64,000 nt of DNA from Rhodobacterales bacterium LSUCC0031 (lineage in GTDB: Bacteria > Pseudomonadota > Alphaproteobacteria > Rhodobacterales > Rhodobacteraceae), in assembly GCA_015689735.1 (NCBI GenBank), contig WVSP01000003.1:248001-312000 (forward strand). The letters run 5' to 3'. The translations under genes and the position numbers were made by a program. Positions 1 to 64,000 of the stretch are shown here, in pieces; within the stretch, counting starts at the first letter, position 1; every line of letters starts with the position of its first letter. The notes under the pieces were generated by a model. The model was not told where the DNA came from. It ran no database searches and saw only the letters and a list, made by a program, of their open reading frames with translations.

Positions 1-5
1 GAGCA

Positions 6-1175
6 ATGCGCCGCGCCACCTTGATTGCCCTTGGCCTCTCCCTGCCGCTCTTGGCAGCTTGCACACCTGCGAATTTCGATTTCGACATGCGCCCTGACCG
101 TATCTCGACCCGTGGCGCAGGCGAGGCGGCACCGCGCCCCGCACCCGATGCGAATGGACTGATCACCTATGACAGCTACCAGATGGTCGTGGCGCGGCGC
201 GGTGATACCGTCGCCGATGTCGCCGCTCGTATCGGCATGCAACCCGAGGAATTGGCCCGCTTCAATGGGCGCAATGCGACGGATCTGTTACGCCCCGACG
301 AAGTTTTGGCCCTGCCCCGGCGCGTTGATCCCGCTGCGCCGACCGCAACCGGCACCGATATCACCGCCATCGCCTCCAGCGCTATTGCCGCCGCAGAGGC
401 GCGGGCGCCGGCAAGCCCCACCAGCACCAGCAGCATTGTCGTGCAGCCCGGGCAGGAACCGATCCGCCACCGCATCGCCCGCGGCGAAACCGCCTATTCG
501 ATTGCTCGCCTTTACAATGTCTCGGTGCGCAGCTTGGCCGAATGGAATGGGCTTGGACCCGATCTCGCCGTGCGTGAAGGGCAATATCTGATCATTCCCA
601 TCATTCTTGATAACAGCGCATCGGCCACGCCTATCGGCAGCGCTGCGCCTGGTGCAAGCGTCGCACCGCTGCCGCCATCGGCATCCGCCCCCCTGCCTGA
701 AGCAATCGTTGCTGCAACGCCGCCACAACAAACCACGACAGGGACCGCGCTGCCTGCACCTGCGCCGACCTCAACGGCGCAACCTGCACCTACACCTGCC
801 CCTGCCCCGACCGCGCAAGCAGCCGGCACAGCGCGGTTTTCCCAACCAGTTGCAGGCAACATCATCCGCCCCTTTGGCCGCGGAAACGAGGGGATCGACA
901 TCGGCGCACCCAGCGGCACGGCTGTGCGCGCGGCAGGCGATGGGGAAGTGGCCGCGATCACCCAAGACACCGACCAGATCCCGATCCTCGTGGTGCGCCA
1001 TCCCGATGGGTTGATGACGATTTATGCCAATATCACCAATATCGCCGTTGCACGCGGTGACCGCGTGACACGCGGCCAGCAATTGGCCGCGGTTGGCGGC
1101 GGCAGCCCTTCTTTCCTGCATTTCGAGGTCCGACGCGGTTTCGAGGCACTTGATCCGACCCAATTCTTGCCATGA
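6..1175 (+). CDS. nlpD: NlpD-like lipoprotein with two LysM domains and a degenerate M23/LytM domain
   Basis: 389 aa. The N-terminus is a lipoprotein signal with lipobox LAAC (Cys19). Two LysM-like peptidoglycan-binding segments lie near residues 57-104 and 152-198, separated from the C-terminal LytM/M23 fold (about 280-387) by a long Ala/Pro/Thr linker. The zinc ligands of active M23 endopeptidases are not all there: the HxxxD position reads NEGIDIG and the HxH position reads YANI, while LHFEVR is kept. This matches the known E. coli NlpD pattern, in which a catalytically dead LytM domain activates amidases. Its stop overlaps the next start (ATGA). The start is only 5 bases from the window edge, so an upstream start or RBS cannot be excluded. 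Envelope amidase-activator role is inferred. Confidence 0.85.
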   Translation: MRRATLIALGLSLPLLAACTPANFDFDMRPDRISTRGAGEAAPRPAPDANGLITYDSYQMVVARRGDTVADVAARIGMQPEELARFNGRNATDLLRPDEVLALPRRVDPAAPTATGTDITAIASSAIAAAEARAPASPTSTSSIVVQPGQEPIRHRIARGETAYSIARLYNVSVRSLAEWNGLGPDLAVREGQYLIIPIILDNSASATPIGSAAPGASVAPLPPSASAPLPEAIVAATPPQQTTTGTALPAPAPTSTAQPAPTPAPAPTAQAAGTARFSQPVAGNIIRPFGRGNEGIDIGAPSGTAVRAAGDGEVAAITQDTDQIPILVVRHPDGLMTIYANITNIAVARGDRVTRGQQLAAVGGGSPSFLHFEVRRGFEALDPTQFLP

Positions 1176-1780
1176 TGTCAACAGCTTGGCTGGCAGGCTT
1201 TGCCCTGTCTTTCAGCTTGATCTTGGCCATCGGCGCCCAAAACGCCTTTGTGCTGCGTCAAGGCTTGATGCGGGCGCATGTCGGCGCCGTCGTCGCGATT
1301 TGCTGCCTATCCGAGGCCGCCTTGATCTTTGCAGGTGTCGCGGGCTTTGGCGCCTTGGCGGCGTTGGCCCCTTGGATGGTCGAAGCGATGCGCTGGGGTG
1401 GGGCTGGATTTCTCGTGATTTATGGGCTGCGCAGTTTGCGCACCGCATGGACCGCGGAAGATGCGCTTGACACGAGCGGGGCTGCAAAAGGTTCGCGGCA
1501 AGCGGCGATCGGCACAGCCTTGGTGCTGACATGGGCAAATCCGCATGTCTATCTCGACACCGTTGGGCTGATCGGTGCGGTAGCCGCAACCTATGGTCAG
1601 GGGCGCTGGATGTTCGGTTTAGGCGCGCTGTCGGCCTCGGCTCTGTTTTTCGTCCTGCTGGGCTATGGCGCGCGCGGGCTTGCCCCGGTTTTCGCGCGGC
1701 CCGGGGCATGGCGCATCCTTGACGCGGTGGTAGGCCTTACCATGCTGGCGCTGGCCGTCAAACTGATCGCCACAACCTAA
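1172..1780 (+). CDS. LysE/ArgO-family amino acid exporter
   Basis: 202 aa, the usual length for LysE-type exporters. The N-terminus contains the family signature around IGAQNAFVLRQGL, followed by hydrophobic segments consistent with 5-6 membrane helices. The NPHVYLDTV motif near residue 125 is also typical of ArgO/LysE. It probably exports a basic amino acid such as lysine or arginine across the inner membrane; the substrate is not visible from sequence. The start overlaps the nlpD stop by 4 bases, suggesting translational coupling. Confidence 0.88.
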   Translation: MMSTAWLAGFALSFSLILAIGAQNAFVLRQGLMRAHVGAVVAICCLSEAALIFAGVAGFGALAALAPWMVEAMRWGGAGFLVIYGLRSLRTAWTAEDALDTSGAAKGSRQAAIGTALVLTWANPHVYLDTVGLIGAVAATYGQGRWMFGLGALSASALFFVLLGYGARGLAPVFARPGAWRILDAVVGLTMLALAVKLIATT

Positions 1781-1814
1781 GCCGCTGGACAGTCACCTTG
1801 GCCTCAGTCATGTC

Positions 1815-2756
1815 ATGCCCATGGCCGCCCCGACCCCTGATCTTGCCAAGACCGACACCGCGCCGCCCGCGTCACGGCCCTTGATCGGCGTGGCGTGGAT
1901 GATCTTGACCGGACTGTGCTTTGTCGCCGTCACCGCAAGCGTCAAGATGGTCGGCACCGAAGTACCAGCCGCGCAATCGGCCTTTTTGCGCTATGCGCTG
2001 GGGCTGATCTTTCTGATCCCGATGTGGCCAGCGGTACGTGCCGCACGGCTCGACCGGCGGACATGGGGGCTTTTCGGTCTGCGCGGCGCGTTTCACGCAG
2101 TTGCTGTGATCTTGTGGTTTTATTCCATGACTCGCATCCCCATCGCCGATGTGACAGCGCTCAACTATCTCAATCCGATCTATGTGATGATCTTGGCCGT
2201 TCTGTTCTTGGGGGAACGCTTGGGGCCATGGCGGATCGGGGCGGTGGCGATCGCCTTTCTTGGCACGTTGATCATTGTGCGCCCTGGCTTTCGCGAGATC
2301 GATATCGGCCATGTTGCGATGCTGTTTACCGCGATGGCCATGGCGGCGAGCTATTTCATGGCCAAGTTCCTCAGCGGCAAAGCCAAGCCACAGGTGGTGG
2401 TGTTCATGCTGTCCGTTATCGTACCCATCATCTTGCTGCCCTTTGCGCTTGCCGTTTGGGTGCCGGTCGGATGGGAGGTTCTAGGCTGGTTGTTCTTGAC
2501 CGCGAGCCTTGCTACGGCGGGGCATTATACCATGACGCTCGCCTTTACGGCTGCACCGCTGGCAGTGACGCAGCCCGTGACATTCTTGCAGCTGATTTGG
2601 GCCACGACGCTGGGTGTCTTGGTATTCGGCGAAGCAGCCGACGCCTATGTGATGCTGGGTGGGGCGCTGATCATTGCGGCGATCAGCATCGTCACATGGC
2701 GCGAGGCACGGCGCAAAGCCCCTTTACCGCCGCCGGGAAATTCACCCCTCGCGTGA
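1815..2756 (+). CDS. EamA/DMT-family transporter
   Basis: 313 aa integral membrane protein with about ten hydrophobic segments in two EamA repeats; the family-typical TALNYLNPIYVMI segment ends the first repeat. Drug/metabolite transporters of this type move amino acids, SAM or other metabolites, and the substrate cannot be told here. It starts 34 bases after the lysE-like gene and may be cotranscribed with it. A second in-frame Met four residues... downstream is an alternative start. The 149 bases after it hold no gene I could recognise. Confidence 0.85.
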   Translation: MPMAAPTPDLAKTDTAPPASRPLIGVAWMILTGLCFVAVTASVKMVGTEVPAAQSAFLRYALGLIFLIPMWPAVRAARLDRRTWGLFGLRGAFHAVAVILWFYSMTRIPIADVTALNYLNPIYVMILAVLFLGERLGPWRIGAVAIAFLGTLIIVRPGFREIDIGHVAMLFTAMAMAASYFMAKFLSGKAKPQVVVFMLSVIVPIILLPFALAVWVPVGWEVLGWLFLTASLATAGHYTMTLAFTAAPLAVTQPVTFLQLIWATTLGVLVFGEAADAYVMLGGALIIAAISIVTWREARRKAPLPPPGNSPLA

Positions 2757-2905
2757 GGGTCGTTTTTCGTTTCGCCTGCAAATTGTGCATCCACGCACCT
2801 TATCGCACAAGCTGACGCCATTCGCGCCTGTAGGTCAGCCGGCGATACCCGCAAGACTTGCCTTGTCGCGCGCGCATCGGTGCTGTGAACATGCGGAGGA
2901 GCGAC

Positions 2906-3598
2906 ATGACCTTGGAAGCAGTGATCTTCAGCGGCATCGGTACGCTGGCAGAAGTAGCCGAGCTTGACCGCGCGGCATGGAACGCGGCCTTTCGCGCACA
3001 TGGGGTCGATTGGCACTGGTCGTGGGATGTCTATGCCGAATTGATGCGGCAAGGCGGCGACCGCCAACTTGCAGCGCGCTATGCTGCGTATCTCGGGCAT
3101 GTCGTGGATGCCAATGCCTTGGACCGCACCCATCAGCGTCAATTCGCGACCATGCTCGCCGGCGGCGTGCCGCTGCGGCCGGGCGTGGCACGGGTGATGA
3201 ACTGGGCAGCGCGCGGCGGTGTGAAACTTGCACTGGTCAGCCGTGCCGAGATTGAACCGGTGCGCGCTTTGCTGAAGGCAACGGCGCGTGAACGCGGCGG
3301 GGTGGCTTTTGACGTCGCCATTTTGCGCGACGACGCAAGCCATATGGCCCCCCATCCCGCAGGTATGGTTGCAGCGATCACCAAGCTCGGCATCGGGCAA
3401 GGCCGTGCCGTTGCAGTGGTCGATACGGCACTCACCCGCGAGGCGGCCCAAGCTGCTGGCCTTCCCTTTGTGGGGTTTTCGGGGCGTTTGGCCCAGAGCG
3501 AAGCCGAGGTGTTCGAAGCTGCCGATCATACCCATGCACTGAGCCCCGAGGCGCTGACATCGGCATGGCGGGGCATCACGAACCAAGCAGCGGAATGA
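2906..3598 (+). CDS. HAD-fold protein lacking the catalytic aspartates (predicted pseudo-phosphatase)
   Basis: 230 aa starting MTLEAVIFSGIGTL. The start at 2906 is chosen because GGAGGAG lies 4 bases upstream; an in-frame TTG at 2858 would add an unconvincing N-terminus. The overall layout is HAD-like: motif I at residues 8-14, an alpha-helical cap, a motif II Ser (LALVSRAE) and a motif IV-like VVDTALTREAAQAAG. Motif I reads FSGIGTL instead of FDxDGT, so both the nucleophile Asp and the acid/base Asp are missing. The motif III Lys is not evident either (MAPHPAGM). It therefore probably does not hydrolyse phosphate by the standard HAD mechanism and may bind a ligand or partner. Monocistronic by position. 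Confidence 0.8.
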   Translation: MTLEAVIFSGIGTLAEVAELDRAAWNAAFRAHGVDWHWSWDVYAELMRQGGDRQLAARYAAYLGHVVDANALDRTHQRQFATMLAGGVPLRPGVARVMNWAARGGVKLALVSRAEIEPVRALLKATARERGGVAFDVAILRDDASHMAPHPAGMVAAITKLGIGQGRAVAVVDTALTREAAQAAGLPFVGFSGRLAQSEAEVFEAADHTHALSPEALTSAWRGITNQAAE

Positions 3599-3705
3599 CG
3601 CAAACACCCCCCTGACGCGACGCAACCCATTTGATCTGGCGCAAAGCGCGAACGCGATCAGGCGTTAAGCTCTCGTCGATCAATTCCAATGGGAAAGGGG
3701 CGCAG

Positions 3706-3948
3706 ATGTCGCACACACCACATGAGTTGGCCGAGGATTTTCCCAACGCCGCTGCACATATCCATAAGCTCAAGCTGCAAGATCCGCATTTTGCGCGATT
3801 GGTTGACAGCCATCACGACCTGAACCGTGCCGTGCATCGTGCCGAGACAGGCATTGCCCCGGTCGATGACTTCACGGCGCAGAAAATGCGCAAGGAACGG
3901 ATGAAACTGAAAGATCAAATCGCGAGCCTTTTGGCCAAGGCAGGCTAG
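3706..3948 (+). CDS. YdcH-like small helical protein (DUF465)
   Basis: 80 aa, starting MSHTPHELAEDFP. ATG 3706 follows a purine-rich RBS (GGGAAAGGGG, 3691-3700). The pattern HKLKLQDPHFARLVDSHHDLNRAVHRAE followed by a Lys/Arg-rich helix is characteristic of DUF465/YdcH proteins, small two-helix proteins of unknown function. It converges on the coxG-like gene, and a double hairpin repeat lies between them. Confidence 0.85.
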   Translation: MSHTPHELAEDFPNAAAHIHKLKLQDPHFARLVDSHHDLNRAVHRAETGIAPVDDFTAQKMRKERMKLKDQIASLLAKAG

Positions 3949-3963
3949 GATGGCGCGATAGGC

Positions 3964-4022
3964 GGGGGCGCTGCCCCCGTCCCGTTCCGGGACTCCCCCG
4001 GGATATTTTTGAAACGAAGAAG
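3964..4022 (+). repeat. Dispersed double-hairpin repeat with conserved tail, copy 1
   Basis: Two adjacent perfect hairpins (GGGGGC/GCCCCC at 3964-3978, GTCCCG/CGGGAC at 3979-3993) are followed by the conserved tail GGGATATTTTTGAAACGAAG. Similar units occur at 33210, 39446 and, inverted, 51830. It lies between two convergent genes, so it may work as a transcription terminator. Confidence 0.75.
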
Positions 4023-4025
4023 CGC

Positions 4026-4496
4026 TCAGGCCGTATCTTGCGGATCGCCTTCACCACCCTCGAGACGGGTTTGGAAGCGTTCGAAGAATTGGTCGGCCAT
4101 CTTTTGCGCGAAGCTATCGACAAGTCGCGAACCAAGCTGGGCAATCTTGCCGCCAACCTTGGCACTGACATCATAGGTGAGAACGGTGCCGCCATCTTCG
4201 GCATCGCGCAAGTGGACTTGCGCGCCACCTTTGGCGAAACCGGCAACGCCGCCCTTACCCTCGCCCGAGATGGTGTAGCGCTCGCCCGGTACGATATCGG
4301 AAAGTGTCACCTCGCCACGAAAGGTCGCTTTGACGGGGCCGACCTTTTGGGTGACGGTGGCCGCGAACCCCTCTTGGGGGGACCCAGTCAACTCGCTACA
4401 GCCGGGGATGCAGGCCTTGAGCACCTCGGGATCATTGAGCGCAGCCCAGACCGTCATCCGATCGGCCCCGATGACGCGGCTTGCATGCATTTCCAT
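4026..4496 (-). CDS. CoxG-like SRPBCC-fold protein (CO dehydrogenase subunit G family)
   Basis: 156 aa, starting MEMHASRVIGADR; an AAAGGAC RBS lies upstream on the minus strand. The conserved CoxG pattern is visible: VWAALNDPEVLKACIPGC near the N-terminus, then GPVKATFRGEV and a C-terminal KMADQFFERF helix. Family members bind lipids or ligands and help membrane attachment or maturation of CO dehydrogenase-like molybdenum enzymes. No cox structural genes are nearby, so the role here is open. Confidence 0.85.
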   Translation of the reverse strand: MEMHASRVIGADRMTVWAALNDPEVLKACIPGCSELTGSPQEGFAATVTQKVGPVKATFRGEVTLSDIVPGERYTISGEGKGGVAGFAKGGAQVHLRDAEDGGTVLTYDVSAKVGGKIAQLGSRLVDSFAQKMADQFFERFQTRLEGGEGDPQDTA

Positions 4497-4553
4497 TGGC
4501 GTGTCCTTTCTCGCAGATCGTGTTGCAGCAGTAGGCCCGCCGCGCCTATGGCG

Positions 4554-5948
4554 TCAACGCTTGATCTCATAGGGAAGTGTGCCGCGCCGGTTGGGATCGA
4601 CGATAAGCTGGCGTTCCAGCGGTGGCACGGCACGCTGGTGGCACTGCGCACGATCGCAAATCCGGCAAGAGATACCGATCGGCTGGAACGCAGTTTCCCG
4701 GTCGAGATCGAGACCATCGGCATAGACCAAATCGGCGGCATGCTTGACCTCGCAGCCAAGCGAAATGGCAAAGCGGCGCTGCGGCGTACCCCATGCGCCA
4801 CCCGATTTCGAGACATCGCGCGCCAAGATCACATAGCGCACACCGTCGGGGGTTTCAGCCAGTTGGCGCAGGAAGCGGGTCGGCGTCTCGAAGGCCTGAT
4901 GGACGTTCCATAAAGGGCAGGCGCCGCCGAAGCGGGCAAATTGCAGGCGGGTTGCCGAATGGCGCTTGGTCACCGTGCCTGCTTGATCGACGCGGGCAAA
5001 GAAAAAGGGGATGCCCTTTGCGCCGGGCCGTTGCAGCGTCGAAAGGCGATGGGCCACCTGTTCGATCGAGGCGCCGAACTGGATCGAGAGGCGTTCGAGG
5101 TCATGGCGCGTCTCGCGCGCGGCGGCGGCAAAGCGGGTATAGGGCATCAACACGGCACCCGCGAAATAGTTGGCCATACCGATGCGCGCGATCTCGCGGC
5201 TGGTGTCGGATTGAAAGCGCGCAAGATCGAGTGTTGCTTCGATCAGCTGGGCTTGGCCCAAAAGCGCGTATTGGTGCAGCAGTTGAAAGCGCTGGGTTTC
5301 CGGTGCCGCGCGGGGGCTAAGCGTCAGGATGCGGGTCGCAGGGTCATAGGCGCGTACGCCTTGGCCAGCCTCGTGTCGCATGACCACGCCCATGGCCGCC
5401 AAGACATCTTGGGTATGGCTTGCCAGATCGCCCACTGCTTTCTCTGCGAAACGCTCGGCGGCGCGGTCGACGGCATCGATGTAGTTATCGCAATAATGGA
5501 AGAAATCGCGCACCTCTTCCCATGGGGAGGAGGCGGCAAAGCGGTCTTGGCCCAAGGCTTCGTCAAGCGAGGCGAGGCGCTCATGGGTTTGCCGATAGGC
5601 GCGGTGCAGGTTGAGGAAGGCGCGCGCCAAGGCAGGCGCATTCGAGGCTGCAAGCCTGAGATCGGCAAGGCCGGGGATGGTATCCGCAAAGATCGGGTCG
5701 GCCAACGCCTCGCGCATGTCGGAGATCAGCCGTTCGGCATCGCCTGCCCGCAATTCGGTGACATCGACACCACATTCCTGCGCGAGCCCCAAAACCACCG
5801 CCGTCGAGACCGGGCGGTTGTTGTTCTCCATCTGGTTGAGATAGGGCAGCGATACCGCAAGCTTGGCGGCGAAGTCTTTCTGCGTCAGGCCCAGCCGGGT
5901 ACGGATCTCGCGCAGCTTGGCACCGGCGTAGAGCTTGGAAGGGGACAT
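4554..5948 (-). CDS. pccR: PccR/ScfR-family short-chain acyl-CoA regulator
   Basis: 464 aa. An N-terminal XRE helix-turn-helix covers about residues 8-62 (REIRTRLGLTQKDFAAKL, VSLPYLNQMENNNRP). A long middle region resembles the IrrE/ImmA-like part of ScfR proteins, but the metalloprotease HExxH is not intact (LLHQYALLG). The Cys-rich C-terminus (CPLWNVH, CRICDRAQCHQRAVPP) is typical of the family. In Rhodobacter sphaeroides the homologue PccR controls propionyl-CoA carboxylase through TTTGCAAA-N4-TTTGCAAA sites. Such sites occur 17 bases upstream of this start and upstream of pccB, so it probably regulates both. The start at MSPSKLYAG was chosen over longer in-frame options because the operator lies directly upstream and the family begins here. 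Confidence 0.88.
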   Translation of the reverse strand: MSPSKLYAGAKLREIRTRLGLTQKDFAAKLAVSLPYLNQMENNNRPVSTAVVLGLAQECGVDVTELRAGDAERLISDMREALADPIFADTIPGLADLRLAASNAPALARAFLNLHRAYRQTHERLASLDEALGQDRFAASSPWEEVRDFFHYCDNYIDAVDRAAERFAEKAVGDLASHTQDVLAAMGVVMRHEAGQGVRAYDPATRILTLSPRAAPETQRFQLLHQYALLGQAQLIEATLDLARFQSDTSREIARIGMANYFAGAVLMPYTRFAAAARETRHDLERLSIQFGASIEQVAHRLSTLQRPGAKGIPFFFARVDQAGTVTKRHSATRLQFARFGGACPLWNVHQAFETPTRFLRQLAETPDGVRYVILARDVSKSGGAWGTPQRRFAISLGCEVKHAADLVYADGLDLDRETAFQPIGISCRICDRAQCHQRAVPPLERQLIVDPNRRGTLPYEIKR

Positions 5949-5964
5949 GGGCGCTCCGAAAGGG

Positions 5965-6005
5965 TTTGCAATCTTTCTTGCACGATTTGCAAACCCGTCT
6001 GCAAG
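5965..6005. promoter_or_regulatory. Predicted PccR (ScfR) operator upstream of pccR
   Basis: Two consecutive 8-N4-8 units can be read: TTTGCAAT-CTTT-CTTGCACG (5965-5984) and TTTGCAAA-CCCG-TCTGCAAG (5986-6005). They match the published ScfR motif TTTGCAAA-N4-TTTGCAAA with one perfect half. The position just before the pccR start suggests autoregulation (inference). Confidence 0.75.
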
Positions 6006-6007
6006 CC

Positions 6008-7222
6008 CTAGCGCGCCAGATCCCGATCCCGCTTGATTGTATAGGCAATTGCGACAACCGCCATAAGCGAGGCGATCAGCATGATCATGATCAGCGGATA
6101 GGCCCCATTGCCCCCTTCGAGCAAGCTGCCGGCCAAGGCCGAAAGGGCCGCACCGCCCCCCACCATCATCGCGCCACCAAGCCCGCTGGCCGTGCCGGCA
6201 AGATGGGGGCGCACCGACAACATCCCCGAGGTGGCGTTGGGCAAGACCATGCCATTGCCCAAACCCACGAACGTCATGAAGCCAAAAAAGACAAAAGCCG
6301 TCTTGAAGCCGATCAGGAACATCACGAGCGACATCACCAGACCACTGGCGGAAATCAGCGCCCCTGCAAGGATCATGGTATTGATGCCAAGCCGCATGGA
6401 ATAACGGCCCGAGATCCAGTTGCCAAAGAAATAGCCCAAGGCCGGGGCGCCAAAAAAGAAACCGACCTCGGTGGGCGAGAGGTGGAAGACCTGCGAACCG
6501 ACATAAGGCGCGCCGCCGAGATAGGCGAAAAATGCACCCGATGCGAAGGCTGCCGCCAAGCAATATCCCCAAAAGCGACGCGAGGCCAAAAGCTCGGGAT
6601 ATTCGCGGATCTGGGCAGCAAAGCCGCCCGATTTTTGCACTGCCGTCTCGCCCAAGTCGCGCCATGTCAGGGCCAAGACCAAAAGACCCAAGGTAAAAAG
6701 CATCCAGAAATTCGCTTGCCAGCCGAAGCGTTCATCCAGCACGCCGCCAATGGCGGGGCCGATCATCGGGACAATCGCCATGCCCATGGTGACATAGCCA
6801 ATCTGACTTGCCGCTTGATCGGCCGGATACATGTCGCGAACCACCGCCCGCCCCAGTACAAGGCCCGCCACCACAACGGCCTGCACCATGCGGAACAACA
6901 AGAAAACTTCGATACTGGGGGCAAAGATACACCCCAGCGTCGCCACTAGGAAAATCGCAACGCCGCCAAGCAACACAGGCCGCCGCCCGTAGCGATCCGA
7001 AATCGGTCCGATAAAGATCTGCAAGACAGCATTCACGCCCAAATAGAGAGCAACCGACAGCTGCATCAGCCGATAATCGGTCGCGAAATAGGTGGTCATG
7101 CGCGGCAATGAGGGCAGGAAAATATTCATCGACAGCGCACCGAGGCCGGTGAGCAGGATCAAGGTAAAGATATGCGGTGGGGTGGTGCGGTCGAGAAACC
7201 GCACGGTCACTTGGCTTGCCAT
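6008..7222 (-). CDS. Bcr/CflA-family MFS multidrug exporter
   Basis: 404 aa, about twelve hydrophobic segments. The MFS signature DRYGRRPVLLGG follows the second helix, and RAVVRDMYPADQAASQIG is characteristic of the Bcr/CflA subfamily that expels drugs such as bicyclomycin or, in some cases, cysteine. It starts back-to-back with pccB and shares the 259-base regulatory gap with it; it ends 59 bases before pccR. The PccR operators in that gap might influence it too, but no acyl-CoA link is known for the family. Confidence 0.87.
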   Translation of the reverse strand: MASQVTVRFLDRTTPPHIFTLILLTGLGALSMNIFLPSLPRMTTYFATDYRLMQLSVALYLGVNAVLQIFIGPISDRYGRRPVLLGGVAIFLVATLGCIFAPSIEVFLLFRMVQAVVVAGLVLGRAVVRDMYPADQAASQIGYVTMGMAIVPMIGPAIGGVLDERFGWQANFWMLFTLGLLVLALTWRDLGETAVQKSGGFAAQIREYPELLASRRFWGYCLAAAFASGAFFAYLGGAPYVGSQVFHLSPTEVGFFFGAPALGYFFGNWISGRYSMRLGINTMILAGALISASGLVMSLVMFLIGFKTAFVFFGFMTFVGLGNGMVLPNATSGMLSVRPHLAGTASGLGGAMMVGGGAALSALAGSLLEGGNGAYPLIMIMLIASLMAVVAIAYTIKRDRDLAR

Positions 7223-7316
7223 GGTGACGGGTTAAGGGCTCGGCGCGGCGGGGTCCAGCCCCACGTTCGTGCGCAGGTGCAGACAGGCGTGTGCGCATGG
7301 CACCAAGCAATGATAA

Positions 7317-7376
7317 TTCGCAATTTTGCAAAAACATTAACATTGCCGCAAATGTGTTTGCAAATATGCGCAATCT
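7317..7376. promoter_or_regulatory. Predicted PccR operator region upstream of pccB
   Basis: Two perfect TTTGCAAA octamers lie at 7325-7332 and 7357-7364, 32 bases apart (about three helical turns). Each has degenerate partners: GCCGCAAA-TGTG precedes the second with the expected 4-base spacer, and TATG-CGCAATCT follows it. The site is about 110-160 bases upstream of the pccB start. A perfect 7-bp inverted repeat CTCGCGC-TTT-GCGCGAG follows at 7379-7395. Confidence 0.75.
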
Positions 7377-7481
7377 GACTCGCGCTTTGCGCGAGCCGGG
7401 CCTAGGGTCCGCGGCAATCAGGAGTTCGCCGCGCGATCGCGCCAACCTCCGCAGCGCCAGACCGATGGGGAAGGGACGGGC

Positions 7482-9014
7482 ATGAAGGACATTTTGCAAG
7501 AACTTGAGAACCGCCGCGGCGAGGCGCGCCTGGGCGGCGGTGCCAAGCGGATCGAAGCGCAGCATGCCAAGGGCAAGCTGACCGCGCGGGAACGCATCGA
7601 GTTGCTGCTCGACGAAGGCTCTTTCGAAGAATACGACATGTTCGTCACCCATCGCTGCACCGATTTCGGCATGGCACAATCCAAACCTCGCGGCGATGGC
7701 GTCGTGACCGGTTGGGGTACGATCAATGGCCGCATGGTCTATGTGTTTAGCCAGGATTTCACCGTTCTCGGCGGATCGGTCAGCGAAACCCACGCGGCCA
7801 AGATCTGCAAGATCATGGATATGGCGATGCAGAACGGCGCGCCGGTCATCGGCATCAACGATAGCGGCGGGGCGCGCATCCAAGAGGGTGTATCGTCGCT
7901 GGCAGCCTATGGCGAAGTGTTCCAGCGCAACATCGAGGCCTCGGGCGTGGTGCCGCAGATCAGCCTGATCATGGGCCCCTGCGCAGGTGGCGCGGTCTAT
8001 TCCCCCGCGATGACCGACTTCATCTTCATGGTCAAAGACAGTTCCTACATGTTCGTCACCGGCCCCGATGTGGTGAAAACCGTCACCAATGAGGTTGTTA
8101 CTGCCGAGGAATTGGGCGGTGCCACGACCCATACCCGCAAATCGAGTGTTGCCGATGGCGCCTTTGAGAACGATGTCGAAGCGCTGAGCGAAGTGCGCCG
8201 TTTGATCGATTTCCTGCCGCTGTCAAACCGCGAGAAGCCACCCGTGCGCCCCTTCTACGACAGCCCGGACCGCATAGAGGAAAGCCTTGATACGCTGATC
8301 CCCGACAACCCGAACAAGCCCTATGATATGAAGGAATTGATCCTGAAACTGGCGGATGAGGGCGATTTTTACGAGATTCAGGAAGATTTCGCCAAGAACA
8401 TCATCACTGGCTTCATCCGGCTCGAAGGGCAGACGGTGGGCGTGGTCGCCAACCAGCCGATGGTGTTGGCGGGTGTCTTGGACATCGACAGCGCGCGCAA
8501 GGCCGCCCGCTTCGTGCGCTTTTGCGACTGCTTCGAAATTCCGCTGCTCACACTGGTCGATGTGCCGGGCTTTCTACCCGGCGTGACGCAGGAATATAAC
8601 GGGGTCATCAAGCATGGTGCCAAGCTCTTGTTTGCCTATGGCGAGGCGACTGTTCCCAAGGTTACCGTCATCACGCGCAAGGCCTATGGCGGGGCATATG
8701 TGGTGATGTCGTCCAAGCATTTGCGCGGTGACATCAACTATGCCTGGCCCACATCCGAGGTTGCTGTGATGGGGGCCAAGGGAGCCACGGAAATCCTGTA
8801 TCGGTCGGAACTGGGCGACCCCGACAAGATCGCCGCACGCGCCAAGGAATACGAGGATCGTTTCGCAAATCCCTTCGTCGCGGCCGAGCGTGGCTTCATC
8901 GACGAGGTGATCCAGCCGCGGTCCACCCGCAAGCGGGTTTGCCGGGCATTTGCGCAGCTGCGCACAAAGCGCAAACAGATGCCGTGGAAAAAGCACGATA
9001 ATATTCCGCTGTAG
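7482..9014 (+). CDS. pccB: Propionyl-CoA carboxylase beta chain (carboxyltransferase)
   Basis: 510 aa, normal length for PccB. The N-terminus has the family pattern [20 protein letters not shown], and the carboxyltransferase N- and C-halves carry [24 protein letters not shown] and VDVPGFLPG. It transfers the carboxyl group from biotin on PccA to propionyl-CoA, giving (S)-methylmalonyl-CoA. An AAGGGA RBS precedes the ATG. Probable PccR operators upstream imply induction by propionyl-CoA or its precursors. pccA lies 2.3 kb downstream on the same strand, separated by small genes. Confidence 0.95.
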
Positions 9015-9065
9015 GATGGGCAATCTGCCCACCGTACCGGCAATGGGGGGCGAATTGCCCACCCT
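9011..9065 (+). repeat. GTAGGNTGGGC...GCCCACC palindromic repeat pair
   Basis: Two near-identical palindromic units lie between pccB and ridA. The first contains the perfect hairpin TGGGCA-ATC-TGCCCA (9017-9031). The second reads GGGC-GAATT-GCCC (9048-9060) and ends in the same CCCACC. A related unit occurs at 26046-26076. The repeat runs straight into the AAGGAG RBS of the next gene. Confidence 0.6.
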
Positions 9066-9077
9066 AAGGAGCCTGAG

Positions 9078-9488
9078 ATGACTGAGCCAATCTTTCACAT
9101 GATCACCGGCGGCCCCCGCCCCGTCGCGCCCTTTTCGCATGCGGTCGAGGTGGATGGCTGGGTGATCCTGACCGGCCAGATGCCCACCGACCCCACAGCC
9201 CCCGATGCACCATTACCCGAGGGGGTGGCGGCGCAAACGCGGGCCGTGATGCGCAACCTTGAGATCGTACTCAAGGGTGTCGGCCTTGATCTGTCCCACG
9301 TCGTGCAGATGCGCGCCTATCTGACGGAATTCGAACGCGACTATGCGGCTTTCAACACGACCTATCAGGGCTTTTTCCCGCCCGATCGGCGGCCCGCGCG
9401 CACCACGGTGGGCGTTACGGCACTGGCCGTCGGGGCCTTGGTCGAGATCGATTGCATCGCCCGCCGCCCAGAGCCGTCACGGGGATGA
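9078..9488 (+). CDS. RidA-family protein
   Basis: 136 aa. An AAGGAG RBS (9066-9071) precedes the ATG. The YjgF/RidA pattern is visible in the N-terminal PFSHAVEVDGWVILTGQMP and the C-terminal RPARTTVGVTALAVGALVEIDCIA, which includes the usual Arg of the active site. RidA proteins hydrolyse reactive enamine/imine intermediates; some members have other ligands. The stop overlaps the next start (ATGA), indicating coupling with the downstream secreted protein. Confidence 0.88.
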   Translation: MTEPIFHMITGGPRPVAPFSHAVEVDGWVILTGQMPTDPTAPDAPLPEGVAAQTRAVMRNLEIVLKGVGLDLSHVVQMRAYLTEFERDYAAFNTTYQGFFPPDRRPARTTVGVTALAVGALVEIDCIARRPEPSRG

Positions 9489-9895
9489 TCCGCGCCGCCC
9501 AGATCGCGGGACTTGTCGCCTTGCCGCCCACTGCGGCGATGGCCGAGGCGTGGCCGATGGCAGAGGTGATCGCGCCCTCGGGGCAGGCGATGATCTTGCA
9601 TGAATGGCTGGACGAGCAAGACCCTTGGTCGGGCGAACGCCAGATCATCATCCGCCTTTTGGCGCCGATGATCGGGGTGGGTGGTGTGGATGACGCGGCC
9701 TTGCGCATGGATATGGCATGGGCCTGTGATCTTTGGGGCAAGCCTATCGCCACGCGCGCCGATGCCGCGGACAACACGATCGTGATCGAGGTGATGTCCG
9801 CGCCCACCCCGCGCGGAACCCCCACGCCCGAGATCAATCGCTACTACGAAACTTATCGCATCACGGGTGATGCCTGCATCTGGGAGCTATTTTGA
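9485..9895 (+). CDS. Secreted hypothetical protein (resembles DUF6497)
   Basis: 136 aa, starting at ATG 9485 inside the ridA stop. Residues 1-21 look like a Sec signal peptide ending TAAMAEA. The mature part has a conserved-looking IIIRLLAPMIG segment, a Cys in MAWACDLWG and a C-terminal RITGDACIWELF; the two Cys may form a disulfide. From memory it resembles the Rhodobacterales family DUF6497, which was not checked. Function unknown; likely periplasmic. Confidence 0.7.
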   Translation: MIRAAQIAGLVALPPTAAMAEAWPMAEVIAPSGQAMILHEWLDEQDPWSGERQIIIRLLAPMIGVGGVDDAALRMDMAWACDLWGKPIATRADAADNTIVIEVMSAPTPRGTPTPEINRYYETYRITGDACIWELF

Positions 9896-10002
9896 TGAGC
9901 GCACAAAATCTTGCGGCGCGGCCTTCAGATGATGGCCGGGATGATGCAGGCCGGACACAGAATGAATTGCTTTGTGGAAAAACCTGTGGAGAGAAGCGCG
10001 AA

Positions 10003-10046
10003 AGAGGTATCTTTGGCGCAGTTTGCCTTTGGGTGAACATACCTCT
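10003..10046 (+). other. Inverted repeat in the leader of the small lipoprotein gene
   Basis: AGAGGTAT (10003-10010) and ATACCTCT (10039-10046) form a perfect 8-bp inverted repeat with a 28-base loop, about 55 bases upstream of the next start. The rest of 9896-10100 shows no recognisable gene. It could be a structured leader or an operator; no function is assigned. Confidence 0.4.
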
Positions 10047-10100
10047 GGTTGTGGCCGGGTCTTTGCGCGCGGTCACGACCCAAAAAAGTAGGAGAGTAAA

Positions 10101-10247
10101 ATGTCGCGTTTCGTTCAGGCGCTTCTCGCGTTGGGCTTGGTGGCCGGTGTCGCCGCTTGTGCAGCCCCCGCACCCGAGCAGGAAGAAATCATTTACATCG
10201 ATCCCGCACCGATCAGCCACGACCCGGTGTCAACCAAGTATCGGTGA
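10101..10247 (+). CDS. Small lipoprotein, 48 aa
   Basis: Short gene MSRFVQALLALGLVAGVAAC... with a lipobox VAAC at Cys20 and an AGGAGAG RBS 4-5 bases upstream. The mature peptide is about 28 residues, contains EEIIYIDPAP, and ends SHDPVSTKYR. Similar tiny lipoproteins are common in Rhodobacterales; the function is unknown. It is short, but the RBS and signal sequence make it convincing. Confidence 0.78.
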   Translation: MSRFVQALLALGLVAGVAACAAPAPEQEEIIYIDPAPISHDPVSTKYR

Positions 10248-10319
10248 CGCAGGATCCGCCGGGTGGGTCCCAATACCCGCCCGGCGCATCGCTGCACCAC
10301 ATGTCGCGGTGGGCTTGGC

Positions 10320-10688
10320 ATGATCAAGCATCGCGGCTTTCCCGGTCGGCTTCCCGGCACGGATTTCCAATTCACCATCCGCCGCGCGCACAAGGATGGG
10401 GCCACGCCCCTTGTCCGGCGCGAACGTTATCCCGATCGCAAGGCCCCCGACAGGCGCGCCGATACCGCCTTCATGGAGGCGTTGTGGCTGTGCTTTGGCG
10501 ATCAACCTTTCGAGCGCGGCAATCTGGATGCGGGGCGGCTGTCTTGGTTGTTTGGCCGCGAAGTGCTGCCTGCCGAAGATCCGTTTGATCCCACAAGCTA
10601 TGACGCGCTTTTGGTCATCGACGAAAAGCGCGCGCGTGCTGCATTCCCCGAGGCCTTTGATGGCAACGGCTACTGGACATCGGTCTAG
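10320..10688 (+). CDS. Conserved-looking hypothetical protein
   Basis: 122 aa, starting MIKHRGFPGRLPGTDF. No domain recognised. It is soluble, with an Arg-rich N-terminal half (VRRERYPDRKAPDRRA) followed by an aliphatic/aromatic helix (FMEALWLCFGDQPFERG) and SWLFGREVLP. Codon use looks like the neighbours. An in-frame GTG at 10263 is an alternative start, giving a low-quality extension. It lies in the small-gene cluster between pccB and pccA, so a link to acyl-CoA metabolism is possible but not shown. Confidence 0.65.
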   Translation: MIKHRGFPGRLPGTDFQFTIRRAHKDGATPLVRRERYPDRKAPDRRADTAFMEALWLCFGDQPFERGNLDAGRLSWLFGREVLPAEDPFDPTSYDALLVIDEKRARAAFPEAFDGNGYWTSV

Positions 10689-10992
10689 GCATGTTCTTGC
10701 GTGAAAATATCATCCATCGGCGGTTTGGCGCCCATGGCGGGAAGCACGATGTTTTCCTCTCCGCCACGGGTTTGGCCTGTGGCAGGCTGGCTTTGCCCGC
10801 GTCGATGCGCGGATCTGCAATCGCAGCGGGTGACGTGACATTTACCCCTTCCCCATCGACACGGTCGGCCATGGCTTACGGCCGACCGTTTTTTCCGAAA
10901 TCCGCATGGCAAGCGACAGCTTCCACTATCGGCAGGGCAAGGTTCGGTCTATCTTTCGCGTCATGCGTTCACTCGAAAGGAGCAGACAGAAC
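10689..10992 (+). other. 304-base stretch without a convincing gene
   Basis: No reading frame here has protein-like composition. It holds a strong intrinsic terminator at 10862-10894, about 175 bases after the previous stop, and the AAAGGAG RBS (10975-10982) of the next gene. The long 3' region before the terminator could carry a 3'-UTR-derived small RNA. Confidence 0.5.
10862..10894 (+). terminator. Intrinsic terminator
   Basis: Perfect 9-bp stem CGGTCGGCC/GGCCGACCG (10862-10870 and 10880-10888) with a 9-base loop, followed by six T (10889-10894). It should end transcripts from the gene cluster starting downstream of pccB. Confidence 0.9.
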
Positions 10993-11205
10993 ATGCGCAC
11001 AAAATCCAAGGCACCGCTTATCACGACGCTTTGTGCAGCCGCCCTCGTCTTGGCGGGATGCGTTACATCCGATCTTGAACGCGCAGCGATCGGCGGCGCG
11101 GCGGGTGGGGTCGGCGCCGCGGCAATCGATGGCAATATCGGCACCGGCATTATCATCGGCGCGGCCGGTGGGGCGCTGTGCGACGATATCGGCCTGTGTC
11201 GCTAG
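10993..11205 (+). CDS. Glycine-zipper small lipoprotein
   Basis: 70 aa, starting MRTKSKAPLITTLC with lipobox LAGC (Cys22). The start at 10993 is supported by AAAGGAG (10975-10982). The mature part is a Gly/Ala-rich membrane-spanning zipper (IGGAAGGVGAAAI, IIIGAAGGALC) ending CDDIGLCR. Such proteins sit in the outer membrane or periplasmic face; function unknown. An intrinsic terminator follows at 11257. Confidence 0.78.
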   Translation: MRTKSKAPLITTLCAAALVLAGCVTSDLERAAIGGAAGGVGAAAIDGNIGTGIIIGAAGGALCDDIGLCR

Positions 11206-11256
11206 AACAACAGGCGCGGATCGCCTAAGCGGTCCGATCCATGCATCCAAGAACCG

Positions 11257-11293
11257 GGGTCACCGGGGCATCATGCCCCTGGTGACCCTTTTC
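11257..11293 (+). terminator. Intrinsic terminator between the zipper lipoprotein and pccA
   Basis: Stem GGGTCACC+GGGGC / GCCCC+GGTGACCC (11257-11269 with 11275-11288) has one bulged T and loop ATCAT, followed by TTTTCT. Its placement about 50 bases before pccA implies that pccA has its own promoter or is protected by readthrough. Confidence 0.85.
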
Positions 11294-11343
11294 TATTCGC
11301 ACCAGAACGGGGGCCCGGCCCCGCGAGGAAGGGACGACTGCCC

Positions 11344-13389
<2,046 letters not shown>

Positions 13390-13434
13390 GCCCGTGACTG
13401 CAACGGCCGCACATGGACCAGAGAGGGTCGGGCA

Positions 13435-13902
13435 TCACTGCCCGATCTGCATCTCTTCTTGCCTGAGCGCGAAATTGTCGATGCCGCGCACGATCTCGCG
13501 CACATCGCGCGGGCTGGGGCGGCGCAGACCGACACGGCCGTCCTTTTGCACGATCACCAGTGAAAAGCCGCGGGGGCGCAAGGCCCGGCGCAGCGCGGTT
13601 TCTTCCGATGGGTCGGTGTCAACGATGATGACCACATCGCGCTCGGCCAAAACGTCGGGGCGGTCAGCCAACATCTGCAACTGTTCACGCACCCGAGGAT
13701 CAGCGGGGGAGTCGGCGAAAACAATCAGTGGGCGCGCAATCCAAAGGAACTCCTCCAGCGTGACATCGCGTGCCGCGCGCGGCGCCATTGGATCGATGAC
13801 CTCCGCCTGCCTTGGGGATGGTTGGGACGTGTTCTCGGTCTGGGCCAGGCCCGGCATGGCCAGCAGCAGGGCCGCGATCAGGGCAAAAAGACTTGGTCGC
13901 AT
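13435..13902 (-). CDS. Secreted DUF4174 protein
   Basis: 155 aa, starting MRPSLFALIAALLLA with a clear signal peptide (cleavage after about residue 20). The start at 13902 is fixed by GGAGGAC upstream. LEEFLWIARPLIVFADSPADPRV followed by DVVIIVDTDPSE and GFSLVIVQKDGRV is the DUF4174 pattern, thioredoxin-fold-like but without a CxxC. Function unknown; periplasmic. It is oriented against the pcc genes and ends 45 bases from pccA. Confidence 0.82.
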   Translation of the reverse strand: MRPSLFALIAALLLAMPGLAQTENTSQPSPRQAEVIDPMAPRAARDVTLEEFLWIARPLIVFADSPADPRVREQLQMLADRPDVLAERDVVIIVDTDPSEETALRRALRPRGFSLVIVQKDGRVGLRRPSPRDVREIVRGIDNFALRQEEMQIGQ

Positions 13903-14062
13903 ATGTCCTCCGTTCCCGTTGGATATAGGCAGCACTTGCACAAATGCGAAGAGATTTCCGGCCAATGACCGAAGGGTCGCAGGCGGGCGCTTCACCCGAT
14001 CTTCACGGATTTCATCACAATTCCATGTCGAGGCGCGTCGCGCAGCGGTTGGAGATTGCGAC

Positions 14063-14992
14063 ATGGATATTTTGCTTCACCTTGGCGCGCATCGCAATGC
14101 GACCACAACATTGCAACACATGATGGGCCAGAGCCAAACGCGCCTGACAGCGGCAGGCTTTGGTTACTGGGGGCCGAAGCGATTGCGTGCGGGGCTTTTT
14201 ACCGGGCTTTACGGCGGCGATAATGCGCTGTTGCTGCGGAAATCAGGCCGGGCAAGGGCGCGTGTCAGGTTGCAAGCACAGCAAGCCGCCGACCATGGCA
14301 TCGCGCTTTTGTTCGTGAGCGAAGAGAATATGCTCGGCACGATGCGCCGATTGCTTAACCAAACCCGGCTGTATGACGGTGCCGGGGCGCGGGTGGCACG
14401 CTTTGCCGAAAGCTTCGGCGGTCATCGGGTGACGCTGGGCCTGTCGATCCGCTGCTATGACGCGTTCTGGACCTCGGTCATTGGCTGGCGGATGCGCCAT
14501 GGCGGTATGCTGCCCGATGCCACGCTCTGCGAGCGGCTGGTCACCCAGCCCCGGCGCTGGCGGCATGTGATCACCGATCTGGCCCAAGCCATGCCCGGTC
14601 TCACCATCTATGTCTGGACGCATGAAGCGATGGCGGGTCGCCCACATCACGTGATCGCAGCGCTCAGCGGTGTGCGGCTTGCCCTGCATGGGCAAGATGC
14701 ATGGTGCAACCCGACACCCGACGCCGCGCGATTGATCGCAGAATGTCGCAAAGCCGGTCTGACCGGGGCCGAGGGGCTTGGCCAACGGGCGGGACGTTTC
14801 ATGCCCTTCAGTGCGTATCAACGCGCGATCTTGCGCGCGCATTATCAAGAAGACCTCGATTGGCTGGCTGCCGGTGCAGGTGGACTTGCCACATATATCG
14901 ACAGCGCAGGGACGAAGACCCGACGCAGGACAGGACAAGGAAGAGGACGACCCGATGACCAAGACGATGGATGCCTGGCGCAAGCTGGCTGA
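14063..14992 (+). CDS. Sulfotransferase-like hypothetical protein
   Basis: 309 aa. The N-terminal [18 protein letters not shown] resembles the phosphosulfate-binding loop of the sulfotransferase-like proteins (usual form HxGxxKTGTTxLQ), with Arg/Asn changes. FVSEENMLG and a later RPHHVIAAL helix fit the same fold. The substrate is unknown and activity is not certain given the altered loop. Its 3' end overlaps the start of the mutase gene by 38 bases, so they are probably cotranscribed; a GGAG-like RBS precedes the ATG. Confidence 0.68.
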
Positions 14993-17087
14993 AAAGGAAC
15001 TGCGTGGGCGCAGCCCTGACAGCCTGACGTGGGACACGCTCGAGGGGATCGCGGTCAAGCCGCTCTATACGGCCGCGGATAGCGAGGGTCTTGCCCATCT
15101 CGACAGCTTGCCGGGCTTTGCGCCCTTTACCCGCGGGGTCAAGGCCACGATGTATGCGGGCCGCCCCTGGACCATCCGCCAATATGCAGGTTTCTCAACG
15201 GCCGAGGCGTCGAATGCCTTTTACCGCAAGGCGCTGGCCGCTGGCCAACAGGGCGTTTCCGTCGCCTTCGACCTGGCCACGCATCGCGGCTATGATAGCG
15301 ATCACCCCCGCGTGATCGGCGATGTCGGCAAAGCGGGTGTCGCGATCGACAGCGTCGAGGACATGAAAATCCTTTTCGACGGTATCCCGCTTGACCAAGT
15401 CAGCGTCTCGATGACCATGAACGGCGCAGTGATCCCGATTTTGGCGAATTTCATCGTCACCGGCGAGGAGCAAGGCCACGACAAGACGGTGCTGTCGGGG
15501 ACCATCCAGAACGACATCCTCAAGGAGTTCATGGTCCGCAACACCTATATCTACCCGCCCGAACCCTCGATGCGGATCATCTCGGACATCATCGCCTATA
15601 CCTCGGACAACATGCCGAAGTTCAATTCGATCTCGATCTCGGGCTACCACATGCAGGAGGCGGGGGCGAATTTGGTGCAGGAATTGGCCTATACGCTGGC
15701 CGATGGGCGCGAATATGTCCGCGCGGCGATGGCCGCGGGTATGGATGTCGATAAATTCGCAGGCCGCCTGTCGTTCTTTTTCGCCATCGGGATGAATTTC
15801 TTCATGGAAATCGCCAAGCTGCGCGCCGCGCGCACGCTATGGCACCGCATCATGACGGAATTCGGCGCCAAGGATGAGCGCTCCAAGATGCTACGCACCC
15901 ATTGCCAGACGAGCGGTGTCAGCTTGCAGGAGCAAGACCCCTACAACAACGTCATCCGCACCGCCTATGAGGCGATGAGCGCGGTGTTGGGCGGCACGCA
16001 AAGCCTGCACACCAATGCGCTGGACGAGGCGATCGCGCTGCCCACCGAATTCTCGGCCCGCATCGCGCGCAATACTCAGTTGATCTTGCAAGAAGAAACC
16101 GGGGTGACAAAGGTCGTCGATCCGCTGGCAGGCTCTTACTACATTGAAAGCTTGACGGGCGCGCTGATCGATCAGGCATGGGCCTTGATGCAAGAAGTCG
16201 AAGAGATGGGCGGCATGACCAAGGCGGTTGCGACCGGCATGCCCAAGCTGCGCATCGAAGAATCTGCGGCCAAGCGTCAGGCGATGATCGACCGGGGCGA
16301 GGATGTGATCGTCGGCGTCAACAAGTACCGCAAGGACAGCGAAGACCCGATCGATATTCTCGAAATCGACAATGACGCCGTGCGCGAGGCCCAAGTCGCA
16401 CGCCTTGCCCGTATGCGCGCCAGCCGCGATCAGGCGGCTTGCGATGCGGCGCTGGCCGAACTGGAACGGCGCGCAGGCCATGGTGGCAATCTGCTCGAAG
16501 CGGCGGTCGAAGCCGCGCGCGCACGGGCAAGTGTGGGAGAAATCAGCATGGCGATGGAAAAAGTGTTCGGCCGCCACCGGGCCGAGGTCAAGACGCTCGC
16601 CGGTGTTTATGGCGCAGCCTATGAGGGCGATATGGGCTTTGCCGCGATCCAGGCCGATGTCGAAGCCTTCGCCGAGCAAGAGGGCCGCCGCCCTCGGATG
16701 CTGGTCGTCAAGATGGGCCAAGATGGGCATGACCGCGGCGCCAAGGTGATCGCGACTGCATTTGCCGATATCGGGTTTGACGTCGATGTTGGCCCGCTGT
16801 TCCAGACACCCGAGGAGGCGGCTCAAGACGCCATCGACAATGATGTGCATGTGGTCGGCATCTCTTCGCAGGCGGCCGGACACAAGACCTTGGCCCCGAA
16901 ACTGATCGCCGCCCTGGAAGCCGCTGGCGCAGGCGAGATCATCGTGATCTGTGGCGGCGTGATCCCGCAGCAAGATTACGACTTCCTCAAGTCCGCCGGC
17001 GTCAAGGCGATCTTCGGACCCGGCACCAATATCCCGGATGCCGCCAAAGACATCCTCGCACTGATCCGCGCCGCCCGCGCCGCCTGA
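14955..17087 (+). CDS. scpA: Methylmalonyl-CoA mutase (large, single-chain type)
   Basis: 710 aa. The start at 14955 ([16 protein letters not shown]) follows GGAAGAGG; longer frames would read into the upstream gene. The catalytic TIM barrel covers about residues 1-520 ([37 protein letters not shown]). A C-terminal cobalamin-binding domain has D590-x-H592-x-x-G595, with H592 as lower axial ligand, and a [10 protein letters not shown] motif and GGVIP loop. It converts (R)-methylmalonyl-CoA to succinyl-CoA using adenosylcobalamin. The epimerase and the MeaB-type chaperone are not in the window. Confidence 0.95.
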
Positions 17088-17103
17088 TTGGGCGAAAAAC
17101 TGT

Positions 17104-17134
17104 AGTTCTTCGATGAGGAGAACAGTCGTTCTCC
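17104..17134 (+). other. Competing hairpins downstream of the mutase gene
   Basis: AGAAC (17119-17123) can pair either with upstream GTTCT (17104-17108) or, as GGAGAAC (17117-17123), with GTTCTCC (17128-17134). The second is a perfect 7-bp stem with a 4-base loop. No T run follows. It may be a processing or pause structure between the mutase and the permease gene. Confidence 0.35.
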
Positions 17135-17241
17135 AAGGCGGAAAACCTGCGTTTGTCGCCCCCTCACCTGCATATCCCCTGCTTGCCCCTTGCCCTTGGG
17201 CAAGCCCCATCGCATCTAATGCTCCAGCAACAGGAGATGTC

Positions 17242-18333
17242 ATGGCCCTGCCCGTCCGCCAGCAATTAACCTATTGGGGCATCGCAGCGGCGGTGCTTTT
17301 GCTGCTGCTGTGGGCCTTGGGTGATGTGATCTTGCCATTTATCATGGGTGGCGCGATTGCCTATTTCCTTGATCCCGTGGCCGATCGGCTGGAAAAAATG
17401 GGCCTTGGCCGGGTCTTGGCGACCGTCGTTATCTTCGTGTTCTTGCTGGGTCTGGTAATCTTGGCGCTGTTGGTCATCATCCCGCTGTTGGTGCAACAGA
17501 CAAACGACCTGATCCAATCAACCCCGGACCTATTCCACCAACTCCGCGCGTGGTTGACCGAACGCTTCCCCGGCATGATGGATGATGGCTCACCTTTGCG
17601 CCAATCGCTTGTCGCGGTCGGTGAGACGATCCAGTCGCGCGGGGGCGCATTGCTGCAACAGGTGCTCAGTTCGGCCGCAGGCGTCGTGAACCTTTTGGTG
17701 TTCCTCGTCGTGGTGCCGGTCGTGGCCTTTTACATGCTTCTCGACTGGGACAGGCTGGTGGCGCAGATTGACGCGCTCTTGCCGCGCGATCATGCGGATA
17801 CGATCCGCGATCTCGCCGGGCAGATTGATCGCACGCTTGCCAGCTTCATCCGCGGACAAGGCACGGTCTGCCTGATCCTTGGCACCTTTTACGCAGTGGC
17901 CTTGATGGTCGTGGGTCTGCAATTCGGGATGGTTGTAGGGCTAATCGCGGGGCTTTTGACCTTTATCCCCTATGTCGGCGCGCTGGTGGGCGGGGCTTTG
18001 TCGGTTGGCCTTGCGCTGTTCCAGTTCTGGGGCGAGTGGTGGTCGATCCTGGCCGTTGCCGCAATTTTCCAGATCGGCCAGATGGTCGAGGGTAACATCC
18101 TCACACCCAAGCTGGTCGGAAACTCTGTGGGCCTGCACCCCGTTTGGCTGATCTTTGCGCTGTCGGCCTTTGGAACGCTCTTTGGTTTCGTGGGGCTACT
18201 TGTCGCCGTACCGATTGCCGCCGCGATTGGTGTCTTGGTGCGATTTGCACTCGAACAGTATCGCGCGGGCCTGCTTTATCGTGGCTTTTCGACCCTTGAT
18301 GAGGGCGCTGACAACGATCGCGGTGCGCTGTGA
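17242..18333 (+). CDS. PerM/AI-2E-family permease
   Basis: 363 aa, starting MALPVRQQLTYWGIAAAV with a CAGGAGAT RBS. It has the family layout: paired N-terminal helices, a central soluble stretch around residues 95-155, then several C-terminal helices with GLQFGMVVGLIAGLLTFIPYVGALVGG. The cargo of such permeases (autoinducer, Na+, organic anions) cannot be told. In alphaproteobacteria this gene typically precedes hdaA, and here the stop and the hdaA start overlap (TGATG). Confidence 0.88.
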   Translation: MALPVRQQLTYWGIAAAVLLLLLWALGDVILPFIMGGAIAYFLDPVADRLEKMGLGRVLATVVIFVFLLGLVILALLVIIPLLVQQTNDLIQSTPDLFHQLRAWLTERFPGMMDDGSPLRQSLVAVGETIQSRGGALLQQVLSSAAGVVNLLVFLVVVPVVAFYMLLDWDRLVAQIDALLPRDHADTIRDLAGQIDRTLASFIRGQGTVCLILGTFYAVALMVVGLQFGMVVGLIAGLLTFIPYVGALVGGALSVGLALFQFWGEWWSILAVAAIFQIGQMVEGNILTPKLVGNSVGLHPVWLIFALSAFGTLFGFVGLLVAVPIAAAIGVLVRFALEQYRAGLLYRGFSTLDEGADNDRGAL

Positions 18334-19001
18334 TGGCACGTCAACTGGTGTTAGACCTGCCCTTTCGGGCGGCGATGGGGCGTAGTGACTTTTTCGTGTC
18401 GGATGCCAACGCCGCCGCCGTGGCCGGGATCGAGGCATGGCGCGATTGGCCCTTGTCCAAGATGATCTTGGTCGGGCCAGCGGGATCGGGGAAAACGCAT
18501 CTCGCACAGGTGTTTTGCGCACAATCAGATGCACGGCTGATCACGGCCGATGATATCGGCGCATATAGCCCGACAGATCTATGTGACCGCCCCGCCATCG
18601 CGATCGAAGATGCTGATCGCATCGCGGGCGACCCTGCGCGCGAGGAGGCGTTGTTTCACCTCCACAATGCCGCCGCCGAGGGGCGCGTGGCGCTCCTGGT
18701 GACCGCACGCACACCGCCTGTGCGTTGGGGCCTTGGGCTTGCCGATCTCGACAGCCGGATGCAGCAGGCAGGCCAATTGACCCTGACCGCCCCCGATGAT
18801 CGCTTGATGGCAGCCGTATTGGTCAAACTGGCCGCTGACCGGCAAATGGCGCTACGCCCTGCGGTCTTGCAATATATCCTGCCGCGCATCGACCGCTCGC
18901 TGGCGCAGCTGCACGATCTCGTCGTCGCCTTGGATGCCGAAGCCTTGGCCGCCAAGGAAACACCAGCCGTGCGCCATGTGCGCGCGATCTTGGCACGTTG
19001 A
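18333..19001 (+). CDS. hdaA: HdaA: DnaA-related regulator of replication initiation
   Basis: 222 aa DnaA-like AAA+ protein without the DNA-binding domain. The N-terminal RQLVLDLPF is a likely beta-clamp-binding motif. Walker A is GPAGSGKTHL near residue 50. A truncated sensor II region ends the protein (PRIDRSLAQLHDLVVALD). Hda/HdaA stimulates ATP hydrolysis by DnaA (RIDA) and limits reinitiation. ATG 18333 overlaps the permease stop; a GTG three bases earlier is possible. Confidence 0.9.
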   Translation: MARQLVLDLPFRAAMGRSDFFVSDANAAAVAGIEAWRDWPLSKMILVGPAGSGKTHLAQVFCAQSDARLITADDIGAYSPTDLCDRPAIAIEDADRIAGDPAREEALFHLHNAAAEGRVALLVTARTPPVRWGLGLADLDSRMQQAGQLTLTAPDDRLMAAVLVKLAADRQMALRPAVLQYILPRIDRSLAQLHDLVVALDAEALAAKETPAVRHVRAILAR

Positions 19002-19058
19002 TCGATCGAAAACACCCCCACTCGACGCGGCGCGCGGCGCGGCGCAAGATAGCGGCCA

Positions 19059-19076
19059 GCGTCACGCTATTGTCAC
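19059..19076 (+). promoter_or_regulatory. Pho-box-like site upstream of ppk
   Basis: GCGTCAC-GCTA-TTGTCAC has the 7-N4-7 layout and 11-base periodicity of the PhoB box (consensus CTGTCAT-N4-CTGTCAT). It ends 22 bases before the ppk ATG. It fits phosphate-starvation control of polyphosphate synthesis; this is inference from a motif match only. Confidence 0.55.
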
Positions 19077-19098
19077 GAACCGCGATTAGGCCGCTTCC

Positions 19099-21273
19099 AT
19101 GAGCTTTGCCGATTTCCTTTCTGCCCCCCTGCCCATGCCGGTCGCCCTTCCCGAGGCGCAGATCACCGGCCCGCAACGATTTTTCAATCGCGAACTCTCG
19201 TGGCTCGCCTTTAACTGGCGCGTGCTGGAAGAGGCGATGAACCCCCGTGTGCCGCTGCTCGAGCGGGTGCGTTTCGTCTCGATCTCGGCGGGCAATCTTG
19301 ATGAATTCTATACCGTGCGCGTTGCCGGTTTGCGCGGGTTGGCCCATGAAGGGAACCTAACCCCTGCCGCCGATGGGCGCACGCCCGCCATGCAACTCAA
19401 GCTGATCAATGCCGATGCGCGTCGATTGATGCAGCACCAGCAAGCGGCATGGAACGCGCTCAAATCCGAGTTGGAGGCCGAAGGGCTGAGCGTCGTCACC
19501 ACCGCCAAGCTCAGCGCACGTGAAAAAACCGCCCTAGCCGCGATTTTCATGGACCGCGTTTTCCCGGTACTCTCGCCTTTGGCGATCGACCCGGCCCATC
19601 CCTTTCCTTTCATCCCCAACGAGGGGATCGCGCTGGCGTTGCAGTTGACACGCGACCGCGACGGGCGGCAGTTGCAAGCGCTCTTGCCGATCCCCGGGCA
19701 GATTGACCGCTTCATCGCCCTCCCCACAGCCGAGGGCAAAACCCGCTTCTTGCCCTTGGAAGAGCTGTTGCGCCTGCATATCGGTGCGCTCTTTCCCGGC
19801 TATACGCTGGCCGGATCGTGCATGTTCCGCGTGCTGCGCGACAGCGATCTAGAACTGGAGGAAGAGGCAGAAGACCTGGTGCGGGAATTCGAGACCGCGC
19901 TCAAGCGCCGCCGCAGGGGCGAGGTTGTGCGCCTCCAGATCAGCGCGGGCGCGCCTGATGACCTCAAGGCCGAGATCCTTGACCAACTCCATGTCAGCCC
20001 CGAAGAAGTGGTCGAGGTGCGTGGCATGATCGGTCTTGTCCGCCTCAAGGAATTGGTGATCGACAGCCGCCCCGATTTGCTGTGGCCCAGCTTCAGCCCG
20101 CGCGTGCCTGAGCGGGTACAGGATCATGAGGGCGACATGTTCGCTGCGATCCGGCAAAAGGACATGCTGCTCCATCACCCTTATGAAACCTTCGACATGG
20201 TGATCCGCTTCCTGCAACAAGCGGCGCGCGATCCCAATGTGGTGGCGATCAAACAGACGCTTTACCGCACCTCCAATGAGTCCCCCATCGTCGAGGCGCT
20301 TTGTGAGGCAGCCGAGAACGGAAAATCGGTGACCGCCCTGGTCGAACTCAAGGCGCGCTTCGACGAGGCTGCCAATATCCGCCAGTCACGCAAGCTCGAA
20401 CGGGCGGGCGCGCATGTGATCTATGGCTTCATCAACTACAAGACGCACGCCAAGATCAGCACAGTCGTGCGCCGCGAGGGCGATCGGCTGGTGACCTATA
20501 CCCATTTCGGCACCGGCAATTACCATCCGATCACGGCACGCATCTATACCGACCTGTCGCTTTTCACCTGCGATGATGCGCTGGGGCGGGATGCGACCAA
20601 GGTGTTCAACTATGTCGGCGGCTATGCCGAACCGGACGGCTTGGAAAACCTAGCGATCGCGCCATTAAGCCTGAAATCGACGATCCTTGAAAATATCGAG
20701 GCTGAAATCACCCATGCAAAGGCCGGCCGCCCGGCGATGGTCTGGGTCAAGCTCAACAGCCTGATCGAACCCGATGTGATCGATGCGCTTTACGCTGCCT
20801 CGGGCGCGGGGGTGAAGATCGACCTTGTGATCCGTGGCATCTGTGGCTTGCGTCCCGGCGTAAAGGGGCTGAGCGAAAACATCCGCGTCAAATCCGTTGT
20901 CGGGCGCTTCTTGGAACATTCCCGCATCATGTGTTTCGGCGATGGACATGGGCTGCCATCAAAGAAAGCGCGGGTCTATATTTCGTCCGCAGATTGGATG
21001 GGCCGCAACCTTAACCGCCGGGTCGAGACGCTGGTCGAATGTCGCAACCCGACCGTGAAAGCGCAGATCGTCAGCCAGATCATGGCCGCCAATCTCGCCG
21101 ATGAGGCGCAATCTTGGGTCTTGCAACCCGATGGCAGCTATCTGCGCCCTGACCTATCAGAGACCGCCAACCCATTCTCATGCCACCGCTTTTTCATGGA
21201 GAACCCTTCGCTTTCGGGGCGGGGGTCGGCAGGGGCCAAGGATGTGCCGGAGTTGACGCATAGTCACGACTGA
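19099..21273 (+). CDS. ppk: Polyphosphate kinase 1
   Basis: 724 aa, normal PPK1 length. The N-terminal domain has [20 protein letters not shown]; the head domain has [23 protein letters not shown]. The catalytic C-terminal domains carry the histidine loop [10 protein letters not shown] (phospho-His) and [17 protein letters not shown]. It polymerises the ATP gamma-phosphate into polyphosphate. It is followed after 55 bases by ppx, forming the usual ppk-ppx unit. Confidence 0.95.
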
Positions 21274-21328
21274 CCCGCGACACCCCTGCGATTGACGGGC
21301 GGGCCATCTCCGTTGCATCACTCACCCC

Positions 21329-22897
21329 ATGAGCGGACGGCAAATGCGCGCAGAAGAAGCTGACATTCACCCCGAATGGGGGCCTTTCGGTGTGCCGCTC
21401 TTTGACGGCCCCGAGGCGCAATCATTATCGCGGGTTGGCGTGATCGATATCGGCTCGAACTCGGTGCGGATGGTGATCTTTGACGGTGCCGCACGCAGCC
21501 CTGCATATTTCTTCAACGAAAAGATCCTATGTGGCTTGGGTGCGGGATTTGCCGAGACCGGTCGCCTTCACCCCGAGGGCAAGGAACGCGCGCTTGCCGC
21601 ACTGCGCCGTTTCGCGCGTTTGGCCGAAGCGGCCGACGTCTCGCCGCTTTTGGCGGTGGCCACAGCAGCGGTGCGTGACGCCGCGGATGGCTTGGCCTTT
21701 CGCGAACAGGTCAAGGCCGAAACCGGGCTTGCGATTCGCGTGATCGACGGGGCCGAGGAAGCGCGCCTATCAGCCCAAGGCGTGCTGCTTGGCTGGCCGG
21801 GTGCGGCTGGCTTGATCTGCGACATCGGCGGCTCGTCGATGGAACTGGCCGAATTGAAGGGCTCGGGGAAAGTGGGCCACAGGGCTACCTCGGATCTTGG
21901 GCCGCTCAAGCTTTTGGGCATGACAGCCGACAAGAAAGCCTTGCGCGCCCATATCAGATCCGAGGTCGCAACCCTGACGGCGGGCTTTCCCGAGAATACC
22001 GAGCGGCTTTTTCTGGTCGGAGGCTCATGGCGGGCCATCGCGCGCATCGACATGGAGCGGCGCGGCTATCCGCTCAAGGTCTTGCATGAATACCGCATGA
22101 CACCGCGCGGCATCCTCGAAACCCTGAAATACATTGCAGAAACCGACATCAACGCGTTGCGCGCCAGCACCGGTACGAGCGCCGAGCGGATGCGACTGGT
22201 GCCTGTCGCCGCCGAGGTTTTGCGCGCTTTGGTCAAGACGCTGCAACCAAGCGAGATCGCCGTCTCATCCTACGGGCTGCGCGAGGGGTTGCTTTACGAA
22301 CAGATGTCAGAGGCGCTGAAGTCGCGTGACCCGCTGATCGAAGCAGCCCGCCACTCCGAGGCGCAGCTCGCCCGCATGCCCGGTTTTGGGCGCAAACTCT
22401 ATCGGTTCGTCGAACCGCTGTTTCCGCGCGCGAAGCATGACAAAAAACGCCTGATCCGCGCAGCTTGCCTGCTGCATGACGTCAGTTGGCGCGCCCATCC
22501 CGATTACCGGGCCGAAGTTTGTTTCGACAACGCCACCCGCGCCAATCTGGGCGGGATGACCCATGCCGAGCGTGTCTACTTGGGCCTTGCGCTGTTGCAT
22601 CGCTACAAATCCAGCCGCGTCGGAACGGGCTTCAATACCGCGCTCCTGACCCTGTTGCCGCCCGAGCAAGTCCGCGAGGCCGAGATCCTAGGCCGCGCCA
22701 TGCGCTTTGGGGCAATGTTCGCAGTGGCCAACTTGGCCGATCACGGCACGCTTACTTACCGCCCCAAACGGCGGGAATTGATCTTGCGGCTACACACCGC
22801 TGCGGCGCGTGATCTGTTTGGCGAAGTGGCCTTGGCGCGGTTCAACGCCTTGGCCGCCGCGATGGAGGTCACACCAATCATCGCCGCGGCGCGATAG
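21329..22897 (+). CDS. ppx: Exopolyphosphatase (Ppx/GppA family)
   Basis: 522 aa. The sugar-kinase/HSP70-like ATPase fold is clear from [28 protein letters not shown] and the C-terminal HD-like region ([17 protein letters not shown]). It removes terminal phosphates from polyphosphate and, in some relatives, from pppGpp. Pairing with ppk indicates polyphosphate turnover. An in-frame ATG at [11 protein letters not shown] is an alternative start. Confidence 0.92.
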
Positions 22898-22974
22898 GGG
22901 CATCCGCCGCGCTTGTGAGGCGATTTTTTTTCGCCTATGCCTCGCGCGTCAACATTCGCCAGAAAGATCATGCC

Positions 22975-24318
22975 ATGCGCCTGAGCCGTTATTTCCTGCC
23001 CGTTCTCAAGGAAACCCCGTCAGAGGCGCAGATCGTCAGCCACCGCCTGATGCTGCGGGCGGGCCTGATAAAACAGGCGAGCGCGGGCATCTATTCCTGG
23101 CTGCCCTTGGGCTACAAGGTGTTGAAAAAGATCGAGGATATCGTTCATCAGGAACAGATCCGCGCCGGCCACCTGCCGATGCTGATGCCGACGATCCAAT
23201 CGGCCGATCTCTGGCGCGAAAGCGGGCGCTATGACGCTTACGGTGCCGAGATGTTGCGCATCAAGGACCGCCACGAGCGCGACATGCTGTTCACGCCCAC
23301 GGCGGAGGAGTTGATCACCGACATCTTCCGCGCGCATGTCACGAGCTACAAGGATCTGCCGCTGACAATGTACCAGATCCAGTGGAAATTCCGCGACGAG
23401 ATCCGCCCGCGTTTCGGCGTGATGCGGGGCCGCGAATTCTACATGAAAGACGGCTACAACTTTGATTTGACAAAAGAAGATGCGCTGCACGCCTATAACC
23501 GGCATCTGGTCAGCTACCTGCGGACCTATGAGCGGATGGGGCTTCAGGCGATTCCGATGCGTGCGGATTCAGGGCCGATTGGCGGCGATGATACGCATGA
23601 ATTCCTCGTGCTCGCTGAAACGGGCGAGAGTGAAGTGTTCTATGACAGCGAGATCACCGATCTGCGCTTTGGCGACCGCGATATCGACTATGATGATCGG
23701 GCGCAGTGCCAATCTGTCTTGGAAGAGTTTACATCGCGTTACGCGCGCACCGACGAGACCCATGATGCAGCGATCTTCGCGCAAATTCCCGTTGAACGTC
23801 AACGCGTTGCCCGCGGGATCGAGGTGGGGCAGATCTTCTATTTCGGGACCAAATATTCCGATGCGATGGGGGCTTTGGTCGATGACGGGCAGGGCAACCG
23901 CGTGCCGGTGCATATGGGCTCGCACGGCATCGGCGTGAGCCGTCTTGTGGGTGCGATCATCGAGGCCAGCCACGACGAGAACGGCATCATCTGGCCAGAG
24001 GGGGTGACGCCCTTCCATGTGGGAATCGTGAATCTGAAACAGGGCGACGCTGCTTGCGACACCGCTTGCAACGACCTGTATAAAGCGTTCGTTTCCAACG
24101 GGTTGGAACCGCTTTACGACGACCGCACGGAACGCGCCGGGGCGAAATTCGCAACGATGGATTTGATCGGCCTGCCCTGGCGGATCACGGTCGGCCCCCG
24201 CGGTCTGGCCGCCGGCACGGTCGAGCTGACCAGCCGCCGGACGGGCGAAAGCGAGGAGCTGTCGCTCGCGGCCGTGGTGGCGCGGGTGGTGGAGATTTAC
24301 GCGCCGCACATGGGCTAA
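22975..24318 (+). CDS. proS: Prolyl-tRNA synthetase, short alphaproteobacterial type
   Basis: 447 aa, the short form without the trans-editing insertion between motifs 2 and 3. The start is at [15 protein letters not shown]. Class II motifs: motif 2 around [21 protein letters not shown], motif 3 around [16 protein letters not shown], and a C-terminal anticodon-binding domain. It charges tRNA-Pro. It lies 77 bases after ppx; the 3' neighbour is an accessory patch. Confidence 0.95.
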
Positions 24319-24330
24319 GGCGCGGCGGTC

Positions 24331-24364
24331 ACACCCCGTACACAGTCTGTACACACCCCGTACA
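24331..24364 (+). promoter_or_regulatory. Direct/inverted repeat operator candidate upstream of the brnA-like gene
   Basis: The 12-mer ACACCCCGTACA occurs twice (24331-24342, 24353-24364) exactly 22 bases apart, about two helical turns. Between them lies TGTAC (24348-24352), so GTACA-N5-TGTAC also forms an inverted repeat (24338-24352). Ribbon-helix-helix repressors such as BrnA bind repeats of this kind. Autoregulation is inferred. Confidence 0.55.
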
Positions 24365-24441
24365 TACATGGGGCGCTTGAGACAAATTTAACGAAAATCC
24401 CGCAAACTGGCCCCCTATCAGACACGAGATGGGGGGCTGGC

Positions 24442-24825
24442 ATGGCTGTGCCGGAAAAGCCGCTGGGCGCGCGCCAGCGGGAACACCACTACTACATGGT
24501 CGAGGCGCTCAGGCGCTTTGAGTGGGACATGCACCAGCGCATCTGGCTGGATCAACGCATCCCGCAAGACTGGCACGAGATCGCAACACGGCGCGACAGC
24601 GCGAAGGAGCGGCTGACGATCCGTGTCGATCAGGACGTGGTGCGCTGGTTCCGCTCGATGGGGCCGGGCTATCAGCCGCGCATGAACGACGTGCTGCGCG
24701 CTTTCATGCATGCCAAGCTTGCGGGGCTGTTGCGGGGCGAAGAGACGATCGAGCCGTTTCGGGAAAACTGGCAGGCCAGCCAGCCGATGCCGGATTGGGG
24801 GGATATGGAGAAGCGGCGGGGGTGA
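24442..24825 (+). CDS. BrnA-like antitoxin-family protein without a BrnT partner
   Basis: 127 aa. The C-terminal part has the BrnA ribbon-helix-helix pattern RLTIRVDQDVVRWFRSMGPGYQPRMNDVLRAFMHAKLAGLL (shown in the protein at about residues 60-99). The N-terminal 55 residues are an aromatic/basic extension (REHHYYMVEALRRFEWDMHQRIWLD) not typical of classical BrnA. No BrnT-like toxin gene lies on either side. A GGGG RBS precedes the ATG. It may be a stand-alone transcription regulator or a toxin-less remnant. Confidence 0.75.
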   Translation: MAVPEKPLGARQREHHYYMVEALRRFEWDMHQRIWLDQRIPQDWHEIATRRDSAKERLTIRVDQDVVRWFRSMGPGYQPRMNDVLRAFMHAKLAGLLRGEETIEPFRENWQASQPMPDWGDMEKRRG

Positions 24826-24875
24826 AGGGGAGTATTGGTGGGGAGCGGGAGGGGTGAGGGCTAAGTCCCTGTAGT

Positions 24876-24885
24876 TGACTAGTCA
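24876..24885. other. Perfect 10-bp palindrome TGACTAGTCA
   Basis: A perfect palindrome in the 218-base gap between the brnA-like gene and the DUF3800 gene, where base composition changes from GC-rich to AT-rich. It could be a binding site or the edge of inserted DNA. Nothing else recognisable was found in 24826-25043 except the GGGGC-TAC-GGCCCC hairpin-like sequence near 25021. Confidence 0.3.
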
Positions 24886-25043
24886 GAAACACGTGCAAAC
24901 TTCACTCAGCCTAGCTCACGACGACAACGCGCTCGTATTTTCACGCCAACATGGGCGTTGTTGATTTTTTAAGTTGGCTGGCTTATCCTATATACGTCGG
25001 GAGTGCGTCACACTGCACGCTGGGGCTACGGCCCCACCCGACG

Positions 25044-25793
25044 TCACCAACTTCCCGGAAATTTTACAAGTCCAAACCCTTGGATGTCTCCATTGGGCTT
25101 AGCACGAAACGAATGCTGGATTTTCTGGAAGAACCGATCATCATCTCGTTCAAAGTACCGCCAAGTTGCACCAGCCACCATATCGGCTAGCTGAATACCA
25201 ACACTCATATGAGACGGCGCAAAAAACAAACCTTCAACGAAATGCGTATATGTCGACGTAAATTTTTGATCTTCGCGTACTAAACGCTCGTGTTGATGTC
25301 TCATTTTGTTATCATCTTTGCTGCCACGATGATCCGCAACAATTAGCCCCGATATCTTTGGCCCAACCTCTCTACTTAGATCTTGCAAGAGATACTGGAA
25401 ACGCTCAGTGACTGGCTTATAGGTGCGAAAGTAAATATCATCTTGGTTATTGATACTCGGAACCTTATAGGCTTCCTCACACTTTGTAACACATGCGATT
25501 AACTTAATTGATCGCTGCTCGCTTATAATACGAAAAATACGATCACGGAACTCGTCTTTTTCAGACTGGCCCCACGCCTTCATCGGATTATCTTCATCAT
25601 TATTGTTCGGAGCGAAGAAACGCCACTTTACTTCGCCATGATACTTTTTCTCCCGCTTAAGACCTACAAGCTTTTCTCGAACCACATGCCAAACCCCATC
25701 CGGAATAACTGCTGCCGCAATAACAAAAAATCTTGGGTCGTTTTTTCCCAACTTGGAGGGGGTACCGCTTTCATCAATAAAACACAGATGCAT
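25044..25793 (-). CDS. DUF3800 protein (RNase H-like fold), AT-rich, probably acquired
   Basis: 249 aa, starting MHLCFIDESGTPSK. The Asp-Glu-Ser-Gly at residues 7-10, IVADHRGSKDDNK in the middle and SVGIQLADMVAGATWR near the C-terminus are the family hallmarks; these acidic positions resemble an RNase H-type nuclease site. Function is unknown, but members often sit near mobile or defence genes. The gene is strikingly AT-rich: the 60 bases from 25441 contain 24 G+C (40%), unlike all neighbours. That and its isolated position between proS and carB suggest horizontal transfer. Confidence 0.85.
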   Translation of the reverse strand: MHLCFIDESGTPSKLGKNDPRFFVIAAAVIPDGVWHVVREKLVGLKREKKYHGEVKWRFFAPNNNDEDNPMKAWGQSEKDEFRDRIFRIISEQRSIKLIACVTKCEEAYKVPSINNQDDIYFRTYKPVTERFQYLLQDLSREVGPKISGLIVADHRGSKDDNKMRHQHERLVREDQKFTSTYTHFVEGLFFAPSHMSVGIQLADMVAGATWRYFERDDDRFFQKIQHSFRAKPNGDIQGFGLVKFPGSW

Positions 25794-26095
25794 GCATGAA
25801 GCTTAATGAAGGAACAGCAAAACACAAAGCAGATTGTGAGCATCGTCCCCACCAAACTGCGGGATGGGTCACAGACTGCCCTCCCACGAGCTGATATCGT
25901 CCATTGCCTCTCGGACAAATGGTCCGTCAATGTACGATCGTTGGCCGTTTGCGCGTCGCACGCGTATAGGGCTTTTCGTGGCTTGGAAGGACGGTTGATT
26001 CGCCCAATTCACCGTGGGGGGGAACCAGACTCAAGCCCGGCCTACGGCAAGGGTTGGGGTAAAACCCCACCCTACGCGGGGCGGGTTCGTCCACC
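25794..26095. other. 302-base intergenic stretch between DUF3800 and carB
   Basis: No convincing gene. The first part is moderately AT-rich like the DUF3800 gene and should hold its promoter. The part from 26030 is GC-rich and contains a palindromic repeat (26046-26076) beside the carB 3' end. An open frame here on the plus strand has no protein-like features. Confidence 0.5.
26046..26076 (-). repeat. GTAGGGTGGGG...CCCCAACCC palindromic repeat
   Basis: Read on the minus strand, GTAGGGTGGGG-TTTTA-CCCCAACCC forms an 8-9-bp stem with one mismatch or bulge, immediately downstream of carB. It resembles the GTAGGNTGGGC...GCCCACC units at 9011-9065. It may act as a carB transcript terminator or stabiliser. 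Confidence 0.55.
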
Positions 26096-29503
<3,408 letters not shown>

Positions 29504-29538
29504 GGGATCCCCCGGCAGACGATGCGCAAATTGGCGGT

Positions 29539-29566
29539 GTTATAGACAGGGACAGCCGGGGCGCAA
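29539..29566 (-). promoter_or_regulatory. Predicted carB sigma-70 promoter
   Basis: On the minus strand, TTGCGC (29561-29566), a 16-base spacer and TATAAC (29539-29544) lie about 36 bases upstream of the carB start. Confidence 0.55.
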
Positions 29567-29588
29567 GGTGCGAATGCGGGGATCGGTG

Positions 29589-30815
29589 CTACTGGGCCGC
29601 GCGAAGTGCCTCAGGGGTGTGGTCACGGGTGAGATAATCGCGTGTGAGCGGCACCGCATCTTGGCGGCGGGCCAGTTGGAATTGGTAAACGCATTGGCGA
29701 TTGTGACGGAACGTGTGCTCGCTCGCTTTCAGATAATAGCGCCACATGCGGCAAAACCGTTCATCGTAAAGTGCGCTTGCATGGGTGTGGTGAGCCATGA
29801 AGCGGTCATACCAGTGGCGCAGCGTTTGGGCGTAATGCAGGCGCCAGACCTCGAGATCGGTGGGATATAGGCCCGCCGCTTCGACGCCGGCGGCCATTTC
29901 CGAGAGCGCCGGTACATAGCCGCCGGGGAAGATATACTTGGCGATCCAAGGGCTGGTCGTGCCGGGGGGCGCGGCGCGACCGATCGTGTGGATCAGGGCC
30001 ACACCATCGGGTTTCAGCCGGTCGCGGACATGGGTGAAGTATTCGGTGAAATGCGGCGCGCCGACATGTTCGAACATGCCGATCGACACGATCCGGTCGA
30101 ACTGTCCCCGGATGGCGCGGTAATCGGCGAGCGCAAAGCGCACACGGTCCGACAGCCCCGCGCGCGCGGCGCGGTCTGTCGCGACCTTGTGCTGTTCGAC
30201 CGAGAGCGTGACGCCCAAGACCTTGACCCCGTAATCTTGGGCCAATGTCAGCGCCATGCCGCCCCAGCCGCAGCCGATCTCGAACACCTCCATCCCGGGC
30301 GCGAGGCAGAGCTTGGCCACGATATGGTGCTTCTTGGCGGCTTGCGCCTGTTCCAGCGTCATCGTGGGATCGCGGAAATAGGCACAGGAATATTGGCGGT
30401 CATCGTCGAGAAATAGATCATAGAATGCGCCGGACAGGTCGTAGTGATGGGCGACATTCTGGCGCGCGCGGTGGGCGGGGTTATGCTGGTCCCACAGCCG
30501 CCGCAGATGGCGCAAGCCATGGTCAAGCGCCTGCATCCCCTTGGGTGGCAAGGCGGCATTTGGGATGAGCAGGCCGAAGAGCGCATCAAGATCGTCGTCC
30601 GCAACGGTGAGGGTGCCGTTCATATACCCCTCGCCCAGCGCGAGATCGGGCGAGAGAAGCAAGCGGCGCGGCAAAGCGGGATCGCGCAAGGTGACATGGG
30701 CCTGCGCCCCCTGCCCTGACCCGTAGCGCCGCGTGGTGCCACCCGGATAGGTCAGGTCGAGTTGGCCCGTCACGATGAAGCGGGTCAGCATGCGGTCAAG
30801 GGCTTGGTCCCACAT
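29589..30815 (-). CDS. cfa: Cyclopropane-fatty-acyl-phospholipid synthase family methyltransferase
   Basis: 408 aa; the start at MWDQALDRMLTRF is set by GGGAGG upstream, rather than the longer frame. An N-terminal lipid-binding part precedes the SAM-dependent methyltransferase core with VFEIGCGWGGMALTLAQDYG and NVAHHYDLSGAFYDLFLDDD. FDRIVSIGMFEHVG is also typical of Cfa. It methylates membrane-lipid double bonds to cyclopropane rings. It is divergent from bchE and shares a 149-base gap. Confidence 0.9.
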   Translation of the reverse strand: MWDQALDRMLTRFIVTGQLDLTYPGGTTRRYGSGQGAQAHVTLRDPALPRRLLLSPDLALGEGYMNGTLTVADDDLDALFGLLIPNAALPPKGMQALDHGLRHLRRLWDQHNPAHRARQNVAHHYDLSGAFYDLFLDDDRQYSCAYFRDPTMTLEQAQAAKKHHIVAKLCLAPGMEVFEIGCGWGGMALTLAQDYGVKVLGVTLSVEQHKVATDRAARAGLSDRVRFALADYRAIRGQFDRIVSIGMFEHVGAPHFTEYFTHVRDRLKPDGVALIHTIGRAAPPGTTSPWIAKYIFPGGYVPALSEMAAGVEAAGLYPTDLEVWRLHYAQTLRHWYDRFMAHHTHASALYDERFCRMWRYYLKASEHTFRHNRQCVYQFQLARRQDAVPLTRDYLTRDHTPEALRAAQ

Positions 30816-30897
30816 CTCGCGTCCTCCCTTGGGCTGTTGGTCAATGCGGCTGCAAGGATCGATAGGCGCGAGGATAGCGCGGCGCTGCATGGCCCGA

Positions 30898-30940
30898 TTG
30901 ATCTGTGTCAATCAAAACGGACGATTTTGGTGCTTAGCAT
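30898..30940 (+). promoter_or_regulatory. FNR-type box and class II promoter of bchE
   Basis: TTGAT-CTGT-GTCAA (30898-30911) matches the FNR/FnrL consensus TTGAT-N4-ATCAA in 9 of 10 positions. A TAGCAT -10-like hexamer at 30935-30940 would put the start near 30946, so the box centre lies about -41.5, the class II activation position. FnrL control of bchE is known in Rhodobacter. Confidence 0.7.
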
Positions 30941-30964
30941 GCGTGACACACTCTGGGGGCCAGC

Positions 30965-32584
30965 ATGCGTATTTGCCTTATTCATCCCAATTACCACTCG
31001 GGCGGGGCCGAAATCGCGGGAAATTGGCCACCCGCTTGGGTCGCCTATATCGCGGGCGCACTGAAAGCGGCGGGCTTTGCCGATATCCATTTCATCGACG
31101 CGATGACCGATCACCTCAGCCCCGAGGCATTGCGGGTGCGTTTGGCCGAGATGCAGCCTGATGTGGTGGGGACAACGGCCATCACGCCCTCGATCTATGT
31201 GGCCGAGGACACGCTGAAAATCGCAGCCGAGGTGGTGCCGGGGGCCTTGCGGGTTCTGGGCGGCATCCATGCGACCTTCATGTATCAGCAGGTCTTGTCG
31301 GAAGCGCCCCATATCGACGTGATCGTGCGCGGCGAGGGCGAGGACATCATCGTCGATCTGATCCGCGCCCATGCCGCTGGCCGCTGGCCCGCAGGGCGCG
31401 CGGCGATCAAGGGCATCGCCTATCGCGAGGGAGGTGAGATCGTGGCGACACCCGCCGCGCCGACCGTCAAGGATCTCGATGCGATCACGCCGGATTGGTC
31501 GCTTCTGAAGTGGGACCAGTACATCTACGTGCCATTGGGCGTGAAGGTCGCCATCCCCAACATGGCGCGCGGTTGCCCCTTTACCTGTTCGTTCTGTTCA
31601 CAGTGGAAGTTCTGGCGCGACTACCGGGTGCGCGACCCGATCAAGGTGGTCGATGAGATCGAGACGCTGGTCAACGCGCATGGGGTGGGCTTTTTCATCC
31701 TGGCCGACGAGGAGCCGACCATCAACCGGCGCAAGTTCATCCAGTTCTGCGAGGAGTTGATCCGCCGCGACCTGCCGGCCCGCGTCCAATGGGGGATCAA
31801 CACGCGGGTGACAGACATCTACCGCGACCGGGATTTGCTGAAATTCTACCGCTCGGCGGGGTTGGTGCATATCTCGCTGGGGACCGAGGCCGCAGCCCAG
31901 CTCAAGCTCGACCAGTTCAACAAGGAAACCAAGGTCGAGGAGAACAAGGAGGCGATCCGCCTGTTGCGCGAGGCCGATATCTTTACCGAGGCGCAATTCA
32001 TCGTGGGGCTGGACAACGAGACGCCCGAGACGCTGGAAGAGACCTACCGCATGGCCTGGGACTGGCAGCCCGATCTGGCGAATTGGGCGATGTACACGCC
32101 CTGGCCCTTTACGCCGCTGTTTCAAGAGCTGGGCGACAAGGTCGAGGTCTTTGATTTCTCGAAATACAATTTCGTCACCCCGATCATGCGGCCCGAGGCG
32201 ATGGACCGCGACGAGCTTTTGGACCGGGTGATGAACAATTACCGCCGCTTCTACATGAAAAAGGCGCTGTTCCATTACCCATGGCGCGGTACGGGCTATC
32301 GGCGGCGCTATCTGCTTGGGTGCCTGAAAGCGTTCCTCAAGGCCGGTTTTGCGCGGCAATTCTATGATCTGGGCAAGGTCGATTACTGGGGGCCGCAATC
32401 GAAGGGCAAGCTGAACTTCAACTTCGATCGCACCCGCACCATCGCGCCTGCGCAGATGGCGGATTGGCAGTCGCAACAGGATATCGCGGCGCAAAAGCGG
32501 GCGGCGAAACTGTCCAGAACAGGTGACTTCAAGATGCCCAACGGGGCAAAGGTCTCGACGACCGACACGATCCCGGCACAATAG
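30965..32584 (+). CDS. bchE: BchE: oxygen-independent Mg-protoporphyrin IX monomethyl ester cyclase
   Basis: 539 aa. An N-terminal cobalamin-binding-like domain (residues 1-140, starting [21 protein letters not shown]) precedes a radical SAM domain with the CxxxCxxC cluster C204-PFT-C208-SF-C211. The match to BchE is clear along the whole N-terminus and in [16 protein letters not shown]. It forms the isocyclic ring of bacteriochlorophyll without oxygen, oxygen being supplied by water. The FNR-type box upstream fits low-oxygen expression. Four bases separate it from bchJ. Confidence 0.92.
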
Positions 32585-32588
32585 AGCG

Positions 32589-33182
32589 ATGCGCGGGGAC
32601 AAGGGCCGGATCGGGCCAAACGCGATCTTGCAATTCGTGCCGGTGCTGGCGGCGGCCAAGGGCGCGGCGGAAACCGCCCGCCTGTTGGCGCTTGCGGGGA
32701 TCACCGCCCTGCCCGACCCAAGCGCGGGGTTGATCGCGGAAGGGCCGGCCGCACGGCTGCACCAAATGGTGCGCCAAGCCCACCCGCAAGATGCAGCGCG
32801 GCTGGCGGCCGAGGCCGGGCGGCGGACGGGGGATTACATCTTGGCCCATCGCATCCCCAAGCCCGCGCAGGCCGTTCTGCGCGCGTTGCCCGCAAGGTTC
32901 TCGGCCCCGATCCTGGCGCGCGCCATCGCCAAACATGCCTGGACATTCTGCGGATCGGGGGAATTCCGGCTGGGGCCGGGCTGGCCGCCGCGCTTCGAGA
33001 TCATCGACAACCCGGTTGTGCGCGGCGAGGTGTCGGAGGTGGCGCTGTGCCATTGGCATGGGGCGGTTTTCGCGCGGCTGTTCGACCGGCTTTGCGGGCC
33101 GGGCTGGCAGGCGGTGGAAACCACCTGTTGCGCGCAAGGGGCGCGCGCCTGCCGGTTCGAGATGCGGCGCTGCCCAAACTGA
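32589..33182 (+). CDS. bchJ: BchJ: bacteriochlorophyll biosynthesis, V4R-domain protein
   Basis: 197 aa. The C-terminal V4R (4-vinyl reductase-type) domain is visible around VSEVALCHWHGAVFARLF and ETTCCAQGARACRFEM. In Rhodobacter bchJ lies beside bchE and affects 8-vinyl reduction of chlorophyllide precursors, although BciA/BciB-type enzymes may be the actual reductases. It starts 4 bases after bchE and is clearly in its operon. It is not followed by bchG/bchP as in the classic photosynthesis cluster. Confidence 0.85.
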   Translation: MRGDKGRIGPNAILQFVPVLAAAKGAAETARLLALAGITALPDPSAGLIAEGPAARLHQMVRQAHPQDAARLAAEAGRRTGDYILAHRIPKPAQAVLRALPARFSAPILARAIAKHAWTFCGSGEFRLGPGWPPRFEIIDNPVVRGEVSEVALCHWHGAVFARLFDRLCGPGWQAVETTCCAQGARACRFEMRRCPN

Positions 33183-33209
33183 GCGGACAAGTCGCGGCGT
33201 CACTGTCGC

Positions 33210-33264
33210 GGAGGCTCTGCCCCCGGCCTACGGCCTCCCCCGGGATATTTATGAAACGAAGAAG
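33210..33264 (+). repeat. Dispersed repeat with conserved tail, copy 2
   Basis: GC-rich hairpin sequence (GGAGGC...GGCCTACGGCC...CCC) followed by CCCGGGATATTTATGAAACG and AAGAAG. It matches the copies at 3964, 39446 and 51830. It lies between convergent bchJ and the SLC13 permease. Confidence 0.7.
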
Positions 33265-33326
33265 GTCAGAGGCCTGCCCGGGGGGTCAGCCTTCGCGCGC
33301 CGTGACGGCATGGCGGATCGTGAGGC

Positions 33327-35108
33327 TTACAGCGGCCAGAGCAGCGGGATGGTCAGGCAGACGACGACGCCAAGGCTGAGGTTCAGGGGAATGCCGATGC
33401 GCATGAAATCGGTAAAGCGATAGCCGCCCGGACCATAGACCAGCATATTGGTCTGATAGCCGATGGGTGTCGCGAAACAGGCCGAGGCCGCGATCATCAC
33501 CGCCACGACCAAGGGGCGCGGATCGACCCCCATGGCTTGGCCCAGCGCAATCGCGATGGGGGCCATGATGACCGCGATGGCGTTGTTGGAGACAAGCTCG
33601 GTCAGGATGGTGGTCATGTAATAGACCGCCCAGACCAGTACCCAAGGCGGCAGGTCGAGCAAGAGCGGCGCGATCCGGCCCACGATCAGGGCGATCCCCC
33701 CGGTATGATCGAGGGCGGCACCCACGGCGAGCATGGCGAAAATCAGCGCAAGCAAGCGCCCATCGACGAAGGAAAACGCTTCCTCTGCGTCGATGCAGCC
33801 GGTCAGCAGCACCACGGCGACCGCGATCACCGCCAGCACAAGGATGGGTGCGATATCGAAGGCGGCCAGGATGACGATCCCGGCCATGGCGGCGATGGCA
33901 ATGGGGGCCTTGCCGCGGCGATAGGCGCGTTCAGAGGGTTTGGAGACATCGACCAGGTCCATGTCGGCGGCAAAGCGCTGGATATCCTCGGGGGCGCCCT
34001 CGATCAGCAAGGTGTCGCCCACGCGCACGATCAGATCGTCAAGCTGGCTGCCGATATTCTGGTTCCGGCGATGGACCGCCAAGGGATAGACGCCGTAGCG
34101 CCGCCGCAGACGCAAGCTGCCCAAGCTGCGCCCGATCATGCGCGCGCCGGGTGTGATCAGCACCTCGACCGTGGTGGTGGAGACGGAGCTGAGTTTATCG
34201 ACGGTCTTGAGTTCCTTCGACGCCTGGAGGCCCAACACCTCGGCCATGTCGGTGCGCAAGACCACGCGGTCGCCCTCTTGCAGCATGACGCCTGCCATGT
34301 CGCGCCTGAGCGAGGCATCGCCGCGCAGCACATCGATGAGGCGCACGCCCTCGCGGGCGAAAAGATCGACATCGTTCACATTCTGCCCGATGAGCGCCGA
34401 GCCTTCGGGGACGGCCACCTCGGTGAAGAATTTGGGCTTGGCGCGCCCATTGCTCAGAAGGGCCGCCATCGAGCTACGTTCGGGCAAAAGGTGACGGCCA
34501 AAGACAAGCAGGTAGATCAGCCCCCATGCGACGACGACGAGGCCGATGGGCGTAATCTCGAAAATGGTGAAAGGCGCCAGCCCCTCGGCACGGGCAACGC
34601 CATCGACGAGCAGGTTGGTGGAGGTGCCGATCAAGGTCAGCGTGCCGCCCATGATCGCAGCATAGCTCAGCGGGATCAGGAGCTTGGAGGGGGCGGTGCC
34701 AAGGATGCGGGAAATCTGCACGAAGATGGGCAGCATGATCACCACGATGGGCGTATTGTTCATGAAGGCCGAGGCGACGGCGACAAAGGCCAGCAGCGTG
34801 GCCACCGCGATGGCGGGGTGGGAGGCGGCCTTGGCCTCGGCAAAGCGCGTCAGCCGGTCGAGCGAGCCTGTGCGCACCAGCGCGCCCATGACGATGAACA
34901 TCGCTGCAATCGTCCAAGGGGCGGGGTTCGACAGCACCGCGGTCGCGCGCTCGAAGGGCAAAAGGCCCAAGATCAACAGCGCCGCGACACCGCCGATCGC
35001 CACCACCTCGGTCGGCCAGCGCTCGCGCAGGAACAGGGCGAACATCGTCAGCATGATCGCGATGGCAAGAAGACCTTGGCCGGTCTGGGATAACGCAAGA
35101 TCAATCAT
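33327..35108 (-). CDS. SLC13/DASS-family permease with two TrkA-C domains
   Basis: 593 aa; the start at MIDLALSQTGQGLLA is preceded by AAGGGACGG. N- and C-terminal hydrophobic halves each carry SLC13-type SNT/NNT signatures (AFMNNTPIVVIMLPIF, LVSNNAIAVIMAPIAI). They flank two cytoplasmic RCK_C/TrkA-C-like domains (about residues 205-385: GVRLIDVLRGDAS, IRVGDTLLIEGAPED-like). Members transport sulfate or organic acids with Na+. The substrate is not determined. Confidence 0.85.
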   Translation of the reverse strand: MIDLALSQTGQGLLAIAIMLTMFALFLRERWPTEVVAIGGVAALLILGLLPFERATAVLSNPAPWTIAAMFIVMGALVRTGSLDRLTRFAEAKAASHPAIAVATLLAFVAVASAFMNNTPIVVIMLPIFVQISRILGTAPSKLLIPLSYAAIMGGTLTLIGTSTNLLVDGVARAEGLAPFTIFEITPIGLVVVAWGLIYLLVFGRHLLPERSSMAALLSNGRAKPKFFTEVAVPEGSALIGQNVNDVDLFAREGVRLIDVLRGDASLRRDMAGVMLQEGDRVVLRTDMAEVLGLQASKELKTVDKLSSVSTTTVEVLITPGARMIGRSLGSLRLRRRYGVYPLAVHRRNQNIGSQLDDLIVRVGDTLLIEGAPEDIQRFAADMDLVDVSKPSERAYRRGKAPIAIAAMAGIVILAAFDIAPILVLAVIAVAVVLLTGCIDAEEAFSFVDGRLLALIFAMLAVGAALDHTGGIALIVGRIAPLLLDLPPWVLVWAVYYMTTILTELVSNNAIAVIMAPIAIALGQAMGVDPRPLVVAVMIAASACFATPIGYQTNMLVYGPGGYRFTDFMRIGIPLNLSLGVVVCLTIPLLWPL

Positions 35109-35182
35109 ACCCGTCCCTTTGCACTCCACGCCATGGGGACAAGTCTAGCGATGCGGCAGCGCAGCACAAGCGGGACCGTGCG

Positions 35183-36088
35183 CTATGCGGCGGCAAGATG
35201 CCCGGCGGGCTTGCGCGGCTGGACCAGGGCCAAGCCCGCCAGCATCACGGCGACGGCGGCCCAGACCCACGGTGAATAGCTTTCGCCCAGGATCAGCTTG
35301 GCCCAGAAGATGCCGAAGCCCGTCACGAGATAGGAGACCTGTGCGGCAAAAACCGATCCCGCGCGGGTCACGAGCCAGACGTAAAGCGTATAGGCGGTGG
35401 CATGGGCGAGCGAGGAGAGGATGACCGCCCCCTCGGCCAGCCCAAGGGGGGCGGTGGGGATGATGAACTGGCCCGTGATCGCGGCGAGAGGTGCGGCAAG
35501 GACAATACCGATCAGCGATGCGCCCAAGAGCACTTGCACCGCATCCAGTCCTTCGGTGCCGTTTCGGGCGACGAAATTGCCCTCGACGGCATAAAAGAGG
35601 GGGGCGATCAGCGCGAGCGGCAGCCACCAGACCATCTCGCGGTCGGGCAGGCTGCTGTCAGGCAGCGCAATGAGCAAGATCGCGCAAAGACCAAGGCACA
35701 GGCCCGACAGCCGGGTCAGCGAAAAGCGGTCAAGCCCCAGGGCGAGCGCCACGGGAAAGGCCAGTATCGGGATGAGCGACAAGACAATCGACATGACGCC
35801 GGAGGGCAGATGGATCGCCGCCGTATAGCTTGCCGCATTGGGCAAGAGCGTTCCGATCAGCGCGATGATGGTGCAAAACACCCATTGCGCGGGGCGGCGC
35901 GGCAAGGTGCCGCCGCGCAAGGTGTTGATCGCGCCCAACAGGACGGCGCCGATGGCGAATTGCCAGAAGATGATGCCGAAATGACGATAGCCCGCGGTCA
36001 CGGCGATCTTGGCCAAGGGTTGGGTCAGGCCCCAAGCCGCGCCGCAGAAGATCAGGATCGCGATGTAGAGTAGCCAGTCACGGCGCAT
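35183..36088 (-). CDS. EamA/DMT-family transporter
   Basis: 301 aa, ten predicted hydrophobic segments in two EamA halves, starting MRRDWLLYIAILIFCGAAWGLTQP. Substrate unknown. The start lies 11 bases inside the 3' end of the metallophosphoesterase gene upstream on the same strand, suggesting cotranslation. Confidence 0.85.
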   Translation of the reverse strand: MRRDWLLYIAILIFCGAAWGLTQPLAKIAVTAGYRHFGIIFWQFAIGAVLLGAINTLRGGTLPRRPAQWVFCTIIALIGTLLPNAASYTAAIHLPSGVMSIVLSLIPILAFPVALALGLDRFSLTRLSGLCLGLCAILLIALPDSSLPDREMVWWLPLALIAPLFYAVEGNFVARNGTEGLDAVQVLLGASLIGIVLAAPLAAITGQFIIPTAPLGLAEGAVILSSLAHATAYTLYVWLVTRAGSVFAAQVSYLVTGFGIFWAKLILGESYSPWVWAAVAVMLAGLALVQPRKPAGHLAAA

Positions 36089-36902
36089 CGGGCGGGCCTG
36101 CCTGCAACAGACGGCCACCCAGCCGGACAGGGGTGATCGCGACAGCCGCGCCCGTGCGATCCTCGGTCTCGACCATCAGGCCGGAAAGCGTCGCCGCGCC
36201 CGCGGCGGGGGTGAAGCGCTCGCGTGGCATGCCGGTAATGAAGCGGCGCATCGGCTCGGCCTTGTCCATGCCGATGACGGAGTTGTAATCGCCGCACATG
36301 CCCGCATCCGTTTGATAAGCCGTGCCGCCGGGCAGGATCATCGCGTCGCCGGTCGGCACATGGGTATGAGTGCCGATCACAAGGCTCGCGCGGCCATCAC
36401 AGAAATGACCCATCGCCATTTTCTCGGAGGTTGCCTCGGCATGGAAATCGATCAGCGCGGCTTGCACATTGCCACCGCGGGGGAATTTCCTCAACACCGT
36501 GTCAAGCGCGGAAAAGGGATCGTCGAAGGGGCGTTTCATAAAGACCTGCCCCAGCGCTTGGGCCACGAGCACCTGACGCCCGCCCCGCGCCTGATAGACG
36601 CGCGCGCCCGCCCCCGGCGCATCCTTGGCGAAGTTGAGCGGGCGCAAGATGCGCGGCTCTTCATTGATGAATTGCAGCATGTCGCGCTGGTCGAAGGCGT
36701 GATCGCCCAAGGTCAGGCAATCGGTACCGGCATCGAGCAATTCCTTGGCATGGCCCGCCGACAGGCCCGCGCCGGCGGTCGCGTTCTCGCCATTGACCAC
36801 GACGAAGTCGAGGCGCCAATCGGTGCGGAGCTTGGGCAGATGCTCGGTGATCGCGGCGCGGCCGGCCCGCCCCATCACGTCGCCAAGAAAGAGAATACGC
36901 AT
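36078..36902 (-). CDS. YmdB-like metallophosphoesterase (TIGR00282 family)
   Basis: 274 aa, starting MRILFLGDVMGRAGR. Family motifs: GDVMG (metal ligands), NGENATAG, GTHTHVPTGD and TDAGMCGD. The usual GNH motif reads TLGDHAFDQ here, with Asp for Asn. YmdB/TIGR00282 proteins are Mn/Fe-dependent phosphodiesterases reported to act on cyclic nucleotides. It is located between 5-formyl-THF cyclo-ligase and the DMT transporter on the same strand. Confidence 0.88.
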   Translation of the reverse strand: MRILFLGDVMGRAGRAAITEHLPKLRTDWRLDFVVVNGENATAGAGLSAGHAKELLDAGTDCLTLGDHAFDQRDMLQFINEEPRILRPLNFAKDAPGAGARVYQARGGRQVLVAQALGQVFMKRPFDDPFSALDTVLRKFPRGGNVQAALIDFHAEATSEKMAMGHFCDGRASLVIGTHTHVPTGDAMILPGGTAYQTDAGMCGDYNSVIGMDKAEPMRRFITGMPRERFTPAAGAATLSGLMVETEDRTGAAVAITPVRLGGRLLQAGPPDAP

Positions 36903-36956
36903 GCCGCTTGGCTTAGGCGCGGGCGCGCGGCGGGGCAAGCGGGAAATCGCGCAAGC

Positions 36957-37523
36957 CTAGCGGCGGATCACGCCCGCCTCGGTCACGACGGCATCGAGGG
37001 GGATATCGGTCGGCTCGAGCGGCAAGGGCGGCAGTTCTTGCGCCGCGAAGGCCAGTCCGATCGCCCGGACCGGCCCATGGGCGGCAAGGCGTGCCAGTGT
37101 TCGGTCGTAAAAGCCGCCGCCATAGCCCAGACGGTTGCAGGCGGCATCGAACCCCACAAGCGGCACGATCAGCGCCTCCGGGATGATCCAGTCGCCCTGT
37201 TCGGGGATCATCGCGCCGAAGGGGCCGGGGACAAGCGAGGTGTCGGGTGTCCAGCGGCGGAAATCGAGCGGCAGGCCCGGCCCCGCGATGACCGGCACGC
37301 CGATGGTGGCACCTGTGGAATGCAGCGCTGCCATCGCGGGCCTTGGGTCGATCTCGGTCCGTATGGGCAGATAGGCGGCGATGGTGCGGCCCTTGGCCGG
37401 GCCGATCTCGGCCAGAAGATGGGCGGTCGCGGCCGCAACCGCGCCTGTTTGTTCGCAGAGCGCAAAGGCCCCCTTGCGGGCGGCATAGGCGGTTTGACGG
37501 AGTGCGGTCTTGACCTCGGACAT
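36957..37523 (-). CDS. 5-formyltetrahydrofolate cyclo-ligase
   Basis: 188 aa. The phosphate/ATP-binding C-terminal signature LGYGGGFYDRTLA is clear, with a conserved N-terminal KGAFALCEQ helix and LPIRTEID. It converts 5-formyl-THF to 5,10-methenyl-THF using ATP. In many bacteria this gene neighbours the 6S RNA; here the 6S-like gene lies 9 kb away. The start at 37523 has a poor RBS, and a TTG at 37559 is possible. Confidence 0.9.
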   Translation of the reverse strand: MSEVKTALRQTAYAARKGAFALCEQTGAVAAATAHLLAEIGPAKGRTIAAYLPIRTEIDPRPAMAALHSTGATIGVPVIAGPGLPLDFRRWTPDTSLVPGPFGAMIPEQGDWIIPEALIVPLVGFDAACNRLGYGGGFYDRTLARLAAHGPVRAIGLAFAAQELPPLPLEPTDIPLDAVVTEAGVIRR

Positions 37524-37597
37524 GGGGGCGACAAGAAAAGCTTTCAGGCGCGCGCGCAAGGCGGGGCGCGACGGGTTTGGGACAAAGGGCGACAGGG

Positions 37598-38209
37598 ATG
37601 CTGGTTCTCGATCATATCGCGGTGGCGGCGGGCGATCTTGCCACGGGAGCGGCCGCGGTGGAGGCCAAGCTGGGCTTGGCCCTCCAGCCCGGCGGGCAGC
37701 ACCCGCATATGGGCACGCATAACAGGCTGATGTCGCTGGGCGATGACTATCTCGAGGTGATCGCCATTGACCCCGCGGGCGCGGCGCCCGCCCAGCCGCG
37801 CTGGTTCGATCTGGATCGGTTCACCGGGCCGCCGCGCGCGACGACATGGATTTGCCGCTGCGATGATCTGGAGGCGGCGCTGGCGCTTGCCCCCAAGGGC
37901 GCCGGGCGACCATGGGATCTGGCGCGCGGCGATCTGCGCTGGCGCATGGCGGTGCCGGAAGATGGGATCTTGCCATTCGACGGGCTTTTCCCCGCGCTGA
38001 TCCAATGGCAAGGCACGGCGCATCCCGCACCCCGCCTGACCGATCTGGGGGCGCGGTTGGTGGGGCTGCGGCTATTTTCGCCTGAAGCGAGCGCGCTCCG
38101 CGCGGCGCTGGCGCCGCTTGTCGCGGATGCCCGCATCACGGTGCATGAGGCCCCTACCCCGAGGATGGAGGCACGCATCGTCACCCCAAATGGTGAGGTC
38201 GTGCTGTGA
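37598..38209 (+). CDS. VOC/glyoxalase-fold protein
   Basis: 203 aa, starting MLVLDHIAVAAGDLATGAA. The N-terminal betaalphabeta unit and GTHNRLMSLGDDYLEVIAIDP are typical of the large glyoxalase-like domain family (Glyoxalase_3 type). Metal-binding His/Glu are plausible (H6, E in YLEVI), but the reaction is unknown. It is coupled to the GNAT gene by a 4-base overlap (GTGA). Confidence 0.8.
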   Translation: MLVLDHIAVAAGDLATGAAAVEAKLGLALQPGGQHPHMGTHNRLMSLGDDYLEVIAIDPAGAAPAQPRWFDLDRFTGPPRATTWICRCDDLEAALALAPKGAGRPWDLARGDLRWRMAVPEDGILPFDGLFPALIQWQGTAHPAPRLTDLGARLVGLRLFSPEASALRAALAPLVADARITVHEAPTPRMEARIVTPNGEVVL

Positions 38210-38676
38210 TCCGGCCCGCGGTGACAGGCGATGCCGAGGCCATCGCCCAGATCTGGAACCATGTGATCCGCGAGACGACCCAGACATTCACCACCGCCGA
38301 GAAAGACCCGCGCATGCTGGCCGAGCAAATCATGGCGCAGCCCTGCTTCGTGGCCGAGATCGCGGGCGCGGTGGCGGGGTTCGTGACGTATGGGCAGTTT
38401 CGCAGCGGTCCGGGCTATGCCCATACGGTCGAGCATTCGATCCATGTGGCGCAGCCTGCGCGCGGCGCGGGGCTGGGGCGCGCGCTGATGGACCGTGTCG
38501 AGGCCCATGCACGCGCGGCTGGTATCCATTCGATCATCGCGGGCGTCGCAGGCGAAAATGACGGCGGAGCGGCCTTTCACGCCACTCTCGGTTATCGCGA
38601 GATCGCGCGCCTGCCGGAGGTGGGGTGGAAATTCGGGCGCTGGCATGACCTGGTCTTGATGCAAAAATTCCTGTGA
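38206..38676 (+). CDS. GNAT N-acetyltransferase (phosphinothricin acetyltransferase-like)
   Basis: 156 aa, GTG start overlapping the upstream stop. The acetyl-CoA binding motif RGAGLGRALMDRVEAHARA and the AFHATLGY(R)E end are GNAT hallmarks. The whole-length pattern (VTGDAEAIAQIWNHVI, HSIHV, HSIIAGVAGENDGGAAFH) fits the bar/pat-like group that acetylates methionine sulfoximine, phosphinothricin or similar amino acids. Substrate inferred only. Confidence 0.85.
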   Translation: MIRPAVTGDAEAIAQIWNHVIRETTQTFTTAEKDPRMLAEQIMAQPCFVAEIAGAVAGFVTYGQFRSGPGYAHTVEHSIHVAQPARGAGLGRALMDRVEAHARAAGIHSIIAGVAGENDGGAAFHATLGYREIARLPEVGWKFGRWHDLVLMQKFL

Positions 38677-38729
38677 TCATGGATGCTTTGCACTGACAGG
38701 GCCGCGGTTTTTGGGCTAGGAACGCGGCC

Positions 38730-39425
38730 ATGTCACTTTGGTCCCGCATACAAGACGCGCTGTCCGCCCTTGCCAAGGGCGAGGGGTTGTCTGTTGTCTT
38801 TGACCGGCTGCGCAGCCCGCCCGAGCGCTCGGTCGCATTTACCATCGCGGTGATCGCGCTGTCGGCCAAGATGGCGAAAGCCGATGGGCGGGTCACCCGC
38901 GACGAGGTGACGGCCTTTCGGCAGGTCTTTCACATCCCCCCCGCCGAGGAGCGCGCGGCGGCGCGTGTCTTCAACCTTGCGCGCGAGGATGTGGCGGGGT
39001 TCGAGGAATATGCTGCCCGCATCGCGCGGATGTTTCGCGGGCGCGGGCGTGGCGAAAGGGTGCTGCGCGATCTTTTGGACGGGCTCTTTCATATCGCCAC
39101 CGCCGATGGCAGCTATCACCCGGCCGAGGATGCGTTTCTGGCAAGGGTAGCGGAAGTCTTCGGGATGAGCGCAGGGCTTTTTGCCCGGATCCGGGCCAGC
39201 CATGTCCCCGCTGCTGCCCCTGACCCCTTTACGGTCTTGGGGGTGTCGCCGGAGATGGACCTTGACGAGATCAAGGCGATCTGGCGGGCCGAGGTGCGCG
39301 CATGCCATCCCGACCGCATGATGGCACGCGGCGTGCCGGAGGAGGCGATGCGGCTGGCCGAACGGCGACTGATCGCGATCAACCGGGCATGGGAAGAGAT
39401 CGCGGGGCGCGCCGGCGGCGACTGA
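38730..39425 (+). CDS. DjlA-like TerB + J-domain protein
   Basis: 231 aa. The first two-thirds is a TerB-like helical domain (AKMAKADGRVTRDEVTAFRQVF, LFHIATADGSYHPAEDAFL). The C-terminal 65 residues are a J-domain with the HPD tripeptide (ACHPDRMM). It stimulates DnaK-type Hsp70 ATPase. Unlike E. coli DjlA it lacks an N-terminal membrane helix, which is usual in this lineage. A dispersed repeat follows the stop. Confidence 0.87.
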   Translation: MSLWSRIQDALSALAKGEGLSVVFDRLRSPPERSVAFTIAVIALSAKMAKADGRVTRDEVTAFRQVFHIPPAEERAAARVFNLAREDVAGFEEYAARIARMFRGRGRGERVLRDLLDGLFHIATADGSYHPAEDAFLARVAEVFGMSAGLFARIRASHVPAAAPDPFTVLGVSPEMDLDEIKAIWRAEVRACHPDRMMARGVPEEAMRLAERRLIAINRAWEEIAGRAGGD

Positions 39426-39445
39426 GCCTATGGCAGGCGCCGCGC

Positions 39446-39506
39446 GGGGGGCCAGCCCCCCACGGCCCCTTGGGCCGTTCCCCCCGGGATATTTTTGAAA
39501 CGAAAA
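39446..39506 (+). repeat. Dispersed double-hairpin repeat with conserved tail, copy 3
   Basis: Hairpins GGGGGGC-CA-GCCCCCC (39446-39461) and ACGGCCC-CTT-GGGCCGT (39462-39478) precede CCCCCCGGGATATTTTTGAA. The architecture is the same as copy 1 although the hairpin sequences differ, and only the tail is conserved. It could terminate the DjlA-like gene. Confidence 0.75.
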
Positions 39507-39584
39507 AGGATGCAGCGCTTGGCGGGTTGAGGCCGAGCCGCGCGCGGTCCATATCTGGGGCAATACTGTTCGATGAGGTTTCAC

Positions 39585-41414
39585 ATGCGCACCTTGCTTG
39601 CTACCCCGATGATCCGCGATGCCGCCGGCGAGGCTGGAGGCCAGCCCTTGGGGCGTTTGCCGCAATGGGATCTGTCCGATCTTTATGCCGCGCCGGATGC
39701 GCCGGAATTGTTGCGCGATCTGGACTGGCTCGAGGGGGAATGTGCCGCCTTTGCAGCAGATTACGCGGGCAAGCTTGCCGATTTGGACACGGCCGGGATG
39801 CTGGCTTGCGTGCGCCGCTACGAGGCGATCGACCTGATCGCGGGGCGGATCATGTCCTTTGCGGGGTTGCGCTATTATCAGCACACCACCGACCCCGCGC
39901 GCGCCAAGTTCATGTCGGACATGCAGGATGGGATCACCGCCTGCACATCGGCGCTCGTGTTTTTCAGCCTTGAGTTCAACCGCATCCCTGCCGCGCACTA
40001 TACGGCGGTCTTTGGCGGTGACGCTGATCTTGCGCGTTACCAGCCGGTTTTCGATCGGATGCGGGCGATGGCGCCTTATCAGCTCTCGGACGAGTTGGAG
40101 ACATTCCTGCATGATCAATCGGTCGTGGGGGCGAGTGCGTGGAACAAGCTGTTTGACGAGACCATCGCGGGGATGAGTTTCGAGGTCGAAGGCGAGCGGC
40201 TGGGGATCGAGGCGACGCTGAACCTGTTGACCGATCCCGACCGCGCGCGGCGCGAGGCGGGCGCGCGCGCCTTGGCCGAGGGCTTTGCCGCAAAGCTGCC
40301 GCTTTTTGCGCGTGTGCATAATACGCTGGCCAAGGAGAAAGAGATTTCCGACCGCTGGCGCAAGCTGCCAAGCCCGCAGATGGGGCGGCATTTGTCCAAC
40401 CATGTGGAGCCCGAGGTGGTCGAGGCGCTGCGCAATGCGGTGGTGGCGGCTTACCCAAGGCTGTCGCACCGCTATTACGCGCTCAAGGCCAAGTGGCTAG
40501 GGTTAGAGCGCTTGCAGGTCTGGGATCGCAACGCGCCCTTGCCCATGCAGGAAAACCGCATTTTCGGCTGGGAGGAGGCGCGCGATCTGGTCAGCCGCGC
40601 CTATGCGGGCTTTCATCCCGATCTGGCCCGGCTTGCCGAACCGTTTTTCACCCAAGGCTGGATCGATGCCGCCGTGAAGGAGGGCAAGGCGCCCGGTGCC
40701 TTTGCCCACCCGACCGTCAGCGATGTGCATCCCTATGTGATGCTGAACTATCTTGGCAAACCGCGCGATGTGATGACCTTGGCCCATGAGTTGGGCCATG
40801 GCGTGCATCAGCGGCTGGCCGCCGAACAGGGCGAGTTGCTGTCGGCCACGCCCTTGACCCTTGCCGAGACGGCGAGCGTCTTTGGCGAGATGCTGACCTT
40901 CCGCACCATGCTGGCCGAGGCCAAGGATAAAGCGGCGCGCAAGGTGCTGTTGGCGGGCAAGGTCGAGGACATGATCAACACGGTCGTGCGCCAGATCGCC
41001 TTTTACGATTTCGAGTGCAAGCTGCACGCCGCGCGCCGCGAGGGGGAATTGACGCCCGACGACATTGGCGCGCTATGGATGAGCGTGCAGGCTGAAAGCC
41101 TTGGGCCAGTGTTCGATTTCATGGACGGATATGACCGCTTCTGGGCCTATATCCCGCATTTCGTGCATTCGCCCTTTTACGTCTATGCCTATGCCTTTGG
41201 CGACGGCTTGGTAAACGCGCTTTACGCCGTCTATGCCGAGGGCGCGCCGGGGTTCGAGGAGAAGTATTTCGAGATGCTCAAGGCGGGCGGATCGAAGCAC
41301 CACAAGGAATTGCTGGCACCCTTTGGCCTCGATGCCTCGGACCCTGCGTTCTGGGACAAGGGGCTGTCGATGATCGAGGGCTTCATCGACGAGTTGGAGG
41401 CGATGGAGGACTGA
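39585..41414 (+). CDS. pepF: M3-family oligoendopeptidase F
   Basis: 609 aa from ATG 39585, chosen because GAGG (39575-39578) lies 6 bases upstream; an ATG at 39573 would add four residues. The zinc site LAHELGHGVHQ and the downstream ETASVFGEMLT Glu ligand are intact. It hydrolyses short cytoplasmic peptides. Stand-alone, 19 bases before the convergent CDGSH gene. Confidence 0.92.
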   Translation: MRTLLATPMIRDAAGEAGGQPLGRLPQWDLSDLYAAPDAPELLRDLDWLEGECAAFAADYAGKLADLDTAGMLACVRRYEAIDLIAGRIMSFAGLRYYQHTTDPARAKFMSDMQDGITACTSALVFFSLEFNRIPAAHYTAVFGGDADLARYQPVFDRMRAMAPYQLSDELETFLHDQSVVGASAWNKLFDETIAGMSFEVEGERLGIEATLNLLTDPDRARREAGARALAEGFAAKLPLFARVHNTLAKEKEISDRWRKLPSPQMGRHLSNHVEPEVVEALRNAVVAAYPRLSHRYYALKAKWLGLERLQVWDRNAPLPMQENRIFGWEEARDLVSRAYAGFHPDLARLAEPFFTQGWIDAAVKEGKAPGAFAHPTVSDVHPYVMLNYLGKPRDVMTLAHELGHGVHQRLAAEQGELLSATPLTLAETASVFGEMLTFRTMLAEAKDKAARKVLLAGKVEDMINTVVRQIAFYDFECKLHAARREGELTPDDIGALWMSVQAESLGPVFDFMDGYDRFWAYIPHFVHSPFYVYAYAFGDGLVNALYAVYAEGAPGFEEKYFEMLKAGGSKHHKELLAPFGLDASDPAFWDKGLSMIEGFIDELEAMED

Positions 41415-41433
41415 AGCCCCCCATCGCGCCACC

Positions 41434-41679
41434 CTAAAGCCGGTTATGCGCACCGTCGCACAGCGGCTTGTTCGCGCTGGCCTTGCAGCCGCAGAAAAAG
41501 GCGCGGCCATCTTTTTCGGCGGTCCATTTTTGCGGCTGAAACGGGGTACCTTTGTGCGAGCCATCGCAGAAGGGCTGATTTTGCGACCGGCCGCAGCTGC
41601 ACCAGAAATAGGTCTTTCCCGCGGTTACCTCGACCGGGAAGGGGGATTTCTGGGCGATGATCGGGGTGTCGTCTGACAT
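41434..41679 (-). CDS. CDGSH iron-sulfur protein with two clusters sites
   Basis: 81 aa, dual CDGSH protein. Site 1 is C27-x-C29-x8-C38-DGSH42; site 2 is C63-x-C65-x8-C74-DGAH78. Each should bind a [2Fe-2S] cluster with 3Cys-1His ligands. Redox or cluster-transfer role. A small repeat-free gap of 60 bases separates it from the DUF4389 gene on the same strand. Confidence 0.92.
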   Translation of the reverse strand: MSDDTPIIAQKSPFPVEVTAGKTYFWCSCGRSQNQPFCDGSHKGTPFQPQKWTAEKDGRAFFCGCKASANKPLCDGAHNRL

Positions 41680-41739
41680 CTGGCTTGCTCCTGTGGCGCG
41701 ATGTGGTGACGCCTTGAGATGGGCCGCGATGCGGGCGCG

Positions 41740-42045
41740 TCAATCCAGATCGGTCCAAGGCCAGGGCTTGACCGGCGAGGCGGCGGATTGGTAGCGCGCG
41801 GCCTTGGCCATCCAGATGCCGAGATCGGTGCCGAAATCGGCAAGGCGCTTGTTCCGCTCGCCGGTATTGACCAGCATGATCACGAATTGCACCACGGTGA
41901 TCGCGGTCAGAACGGTCTGGGCAAGGCTCAGCATCAGCCAGATCAGCACCATGTAAAGCAGGCGCTGGCCCATCCCGTCCTTGGTTGTATCGGGCTGTTC
42001 GCCGTTCAGGCGGCCTTCGATCTTGTCGTCGTCATTGCGGTCCAT
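41740..42045 (-). CDS. DUF4389 membrane protein
   Basis: 101 aa, starting MDRNDDDKIEGRLN. An acidic N-terminus is followed by a hydrophobic region (about residues 31-58) and the family-typical TGERNKRLADFGTDLG, with a C-terminal PWPWTDLD. Two short or one long membrane segment. Function unknown. It begins 2 bases after the oxidoreductase stop. Confidence 0.82.
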   Translation of the reverse strand: MDRNDDDKIEGRLNGEQPDTTKDGMGQRLLYMVLIWLMLSLAQTVLTAITVVQFVIMLVNTGERNKRLADFGTDLGIWMAKAARYQSAASPVKPWPWTDLD

Positions 42046-42047
42046 AC

Positions 42048-43025
42048 TCAACCTCTTGTCTCGTCCAGCTTTGCGAAGACCGCGTCGATGACGGCCTGCG
42101 TGCCGCGCGCGGCCTCCAGAGGATAGGGGAAAGCGGCCCCGTCGAGAAGGGTTGCGGCAAAGGCCTCGACCTGAAGGGCGTATTGCCGCGCATCGGGGAA
42201 AGAGATGATGCGCGTTGGCTGGCCATCGGTGGCGAGGATCAAATCGGCTTGGCCGTATTGGCCGGGGTTAAAGGGGGCCGTGACCGTCAGCCGGGCGCGG
42301 CTACCCGCGAAGACCATGGATTGATAGCGGGTGGTGCGCATCGAGACATGAAAGGAAAAGCGGATCGCGTCCGCGCGCGCCGCGACCCAAACCGAGGTAT
42401 CGACACCGTTTTCCATGATCGCATCGGCCCAGAGAATGTCGGGCTCACACCCTGTGGCGAAGCGGAAGGCGCCGATGGGATAGACCCCCACATCGCGCAA
42501 GGCACCGCCGGCCAGATCGGCGGACAAACGGATATTGCCGGGATCGGCAAGCCCATAGGTAAAGGCGCCAGTGACGCTATGGAGCTCGCCCAAGCTGCCA
42601 TCGGCGATCAGCTCGCGCACTGTGTGCCATTGCGGATGATGGGCGGGCATCCATCCTTCGGCGATGAGTTGGCCGGTGGCGTCGCGCGCGGCAATCAGAC
42701 GGTCGAAATCATCTGCGTGCAGGGCGATGGGCTTTTCGCACAAGACCGCCTTGCCCGCGTGGGCGGCGCGGATCGACCAATCGACATGGAGCGCGTTGGG
42801 CAACGGGATATAGACGGCGTCGATCGCGGGATCGGCCAACAGCGCTTCATAGCTGTCATGCACCCGCAGACCCGGCGCGATGGCGGCAAAGGGGGCGGCG
42901 CGGGCAGGGTCGCGGGTGGCCAAGGCCAAAAGGCGCGCGCGTTGCGCTTCGTTCAAGGCGGGGGCCATGGTTTTGCGCGCAAATCCCGCCGCCCCCAAGA
43001 TGCCCCACCGAATGTGATCTGTCAT
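42048..43025 (-). CDS. Gfo/Idh/MocA-family oxidoreductase
   Basis: 325 aa, starting MTDHIRWGILGAAGFARKT, with an N-terminal Rossmann fold (GILGAAG) and the family EKP motif (VLCEKPIALHADD) near residue 95. The C-terminal alpha/beta domain has GGALRDVGVYPIG. NAD(P)-dependent sugar or related-substrate dehydrogenase; substrate not determined. Confidence 0.88.
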   Translation of the reverse strand: MTDHIRWGILGAAGFARKTMAPALNEAQRARLLALATRDPARAAPFAAIAPGLRVHDSYEALLADPAIDAVYIPLPNALHVDWSIRAAHAGKAVLCEKPIALHADDFDRLIAARDATGQLIAEGWMPAHHPQWHTVRELIADGSLGELHSVTGAFTYGLADPGNIRLSADLAGGALRDVGVYPIGAFRFATGCEPDILWADAIMENGVDTSVWVAARADAIRFSFHVSMRTTRYQSMVFAGSRARLTVTAPFNPGQYGQADLILATDGQPTRIISFPDARQYALQVEAFAATLLDGAAFPYPLEAARGTQAVIDAVFAKLDETRG

Positions 43026-43150
43026 CGCACGCACCCCTTTTGCCCTGCCGCGATCTTGGTAACGAGCAAGCAGGGCGCAGGGCAAGGCGGAAGCGAAAAC
43101 GGCACAGGCTTTGCGACCTATGCCGTCGGGATTTGCCATGCCGCACCCGT

Positions 43151-44047
43151 TCAGGCGTCAGCCAGCATACCCTGTTCTTGGGCCAATTCGCGCATGCGCT
43201 TTTGCAGCTTTTCGAAAGCGCGCACCTCGATCTGGCGGATGCGTTCGCGGCTGACCTCGTAGATGGCCGACAAATCCTCGAGCGTGACAGGATCGTCGCG
43301 CAAGCGGCGTTGGGACAGGATATCGCGTTCGCGTTCGTTGAGCACCGCCATCGCCTGTGTCATCAGGGCCATGCGGCTTTCATATTCCTCGCGCTCGGCA
43401 TAATCGCCCGCCTGATCGGCATCGGTATCTTCCAACCAATCTTGCCACTGGCTTGTCCCATCCTCGTCCGCGCCGATCGTGGCGTTGAGCGAGGCGTCGC
43501 CCCCCGACAGGCGGCGGTTCATCGAGACGACCTCATCCTCGGTCACGCCGAGGTCGTGGGCGATGCGCGCGACATTGTCGGGGTGAAGATCCCCCTCCTC
43601 GAGCGCGCCGATGCGGGCCTTGGCCTTGCGCAGGTTGAAGAACAGCTTTTTCTGCGCGCTGGTGGTGCCGAGTTTCACCATCGACCACGACCGCAGGACA
43701 TATTCCTGGATCGCGGCGCGGATCCACCACATCGCGTAGGTGGCAAGGCGAAAGCCCTTTTCAGGATCGAATTTCTTGACCGCCTGCATCAGGCCGACAT
43801 TCGCCTCCGAGATCACTTCGGCCTGCGGGAGGCCGTAACCGCGATAGCCCATGGCGATTTTCGCCGCGAGGCGCAGATGCGAGGTGACAAGCTTGTGGGC
43901 CGCTGCGCGATCTTGATCTTCGACCCAGCGCTTGGCGAGCATGTATTCCTCTTCGGGTTCCAGCATCGGAAAGCGCCGAATCTCTTGCAGGTAGCGGTTG
44001 AGGCCCTGTTCCGGCGAAGGCGCCGGCAAATTGCTGTAACTGGTCAT
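43151..44047 (-). CDS. rpoH: Heat-shock sigma factor RpoH
   Basis: 298 aa sigma-32. Region 2 has FDPEKGFRLATYAMWWIRAAIQE, followed by the RpoH-specific box QKKLFFNLR. Region 4 is VSRERIRQIEVRAFEKLQKRM. It directs RNA polymerase to heat-shock promoters. Rhodobacterales often have two rpoH copies, and this could be either paralogue. It has a TTGACA-type promoter upstream (44079-44108). Confidence 0.94.
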   Translation of the reverse strand: MTSYSNLPAPSPEQGLNRYLQEIRRFPMLEPEEEYMLAKRWVEDQDRAAAHKLVTSHLRLAAKIAMGYRGYGLPQAEVISEANVGLMQAVKKFDPEKGFRLATYAMWWIRAAIQEYVLRSWSMVKLGTTSAQKKLFFNLRKAKARIGALEEGDLHPDNVARIAHDLGVTEDEVVSMNRRLSGGDASLNATIGADEDGTSQWQDWLEDTDADQAGDYAEREEYESRMALMTQAMAVLNERERDILSQRRLRDDPVTLEDLSAIYEVSRERIRQIEVRAFEKLQKRMRELAQEQGMLADA

Positions 44048-44078
44048 CGATCAAGCCCCCTATCAGGTTGCATCGGGG

Positions 44079-44108
44079 TTTATGTAAAAACGGTTAACTT
44101 TCTGTCAA
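44079..44108 (-). promoter_or_regulatory. Predicted rpoH promoter
   Basis: On the minus strand a perfect TTGACA (44103-44108), an 18-base spacer and CATAAA (44079-44084) lie about 32 bases upstream of the rpoH start. Confidence 0.6.
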
Positions 44109-44202
44109 GAGGTACAAGTGAACCGAAGCGTTCAGAATGTGAGCATTGCGTGGATGAACAGCAAGTCGCAATCTCGTGATCAGTCTTGCGAAAACGCACA
44201 GA

Positions 44203-45234
44203 TCATGCCGTGACGGCGCGCAATTCTTCCAAAACTGCGGCCATATCGGCCGGCAGATCGGCGGAAAAGTGCATGCTCTCGCCGGTGACGGGGTGCAAAA
44301 AGCCAAGTTTGGCAGCGTGCAATGCCTGTCGCGGGAAGGTGTTGATCCGCGCAGCCAAGCTTTCGCCCAAGGCCTTTTCCGATACCCGCCTGCGCCCGCC
44401 ATAGACCGGATCGCCGATCAGCGCGTGGCCCACATGGGTCATATGCACCCGGATCTGGTGGGTGCGCCCGGTTTCCAGGCGGCAGGCAACCCGGGCCACG
44501 GGGCCAAGCACCTCATCGACGCGAACACGGGTGACGGCGTGACGCCCCCCTTGGAACAGCACGGCCTGACGCTGGCGGTCGGTCTTGTGGCGGGCGAGCT
44601 GGGTGGTGATCTTGAGGATGCCGCCCGCCTCGAAGTTCACGCCGCGCACACCGCCCAACCGAGGATCGCCAGGATCGGGTGCGCCATGACACAGCGCGAT
44701 ATATTCGCGTTCGATCGAATGATCGGCGAATTGCGCGGCAAGACCATGATGGGCGCGGTCCGATTTGGCTACCACCAATAGGCCCGATGTGTCCTTGTCG
44801 ATGCGATGCACGATGCCGGGGCGCCTCTCGCCGCCGATGCCCGACAAGTTGCCGCCGAAATGGTGCAACAGCGCATTGACCAGCGTGCCATCGGGGGTGC
44901 CGGGGGCGGGATGGACGACCATGCCCGCGGGCTTGTCGATGACGATCAGATCATCATCCTCGTAGATTACGGCCAGCGCGATGGCTTGCGGTGTCGTGGC
45001 GACATCGGCGGCGTCTTCGATGGTGATGGCGACATGGTCGCCCTCGGCCAGCTTCGCGCGCAGATCGGTGACCACCGTGCCATTGACCGAAACGGCCCCC
45101 TCGGCGATCAGGCGGGCCAACCGTGACCGGCTGAGCGCTTCGGCCTCTGGCATGGCCTCGCCCAGTGCCTTATCAAGGCGGTTGGCCGGGTCCGGGCCGA
45201 TCAGGACCGTGACGATACGAGGGGTCGAGCCCAT
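44203..45234 (-). CDS. rluD: RluA-family pseudouridine synthase (RluD-like)
   Basis: 343 aa, N-terminal S4-like domain (SRSRLARLIAEGAVSVNGT) followed by the catalytic domain with HRIDKDTSGLLVVAK (catalytic Asp) and LETGRTHQIRVHM. It modifies uridines of 23S rRNA helix 69. The start is ATG 45234 with GGAGGC upstream. The start codon overlaps head-to-head with that of DUF6476 (ATG 45233 on the other strand). Confidence 0.92.
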   Translation of the reverse strand: MGSTPRIVTVLIGPDPANRLDKALGEAMPEAEALSRSRLARLIAEGAVSVNGTVVTDLRAKLAEGDHVAITIEDAADVATTPQAIALAVIYEDDDLIVIDKPAGMVVHPAPGTPDGTLVNALLHHFGGNLSGIGGERRPGIVHRIDKDTSGLLVVAKSDRAHHGLAAQFADHSIEREYIALCHGAPDPGDPRLGGVRGVNFEAGGILKITTQLARHKTDRQRQAVLFQGGRHAVTRVRVDEVLGPVARVACRLETGRTHQIRVHMTHVGHALIGDPVYGGRRRVSEKALGESLAARINTFPRQALHAAKLGFLHPVTGESMHFSADLPADMAAVLEELRAVTA

Positions 45235-45550
45235 GACATTGCCTCCGGACGGAGATGAGAACGGCGCGCTGCCCGCCAATCTGCGCTTTCTCAAGACGCT
45301 GGTGACAGTGCTGACCGCGGTGATGATCTTGGGCGTCTTAACCATCGTGGCGCTGCTTGTCATCCGGCTGAACGCCGATCCGGCCCCCATGCTGGTCGCG
45401 CCGGGCGATTACGCCTTGCCGCCGGGTGTCGGGATTGTCGGTTTCAGCGTGATCGACGGGCAAAGCGTGATCATCGGCGATGACCGCATGATCCGCGTCT
45501 TTGACGCGGCCAGCCGTGCCCTGGTGCAGGAACTCCGCATCGGGGAGTGA
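45233..45550 (+). CDS. DUF6476 small membrane protein
   Basis: 105 aa, starting MTLPPDGDENGALPAN. A single hydrophobic helix (about residues 23-45, LVTVLTAVMILGVLTIVALLV) precedes a periplasmic/cytosolic domain with GFSVIDGQSVIIGDDRMI. From memory a Rhodobacterales-typical small family. Its ATG shares bases with the rluD ATG on the opposite strand; GAGGGG in the rluD coding region may be its RBS. Confidence 0.75.
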   Translation: MTLPPDGDENGALPANLRFLKTLVTVLTAVMILGVLTIVALLVIRLNADPAPMLVAPGDYALPPGVGIVGFSVIDGQSVIIGDDRMIRVFDAASRALVQELRIGE

Positions 45551-45567
45551 GAGGGTGGGAATGGTGG

Positions 45568-45644
45568 TGGTACCAGCGCCCCGGCTCGAACGGGGGACCT
45601 CCTGATCCACAATCAGGCGCTCTAACCAACTGAGCTACGCCGGC
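45568..45644 (-). tRNA. tRNA-His (anticodon GUG), without encoded G-1
   Basis: 77 nt including encoded CCA. Acceptor GCCGGCG pairs with CGCUGGU through two G-U pairs. The D arm contains GUUGGUUAGA, the anticodon loop is UUGUGGA and the T arm is CCCCG-UUCGAGC-CGGGG. The base before G1 is U (plus-strand A at 45645), not G, and the discriminator is A73. This is the alphaproteobacterial variant that lost the otherwise universal encoded G-1. Confidence 0.95.
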
Positions 45645-45653
45645 ACGAGGGGT

Positions 45654-45682
45654 CGGATAGCCAATGCCCCGCGCGATTGCAA
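45654..45682 (-). promoter_or_regulatory. Predicted tRNA-His promoter
   Basis: On the minus strand TTGCAA (45677-45682), a 17-base spacer and TATCCG (45654-45659) lie 10 bases upstream of the tRNA 5' end. The -10 resembles the rpmB TATCCC. Confidence 0.6.
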
Positions 45683-45759
45683 GGGGCTTTGGCCAGTTGA
45701 TCGCTTGCGTCGGCCGCGCGGGAGAGCTACCTCCGCCACAGGCTTTGGAGGGATGGGCG

Positions 45760-45957
45760 ATGGGCATCAACAAGGAAAGCGAGATCGCGGCCAATTTGCA
45801 GATCGGACCAACCACGCTTGGCATGGTGCGCATCTATGTCGAGGGTGAGGGCATCGACCTGCCCTTGGATTTCGACCCCGAGGAAGCCGAGGACATTGCC
45901 GAGGAATTGCGCGCCGCTGCTGCCCTTGCCCGCAAGATGGGCAAGCAAAAGCGCTAG
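45760..45957 (+). CDS. DUF6324-like small protein
   Basis: 65 aa, starting MGINKESEIAANLQIGPTT with a GGAGGG RBS. A beta-strand segment (MVRIYVEGEGIDLPLDF) precedes an acidic/basic helix (DIAEELRAAAALARKMGKQKR). From memory it resembles DUF6324 of Rhodobacterales; no function known. It converges with mmcB, overlapping its stop by 4 bases. Confidence 0.7.
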   Translation: MGINKESEIAANLQIGPTTLGMVRIYVEGEGIDLPLDFDPEEAEDIAEELRAAAALARKMGKQKR

Positions 45958-46418
45958 AACAGCGCCAAACCTGCGCCGGGATCGCGCAGCGCTTGTAGGC
46001 GCAGCGCCGCATGGCGGGCAAAACGCTGTGTCACCGCACGCCTGCGCGCCGGGGCAAGCCTCGTTTCGGGGCCGAAGCGCAAAATCTCGGCATCATAGGC
46101 ATCGGCGATGATCAGACCGGTGTCATCAGGCAAAAGATCGGTTGGAAAATCGGCATCGACCGCCCAGAAATAGCGATCGCCCCATTCTAGATAGCCGCCC
46201 CATTTCCCGTCCGAGGTGAAATCGGCGCGGCTCGATTTGCACTCGATCACCCACAACTCCCCCTTGGGGCCAAGTGCCATCACATCGAGCCGTTTGCCGC
46301 GCTCGGGCGGGAATTCCACCAATGTCACGAAGTCATGACCGCGCAGATGACGGCAAACGCCGCGTGCCAAAAGCTGTCCGGGGGCGAGTGGCTGGGTGGC
46401 GGCGATCTCATGCGACAT
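45954..46418 (-). CDS. mmcB: MmcB-family DNA repair protein
   Basis: 154 aa. The nuclease-like core pattern RLDVMALGPKGELWVIECKSSRADF is that of PF06319/MmcB, a PD-(D/E)XK-type fold. In Caulobacter MmcB is an SOS-induced mutagenesis accessory acting with DnaE2/ImuB. A LexA box of alphaproteobacterial type lies 14 bases upstream, supporting SOS control. The start is ATG 46418. Confidence 0.88.
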   Translation of the reverse strand: MSHEIAATQPLAPGQLLARGVCRHLRGHDFVTLVEFPPERGKRLDVMALGPKGELWVIECKSSRADFTSDGKWGGYLEWGDRYFWAVDADFPTDLLPDDTGLIIADAYDAEILRFGPETRLAPARRRAVTQRFARHAALRLQALRDPGAGLALF

Positions 46419-46431
46419 GGCGACAAGACTG

Positions 46432-46446
46432 GAACGTTGCACGAAC
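46432..46446 (-). promoter_or_regulatory. LexA box of mmcB (GTTC-N7-GTTC type)
   Basis: GAAC-GTTGCAC-GAAC on the plus strand is a perfect GTTC-N7-GTTC when read on the coding strand of mmcB. This is the known alphaproteobacterial LexA site. It starts 14 bases from the mmcB ATG and would overlap its promoter. Confidence 0.85.
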
Positions 46447-46467
46447 AAAAGCAAGGGTGCGGCCCAC

Positions 46468-46496
46468 TTGCCAGCGGATCGGGCTGCGCCTATGTG
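46468..46496 (+). promoter_or_regulatory. Predicted sigma-70 promoter of the 6S-like RNA
   Basis: TTGCCA (46468-46473), a 17-base spacer and TATGTG (46491-46496) fall directly before the structured RNA. The start should be near 46502. Confidence 0.65.
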
Positions 46497-46498
46497 AG

Positions 46499-46665
46499 GT
46501 GTGGCGGATCTGCTCTTCGCGTGTCTGTGGCAAAATTCCGGTGGCCTTAAGCATTTCCGAGGGGGCTGGCTCTGGCTGGATCCTGGTCCGGTTACCTGGC
46601 GCCCACCTGTTCAAACAGGTCCTCGGGAATTCACGCCTCCACGGTTGCTGCGGTCCCCGCCACAT
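46499..46665 (+). ncRNA. ssrS: 6S RNA-like gene (ssrS candidate)
   Basis: About 165 nt of non-coding sequence with its own promoter. The ends pair: GUGUGGCGG (46499-46507) with CCGCCACAU (46657-46665), a 9-bp closing stem. A terminal arm is closed by UUCCGAGG with CCUCGGGAA, and the 3' side holds the small hairpin ACCUG-UUCAAA-CAGGU. These parts match the 6S layout of a closing stem, a central bubble with a 3'-side hairpin and a long terminal arm. A GC-rich hairpin follows. Identification is by structure and length; SRP RNA was excluded because its GGAAGGAAGCAGCC loop is missing. Confidence 0.6.
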
Positions 46666-46669
46666 CAAG

Positions 46670-46698
46670 ACGCCGCCCCCCGGGGCGGCGTTCGTGTT
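46670..46698 (+). terminator. Terminator hairpin after the 6S-like RNA
   Basis: ACGCCGCCCC-CC-GGGGCGGCGT is a perfect 10-bp stem (46670-46691) followed by a weak T-rich tail TTCGTGTT. It may also serve the convergent membrane protein gene. Confidence 0.6.
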
Positions 46699-46712
46699 CC
46701 GGCGATCAGTGA

Positions 46713-47009
46713 TTACCGATGGTCGTCGCTGCGCAGCCGGATCGGGATCGGCTGGCGATGCCCGCCTTGATCGTCGTCATCATCATCATCGTCACCCAGC
46801 GACATGATCTGGTAGCCGATCTGCACCGCACCGAAGGTGATGGTGAAAAACACCACGAGCATGACGATAGCGATCGGGCCATCGGCGGTATGCGTGACCA
46901 AGTGCCAAAGCCCCGCCACATCGAAGGCCAAGAGCATCGCGACGAAGACCAGCGCCAAGACGAACCCGATCACTGCATGGCGCAGGATGAAGGCGATGTG
47001 ATCGGGCAT
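46713..47009 (-). CDS. Small membrane protein with an Asp run
   Basis: 98 aa, starting MPDHIAFILRHAVIGF with a GGGGGTGC RBS. Two hydrophobic segments (about residues 12-32 and 45-66) precede a cytoplasmic or periplasmic tail with a run of eight Asp and a basic C-terminus. No family recognised. The Asp run is encoded by alternating GAT/GAC codons, so it may be length-variable. It lies opposite the 6S-like RNA. Confidence 0.7.
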   Translation of the reverse strand: MPDHIAFILRHAVIGFVLALVFVAMLLAFDVAGLWHLVTHTADGPIAIVMLVVFFTITFGAVQIGYQIMSLGDDDDDDDDQGGHRQPIPIRLRSDDHR

Positions 47010-47119
47010 GATGCACCCCCCGTGCGTTGCGGCGATATCAACCAAGGTAGCCCTGGCCGATGCAGACGCAAGGGGGCTGCTGCGATGCCGCAGTGTGGCG
47101 GCGATTGTTTGCCCGAATT

Positions 47120-48040
47120 TTAGGCAGCACCAAGTGCAAGCCAGCCGACATAGCCCGCGTAAATGGCCAAAAAGAACAGCCCTATGCCGCGCCCGATGCC
47201 ACCCAAGGCGAGCGCCACCAGCAAAAGCGCGGCCGTCGCCGCCACCAGCGCAAGATCGACGATGGACAGATCGCTTGGCACAGGGATTGGCACGATCACC
47301 GCCGTCAGCCCGAGAATCGCCAGAATGTTGAACACGTTCGAGCCAAGGATATTGCCCAAGGCCAGCCCCGCCTCGCCGCGTCGTGCGGCGATGACGCTTG
47401 TCGCAAGCTCGGGCAGCGATGTGCCGACGGCGACGATGGTCAGCCCGATCAGTGTCTCGCTCACCCCAAGGCCCCGCGCGATGCCCGTGGCCCCCTCGAC
47501 CAACAACCACGCCCCCGCGATCAGCGTGCCAAGCCCACCCAAGAGAAACGCACTTATCATGGCCGCCCCCATATCGGGGATCTCCGGCACAGGCTCCTTC
47601 GCCGCGTCACGGCGCAGGGCGCGCCAGAGATAGATCGCAAGACCGCCCAGCAAGATCGCCCCTTCGACCCGGGCAATGCTGGTGCCGATCAGGATCACCG
47701 CCAGCCCCATCACGGTTGCCACGATCAGCCATAGCCGATCCTCGGCATCGGCGGCATCGGCGGGGATTGCCGCGATCACGGCGGCCAGACCCAAGATCAG
47801 TGCGATATTGGCGATGTTCGAGCCCAAGACATTGCCGATGGCGATCCCCGGCGCACCAGCCAATGCCGCCGAAAGCGAGGTCAGCATCTCGGGCATGGAG
47901 GTACCGAACCCCAAGACCACCGCGCCGACCACCGCCATGGGCAGGCGCATCCGCGTGGCAAAGGCCACCGCCCCGCGTACAAGCCCCTCACCCCCACCTA
48001 AGAGCAGGGCAAGCCCTGCCACTATCATCAAGATGTCCAT
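47120..48040 (-). CDS. K+-independent Na+/Ca2+ exchanger-like protein (YrbG family)
   Basis: 306 aa. Two copies of the alpha-repeat motif are visible: GFGTSMPEMLTSLSAALAG with GNVLGSNIANI, and AVGTSLPELATSVIAARRG with GNILGSNVFNI. About ten membrane segments. It exchanges Ca2+ (or another cation) for Na+/H+. The start at MDILMIVAGLALLLGG was chosen because longer extensions are low-complexity. Confidence 0.9.
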   Translation of the reverse strand: MDILMIVAGLALLLGGGEGLVRGAVAFATRMRLPMAVVGAVVLGFGTSMPEMLTSLSAALAGAPGIAIGNVLGSNIANIALILGLAAVIAAIPADAADAEDRLWLIVATVMGLAVILIGTSIARVEGAILLGGLAIYLWRALRRDAAKEPVPEIPDMGAAMISAFLLGGLGTLIAGAWLLVEGATGIARGLGVSETLIGLTIVAVGTSLPELATSVIAARRGEAGLALGNILGSNVFNILAILGLTAVIVPIPVPSDLSIVDLALVAATAALLLVALALGGIGRGIGLFFLAIYAGYVGWLALGAA

Positions 48041-48274
48041 CTCGTTCCACCGCGTCGCAGGCGCACGCCCCTTATTTGCGCTACATGGCGACGTCCCCCG
48101 ACCTTGTGTAGTCCCGTCGGTCAAGACGGCGCAAAATTCCCCGATCGCCTTCCGCAAAGCACCAACTGCAACCTGGGTTTATTGCGCAATCGCTGCGTCG
48201 GGCGCAGACACCAAGCCGCAATGCCCCCAGACCAGCCGCGCCGCCAAGTCGATACGAACAGGAGAATGACCGCC

Positions 48275-49021
48275 ATGTTGACCAAGGACCATCTCGTTGC
48301 CAGTGGCACCACATTGTTCCGTTGGCGCAGCTTCGCGCTGACCGCCTTTTTCCCAGCCATGACCATCGCCATCCTGCAAGGCGAATGGGTGGAGCTGACC
48401 TTTGGCGACTTGGCCGGCCGCCTGACAGAAGCAGCGGCATTGGCGCTCATTATGCTCGGGCTTGGCCTCCGCATCGCTACGGTCGGCCATGTGCCTGCCC
48501 GCACATCGGGGCGCAACACGCGCGGTCAGGTCGCCGATACGTTGAACACGACCGGGCCATATTCGGTCGTGCGCAACCCGCTTTATCTGGGCAACGCGCT
48601 CGCCTATCTGGGGGCTGCTTTGTACACCCAATCCCTGCTTTTGCCGGTGCTCCTTGCGTTGGTGCTGATGCTCTATTTCGAGCGGATCATCGCGGCCGAG
48701 GAAGCATTCCTCATCACGCAATTCGGGCCGCGTTATACGGCGTGGGCCGCAGACACTCCGGGCTTTTTTCCCAAGCTTCGCCTTTGGCGCCGCCCCGCCT
48801 TGCCCTTTTCATGGCGCAGCGTCATTGCACGCGAACACCCGACATGGGCGGGTGCGGTCGTTTTGCTCTATGTGATCCAGATGGCCACAAGCTATGTCGA
48901 GGGTGCATCGCTGTCCGCCCAAACCGGCTGGCATATCGCGCTTGCCTGCGCGGTGACCGGGCAGATCGTGCTGATGCAGGTCAAGCGGTACACAGCGCTC
49001 TTGCGCGTTGCTGGCCGCTAA
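48275..49021 (+). CDS. Isoprenylcysteine/PEMT-type membrane methyltransferase family protein
   Basis: 248 aa, membrane protein. The family motif GPYSVVRNPLYLGNALAYLG and the later AEEAFLITQFGPRYTAWAADTPGFFP identify the ICMT/PEMT-like group of SAM-dependent lipid or isoprenoid methyltransferases. The substrate is unknown. ATG 48275 follows GGAG by 10 bases; ATG 48266 is possible. Its stop overlaps that of nusB (opposite strand) by 4 bases. Confidence 0.78.
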   Translation: MLTKDHLVASGTTLFRWRSFALTAFFPAMTIAILQGEWVELTFGDLAGRLTEAAALALIMLGLGLRIATVGHVPARTSGRNTRGQVADTLNTTGPYSVVRNPLYLGNALAYLGAALYTQSLLLPVLLALVLMLYFERIIAAEEAFLITQFGPRYTAWAADTPGFFPKLRLWRRPALPFSWRSVIAREHPTWAGAVVLLYVIQMATSYVEGASLSAQTGWHIALACAVTGQIVLMQVKRYTALLRVAGR

Positions 49022-49518
49022 AACGCCCCGGGCTTGGCCTCGCGCGCCATGAAATCCAGCACGGCATTGACGAATTTCGGCTCTTTGCCGTCGGGAAAGA
49101 AGGCGTGCGCCAGATCGACATATTCGCTGATCACGACCTTGGGTGGCGCCGCGCCCTCGACCAGCTCGGCCCCCGCCGCCCGAAACAGCGCCCGGAGCGT
49201 CGGGTCGATGCGCGCAATCGGCCACTTCGCAACCAGCGCGCGGTCGGTCATCTGGTCGATCTTGGCCTGAAAGCTGACCGCGTCTTCGAGTGTCTTGCGA
49301 AAGAAGTCAGGATCGCCCTCCGCCATTTCCTCGCCATCATAGACGGCACCGAAACGATGGGTCTCGAATTCGCGGCGCACCGCCTGCACGGTCTGGCCCG
49401 ACACCTCCATCTGGAACAGCGCCTGCACCGCGAACAGGCGGGTCGCCGCGCGCATCTGGCGACGCTCCTCGCGGCTTGGCGTCTTGGGCTGCGGTCTGGG
49501 GGTGTCGTCGTCGATCAT
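49018..49518 (-). CDS. nusB: Transcription antitermination protein NusB
   Basis: 166 aa, all-helical NusB fold with ATRLFAVQALFQMEVSG, DPTLRALFRAAGAEL and the C-terminal KFVNAVLDFMARE. It binds NusE/S10 and BoxA in antitermination of rRNA operons. It overlaps the ribH stop region by 4 bases, as the last gene of the riboflavin operon. Confidence 0.93.
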   Translation of the reverse strand: MIDDDTPRPQPKTPSREERRQMRAATRLFAVQALFQMEVSGQTVQAVRREFETHRFGAVYDGEEMAEGDPDFFRKTLEDAVSFQAKIDQMTDRALVAKWPIARIDPTLRALFRAAGAELVEGAAPPKVVISEYVDLAHAFFPDGKEPKFVNAVLDFMAREAKPGAF

Positions 49519-50036
49519 GTTGTGGCGTCGCTTTCGGCGCGGGGCTTGAAACCGATGCCGCCCTTAGGCTTCCCCAGCCGCCGCGTCAACGCGATCAGGT
49601 GCAATGCCGCCTGTGCCGCGCCCCCCGCGGTGTTGAGGCGCGCACCATCGGCGCGTTCCTCGGCCTGGGCGCGGTTCTCGACCGTGATGATGCCGTTGCC
49701 GATACAGACACCTTGCAACCCTAGCATGGTCAGCGCCCGGCTGCTTTCGTTGACGACAACATCGTAATGACTGGTCGCGCCGCGGATCACGCAGCCGAGC
49801 GCCACGTAACCGTCGAACTCGCCCAGACGATGGGCAATGCCGATGGCGGTCGCGATCTCAAGGCTTCCCGGCACCTCGATCACCTCATGGGCAGCCCCGG
49901 CACGGTCAAGCACGGCGCTGGCCGCCGCGATCTGGGCCGATGCGATGGCGGTATAGTAAGGCGCGATCACGATGGCGATCTTCACCGGCTTGTCGAACTG
50001 GGGCAGGCCCATGTCATTGTCGGAATGTCCGGCCAT
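49515..50036 (-). CDS. ribH: 6,7-dimethyl-8-ribityllumazine synthase
   Basis: 173 aa. KIAIVIAPYYTAIASAQ at the N-terminus and the central PGSLEIATAI and GCVIRGATSHYD are lumazine synthase hallmarks, including the catalytic His. It condenses the ribB product with the ribD product. Its start shares one base with the ribB stop (TAATG). Confidence 0.94.
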   Translation of the reverse strand: MAGHSDNDMGLPQFDKPVKIAIVIAPYYTAIASAQIAAASAVLDRAGAAHEVIEVPGSLEIATAIGIAHRLGEFDGYVALGCVIRGATSHYDVVVNESSRALTMLGLQGVCIGNGIITVENRAQAEERADGARLNTAGGAAQAALHLIALTRRLGKPKGGIGFKPRAESDATT

Positions 50037-51166
50037 TATCCAAGCTCCGAGATTTTGCGCGTGCCGGTGATGGTCAGGCCGTAAGCCTCGAGCCCCACCA
50101 CCTTGGGTTTGGGCGAATTCGTCAGCAAGATCATCTCGCTGATCCCCAGCGCCGACAAGATCTGCGCCCCCAGCCCGTATTGGCGGAGCGTCTGGGGGCT
50201 GACCTCATCCTCCACGACCAGCTTCATGGTCAGGTCGCGCAACAAGACCAGAACGCCGCGCCCCTCCTCCGCGATGAGCCGCATGGCGTCGCCAAACTCG
50301 CCCGCACGGCCCCGCGGGCCTGTGCCGACCACATCCAGCAGCGGGTCCATCGCATGCATCCGCACAAGTACCGGGTCAGGCCCGCCGATATCGCCCTTGA
50401 TCAGCACGATATGCTCGGCGCCTTGGGTCTCGTCGGTATAGATGCGCATGGTCCAGTCGCCGCCGAACTCGCTGGTGATCACGCGCTCCTCGCGCTGCTT
50501 GACCAGGTTGTCATGGCGGCGGCGATAGGCGATCAAGTCGCTGATCGTGCCGATCTTGAGGTTGTGACGCTGCGCGAAGGCCACCAGATCGGGCAGCCGC
50601 GCCATGGTGCCATCCTCGTTCATGATCTCGCAGATCACGCCCGAAGGGTTCAGGCCCGCCAAGCGCGAGATATCGACCGCCGCCTCGGTATGGCCCGCGC
50701 GCACCAAAACACCGCCATCGCGCGCGCGCAGGGGAAAGACATGGCCGGGTGTGGCGATATCTTGCGCACCTTTCGAGGCATCGATTGCCACCTGCACGGT
50801 GCGCGCGCGGTCAGCTGCCGAAATCCCCGTCGTCACCCCTTCGCGCGCCTCGATCGACAAGGTGAATGCCGTCTCATGGCGCGAGAAATTATTGGTGGAC
50901 ATCAGCGGCAGCCCCAGCTGGTCGATCCGCGCGGATGTCATCGACAAACAGATCAGGCCCCGCCCATGGGTCGCCATGAAATTGATCGCATCCGGCGTGG
51001 CCCATTGCGCGGGGATCACCAGATCGCCCTCGTTCTCGCGATCTTCGTGATCGACAAGGATGAACATATGGCCATTGCGCGCCTCGGCGATGATCTCTTC
51101 GATGGGCGAGATCGCTTCGGCCCAATCGCGCTCGACCGGTCCCGGTGCTTCGAAAACTTGCGTCAT
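50036..51166 (-). CDS. ribB: 3,4-dihydroxy-2-butanone-4-phosphate synthase with a non-catalytic RibA-like domain
   Basis: 376 aa from the ATG in MTQVFEAPGPVERD (GAGGGG upstream). The DHBP synthase half is intact: LVDHEDRENEGDLVIPA (metal ligands), and GHVFPLRARDGGVLVRAGHTEA. The C-terminal RibA-like half lacks the zinc Cys: the region expected to carry C-x10-C-x-C reads VRMHAMDPLLDVVGTGPRGR with no Cys. GTP cyclohydrolase II must therefore come from another gene. This degenerate fusion is usual in alphaproteobacteria. Confidence 0.92.
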   Translation of the reverse strand: MTQVFEAPGPVERDWAEAISPIEEIIAEARNGHMFILVDHEDRENEGDLVIPAQWATPDAINFMATHGRGLICLSMTSARIDQLGLPLMSTNNFSRHETAFTLSIEAREGVTTGISAADRARTVQVAIDASKGAQDIATPGHVFPLRARDGGVLVRAGHTEAAVDISRLAGLNPSGVICEIMNEDGTMARLPDLVAFAQRHNLKIGTISDLIAYRRRHDNLVKQREERVITSEFGGDWTMRIYTDETQGAEHIVLIKGDIGGPDPVLVRMHAMDPLLDVVGTGPRGRAGEFGDAMRLIAEEGRGVLVLLRDLTMKLVVEDEVSPQTLRQYGLGAQILSALGISEMILLTNSPKPKVVGLEAYGLTITGTRKISELG

Positions 51167-51221
51167 GGCCATCCCCTCGCCGGTCTCTTGGCCGCCAGAT
51201 AGACCATCCTTCAGGCGATGA

Positions 51222-51818
51222 CTAGGCCACGGTGGGTGGCGCAAAGAATGTCGCGCGGTCGATGCTGCCTGCAAGACCCGCCGCGCCGGTCCAGCCGCGT
51301 TCGATCTCGGTGGCACTGACCAAGACGACCCCGTCACGCGGCAGGCGGCGCGCAGCCAAGAGCGCGCGCAATCCGTCACGCGTCTCGCGCCATGACGCGG
51401 TGAAGCCGGGGGCGCGACCAACCGCCGCGAACAGGCCCGGATGGGCAGCCTCAATGCTCGCGGGATCGGTGGGCGCATAGATCGCAGCGACCCTGTCGGC
51501 CTGCCCCGCGAGATCGGCCAAGCGCTGCGCCACAGCAGCGTCCAGCGCGACCGCCCCCGGCCGCAAATCCAGCGCATTGCCCGAGAACAGAAAGGCCACG
51601 ATGTCATGCCCCGATGTCGCGCGGATCGTCGCATAAGTCTGGTAGGGCAAGCCCAACCGCTTGGCGCGCGCCACGCGCAGGCGCACCACCTCCAGGGGCA
51701 GGCTTGGCAACAGCGCGTGACGCGCCTTGGTCCAAGCGAGCTTGCGAAAGCCGAACCCCGCCTCCAGCGAAGGCCCGCCATTATGGCCGATCCCCGCAAA
51801 TCCCGGTCCTTCGCCCAT
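51222..51818 (-). CDS. Conserved hypothetical in the riboflavin operon
   Basis: 198 aa, starting MGEGPGFAGIGHNGGPSL. The C-terminal part is Ala-rich with AVAQRLADLAGQADRVAAIYAP and DGVVLVSATEIERGWTGA. No enzyme motif recognised. The IGHNGGP segment near the start is a common Rhodobacterales small-protein motif of unknown role. It is located between ribB and ribE on the operon strand with short gaps. AGGGGCGAGG RBS, adjacent to repeat copy 4. Confidence 0.7.
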   Translation of the reverse strand: MGEGPGFAGIGHNGGPSLEAGFGFRKLAWTKARHALLPSLPLEVVRLRVARAKRLGLPYQTYATIRATSGHDIVAFLFSGNALDLRPGAVALDAAVAQRLADLAGQADRVAAIYAPTDPASIEAAHPGLFAAVGRAPGFTASWRETRDGLRALLAARRLPRDGVVLVSATEIERGWTGAAGLAGSIDRATFFAPPTVA

Positions 51819-51829
51819 GACCTCGCCCC

Positions 51830-51861
51830 TTCTTCGTTTCAGAAATATCCCCGCCGGAGGC
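51830..51861 (-). repeat. Dispersed repeat with conserved tail, copy 4 (inverted)
   Basis: On the minus strand GGGGATATTTCTGAAACGAA and GAAG repeats the tail of the copies at 3964, 33210 and 39446, with an altered hairpin part. It directly precedes the RBS of the operon hypothetical. Confidence 0.65.
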
Positions 51862-51908
51862 ATCCCGCCCGCGCTACCCGCGCGCAGGCAGTCGGGTCGA
51901 TGCGGCCC

Positions 51909-52496
51909 TCAGCCCCATTCCTGCAGCCGCGCCACGTAACGCGCAAGCGTATCGATCTCTAGGTTGATCCGATCGCCCACCGCAGTGCCGCCCCAGTTGG
52001 TCACGGCCTTTGTATGCGGGATCAGGTTCACCCCGAATGCGACCCCATCGACATCATTCACCGTCAGCGATGTCCCGTTCAGCGCCACCGACCCCTTGGG
52101 CGCGATGAAACGTGCCAAATCGGCAGGTGCGCGGAAGGTGATCCGCGTCGAGGCCCCCTCGTCGTGCATTGCCACCACCTCGGCTACGCCATCGACATGG
52201 CCCGACACGATATGGCCGCCCAATTCATCCCCGACCTTGAGCGCCCGTTCAAGGTTCAGCTTACGCCCGACGACCCAATCGCCGATCGCGGTTTTCGACA
52301 CGCTCTCGGCCGAGATATCGACCTCGAACCAATCGGTGCCAAGTGCTGTAACCGTCAGGCAGACCCCATCGCAAGCGATCGAGGCCCCGATATCGATGCC
52401 GCCCGTGTCATAGCCCGTCGCGATGCGCGCTTTCAGATCGCCCGCCATGTGCAGCGCCCTGACCTCACCTTGATCGGTCACGATCCCCGTGAACAT
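51909..52496 (-). CDS. ribE: Riboflavin synthase alpha chain
   Basis: 195 aa with two lumazine-binding repeats: N-terminal MFTGIVTDQGEV with SIACDGVCLTV, and the second with GHIVSGHVDGVAEV and SVALNGTSLTVNDV. It dismutates two lumazines to riboflavin. It starts the part of the rib operon on this strand that continues with the hypothetical, ribB, ribH and nusB. ribD and nrdR lie 6.5 kb upstream on the same strand. Confidence 0.94.
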   Translation of the reverse strand: MFTGIVTDQGEVRALHMAGDLKARIATGYDTGGIDIGASIACDGVCLTVTALGTDWFEVDISAESVSKTAIGDWVVGRKLNLERALKVGDELGGHIVSGHVDGVAEVVAMHDEGASTRITFRAPADLARFIAPKGSVALNGTSLTVNDVDGVAFGVNLIPHTKAVTNWGGTAVGDRINLEIDTLARYVARLQEWG

Positions 52497-52626
52497 GGCC
52501 CTTGCCCTCCTGTTCGTGTGCCATCTGACAAAGCATGCGCGCCCCCCGGCATCAAGGGGGCCTGCGCGCCACATTCTGGCCAAATATGCGCCCCAAGCTT
52601 GCCGCCAACTTGCATCCTATATATCG

Positions 52627-52655
52627 AAATCGCAAAATCGCACTTTTGATAAAAG
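52627..52655 (+). promoter_or_regulatory. AT-rich divergent promoter region with tandem AAATCGCA
   Basis: Perfect tandem repeat AAATCGCA-AAATCGCA (52627-52642), followed by inverted repeat CTTTT-GAT-AAAAG (52643-52655), immediately before kpsS. The region is AT-rich against its background and separates divergent ribE and kpsS. A regulator-binding site for capsule expression is plausible (inference). Confidence 0.45.
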
Positions 52656-52667
52656 ATCGCGCCACCA

Positions 52668-53957
52668 ATGGACCTGTACAACGCCGATCGCCGCTTCTTG
52701 TTCCTGCAAGGCCCCCATGGTCCGTTCTTCGGCCAGTTGGGAGCCATGTTGCAAGCGGCCGGGGCGAAGGTGTGGCGGGTAGGGTTCAACAGGGGCGACG
52801 CGGCGTTTTGGCCAGATCGGGCAAGTTACATCGCCTTCCGCGACAAGGCCGATGATTGGCCAGGGCGTGTGTCCACGCTGCTTGAAGACCATCAGATCAC
52901 CGATCTGGTTGTCTATGGCGACACCCGCCCCATTCATGCGGCGGCAATCGCTGCGGCGCGCGCGCGCGCCATCACCATCCATGTCTTCGAGGAAGGCTAT
53001 CTGCGCCCCTATTGGGTGACTTATGAGCGGGGCGGCGCGAATGGCCATTCGCCGATCATGTCGCTTTCGGTGGCCGAGATGCGCGCGGCGCTTGCGGGGC
53101 TCGATCTGGACTTGCCCGATGCGCCTGCGCGCTGGGGCGATATGCGTCACCATGTATTTTACGGCGCACTTTATTATTTCTGCGTGCTGGCATGGAACCG
53201 TGGCTATCGCCATTTCCGCCCCCATCGCAGCTTGGGTGTTGGCGCCGAATTTCGCCTGTACCTGCGCCGATTGGCCTTGATGCCCTTTCATGCGCTGGGT
53301 CGCATCCATGCGACATGGCGGATCAAGACCGGCGGATTTCCCTATCATCTGGCGCTTTTGCAACTCGAACATGATGCAAGTTTCCGCGATCACGGCCCAT
53401 TTGCGACGATGACAGAGTTTTTGGAGCTGCTGATCGCAGCTTTCGCCGCCGGTGCGCCCGCGCATCACCATCTGGTCTTCAAGGCACACCCGCTCGAGGA
53501 TGGACGCACCCCCTTGCGGCGCGATATCGGGGCGATCGCGTCGGCTCATGGCGTGGCCGGGCGGGTACATTTCGTGCGCGGCGGCAAGTTGGCGCTGCTC
53601 TTGAACGATGCGCGCTCGGCTGTCACGGTCAATTCCACCGCCGCCCAACAGGCGCTTTGGCGTGGCTTGCCGCTCAAGGCCTTTGGGCAGGCGGTCTATC
53701 TCAAACCTGAATTCGTCTCGTCCCAACCGCTCGAGGCGTTTTTCCAAAATCCCACCCGCCCCGATAGCCGCGCCTATCGCGATTACCGCCATTTCCTGTT
53801 GGAGACCTCGCAAGTCACGGGCAGCTTTTATTCCGCGCGCGGGCGGCGGCAGCTTTTGCGCCAGATCGTCGATATGATGCTGTCGCCCGACGATCCTTAT
53901 GCAGCGCTCAGCGCGGGCAGACCGGCACCAAGGCAACACTTGCGGCTGGTGACGTAA
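52668..53957 (+). CDS. kpsS: KpsS-like capsule polysaccharide Kdo-transferase
   Basis: 429 aa, starting MDLYNADRRFLFLQGPHGPFF. GPHGPFFGQLGAMLQAAGAKV and the later VFEEGYLRPYWVTYERGGAN are hallmarks of KpsS/LipB. YLKPEFVSSQ and a conserved FKAHPLEDGR (His-Pro) lie in the C-terminal half. KpsS adds a Kdo to the lipid acceptor of group-2 capsules. First gene of a three-gene capsule module. Confidence 0.88.
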   Translation: MDLYNADRRFLFLQGPHGPFFGQLGAMLQAAGAKVWRVGFNRGDAAFWPDRASYIAFRDKADDWPGRVSTLLEDHQITDLVVYGDTRPIHAAAIAAARARAITIHVFEEGYLRPYWVTYERGGANGHSPIMSLSVAEMRAALAGLDLDLPDAPARWGDMRHHVFYGALYYFCVLAWNRGYRHFRPHRSLGVGAEFRLYLRRLALMPFHALGRIHATWRIKTGGFPYHLALLQLEHDASFRDHGPFATMTEFLELLIAAFAAGAPAHHHLVFKAHPLEDGRTPLRRDIGAIASAHGVAGRVHFVRGGKLALLLNDARSAVTVNSTAAQQALWRGLPLKAFGQAVYLKPEFVSSQPLEAFFQNPTRPDSRAYRDYRHFLLETSQVTGSFYSARGRRQLLRQIVDMMLSPDDPYAALSAGRPAPRQHLRLVT

Positions 53958-54041
53958 ACATGTCTAGCGCCGACGGCTCAAAATCGCTAAAGTGTGGAAA
54001 AAAGATAATCCGAGGCAGTTTCCGGCGAGAGGAGCCACCCT

Positions 54042-55175
54042 GTGACATCGATGGCATCCCGCATCGCGCGCATCACCGCGTTGTGCGTTATTTCAGGCGC
54101 GGTCGCAGCCTGTAGCTTGTTGCCCCGTTCGGGCCCGACACGAAACGAGATCTTTGCAGGCTCCGTCCAACGCGAGGGCGATGCCTTCGTGGTCGAGGTC
54201 AACCAGCGCGTCACCGCCGCCACTGCCGTGGTGCCTGCATTGGGCTTCCCCCCTGAAATGCTGAATGCCGCCCTGTCCGACACCGATGTCATCCGCCCCG
54301 GCGACCTGATCCAGCTGACCGTCTATGAAAATGTGACCGATGGATTGCTGGCAGGCCAAGGCGCGGCTGCCGCCACGGTCAACCAAGTGCAGGTCGATAG
54401 CGCAGGCTTCATCTTTATCCCTTATGCTGGCCGGATCCGCGCCGCAGGTAACACGCCCGAGGCGTTGCGCGGCATCATCACCCGCAGTCTCGATGAGCAA
54501 ACTCCCGATCCGCAGGTCATCGTGAACCGCACACCCGGCGATGGCGCGACGGTCACGATCTCAGGCGAAGTGGGTGGGCAAGGTATCTATCCGATCGAGC
54601 GGCCGACCCGCACCCTCTCGGCGATGCTGGCCGCAGCAGGCGGCGTGTCTGTTGACCCCGAGATCGCCCAAGTCACGCTGATCCGCGGCAATCATCGCGG
54701 CACGATCTGGTTCCAGGACCTGTTCCGCGATCCCGCGCTCGACATCGCGCTGCGCGGCGGCGATCGGATCTTGGTCGAAGAGGACGGGCGGTCCTTTACT
54801 GCCTTGGGCGCCACCTCCAGCCAGACAGTTGTGCCGTTTGAGAGCCAAGTCATTTCAGCGATCGAGGCGATTGCCTCTGTCGGCGGCTTGAGCCCGACCT
54901 TGGCTGACCCGACCGGCGTCTTTGTCTTGCGCAACGAGGCCGAGCCCATCGCGCGCGCCGTCTTGGGACGCGATGATCTGATCGGAAACCAGCGCATGAT
55001 CTATGTGCTCGACCTGACCGTGCCGACGGGCATGTTCGAGGCGCGCGATTTCGTCATCCGCGATGGGGACACGGTCTATGTCACCGCCGCCCCGATCACC
55101 CAGTGGAACAACGCCATCAGCGCACTGACCGGCACCTTGGGTGCGGCCGGAACGGTCGGCAACGCGCTTCCATAA
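54042..55175 (+). CDS. Capsule/exopolysaccharide outer-membrane export lipoprotein (Wza/KpsD-like OPX)
   Basis: 377 aa from GTG 54042, chosen because GAGAGGAG lies 7 bases upstream. Lipobox VAAC at Cys24. A polysaccharide export (PES) domain follows: VIRPGDLIQLTVYEN, VDSAGFIFIPYAGRIRAAGNTPE, then SLBB-like repeats (ISGEVGGQGIYPIERPTRTL). It forms the outer membrane exit channel for capsular polysaccharide. 85 bases after kpsS. Confidence 0.9.
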   Translation: MTSMASRIARITALCVISGAVAACSLLPRSGPTRNEIFAGSVQREGDAFVVEVNQRVTAATAVVPALGFPPEMLNAALSDTDVIRPGDLIQLTVYENVTDGLLAGQGAAAATVNQVQVDSAGFIFIPYAGRIRAAGNTPEALRGIITRSLDEQTPDPQVIVNRTPGDGATVTISGEVGGQGIYPIERPTRTLSAMLAAAGGVSVDPEIAQVTLIRGNHRGTIWFQDLFRDPALDIALRGGDRILVEEDGRSFTALGATSSQTVVPFESQVISAIEAIASVGGLSPTLADPTGVFVLRNEAEPIARAVLGRDDLIGNQRMIYVLDLTVPTGMFEARDFVIRDGDTVYVTAAPITQWNNAISALTGTLGAAGTVGNALP

Positions 55176-55182
55176 GCCCCTG

Positions 55183-57225
55183 ATGGGCGCGCCGGGCGAT
55201 ACCACGAACGGCGCGCCGCGCAGGCAGGCTTTCTTCTATAATGCGGGCTTTCTGACCCAACCGCGCTTGCGCCGCATTTTGCAGCTTGCAGGCTATGATC
55301 TGCGCTTGGGCAAGGCGGGGCCGGATGATGACGTGCTGGTCTGGGGTGCGTCACCCTATGCCAAGCGCGGCGAGGCCATGGCGCGTGCCAACGGCGCGCA
55401 TCTGGTGCGCATCGAAGATGCCTTTCTGCGCTCGCTCCATCCCGGTCGGTCAGGCGATCCACCCTTGGGGCTGATCATCGACCGGCAGGGCATCTATTTC
55501 GACGCCAGCCGCCCCTCGGATCTGGAAACGCTCTTGGCGACACATCCGCTGGACGATACCGCGCTGCTTGATCGCGCGCGCGGAGCCAAGGCGCGGATTG
55601 CCGCCGCCCATCTGACCAAATACGCCGCCACCGACCCCGTCCTTGCGGCGCCCCCGCCGGGCTATGTGCTGCTGATCGACCAGACGCGCGGCGACGCCGC
55701 CATCCGGCTGGGCGGCGCAAACGCGCAGAGTTTCGCCGAGATGCTCGCCCATGCACAGGAGGATCACCCCGGCGCGCGCGTCGTGATCAAGACCCATCCC
55801 GAGACGCAGGCGGGCCATCGCGCGGGCCATTTCGATGCCGCCACCCTGCCCCGTGGTGTCACGCTCGAGGATCGCCCGATCTCGCCCCAACGGCTGTTCG
55901 AAGGAGCGCGTGCGGTCTATTGCGTCACCTCGCTTTTGGGGTTCGAGGCGATCTTGGCGGGTCATCGCCCGGTGGTGTTCGGTGTGCCATTCTATGCCGG
56001 TTGGGGCCTGAGCGACGACCGCCGTCCCACGCCCGCGCGCCGCAACCGCAAGCTGACTCGCGCGCAACTGGCCGCAGCCGCGCTCATTCTTTATCCCACA
56101 TGGTATGACCCCTACCGCGACAGGCTGGGCCGGGTCGAGGATGCCCTTGGCGCGCTCGAGGCGCAGACACGCGCTTGGCGCGAAGATCGCGCAGGCCATG
56201 TGGCGGTCGGCATGCGCGCATGGAAACGCCGCCATCTGACCCAGTTCTTCGGCCCGATGCGCTTTACCGACGATCCGGCCAAGGCGGCGGCGGATGGGCG
56301 GCCCGTCATGGTCTGGGCCAGCCGCGAAACCGCGGCGCTGCGCGCGGCTTGCGCAGAAGCGAAGCGACCGCTTCATCGGGTCGAGGACGGCTTTTTGCGC
56401 TCGCGTGGTTTGGGGGCGGACCTCGTACCGCCACTCTCGCTGGTGGTCGATGATCTGGGCATTTACTATGATCCCAGCCGCGAAAGCCGCCTTGACCGCC
56501 TCATCGCCGAGGCCGCCACGATGGATGGCAAGCACCTGATGCGCGCCGAGGCGCTGATGGCGCGGCTGGTGGCCTTGGGCGTGACAAAATACAATCTCGC
56601 AGGCGCGGCGACCCTGCCCTTGGCGCAAGGGCGGCCCCTGATCCTCGTGCCGGGGCAGGTGGAGGATGACGCCTCGATCATCCTTGGCGCAGGCGAGGTG
56701 CGCACGAATGCGGGGCTATTGGCCCGCGCCCGCGCGCTGTTCCCCGAGGCGGTGATCCTCTATAAACCCCATCCCGATATCGTGGCGGGGCTGCGCCAAG
56801 GCGCGGTGGCAGAAGATGTGCTGGCGGCCTGCGCCGACGAAGTTTTGGAAGGGGGCGACCCCGCCATGCTGCTCGCGCAGATCGACGGGGTGGTCACGAT
56901 GACCTCGGGGCTGGGTTTCGAGGCACTCTTGCGCGGCGTGCCGGTCACCTGCCTTGGCACGCCCTTCTATGCCGGCTGGGGGCTGACCCGCGATCTGGGG
57001 CCGCACCCCGCACATCGCAAGGCAAGACCCAGCCTTGCCGCACTCGCCCATGCGGCGCTCATCGCCTATCCGCGCTACCACGACCCGCTGACCGGCCTGC
57101 CCTGCCCGCCCGAAGTGGCACTCGACCGGCTGGCCGATGGCACGGGGCTGCGCGGCCGTCCGACGCTACGCGCATTGGCCAAGTTTCAGGGGTGGTTTGC
57201 AGGCTGGGCTTGGGTTTGGCGGTGA
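55183..57225 (+). CDS. kpsC: KpsC-like capsule polysaccharide Kdo-transferase (two GT domains)
   Basis: 680 aa, starting MGAPGDTTNGAPRRQAFFY. Two homologous halves each contain the RVEDGFLRS-type motif (IEDAFLRSLHPGRSG in the first, VEDGFLRSRGLGADL in the second) and VFGVPFYAGWGL / LGTPFYAGWGLT. KpsC extends the Kdo linker in group-2-type capsules. It begins 8 bases after the OPX gene stop, so the three genes form an operon. ABC exporter genes are not in the window. Confidence 0.9.
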   Translation: MGAPGDTTNGAPRRQAFFYNAGFLTQPRLRRILQLAGYDLRLGKAGPDDDVLVWGASPYAKRGEAMARANGAHLVRIEDAFLRSLHPGRSGDPPLGLIIDRQGIYFDASRPSDLETLLATHPLDDTALLDRARGAKARIAAAHLTKYAATDPVLAAPPPGYVLLIDQTRGDAAIRLGGANAQSFAEMLAHAQEDHPGARVVIKTHPETQAGHRAGHFDAATLPRGVTLEDRPISPQRLFEGARAVYCVTSLLGFEAILAGHRPVVFGVPFYAGWGLSDDRRPTPARRNRKLTRAQLAAAALILYPTWYDPYRDRLGRVEDALGALEAQTRAWREDRAGHVAVGMRAWKRRHLTQFFGPMRFTDDPAKAAADGRPVMVWASRETAALRAACAEAKRPLHRVEDGFLRSRGLGADLVPPLSLVVDDLGIYYDPSRESRLDRLIAEAATMDGKHLMRAEALMARLVALGVTKYNLAGAATLPLAQGRPLILVPGQVEDDASIILGAGEVRTNAGLLARARALFPEAVILYKPHPDIVAGLRQGAVAEDVLAACADEVLEGGDPAMLLAQIDGVVTMTSGLGFEALLRGVPVTCLGTPFYAGWGLTRDLGPHPAHRKARPSLAALAHAALIAYPRYHDPLTGLPCPPEVALDRLADGTGLRGRPTLRALAKFQGWFAGWAWVWR

Positions 57226-57290
57226 GGGGGGGAATGCGATACACCCTTGCCACAAATGATCTCTGCCGGAGGCGTTGTTGAAAAGTGACC

Positions 57291-57305
57291 AATATGGTGT
57301 ATATT
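57291..57305 (+). promoter_or_regulatory. Inverted repeat AATAT-N5-ATATT at the mqsR start
   Basis: AATAT (57291-57295), GGTGT, ATATT (57301-57305) is a perfect inverted repeat just before the mqsR GTG. GTGACC is also directly repeated around it (57286 and 57311). It may be the MqsA operator or the -10 region of a leaderless transcript. Confidence 0.45.
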
Positions 57306-57306
57306 T

Positions 57307-57636
57307 GTGCGTGACCTGAGAATCAAAAAACGTCCCACCCATGACTTGAAGAAGATACAGGAGACCTTCGACACGACCGATAATCTTGTGATAACGGGCT
57401 CTGCCAAGCGCTCTGCTTTCAAGATGGGCTATGCGTTGGAGGATGTTGTCGAAGCCGTTCAAGACCTTTTGCCCGCGGATTTCGTTCACTCCAAACCCGG
57501 CCATTCCCCGGCACAGCAGGGGGTCTGGCACGACACCTACGTCATGCCTTGGGACAAGAGAAACATCTTCATCAAGTTCGCAGGCGCGACAATCGTTGAC
57601 ATAGCCCTCACCTCTTTCAAGGAGAGCGATAGATGA
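57307..57636 (+). CDS. mqsR: MqsR-family toxin (type II toxin-antitoxin)
   Basis: 109 aa, starting at GTG 57307. The RelE-like MqsR pattern is visible: RPTHDLKKIQETF at the N-terminus, MGYALEDVVEAVQDL in the middle, and the C-terminal VWHDTYVMPWDKRNIFIKFAG. MqsR cleaves mRNA at GCU in E. coli; the activity here is inferred. Its stop overlaps the antitoxin start (ATGA). No clear RBS precedes the GTG. Confidence 0.8.
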   Translation: MRDLRIKKRPTHDLKKIQETFDTTDNLVITGSAKRSAFKMGYALEDVVEAVQDLLPADFVHSKPGHSPAQQGVWHDTYVMPWDKRNIFIKFAGATIVDIALTSFKESDR

Positions 57637-58136
57637 CCCAGACGCGCGTTCACCCCGAGACCGGGAAACAGCTCACGCGCCAAACGCGTAAGGAAATCGT
57701 GTCTTTTGGGCCGCTGAAACGCGAGGTCGAAGTGCAAGGCTGGTATCCCGATGACGACAGCGACAGCCTACACACAGGCGCGGATCTCAGGCAGGCGAAC
57801 GCGGCCTACAAGGCATTGCGCGCGGCCTATCCCGACCATGTCAAACAGATCCGGAAAAAGCTGAAACTGACGCAAGAAAAGGCTGGCCTGCTGATCGGTG
57901 GGGGCAAGCGCGCGTTCCAGAAATACGAGGCCGGAACGCTGTTCCCCAGTGATGCGGCGATGGGGCTGTTGGAAATTCTGAACCAGCAACCCGACATGAT
58001 CGGGATTCTCGAAACCATGCGCAGCCAAGCAACGCTAAAAACCGAGGGATGGGCGCATGACGCCCAAATGTCACCCAAGCGCGCAAAACCCACGGCACCT
58101 GCGCAGCGCGTGGGCCGAAGGGGTGTTGCGGCGTGA
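57633..58136 (+). CDS. mqsA: MqsA-like antitoxin, without the zinc Cys
   Basis: 167 aa. The C-terminal XRE-type DNA-binding domain (about residues 70-120: HVKQIRKKLKLTQEKAGLL, GGKRAFQKYEAGTL) is that of MqsA. The N-terminal part (VHPETGKQLTRQTRKEI, GWYPDDDSDSLHTGADL) matches a subgroup of MqsA-type antitoxins. The protein contains no Cys at all, so the CxxC zinc site of E. coli MqsA is missing. Probably represses its own operon. The tail after residue 130 is basic and may be disordered. Confidence 0.78.
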   Translation: MTQTRVHPETGKQLTRQTRKEIVSFGPLKREVEVQGWYPDDDSDSLHTGADLRQANAAYKALRAAYPDHVKQIRKKLKLTQEKAGLLIGGGKRAFQKYEAGTLFPSDAAMGLLEILNQQPDMIGILETMRSQATLKTEGWAHDAQMSPKRAKPTAPAQRVGRRGVAA

Positions 58137-58145
58137 TTGCCCCCC

Positions 58146-58904
58146 CTACCCCATCAGCACCGACAATGCCCCAATCCCCGCGATCACCACGACCACTTCC
58201 ATCCCCGGTTTCACCGGCGCCGCACCCAGCGAGGTGCCGCAGGCGATGACGTCGCCGGGGTTGAGGGTCATGTCGTGGGAGAGCAAGCTCACGATCTCGG
58301 GCGGCGACAGGATCATGTCATTGGCCGGGTAAGATTGCCGCTCCCGCTCATTGACCAAAACCCGAACGGTCAGATCGCGCCAATCGAGCCCCGTGGCGAT
58401 CACTGGGCCGATGACGCCGAAGCCGTCAAAGCCCTTGGACCGTGTCCATTGCGGGAAGGACGGATCGGCGAACAGCACCCCCAGCGCGGTAAAATCATTG
58501 ACGCAGGTATAGCCCAAGATCGTGTCAAGCGCCGCCTCGGGCGTCACCTCCTTGCAGGTCTTGCCGATGACGATGCCCAATTCGCCCTCGAACACCACGC
58601 GGCCAGCGGATGCCGGGATCGTGACCGTGGCCCCCGGCCCCGACAGCGCGCTATCGGGTTTGAGAAAATAGAGCGGATGGGCGGGATGCTCATTCCCGTT
58701 CTTCTCGGCGGCGGCTTTGAAATTGTTCCACAGCCCGATAAACTTGCCCGGCACGACAGGTGGCAGCAGCGTCAGATCGGCAAGAGGGATGGGCGCGCCG
58801 ATGACCTTGTCGGCACCAAGGGCCGCGCGCGGCTCGAGCGTGTCCTTGATGATGACGCCGGTGATCGTATCACCCGCTGGCGTGATGCCTCTGGCCCATT
58901 TCAT
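58146..58904 (-). CDS. Fumarylacetoacetate hydrolase-family protein
   Basis: 252 aa, ATG 58904 preceded by GGGAAGAG. The catalytic metal-binding FEGELGIVIGKTCKEV and GYTCVNDFTA are FAH-family motifs with their Glu/Asp ligands. It probably hydrolyses or decarboxylates a 1,3-diketo acid; substrate unknown. It lies on the rib operon strand 67 bases downstream of ribD and convergent with mqsA. Confidence 0.88.
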   Translation of the reverse strand: MKWARGITPAGDTITGVIIKDTLEPRAALGADKVIGAPIPLADLTLLPPVVPGKFIGLWNNFKAAAEKNGNEHPAHPLYFLKPDSALSGPGATVTIPASAGRVVFEGELGIVIGKTCKEVTPEAALDTILGYTCVNDFTALGVLFADPSFPQWTRSKGFDGFGVIGPVIATGLDWRDLTVRVLVNERERQSYPANDMILSPPEIVSLLSHDMTLNPGDVIACGTSLGAAPVKPGMEVVVVIAGIGALSVLMG

Positions 58905-58971
58905 GATCTCTTCCCCTCTTTGTCCCTTTTGCATTCCCTGTCGCGCCCTTCGGCCAAGGCCGCAAGCCCGA

Positions 58972-60072
58972 TCAACCGCGCGACCACAAGCTCAACGCAT
59001 CGCCGCCCAGCACACGGGTCTCGGCCAAGGCAAAGCGCGGTGCCTCGGCCAGCGCGGCGATGCCCATGGCACCCACGGCAGGCGTGCCTTCGGCACCGAG
59101 CACCATCCCCGCAGTAATCACAGCCAGATCATCGACCAGATCGGCCGCCAATAGACCGGCTGCCAACATCCCGCCGCCCTCGCAAAAGACGCGCGTCAAA
59201 CCCGCATCGCCCAAAGCACGCATCACCGCGGCCAGATCAAGCTGCCCGCCCGGCCCGGTCGCGACCGGGATCACCCGCGCACCTGCGTCTTGCCAAACCT
59301 TGCACGCGGCAAGGGGCGCATCGGGGCCATGGCACAGCCAGACCGGCACCCGATCCGCAGTTTGCATCAATGCGCTGCCCCGCGGCAGGTCGAGACGGCG
59401 CGACAACACGATGCGCACCGGCTGATGGGCAATGCCAAGCCCGCGCACCGTCAGGCTGGGATCATCGGCGCGCGCCGTGCCTGCGCCCACCAGCACCGCG
59501 TCATGGCAGGCGCGCATCCCATGCACCCAAGCACGCGCGGACGGCCCCGTGATCCACTGGCTTTCACCCGACGCGGTCGCGATCCGCCCATCGGCCGATG
59601 TGGCGAGCTTCAAGGTCAACATCGGCCGCCCTTGGGTTACCCGCGACAGAAACCCGCGATGGGTGCGACGTGCCTCGGGCGCACAGACGCCTTCGGTCAC
59701 CGCGATGCCAGCGGCGCGCAAGGCGGCCAGACCACTGCCCGCGACCCGCGGATCGGGATCGCCCAGACCCACGACCACGCGCGCCACTCCGGCGGCAATC
59801 AGCGCATCCGCACAGGGCGGCGTCTTGCCGTGATGGGAACAGGGCTCGAGGCTGACATAGGCGGTGGCCCCGCGCGCCTGCTCGCCCGCTTGGGCCAAGG
59901 CCATGGTTTCAGCATGGGGGCGACCGCCGTCCTGGGTCCAGCCGCGCCCCAGGACGCGACCGTCACGCACGATCACACAGCCGACCGCAGGGTTGGGCCA
60001 GACCCGCCCCAGCCCCCTTGCGCCCAAGGCAAGCGCCAGCCGCATCCAGCGGGCGTCTTGCCCCTCACCCAT
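58972..60072 (-). CDS. ribD: RibD: riboflavin deaminase/reductase
   Basis: 366 aa. N-terminal cytidine-deaminase-like domain with H53-A-E55, and PC...PC at C78 and C87 (zinc); C-terminal reductase domain with TSADGRIATASGESQWITG and CEGGGMLAAGLLAA. It deaminates and reduces the GTP-derived pyrimidine. It starts 3 bases after nrdR. Its usual partner ribE lies 6.5 kb away, past the FAH gene, the MqsRA module and the capsule genes. Confidence 0.94.
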   Translation of the reverse strand: MGEGQDARWMRLALALGARGLGRVWPNPAVGCVIVRDGRVLGRGWTQDGGRPHAETMALAQAGEQARGATAYVSLEPCSHHGKTPPCADALIAAGVARVVVGLGDPDPRVAGSGLAALRAAGIAVTEGVCAPEARRTHRGFLSRVTQGRPMLTLKLATSADGRIATASGESQWITGPSARAWVHGMRACHDAVLVGAGTARADDPSLTVRGLGIAHQPVRIVLSRRLDLPRGSALMQTADRVPVWLCHGPDAPLAACKVWQDAGARVIPVATGPGGQLDLAAVMRALGDAGLTRVFCEGGGMLAAGLLAADLVDDLAVITAGMVLGAEGTPAVGAMGIAALAEAPRFALAETRVLGGDALSLWSRG

Positions 60073-60075
60073 CGG

Positions 60076-60546
60076 TCAACCGTCGGATTTGGGGGTGGGC
60101 GGTGCCAGCTCGGCCAGGAAATCCTCGAAATCGTCGGTCGCCTGGAAATTCTTATAGACGGAGGCAAAGCGCACATAGGCGACCGTGTCGATCGCGGCCA
60201 AACGCTCCATCACGATCTCACCGATCTGCTTGGAGGAAATATCGGTTTCACCCAAGCTTTCGAGGCGACGCACGATGCCCGACACCATCTGGTCGATGCG
60301 CTCGGGCTCGACGGGGCGTTTCTGCATCGAGATGCGGACCGAGCGCTCAAGCTTGTCACGGTCGAAATCCTCGCGCCGACCAGAGGATTTGACGACCACC
60401 AGATCGCGCAACTGCACGCGTTCATAGGTGGTGAAGCGCCCACCGCAGGCCGGGCAAAAGCGCCGCCGCCGGATCGCGACATGATCCTCGGCGGGACGCG
60501 AATCTTTCACCTGCGTATCGACATTACCGCAAAACGGGCAGCGCAT
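60076..60546 (-). CDS. nrdR: Transcriptional repressor NrdR
   Basis: 156 aa. An N-terminal zinc ribbon (C3, C6, C31, C34) is followed by an ATP-cone ([20 protein letters not shown]). It represses ribonucleotide reductase genes in response to ATP/dATP. The nrdR-ribD pair with a 3-base gap is the common arrangement. A DnaA-box-like TTATCCACA lies 76 bases upstream. Confidence 0.95.
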
Positions 60547-60621
60547 CGGCGTCCCCCTTTTCATCCCGCGGGTGGCACAGATGGCCGACCCAAACCGCAT
60601 CCTTGGGGTCTGATGCCCCTG

Positions 60622-60630
60622 TTATCCACA
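60622..60630. promoter_or_regulatory. DnaA-box sequence upstream of nrdR
   Basis: TTATCCACA is a perfect match to the DnaA consensus, in the 156-base region between nrdR and the DUF2161 gene. A CACTATAG sequence nearby partly resembles half of an NrdR box. A single 9-mer can occur by chance. Confidence 0.35.
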
Positions 60631-60702
60631 GCCACTATAGGCCAGCCTACAGGGGTTGGGTAGATGGCATTTCATCACCACAGCATGTGGGGCTTTGATG
60701 CC

Positions 60703-61356
60703 TCAGTTGGCCGGATCAGGAAGGGCGGCGCGGCCTGCATCGGTCAGATCATAGACCCCCACACCAAGGGCAATGAACCAGCCATAGTGATTGTCGCGCA
60801 TGATGCGGGTGGCGTGTTCTACCCCGGTTGCGGCCTTGACCATGGCGCCGCGCGTCGGCCCTGCCACGGCCAGATGACCCGCACAGGCCAACGCATCTTG
60901 GCGATAGGCGGTCATGCGCGCGCCTTGCATGCCGCCCATGTTCGGGTCGCCCTTGCGCCGCGCGAATTCAGCAAGCAGGGCTTGGCGCTTGGGCGCGGAT
61001 TTGCGTGGGGAATAAACGCCGGGGTCGCAATGCACCACCACAAGGCCGGTCGATAGTCGCACGCTCATCACCCCCAAACCCAGGCGGCGGGCAAGGGTGA
61101 TATTCTCGGCCAAGGATTTCTGAAAGCGCCGCCCCTTGCCCATCGGCACCGCCAGATAGACATTGTCGCTGATGGCTTGACGCGCAATGGCTTGGTGAAA
61201 CAGGGCAAGCGAAAAGCCGACCTTCAATTCAACGAGCACCGGTGCCTCGTCGCCGCGCAGGGCCATGACATCGGCCGGCCCGATCTCGGCCTTGACGGTG
61301 TAGCCTGCGGCCTCGAGAAAGGTTTTGATCGGCGGATAAAGCGCGGTTTCCTGCAT
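60703..61356 (-). CDS. DUF2161-family putative nuclease-like protein
   Basis: 217 aa, starting MQETALYPPIKTFLEAAGYTVK. PD-(D/E)XK-like core: EIGPADVMALRGDE...VLVELKVGFSLALFHQAI gives D and E-x-K; ADVMA is the typical DUF2161 signature. The C-terminal part is helical (MTAYRQDALACAGHLAVAG). Function unknown, possibly DNA-related. GTG about 30 bases upstream is an alternative start. Confidence 0.85.
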   Translation of the reverse strand: MQETALYPPIKTFLEAAGYTVKAEIGPADVMALRGDEAPVLVELKVGFSLALFHQAIARQAISDNVYLAVPMGKGRRFQKSLAENITLARRLGLGVMSVRLSTGLVVVHCDPGVYSPRKSAPKRQALLAEFARRKGDPNMGGMQGARMTAYRQDALACAGHLAVAGPTRGAMVKAATGVEHATRIMRDNHYGWFIALGVGVYDLTDAGRAALPDPAN

Positions 61357-61435
61357 GATGGCCCAATTCTTGCGCGATTTCACCCATCTTGCCTGCCCTT
61401 GCATGCCACAACAAGCAAAGTGGCCGATTCCTTGC

Positions 61436-61464
61436 TTGACACCGCACGGCACGCCCCGTATCCC
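61436..61464 (+). promoter_or_regulatory. Predicted rpmB promoter
   Basis: Perfect TTGACA (61436-61441), a 17-base spacer and TATCCC (61459-61464) lie upstream of rpmB, giving a leader of about 65 bases. Confidence 0.7.
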
Positions 61465-61533
61465 CCGCCAAGATTTCCGGGCGAGGCCACGGCCTACGCC
61501 CTTTGACGTATCCGAGATTCGAGGAAAACAGCC

Positions 61534-61824
61534 ATGTCGCGTGTCTGCGAACTGACCGGCAAAGGCCCGATGGTTGGCAACAATGTCAGCCATGCCAACA
61601 ACAAGACCAAGCGCCGCTTCTTGCCCAACTTGACCGAGGTGACCTTGGCGTCGGACATTCTGGATCGTAGCTTTAAGCTGCGCATTTCGAATGCCGCCCT
61701 GCGCACGGTGGATCACCGTGGTGGCCTTGATGCCTTCATGGCCAAGGCCAAGGATGTTGAGCTGTCCGACAAGGCGCTGAAAATCAAGAAAGAGATCGAA
61801 AAAGCACAGGCCGCACAGGTCTGA
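61534..61824 (+). CDS. rpmB: 50S ribosomal protein L28
   Basis: 96 aa, the longer alphaproteobacterial L28. N-terminal [29 protein letters not shown] is the standard signature, and [21 protein letters not shown] follows. Own promoter and intrinsic terminator. Confidence 0.96.
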
Positions 61825-61848
61825 GCTATTCGCGATTTGACAAGATAG

Positions 61849-61885
61849 CGCCCCGCAGCTTGGCTGACGGGGCGTTTGTCATTTT
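61849..61885 (+). terminator. Intrinsic terminator of rpmB
   Basis: CGCCCCGCAGC-TTG-GCTG-A-CGGGGCG forms a 11-bp stem with one bulged A (61849-61874), followed by TTTGTCATTTT. Confidence 0.85.
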
Positions 61886-61926
61886 GTCGCCTTCCGATTG
61901 GCGAGGCACTTGGGCATAGCGACGCT

Positions 61927-62295
61927 ATGAACAAGCTGCGCACCTTGCTGTTGTCTCTTGCCGTTTTGGCGATGATCGCCACAGGGGTCGGCGCAAGCAT
62001 GGCGCGCGGCGCGATGGCCGCCGATGGGCAGCTTTGCGCGGTCACGGCCCCTGCCCCGATCGTCTTGGCCCATGATGGCTTGCCGCTCTTTGATGCAGCA
62101 GGCGCGCCCGTCACCCTCGATTGGGGCGTATGCCTCGATTGCCTCAGCGTCGCGACGGCCCTGCTTGCCAATGCCACTGGCCCCCTGCGGCCCATGGAGG
62201 TGGCACCGCTTGATTTCTTGGCCGGTCCCGCCCTTTGGTCGCCCATGCGCGCAGCGCCCGGCGGTCAGGCAAGGGCGCCCCCTTTGGCAGGCTGA
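61927..62295 (+). CDS. Secreted hypothetical upstream of the copper chaperone (DUF2946-like)
   Basis: 122 aa, starting MNKLRTLLLSLAVLAMIATGVG with a likely signal peptide or anchor. The mature part has GVCLDCLSV, a CxxC-like motif, and a Pro/Ala-rich end. DUF2946-type small proteins commonly accompany copper genes, but similarity here is weak. Directly upstream of the PCuAC gene on the same strand. Confidence 0.6.
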   Translation: MNKLRTLLLSLAVLAMIATGVGASMARGAMAADGQLCAVTAPAPIVLAHDGLPLFDAAGAPVTLDWGVCLDCLSVATALLANATGPLRPMEVAPLDFLAGPALWSPMRAAPGGQARAPPLAG

Positions 62296-62344
62296 TCCCC
62301 CTGACCTGACACAAGACCAATTCCTTTCGGACGGAGACAAATCC

Positions 62345-62848
62345 ATGTCCATCAAAACGACCCTTTTCGCGGGGCTTCTGGCCCTGTTGCCCGGCTTTGC
62401 CAGCGCCCATATCGTGATCGAAGATGCCTATGCCCGCGTCAGCAGTGCCATGGCCCAATCCGGCGCCGTCTTCATGACGATCTATAACCACAATGACTTC
62501 GCCGAAGTGCTGACCGGCGCCAGTTCCGATGTTGCCGTGCGCGTCGAGTTGCACACCCATCTCCAAGATAGCGCCGGCGTGATGCGCATGGTCGAAATCG
62601 AAGGCGGTATTCCCATGGCCGCCGATGAAACCGTGTTGCTGCAACGCGGTGGGCTGCATGTGATGCTGTTGGGCCTCACGCGGACGCTCGCACATGGTGA
62701 CAGCTTTTCGCTGACGCTGGAATTCCAGAATTCCGATCCGATCACCATCGAGGTGCCGGTCGATTTGGAACGCGGCGCAGACCATGGCGCGGCAGGCGGG
62801 CAGATGGATCATGGCAACCACGGCGCGGGCCATCATCACGGCGGCTAA
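62345..62848 (+). CDS. PCuAC-family periplasmic copper chaperone
   Basis: 167 aa, signal peptide 1-21 (MSIKTTLFAGLLALLPGFASA). Cu(I)-binding pattern H-x-M: VELHTHLQDSAGVMRM and GGLHVMLLGL. A C-terminal His-rich tail (MDHGNHGAGHHHGG) may bind additional copper. It delivers copper to cytochrome oxidase centres. A GC-rich hairpin follows at 62863. Confidence 0.9.
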   Translation: MSIKTTLFAGLLALLPGFASAHIVIEDAYARVSSAMAQSGAVFMTIYNHNDFAEVLTGASSDVAVRVELHTHLQDSAGVMRMVEIEGGIPMAADETVLLQRGGLHVMLLGLTRTLAHGDSFSLTLEFQNSDPITIEVPVDLERGADHGAAGGQMDHGNHGAGHHHGG

Positions 62849-62862
62849 TCCGCAAAACAGCC

Positions 62863-62891
62863 GCGACCCGGGCATGTCCCGCCCGGGTCGC
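62863..62891 (+). terminator. GC-rich hairpin after the copper genes
   Basis: GCGACCCGGGC-N7-GCCCGGGTCGC is a perfect 11-bp stem (62863-62873, 62881-62891) with no T run. It is probably a terminator or 3' stabiliser. Confidence 0.45.
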
Positions 62892-63050
62892 AGCAAGGAT
62901 GGAGCGGCCCGTGATGCGCCGATTTTGGGCCGGGCCGCGCCATGGGCGATCCTTTGATCCGGCGCGCATGCTGCATTCGCGCACAGCCCCTTTCCCCATC
63001 GGCTGGGTTAAGCTATCTCCCCCTGCAACCAGTCCCTTAGCAGGCCGTCC

Positions 63051-64000
63051 ATGACCGAGCTTTCGCGCATCCGTAATTTCTCCATCGTCGCCCATATCGA
63101 CCACGGCAAATCCACGCTGGCTGACCGGCTGATCCAGATGACCGGCACCGTGGCCGAGCGCGACATGCAAGAGCAGTTGCTCGACAGCATGGATATCGAG
63201 CGCGAGCGCGGCATCACCATCAAGGCCAACACAGTGCGCATCGAATACCCCGCGCGCGATGGGCATACCTATATCCTGAACCTGATCGACACCCCCGGCC
63301 ATGTCGATTTCGCCTACGAGGTCAGCCGCTCGATGCAGGCGGTCGAAGGCTCGCTTCTGGTCGTCGATGCCTCTCAAGGGGTCGAGGCGCAGACGCTCGC
63401 CAATGTCTATCAAGCCATCGATGCCGACCATGAAATCGTCCCGGTCCTCAACAAGATCGACCTGCCTGCGGCCGAACCCGACCGGGTCAAGGAACAGATC
63501 GAGGATGTGATCGGCATCGACGCCTCTGACGCCGTGCCGATCTCGGCCAAGACGGGCCTTGGCATCCCCGAGGTGCTCGAGGCGATCGTCACCCGCCTTC
63601 CCGCCCCCAAGGGCGACCGCGACGCGCCCCTCAAGGCGATGCTGGTCGATAGCTATTACGACCCCTATCTCGGCGTGGTTGTCCTGATCCGTGTCATCGA
63701 CGGCGTGGTGAAAAAGGGCGACCGCATTCGCATGATGAAAACCGGCGGCGCCTACCAGATCGACCGCTTGGGCGTCTTCAAACCAACCATGCAGGATATC
63801 GCGGAACTCGGCCCTGGCGAAATCGGCTATTTCACCGCCCAGATCAAACTGGTGCGCGACACCCGCGTGGGCGATACCGTCACCCATGAGAAAAGGCCCT
63901 GCACCACGGCCTTGCCGGGCTTCAAGCCATCGATCCCCGTGGTGTTCTGCGGCCTATTCCCCGTCGATGCCAATGATTTCGAGGATCTGCGCGACGCGAT
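63051..64000 (+). CDS. lepA: Elongation factor 4 (LepA), 5' part, runs off the window
   Basis: 316 codons are present and the frame is open to the window end. G1 [10 protein letters not shown], the ERERGITIK switch, G3 DTPGHVD, G4 NKIDLP and G5 SAKTGLG are all visible, followed by the second domain. LepA back-translocates ribosomes. Start at [12 protein letters not shown]. Confidence 0.95.

Follow-up and report, generated by a model that had tools for sequence, protein, structure and literature searches.

Predicted PccR operators at pccR and pccB, and a 32-bp octamer spacing kept at the pccB promoters of relatives

We report that a 32-bp spacing between TTTGCAAA-like octamers is the usual arrangement at pccB in the bacterial family to which the window belongs (the window being the whole 64,000-nucleotide stretch of DNA analysed here), and that the operator tracks its putative regulator, PccR, across genomes. 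The predicted sites at pccR and pccB are very probably real. We consider it likely that PccR is an acyl-CoA-responsive, probably tetrameric regulator of the ScfR type that binds a multi-box octamer operator, activates the pcc operon and limits its own level. PccR, probably tetramer-forming, would bind an operator of several TTTGCAAA-like octamers that at pccB comprises boxes at -40 and -32, a half-site at -12, a box at 0 and a degenerate box at +8, all just upstream of the -35 element, the two strongest boxes being three helical turns apart. Bound PccR would activate the pcc operon upon build-up of propionyl-CoA or a related ester, and octamers overlapping the pccR promoter would allow PccR to hold down its own level. 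The analysis establishes the sites, the constancy of their spacing, where they stand relative to the promoters of relatives, and their joint occurrence with PccR; we infer binding, the geometry of the tetramer, the ligand and whether each gene is activated or repressed. Control of pccB by PccR is described in PMC12632250. The known picture of PccR is not overturned, and this type of control was already known: the locus is a conserved instance of an established regulon whose architecture is described here in new detail, so that a short motif becomes a testable operator map with boxes at fixed distances from the pccB promoter.

The relevant genes of the window are:

4554..5948, minus strand: pccR, ScfR-family regulator of 464 aa, with HTH, IrrE-like domain and ScfRs C-terminal domain
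6008..7222, minus strand: MFS efflux gene of the Bcr/CflA family, lying between pccR and pccB and divergent from pccB
7482..9014, plus strand: pccB, propionyl-CoA carboxylase carboxyltransferase subunit
11344..13389, plus strand: pccA, biotin-carrying subunit (PCC_BT domain)
14778..17087, plus strand: mcm open frame, methylmalonyl-CoA mutase, with the real start probably inside the frame

By its sequence, the window regulator is a PccR-type ScfR. A domain search placed the ScfRs domain (PF09856) at residues 304-460 with 235.3 bits against a cut-off of 24, and the N-terminus matched HTH (PF01381, 41 bits) and IrrE-like (Peptidase_M78, PF06114, 73 bits) domains. The protein aligns with PrpR (6cyy) at 5e-84 and keeps both the C-x2-C-x4-C motif and the GAF-domain cysteine, which together hold a 4Fe-4S cluster in PrpR (motif named in PMC6765138). 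The RamB equivalog model (NCBIfam NF038139) gave 423.8 bits, below its 700-bit cut-off. Homology to PrpR and RamB suggests that window PccR would sense CoA esters such as acyl-CoA. The window has the gene order pccR-bcr-pccB, and all three genes are present in 65 of 80 loci of relatives. In these 65 loci the Bcr/CflA-family efflux gene is kept between pccR and pccB; a RidA/L-PSP family gene lies inside the pcc cluster of the window (9078-9488).

The octamers of the two upstream regions are:

5965..5972: pccR operator box TTTGCAAT (ATTGCAAA towards pccR), +21 from the next octamer
5977..5984: degenerate half-site CTTGCACG, 3 mismatches, unconserved across the family set
5986..5993: pccR operator perfect octamer TTTGCAAA
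5998..6005: half-site TCTGCAAG (CTTGCAGA towards pccR), like the CTTG -35 element of relatives but 2 bp shifted
7317..7324: pccB operator box TTCGCAAT at -40
7325..7332: pccB operator perfect octamer at -32
7345..7352: pccB operator half-site GCCGCAAA at -12, 3 mismatches, the 8-N4-8 partner of 7357-7364
7357..7364: pccB operator perfect octamer at 0
7365..7372: degenerate box TATGCGCA at +8, 3 mismatches

The original prediction had placed two 8-N4-8 repeats before pccR and two perfect octamers 32 bases apart before pccB, and both features are in place. The pccR repeats are TTTGCAAT-CTTT-CTTGCACG at 5965-5984 and TTTGCAAA-CCCG-TCTGCAAG at 5986-6005; one of their four half-sites is perfect, and the other three carry 1, 3 and 2 mismatches. 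The perfect pccB octamers at 7325-7332 and 7357-7364 lie 32 bp apart, start to start. Two further sites had gone unremarked, namely the TTCGCAAT box at 7317-7324 and a degenerate tandem 8-N4-8 unit, GCCGCAAA-TGTG-TTTGCAAA, at 7345-7364.

Perfect TTTGCAAA octamers occur three times in the window, all within 1.4 kb, where 0.89 are expected. The count by itself is mildly unusual, since 6 of 100 shuffles of the window reach three or more. This mild excess is what speaks for A+T-rich octamers having clustered in a promoter by chance; that explanation is contradicted by the conservation of fixed spacing amid near-chance identity and by the co-occurrence with PccR, both described below, and its probability is practically negligible. 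The unusual feature is the arrangement of the octamers, not their bare number. The 2.98-Mb genome holds 41 perfect octamers, and no two of them other than the pccB pair lie within 1 kb of each other; the expectation is 0.027 pairs within 50 bp. The pattern TTTGCAA-N25-TTTGCAA has its single exact occurrence at 7325/7357, with no other place in the genome at 0 or 1 mismatch and 11 rows at 2 mismatches. When 400 bases were read on each side of the other 38 perfect octamers, none had a partner (≤2 mismatches) at +/-32; the octamer of L126 had a partner with 2 mismatches at -40, and that of L119 had one at -12. The 8-N4-8 pattern at ≤3 mismatches was found at 11 places genome-wide, versus 5 for a reversed control pattern, and two of the 11 are in this locus (5986-6005 and 7345-7364). 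A genome-wide motif search had been proposed as a check on whether unrelated promoters carry the motif just as often; for the paired motif they do not, the exact 32-bp pair being unique.

From 80 loci of relatives we obtained 66 pccB upstream regions and, with the window, aligned 67 on the proximal octamer (position 0). This octamer is present in 67 of 67 by construction, as the anchor was required to have ≤1 mismatch; it is perfect in 62 and has one mismatch in 5. An octamer with ≤2 mismatches stands at -32 in 49 of the 67 promoters and at -40 in 52, with at least one of the two boxes in 61 and both in 40; the -32 box is missing at this threshold in 18 of 67. A +8 box (≤2 mismatches) was detected in 41 of 67. 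Upstream of the anchor, the best octamer falls at -32 in 42 promoters, at -40 in 18 and at some other offset in 7, and in none of the 67 is it at -31 or -33. After thinning to 52 promoters less than 70% identical, the -32 and -40 boxes were each present in 38 of 52; at 57 other offsets the share averaged 0.3% and never exceeded 5.8%. In pairwise comparison the sequence between the boxes is 26% identical, which is near chance, against 68% for the -40 and -32 boxes and 98% for the anchor box. Selection, rather than shared ancestry alone, thus maintains the spacing. Among 13 genomes of the window's genus, the -32 box is present in all 13 and the -40 box in 8. The 32-bp pair at pccB had been read as differing from the published single tandem motif; this is not borne out in that form, as the degenerate 8-N4-8 unit is present at 7345-7364 and the pair is usual among relatives (49/67, and 13/13 in the genus).

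The spacing hardly varies and therefore fits direct contact by one multimer, suggesting a rigid, same-face register at pccB rather than a loop. Looping between the two pccB octamers had been raised in the original prediction. A distance of 32 bp is far under usual DNA loop sizes and would be served by direct contact; together with the absence of best octamers at -31 or -33 (0/67), this makes such a loop unlikely. A loop might instead join the pccB and pccR operators across the 1.3 kb that separates them, and relatives of the ScfR type form tetramers (PMC6765138, PMC10370305). However, 14 of the 80 loci have no pccB found beside pccR, some being cut by contig ends (L004, L008, L011, L015, L022, L030, L034, L037, L043, L048, L054, L069, L074 and L080), and all 10 pccR upstream regions extracted from these 14 nevertheless carry octamers. 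Looping in either form is, in our estimate, very improbable.

PccR of Rhodobacter (Cereibacter) sphaeroides, in the 2015 work of Carter and Alber, reportedly has a TTTGCAAA-N4-TTTGCAAA tandem motif upstream of pccB, and the 8-N4-8 unit is said to be the site tested in that study. The window resembles that system in having an ScfR regulator of pccB (predicted here) and a candidate tandem octamer unit upstream of pccB. Unlike that motif, the window tandem is degenerate, and a perfect -32 octamer, a -40 box and sites in the pccR promoter region stand in addition to it. A rival arrangement has two independent PccR complexes at pccB, the 8-N4-8 unit (7345-7364) activating and the -40/-32 boxes serving as a separate auxiliary site that tunes affinity, with no rigid joint complex. 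The reported test site is present here in degenerate form, one relative (L101) has a perfect 8-N4-8 unit upstream of pccB in addition to TTTGCGAT at -32, and the -12 half-site (≤2 mismatches) occurs in 7 of 13 members of the window's genus. Yet among the 67 promoters a half-site is found at -12 in only 3 and at -11 in 21, against 49 at -32 and 52 at -40, and independent sites should tolerate drift in distance, whereas no best upstream octamer lies at -31 or -33. We regard two separate complexes as unlikely and favour a single multimer in rigid register. Of 394 family genomes, 5 contain a perfect TTTGCAAA-N4-TTTGCAAA unit, and in a single one of these 5 it stands upstream of pccB.

We built an operator profile from 60 of the 67 pccB promoters, leaving out L041, L053, L056, L059, L061, L070 and L076, and the profile then matched all seven of these. 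In the window's genome, where 150 of 534 candidates were scored, the profile matched the pccB operator with E 1.2e-11, and no other place reached E <0.1; profile matches at pccB arise partly by construction, because the training set consisted of pccB promoters including that of the window. On the opposite strand of the pccB operator (7369-7288) the profile scores 19.2 bits, and a CTTGG-like element lies on the bcr side, which would suit octamers that serve the divergent bcr gene instead of pccB. The opposite-strand match is largely due to the near-palindromic nature of the boxes, though, and columns -50 to -43, as far as the bcr side was measured, hold at most 0.25 bits. Promoter elements stand at a fixed distance on the pccB side, and the element also precedes prpE and bioY in relatives (both below). 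Service to bcr is thus very improbable, and we retain pccB as the target.

The operator tracks the regulator across genomes. In 61 genomes, it was present in 29 of the 30 with PccR and in 0 of the 31 without, at thresholds (operator E 1e-5 or better; PccR at least 60% identical) both chosen after viewing the tables. Counting one genome per genus within the family, with pccB present, 16 have both, one has PccR only (G004), none has the operator only and 7 have neither. pccB directly follows the operator in 28 of the 29 genomes (loci L106 and L147-L173); in the other, G023, the match is about 130 bases from the end of its sequence, and no pccB was found at the threshold used. Two weak profile matches (E 0.006-0.007) occurred among the 31 genomes without PccR: G017, whose PccR is 55% identical, has two adjacent octamers farther upstream of pccB, and for G410 (0.006) neither a PccR match nor a target was identified. 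We also compared the best 32-bp pair upstream of pccB in 22 genomes, with 141 upstream bases only for G021 and start codons placed inexactly for G416, G422 and G424. The best pair has 5 to 7 mismatches in the seven genera with neither regulator nor operator, 2 in two PccR-bearing controls, 8 in G004 and 4 to 9 in 12 genomes outside the family. In G004 (L236), PccR (65%) adjoins pccB, yet octamers are lacking upstream of pccB. G011 (L219) keeps the divergent bcr-pccB arrangement, with no PccR match and no octamer (≤1 mismatch) in 300 bases; it perhaps represents a natural loss of both regulator and operator. Outside the family, G416 (L253) has a 46% identical ScfR gene near pccB and one perfect octamer upstream, with no 32-bp pair. 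Since the locus (L) and genome (G) sets overlap, L001 and G404 for example having the same pccB upstream region, the two are not independent. Conservation, co-occurrence and homology taken together uphold the original prediction of PccR operators at both genes, and hence of a putative autoregulatory circuit.

A profile match (E 0.001 or better) was found in 301 of 384 family genomes; among the 83 without a match, PccR is established as absent or distant in 7 genera. The 22 genomes with two matches were searched again, and the second match proved to be the first site read on its opposite strand in 10 and a different place in 12. In three of the 384 genomes (L276, L277 and L278) a PccR-type element precedes the propionate-CoA ligase gene prpE, with matches of 1.9e-12 (G003), 1.6e-11 (G069) and 8.3e-11 (G103). 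All three sites reproduce the CTTT at +22 and the TA---T at +46, and their -32 boxes have 1, 2 and 3 mismatches, the last being that of L278. For each of the three genes the best-scoring model is propionate-CoA ligase, whose curated cut-off was not reached because the matches are to fragments. In two of the 384 genomes (L280 and L287) a 32-bp element precedes bioY, with matches of 3.9e-9 (G082) and 6.5e-4 (G219); the latter is at a level where chance matches also occur, and counts mainly because the same gene is strongly matched in G082. BioY (biotin transporter, PF02632) scores above cut-off in both. Both bioY sites have the 32-bp pair as well as the +8 box and lack the pccB-like promoter elements (CTTT at +22, TA---T at +46). 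Biotin, the substrate of bioY, is the cofactor of the carboxylase controlled by PccR.

Other second matches are less readily assigned. One (G110) precedes a second pccB start (L261 and L279, judged by eye, both near contig ends), and one (G197) lies 1.4 kb from the pccB site and, from distance alone, is perhaps at pccR. G221 (L284) has a 32-bp pair without a clear gene. Those of G326, G245 and G248 (L285, L286 and L288) have no sensible target, and therefore matches near E 1e-4 can be chance. In G086 (L282), a cluster of octamers with 36-bp spacing stands before a gene that by eye resembles a chemotaxis receptor.

The placement of the boxes relative to the promoters suggests opposite signs of control, activation at pccB and autorepression at pccR. 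The pccB promoter elements in the window are:

7379..7384, plus strand: pccB -35 position, weak here (CTCGCG), where the family consensus is CTTTGG-like
7403..7408, plus strand: likely pccB -10 element TAGGGT, at the same 46-bp distance from the proximal octamer that relatives show

In relatives, the pccB promoter consists of a CTTTGG-like -35 at +22 and, after a 17-bp gap, a TAkGGT-like -10 at +46. A joint test (CTT at +22 plus a -10 match at +46) succeeded in 47 of 67 promoters and in 0 or 1 when slid. The pccB boxes are upstream of the -35, and would therefore occupy an activator-like position. For pccR, we used 77 upstream regions, 76 from the 80 loci plus the window; L004, L015, L037 and L069 were excluded, their match starting at residue 5. 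An octamer at ≤1 mismatch is present in all 77, and in 46 it is flanked by TTG at -13 and TA---T at +10, placing it inside the 17-bp spacer, versus 0 to 6 of 77 when the test was slid. An octamer between -35 and -10 in relatives is in a repressor's position, which would therefore imply autorepression. The joint test failed in 20 of 67 pccB and 31 of 77 pccR promoters. The window lacks the pccR -10 of relatives (TA---T at +10), and inspection by eye revealed no convincing substitute; the outer pccR half-site CTTGC resembles the family -35 element, 2 bp shifted. Because the pccB -35 and the pccR -10 are weak in the genus, the promoter positions rest on alignment to relatives.

A second pccR octamer, ending in GCAAA, lies at +30 in 48, at +22 in 21 and at +21 in 10 of the 77 regions. 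Spacing at pccR is thus variable between promoters (21, 22, 29 or 30), unlike that at pccB; in the window's genus it is 21 bp in 13 of 13 sequences. The 8-N4-8 units that had been described before pccR exist in the window, but not as a conserved unit, as what recurs in the 77 promoters is an octamer with a partner at +30 or at +21/22. By our inference, the pccB (32/40) and pccR (22/30) distances are offset from each other by 10 bp, or roughly one turn of the helix.

Related regulators offer points of comparison. RamB of Paracoccus denitrificans is, according to PMC10370305, an ScfR activator that requires both of two 14-bp boxes, and a tetramer that converts to dimers in the presence of CoA esters. 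These boxes form a direct repeat with a distance of 32 bp, by our arithmetic from 14-bp boxes and an 18-bp spacer in the 80-bp test DNA (PMC10370305, Table 3), the same as that of the two boxes at window pccB. Unlike window PccR, this RamB has TGACAA-core boxes and a glyoxylate cycle operon as its target (PMC10370305). The same distance with unlike box sequences suggests a geometry imposed by the protein. Truncated PrpR of Mycobacterium tuberculosis is a tetramer that binds CoA (PMC6765138). PMC6765138 and PMC3420887 describe TTTGCAAA palindromes and C-terminal iron-sulfur cysteines for PrpR; likewise, the window octamer is TTTGCAAA and the cysteines are kept in window PccR. The PrpR site differs from the window operator in consisting of two palindromes one base apart, and its targets, unlike those of window PccR, are methylcitrate cycle genes, icl1 and ramB (PMC6765138 and PMC3420887). 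Opposite signs of control at different genes would accord with what is described for these relatives, because PrpR activates some genes and represses ramB, and Mycobacterium RamB is reported as a repressor of its own gene (both PMC3420887).

A bolder reading, which we hold somewhat less likely than not, is that a 32-bp, three-turn register is a general geometry by which ScfR tetramers bind DNA, shared by PccR (TTTGCAAA) and RamB (TGACAA), that boxes upstream of the -35 activate while buried boxes, often one turn closer (22/30 vs 32/40), repress, and that the PccR regulon of some relatives may include prpE (propionate activation) and bioY (biotin uptake). Such a concrete geometric rule would link two ScfR subgroups with different recognition sequences, and bioY as a target for cofactor supply would widen the regulon beyond a single operon in some species. 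Among the matches listed from the open-licence literature, we found no description of the 32-bp PccR arrangement or of a link between PccR and bioY, and a term search of PMC5343134 returned no mention of PccR.

The window's genome encodes one further ScfR-domain protein, 25% identical to PccR. This protein (L086:1501-2856, ~25% identity) has the C-x2-C-x4-C motif, and the neighbours of its gene, read by eye, are FAD-type and transport-type genes. Finally, a TGTCCAT-like string recurs upstream of the pccB operator in the pccB-bcr intergenic regions of many relatives (e.g. L026 and L072).
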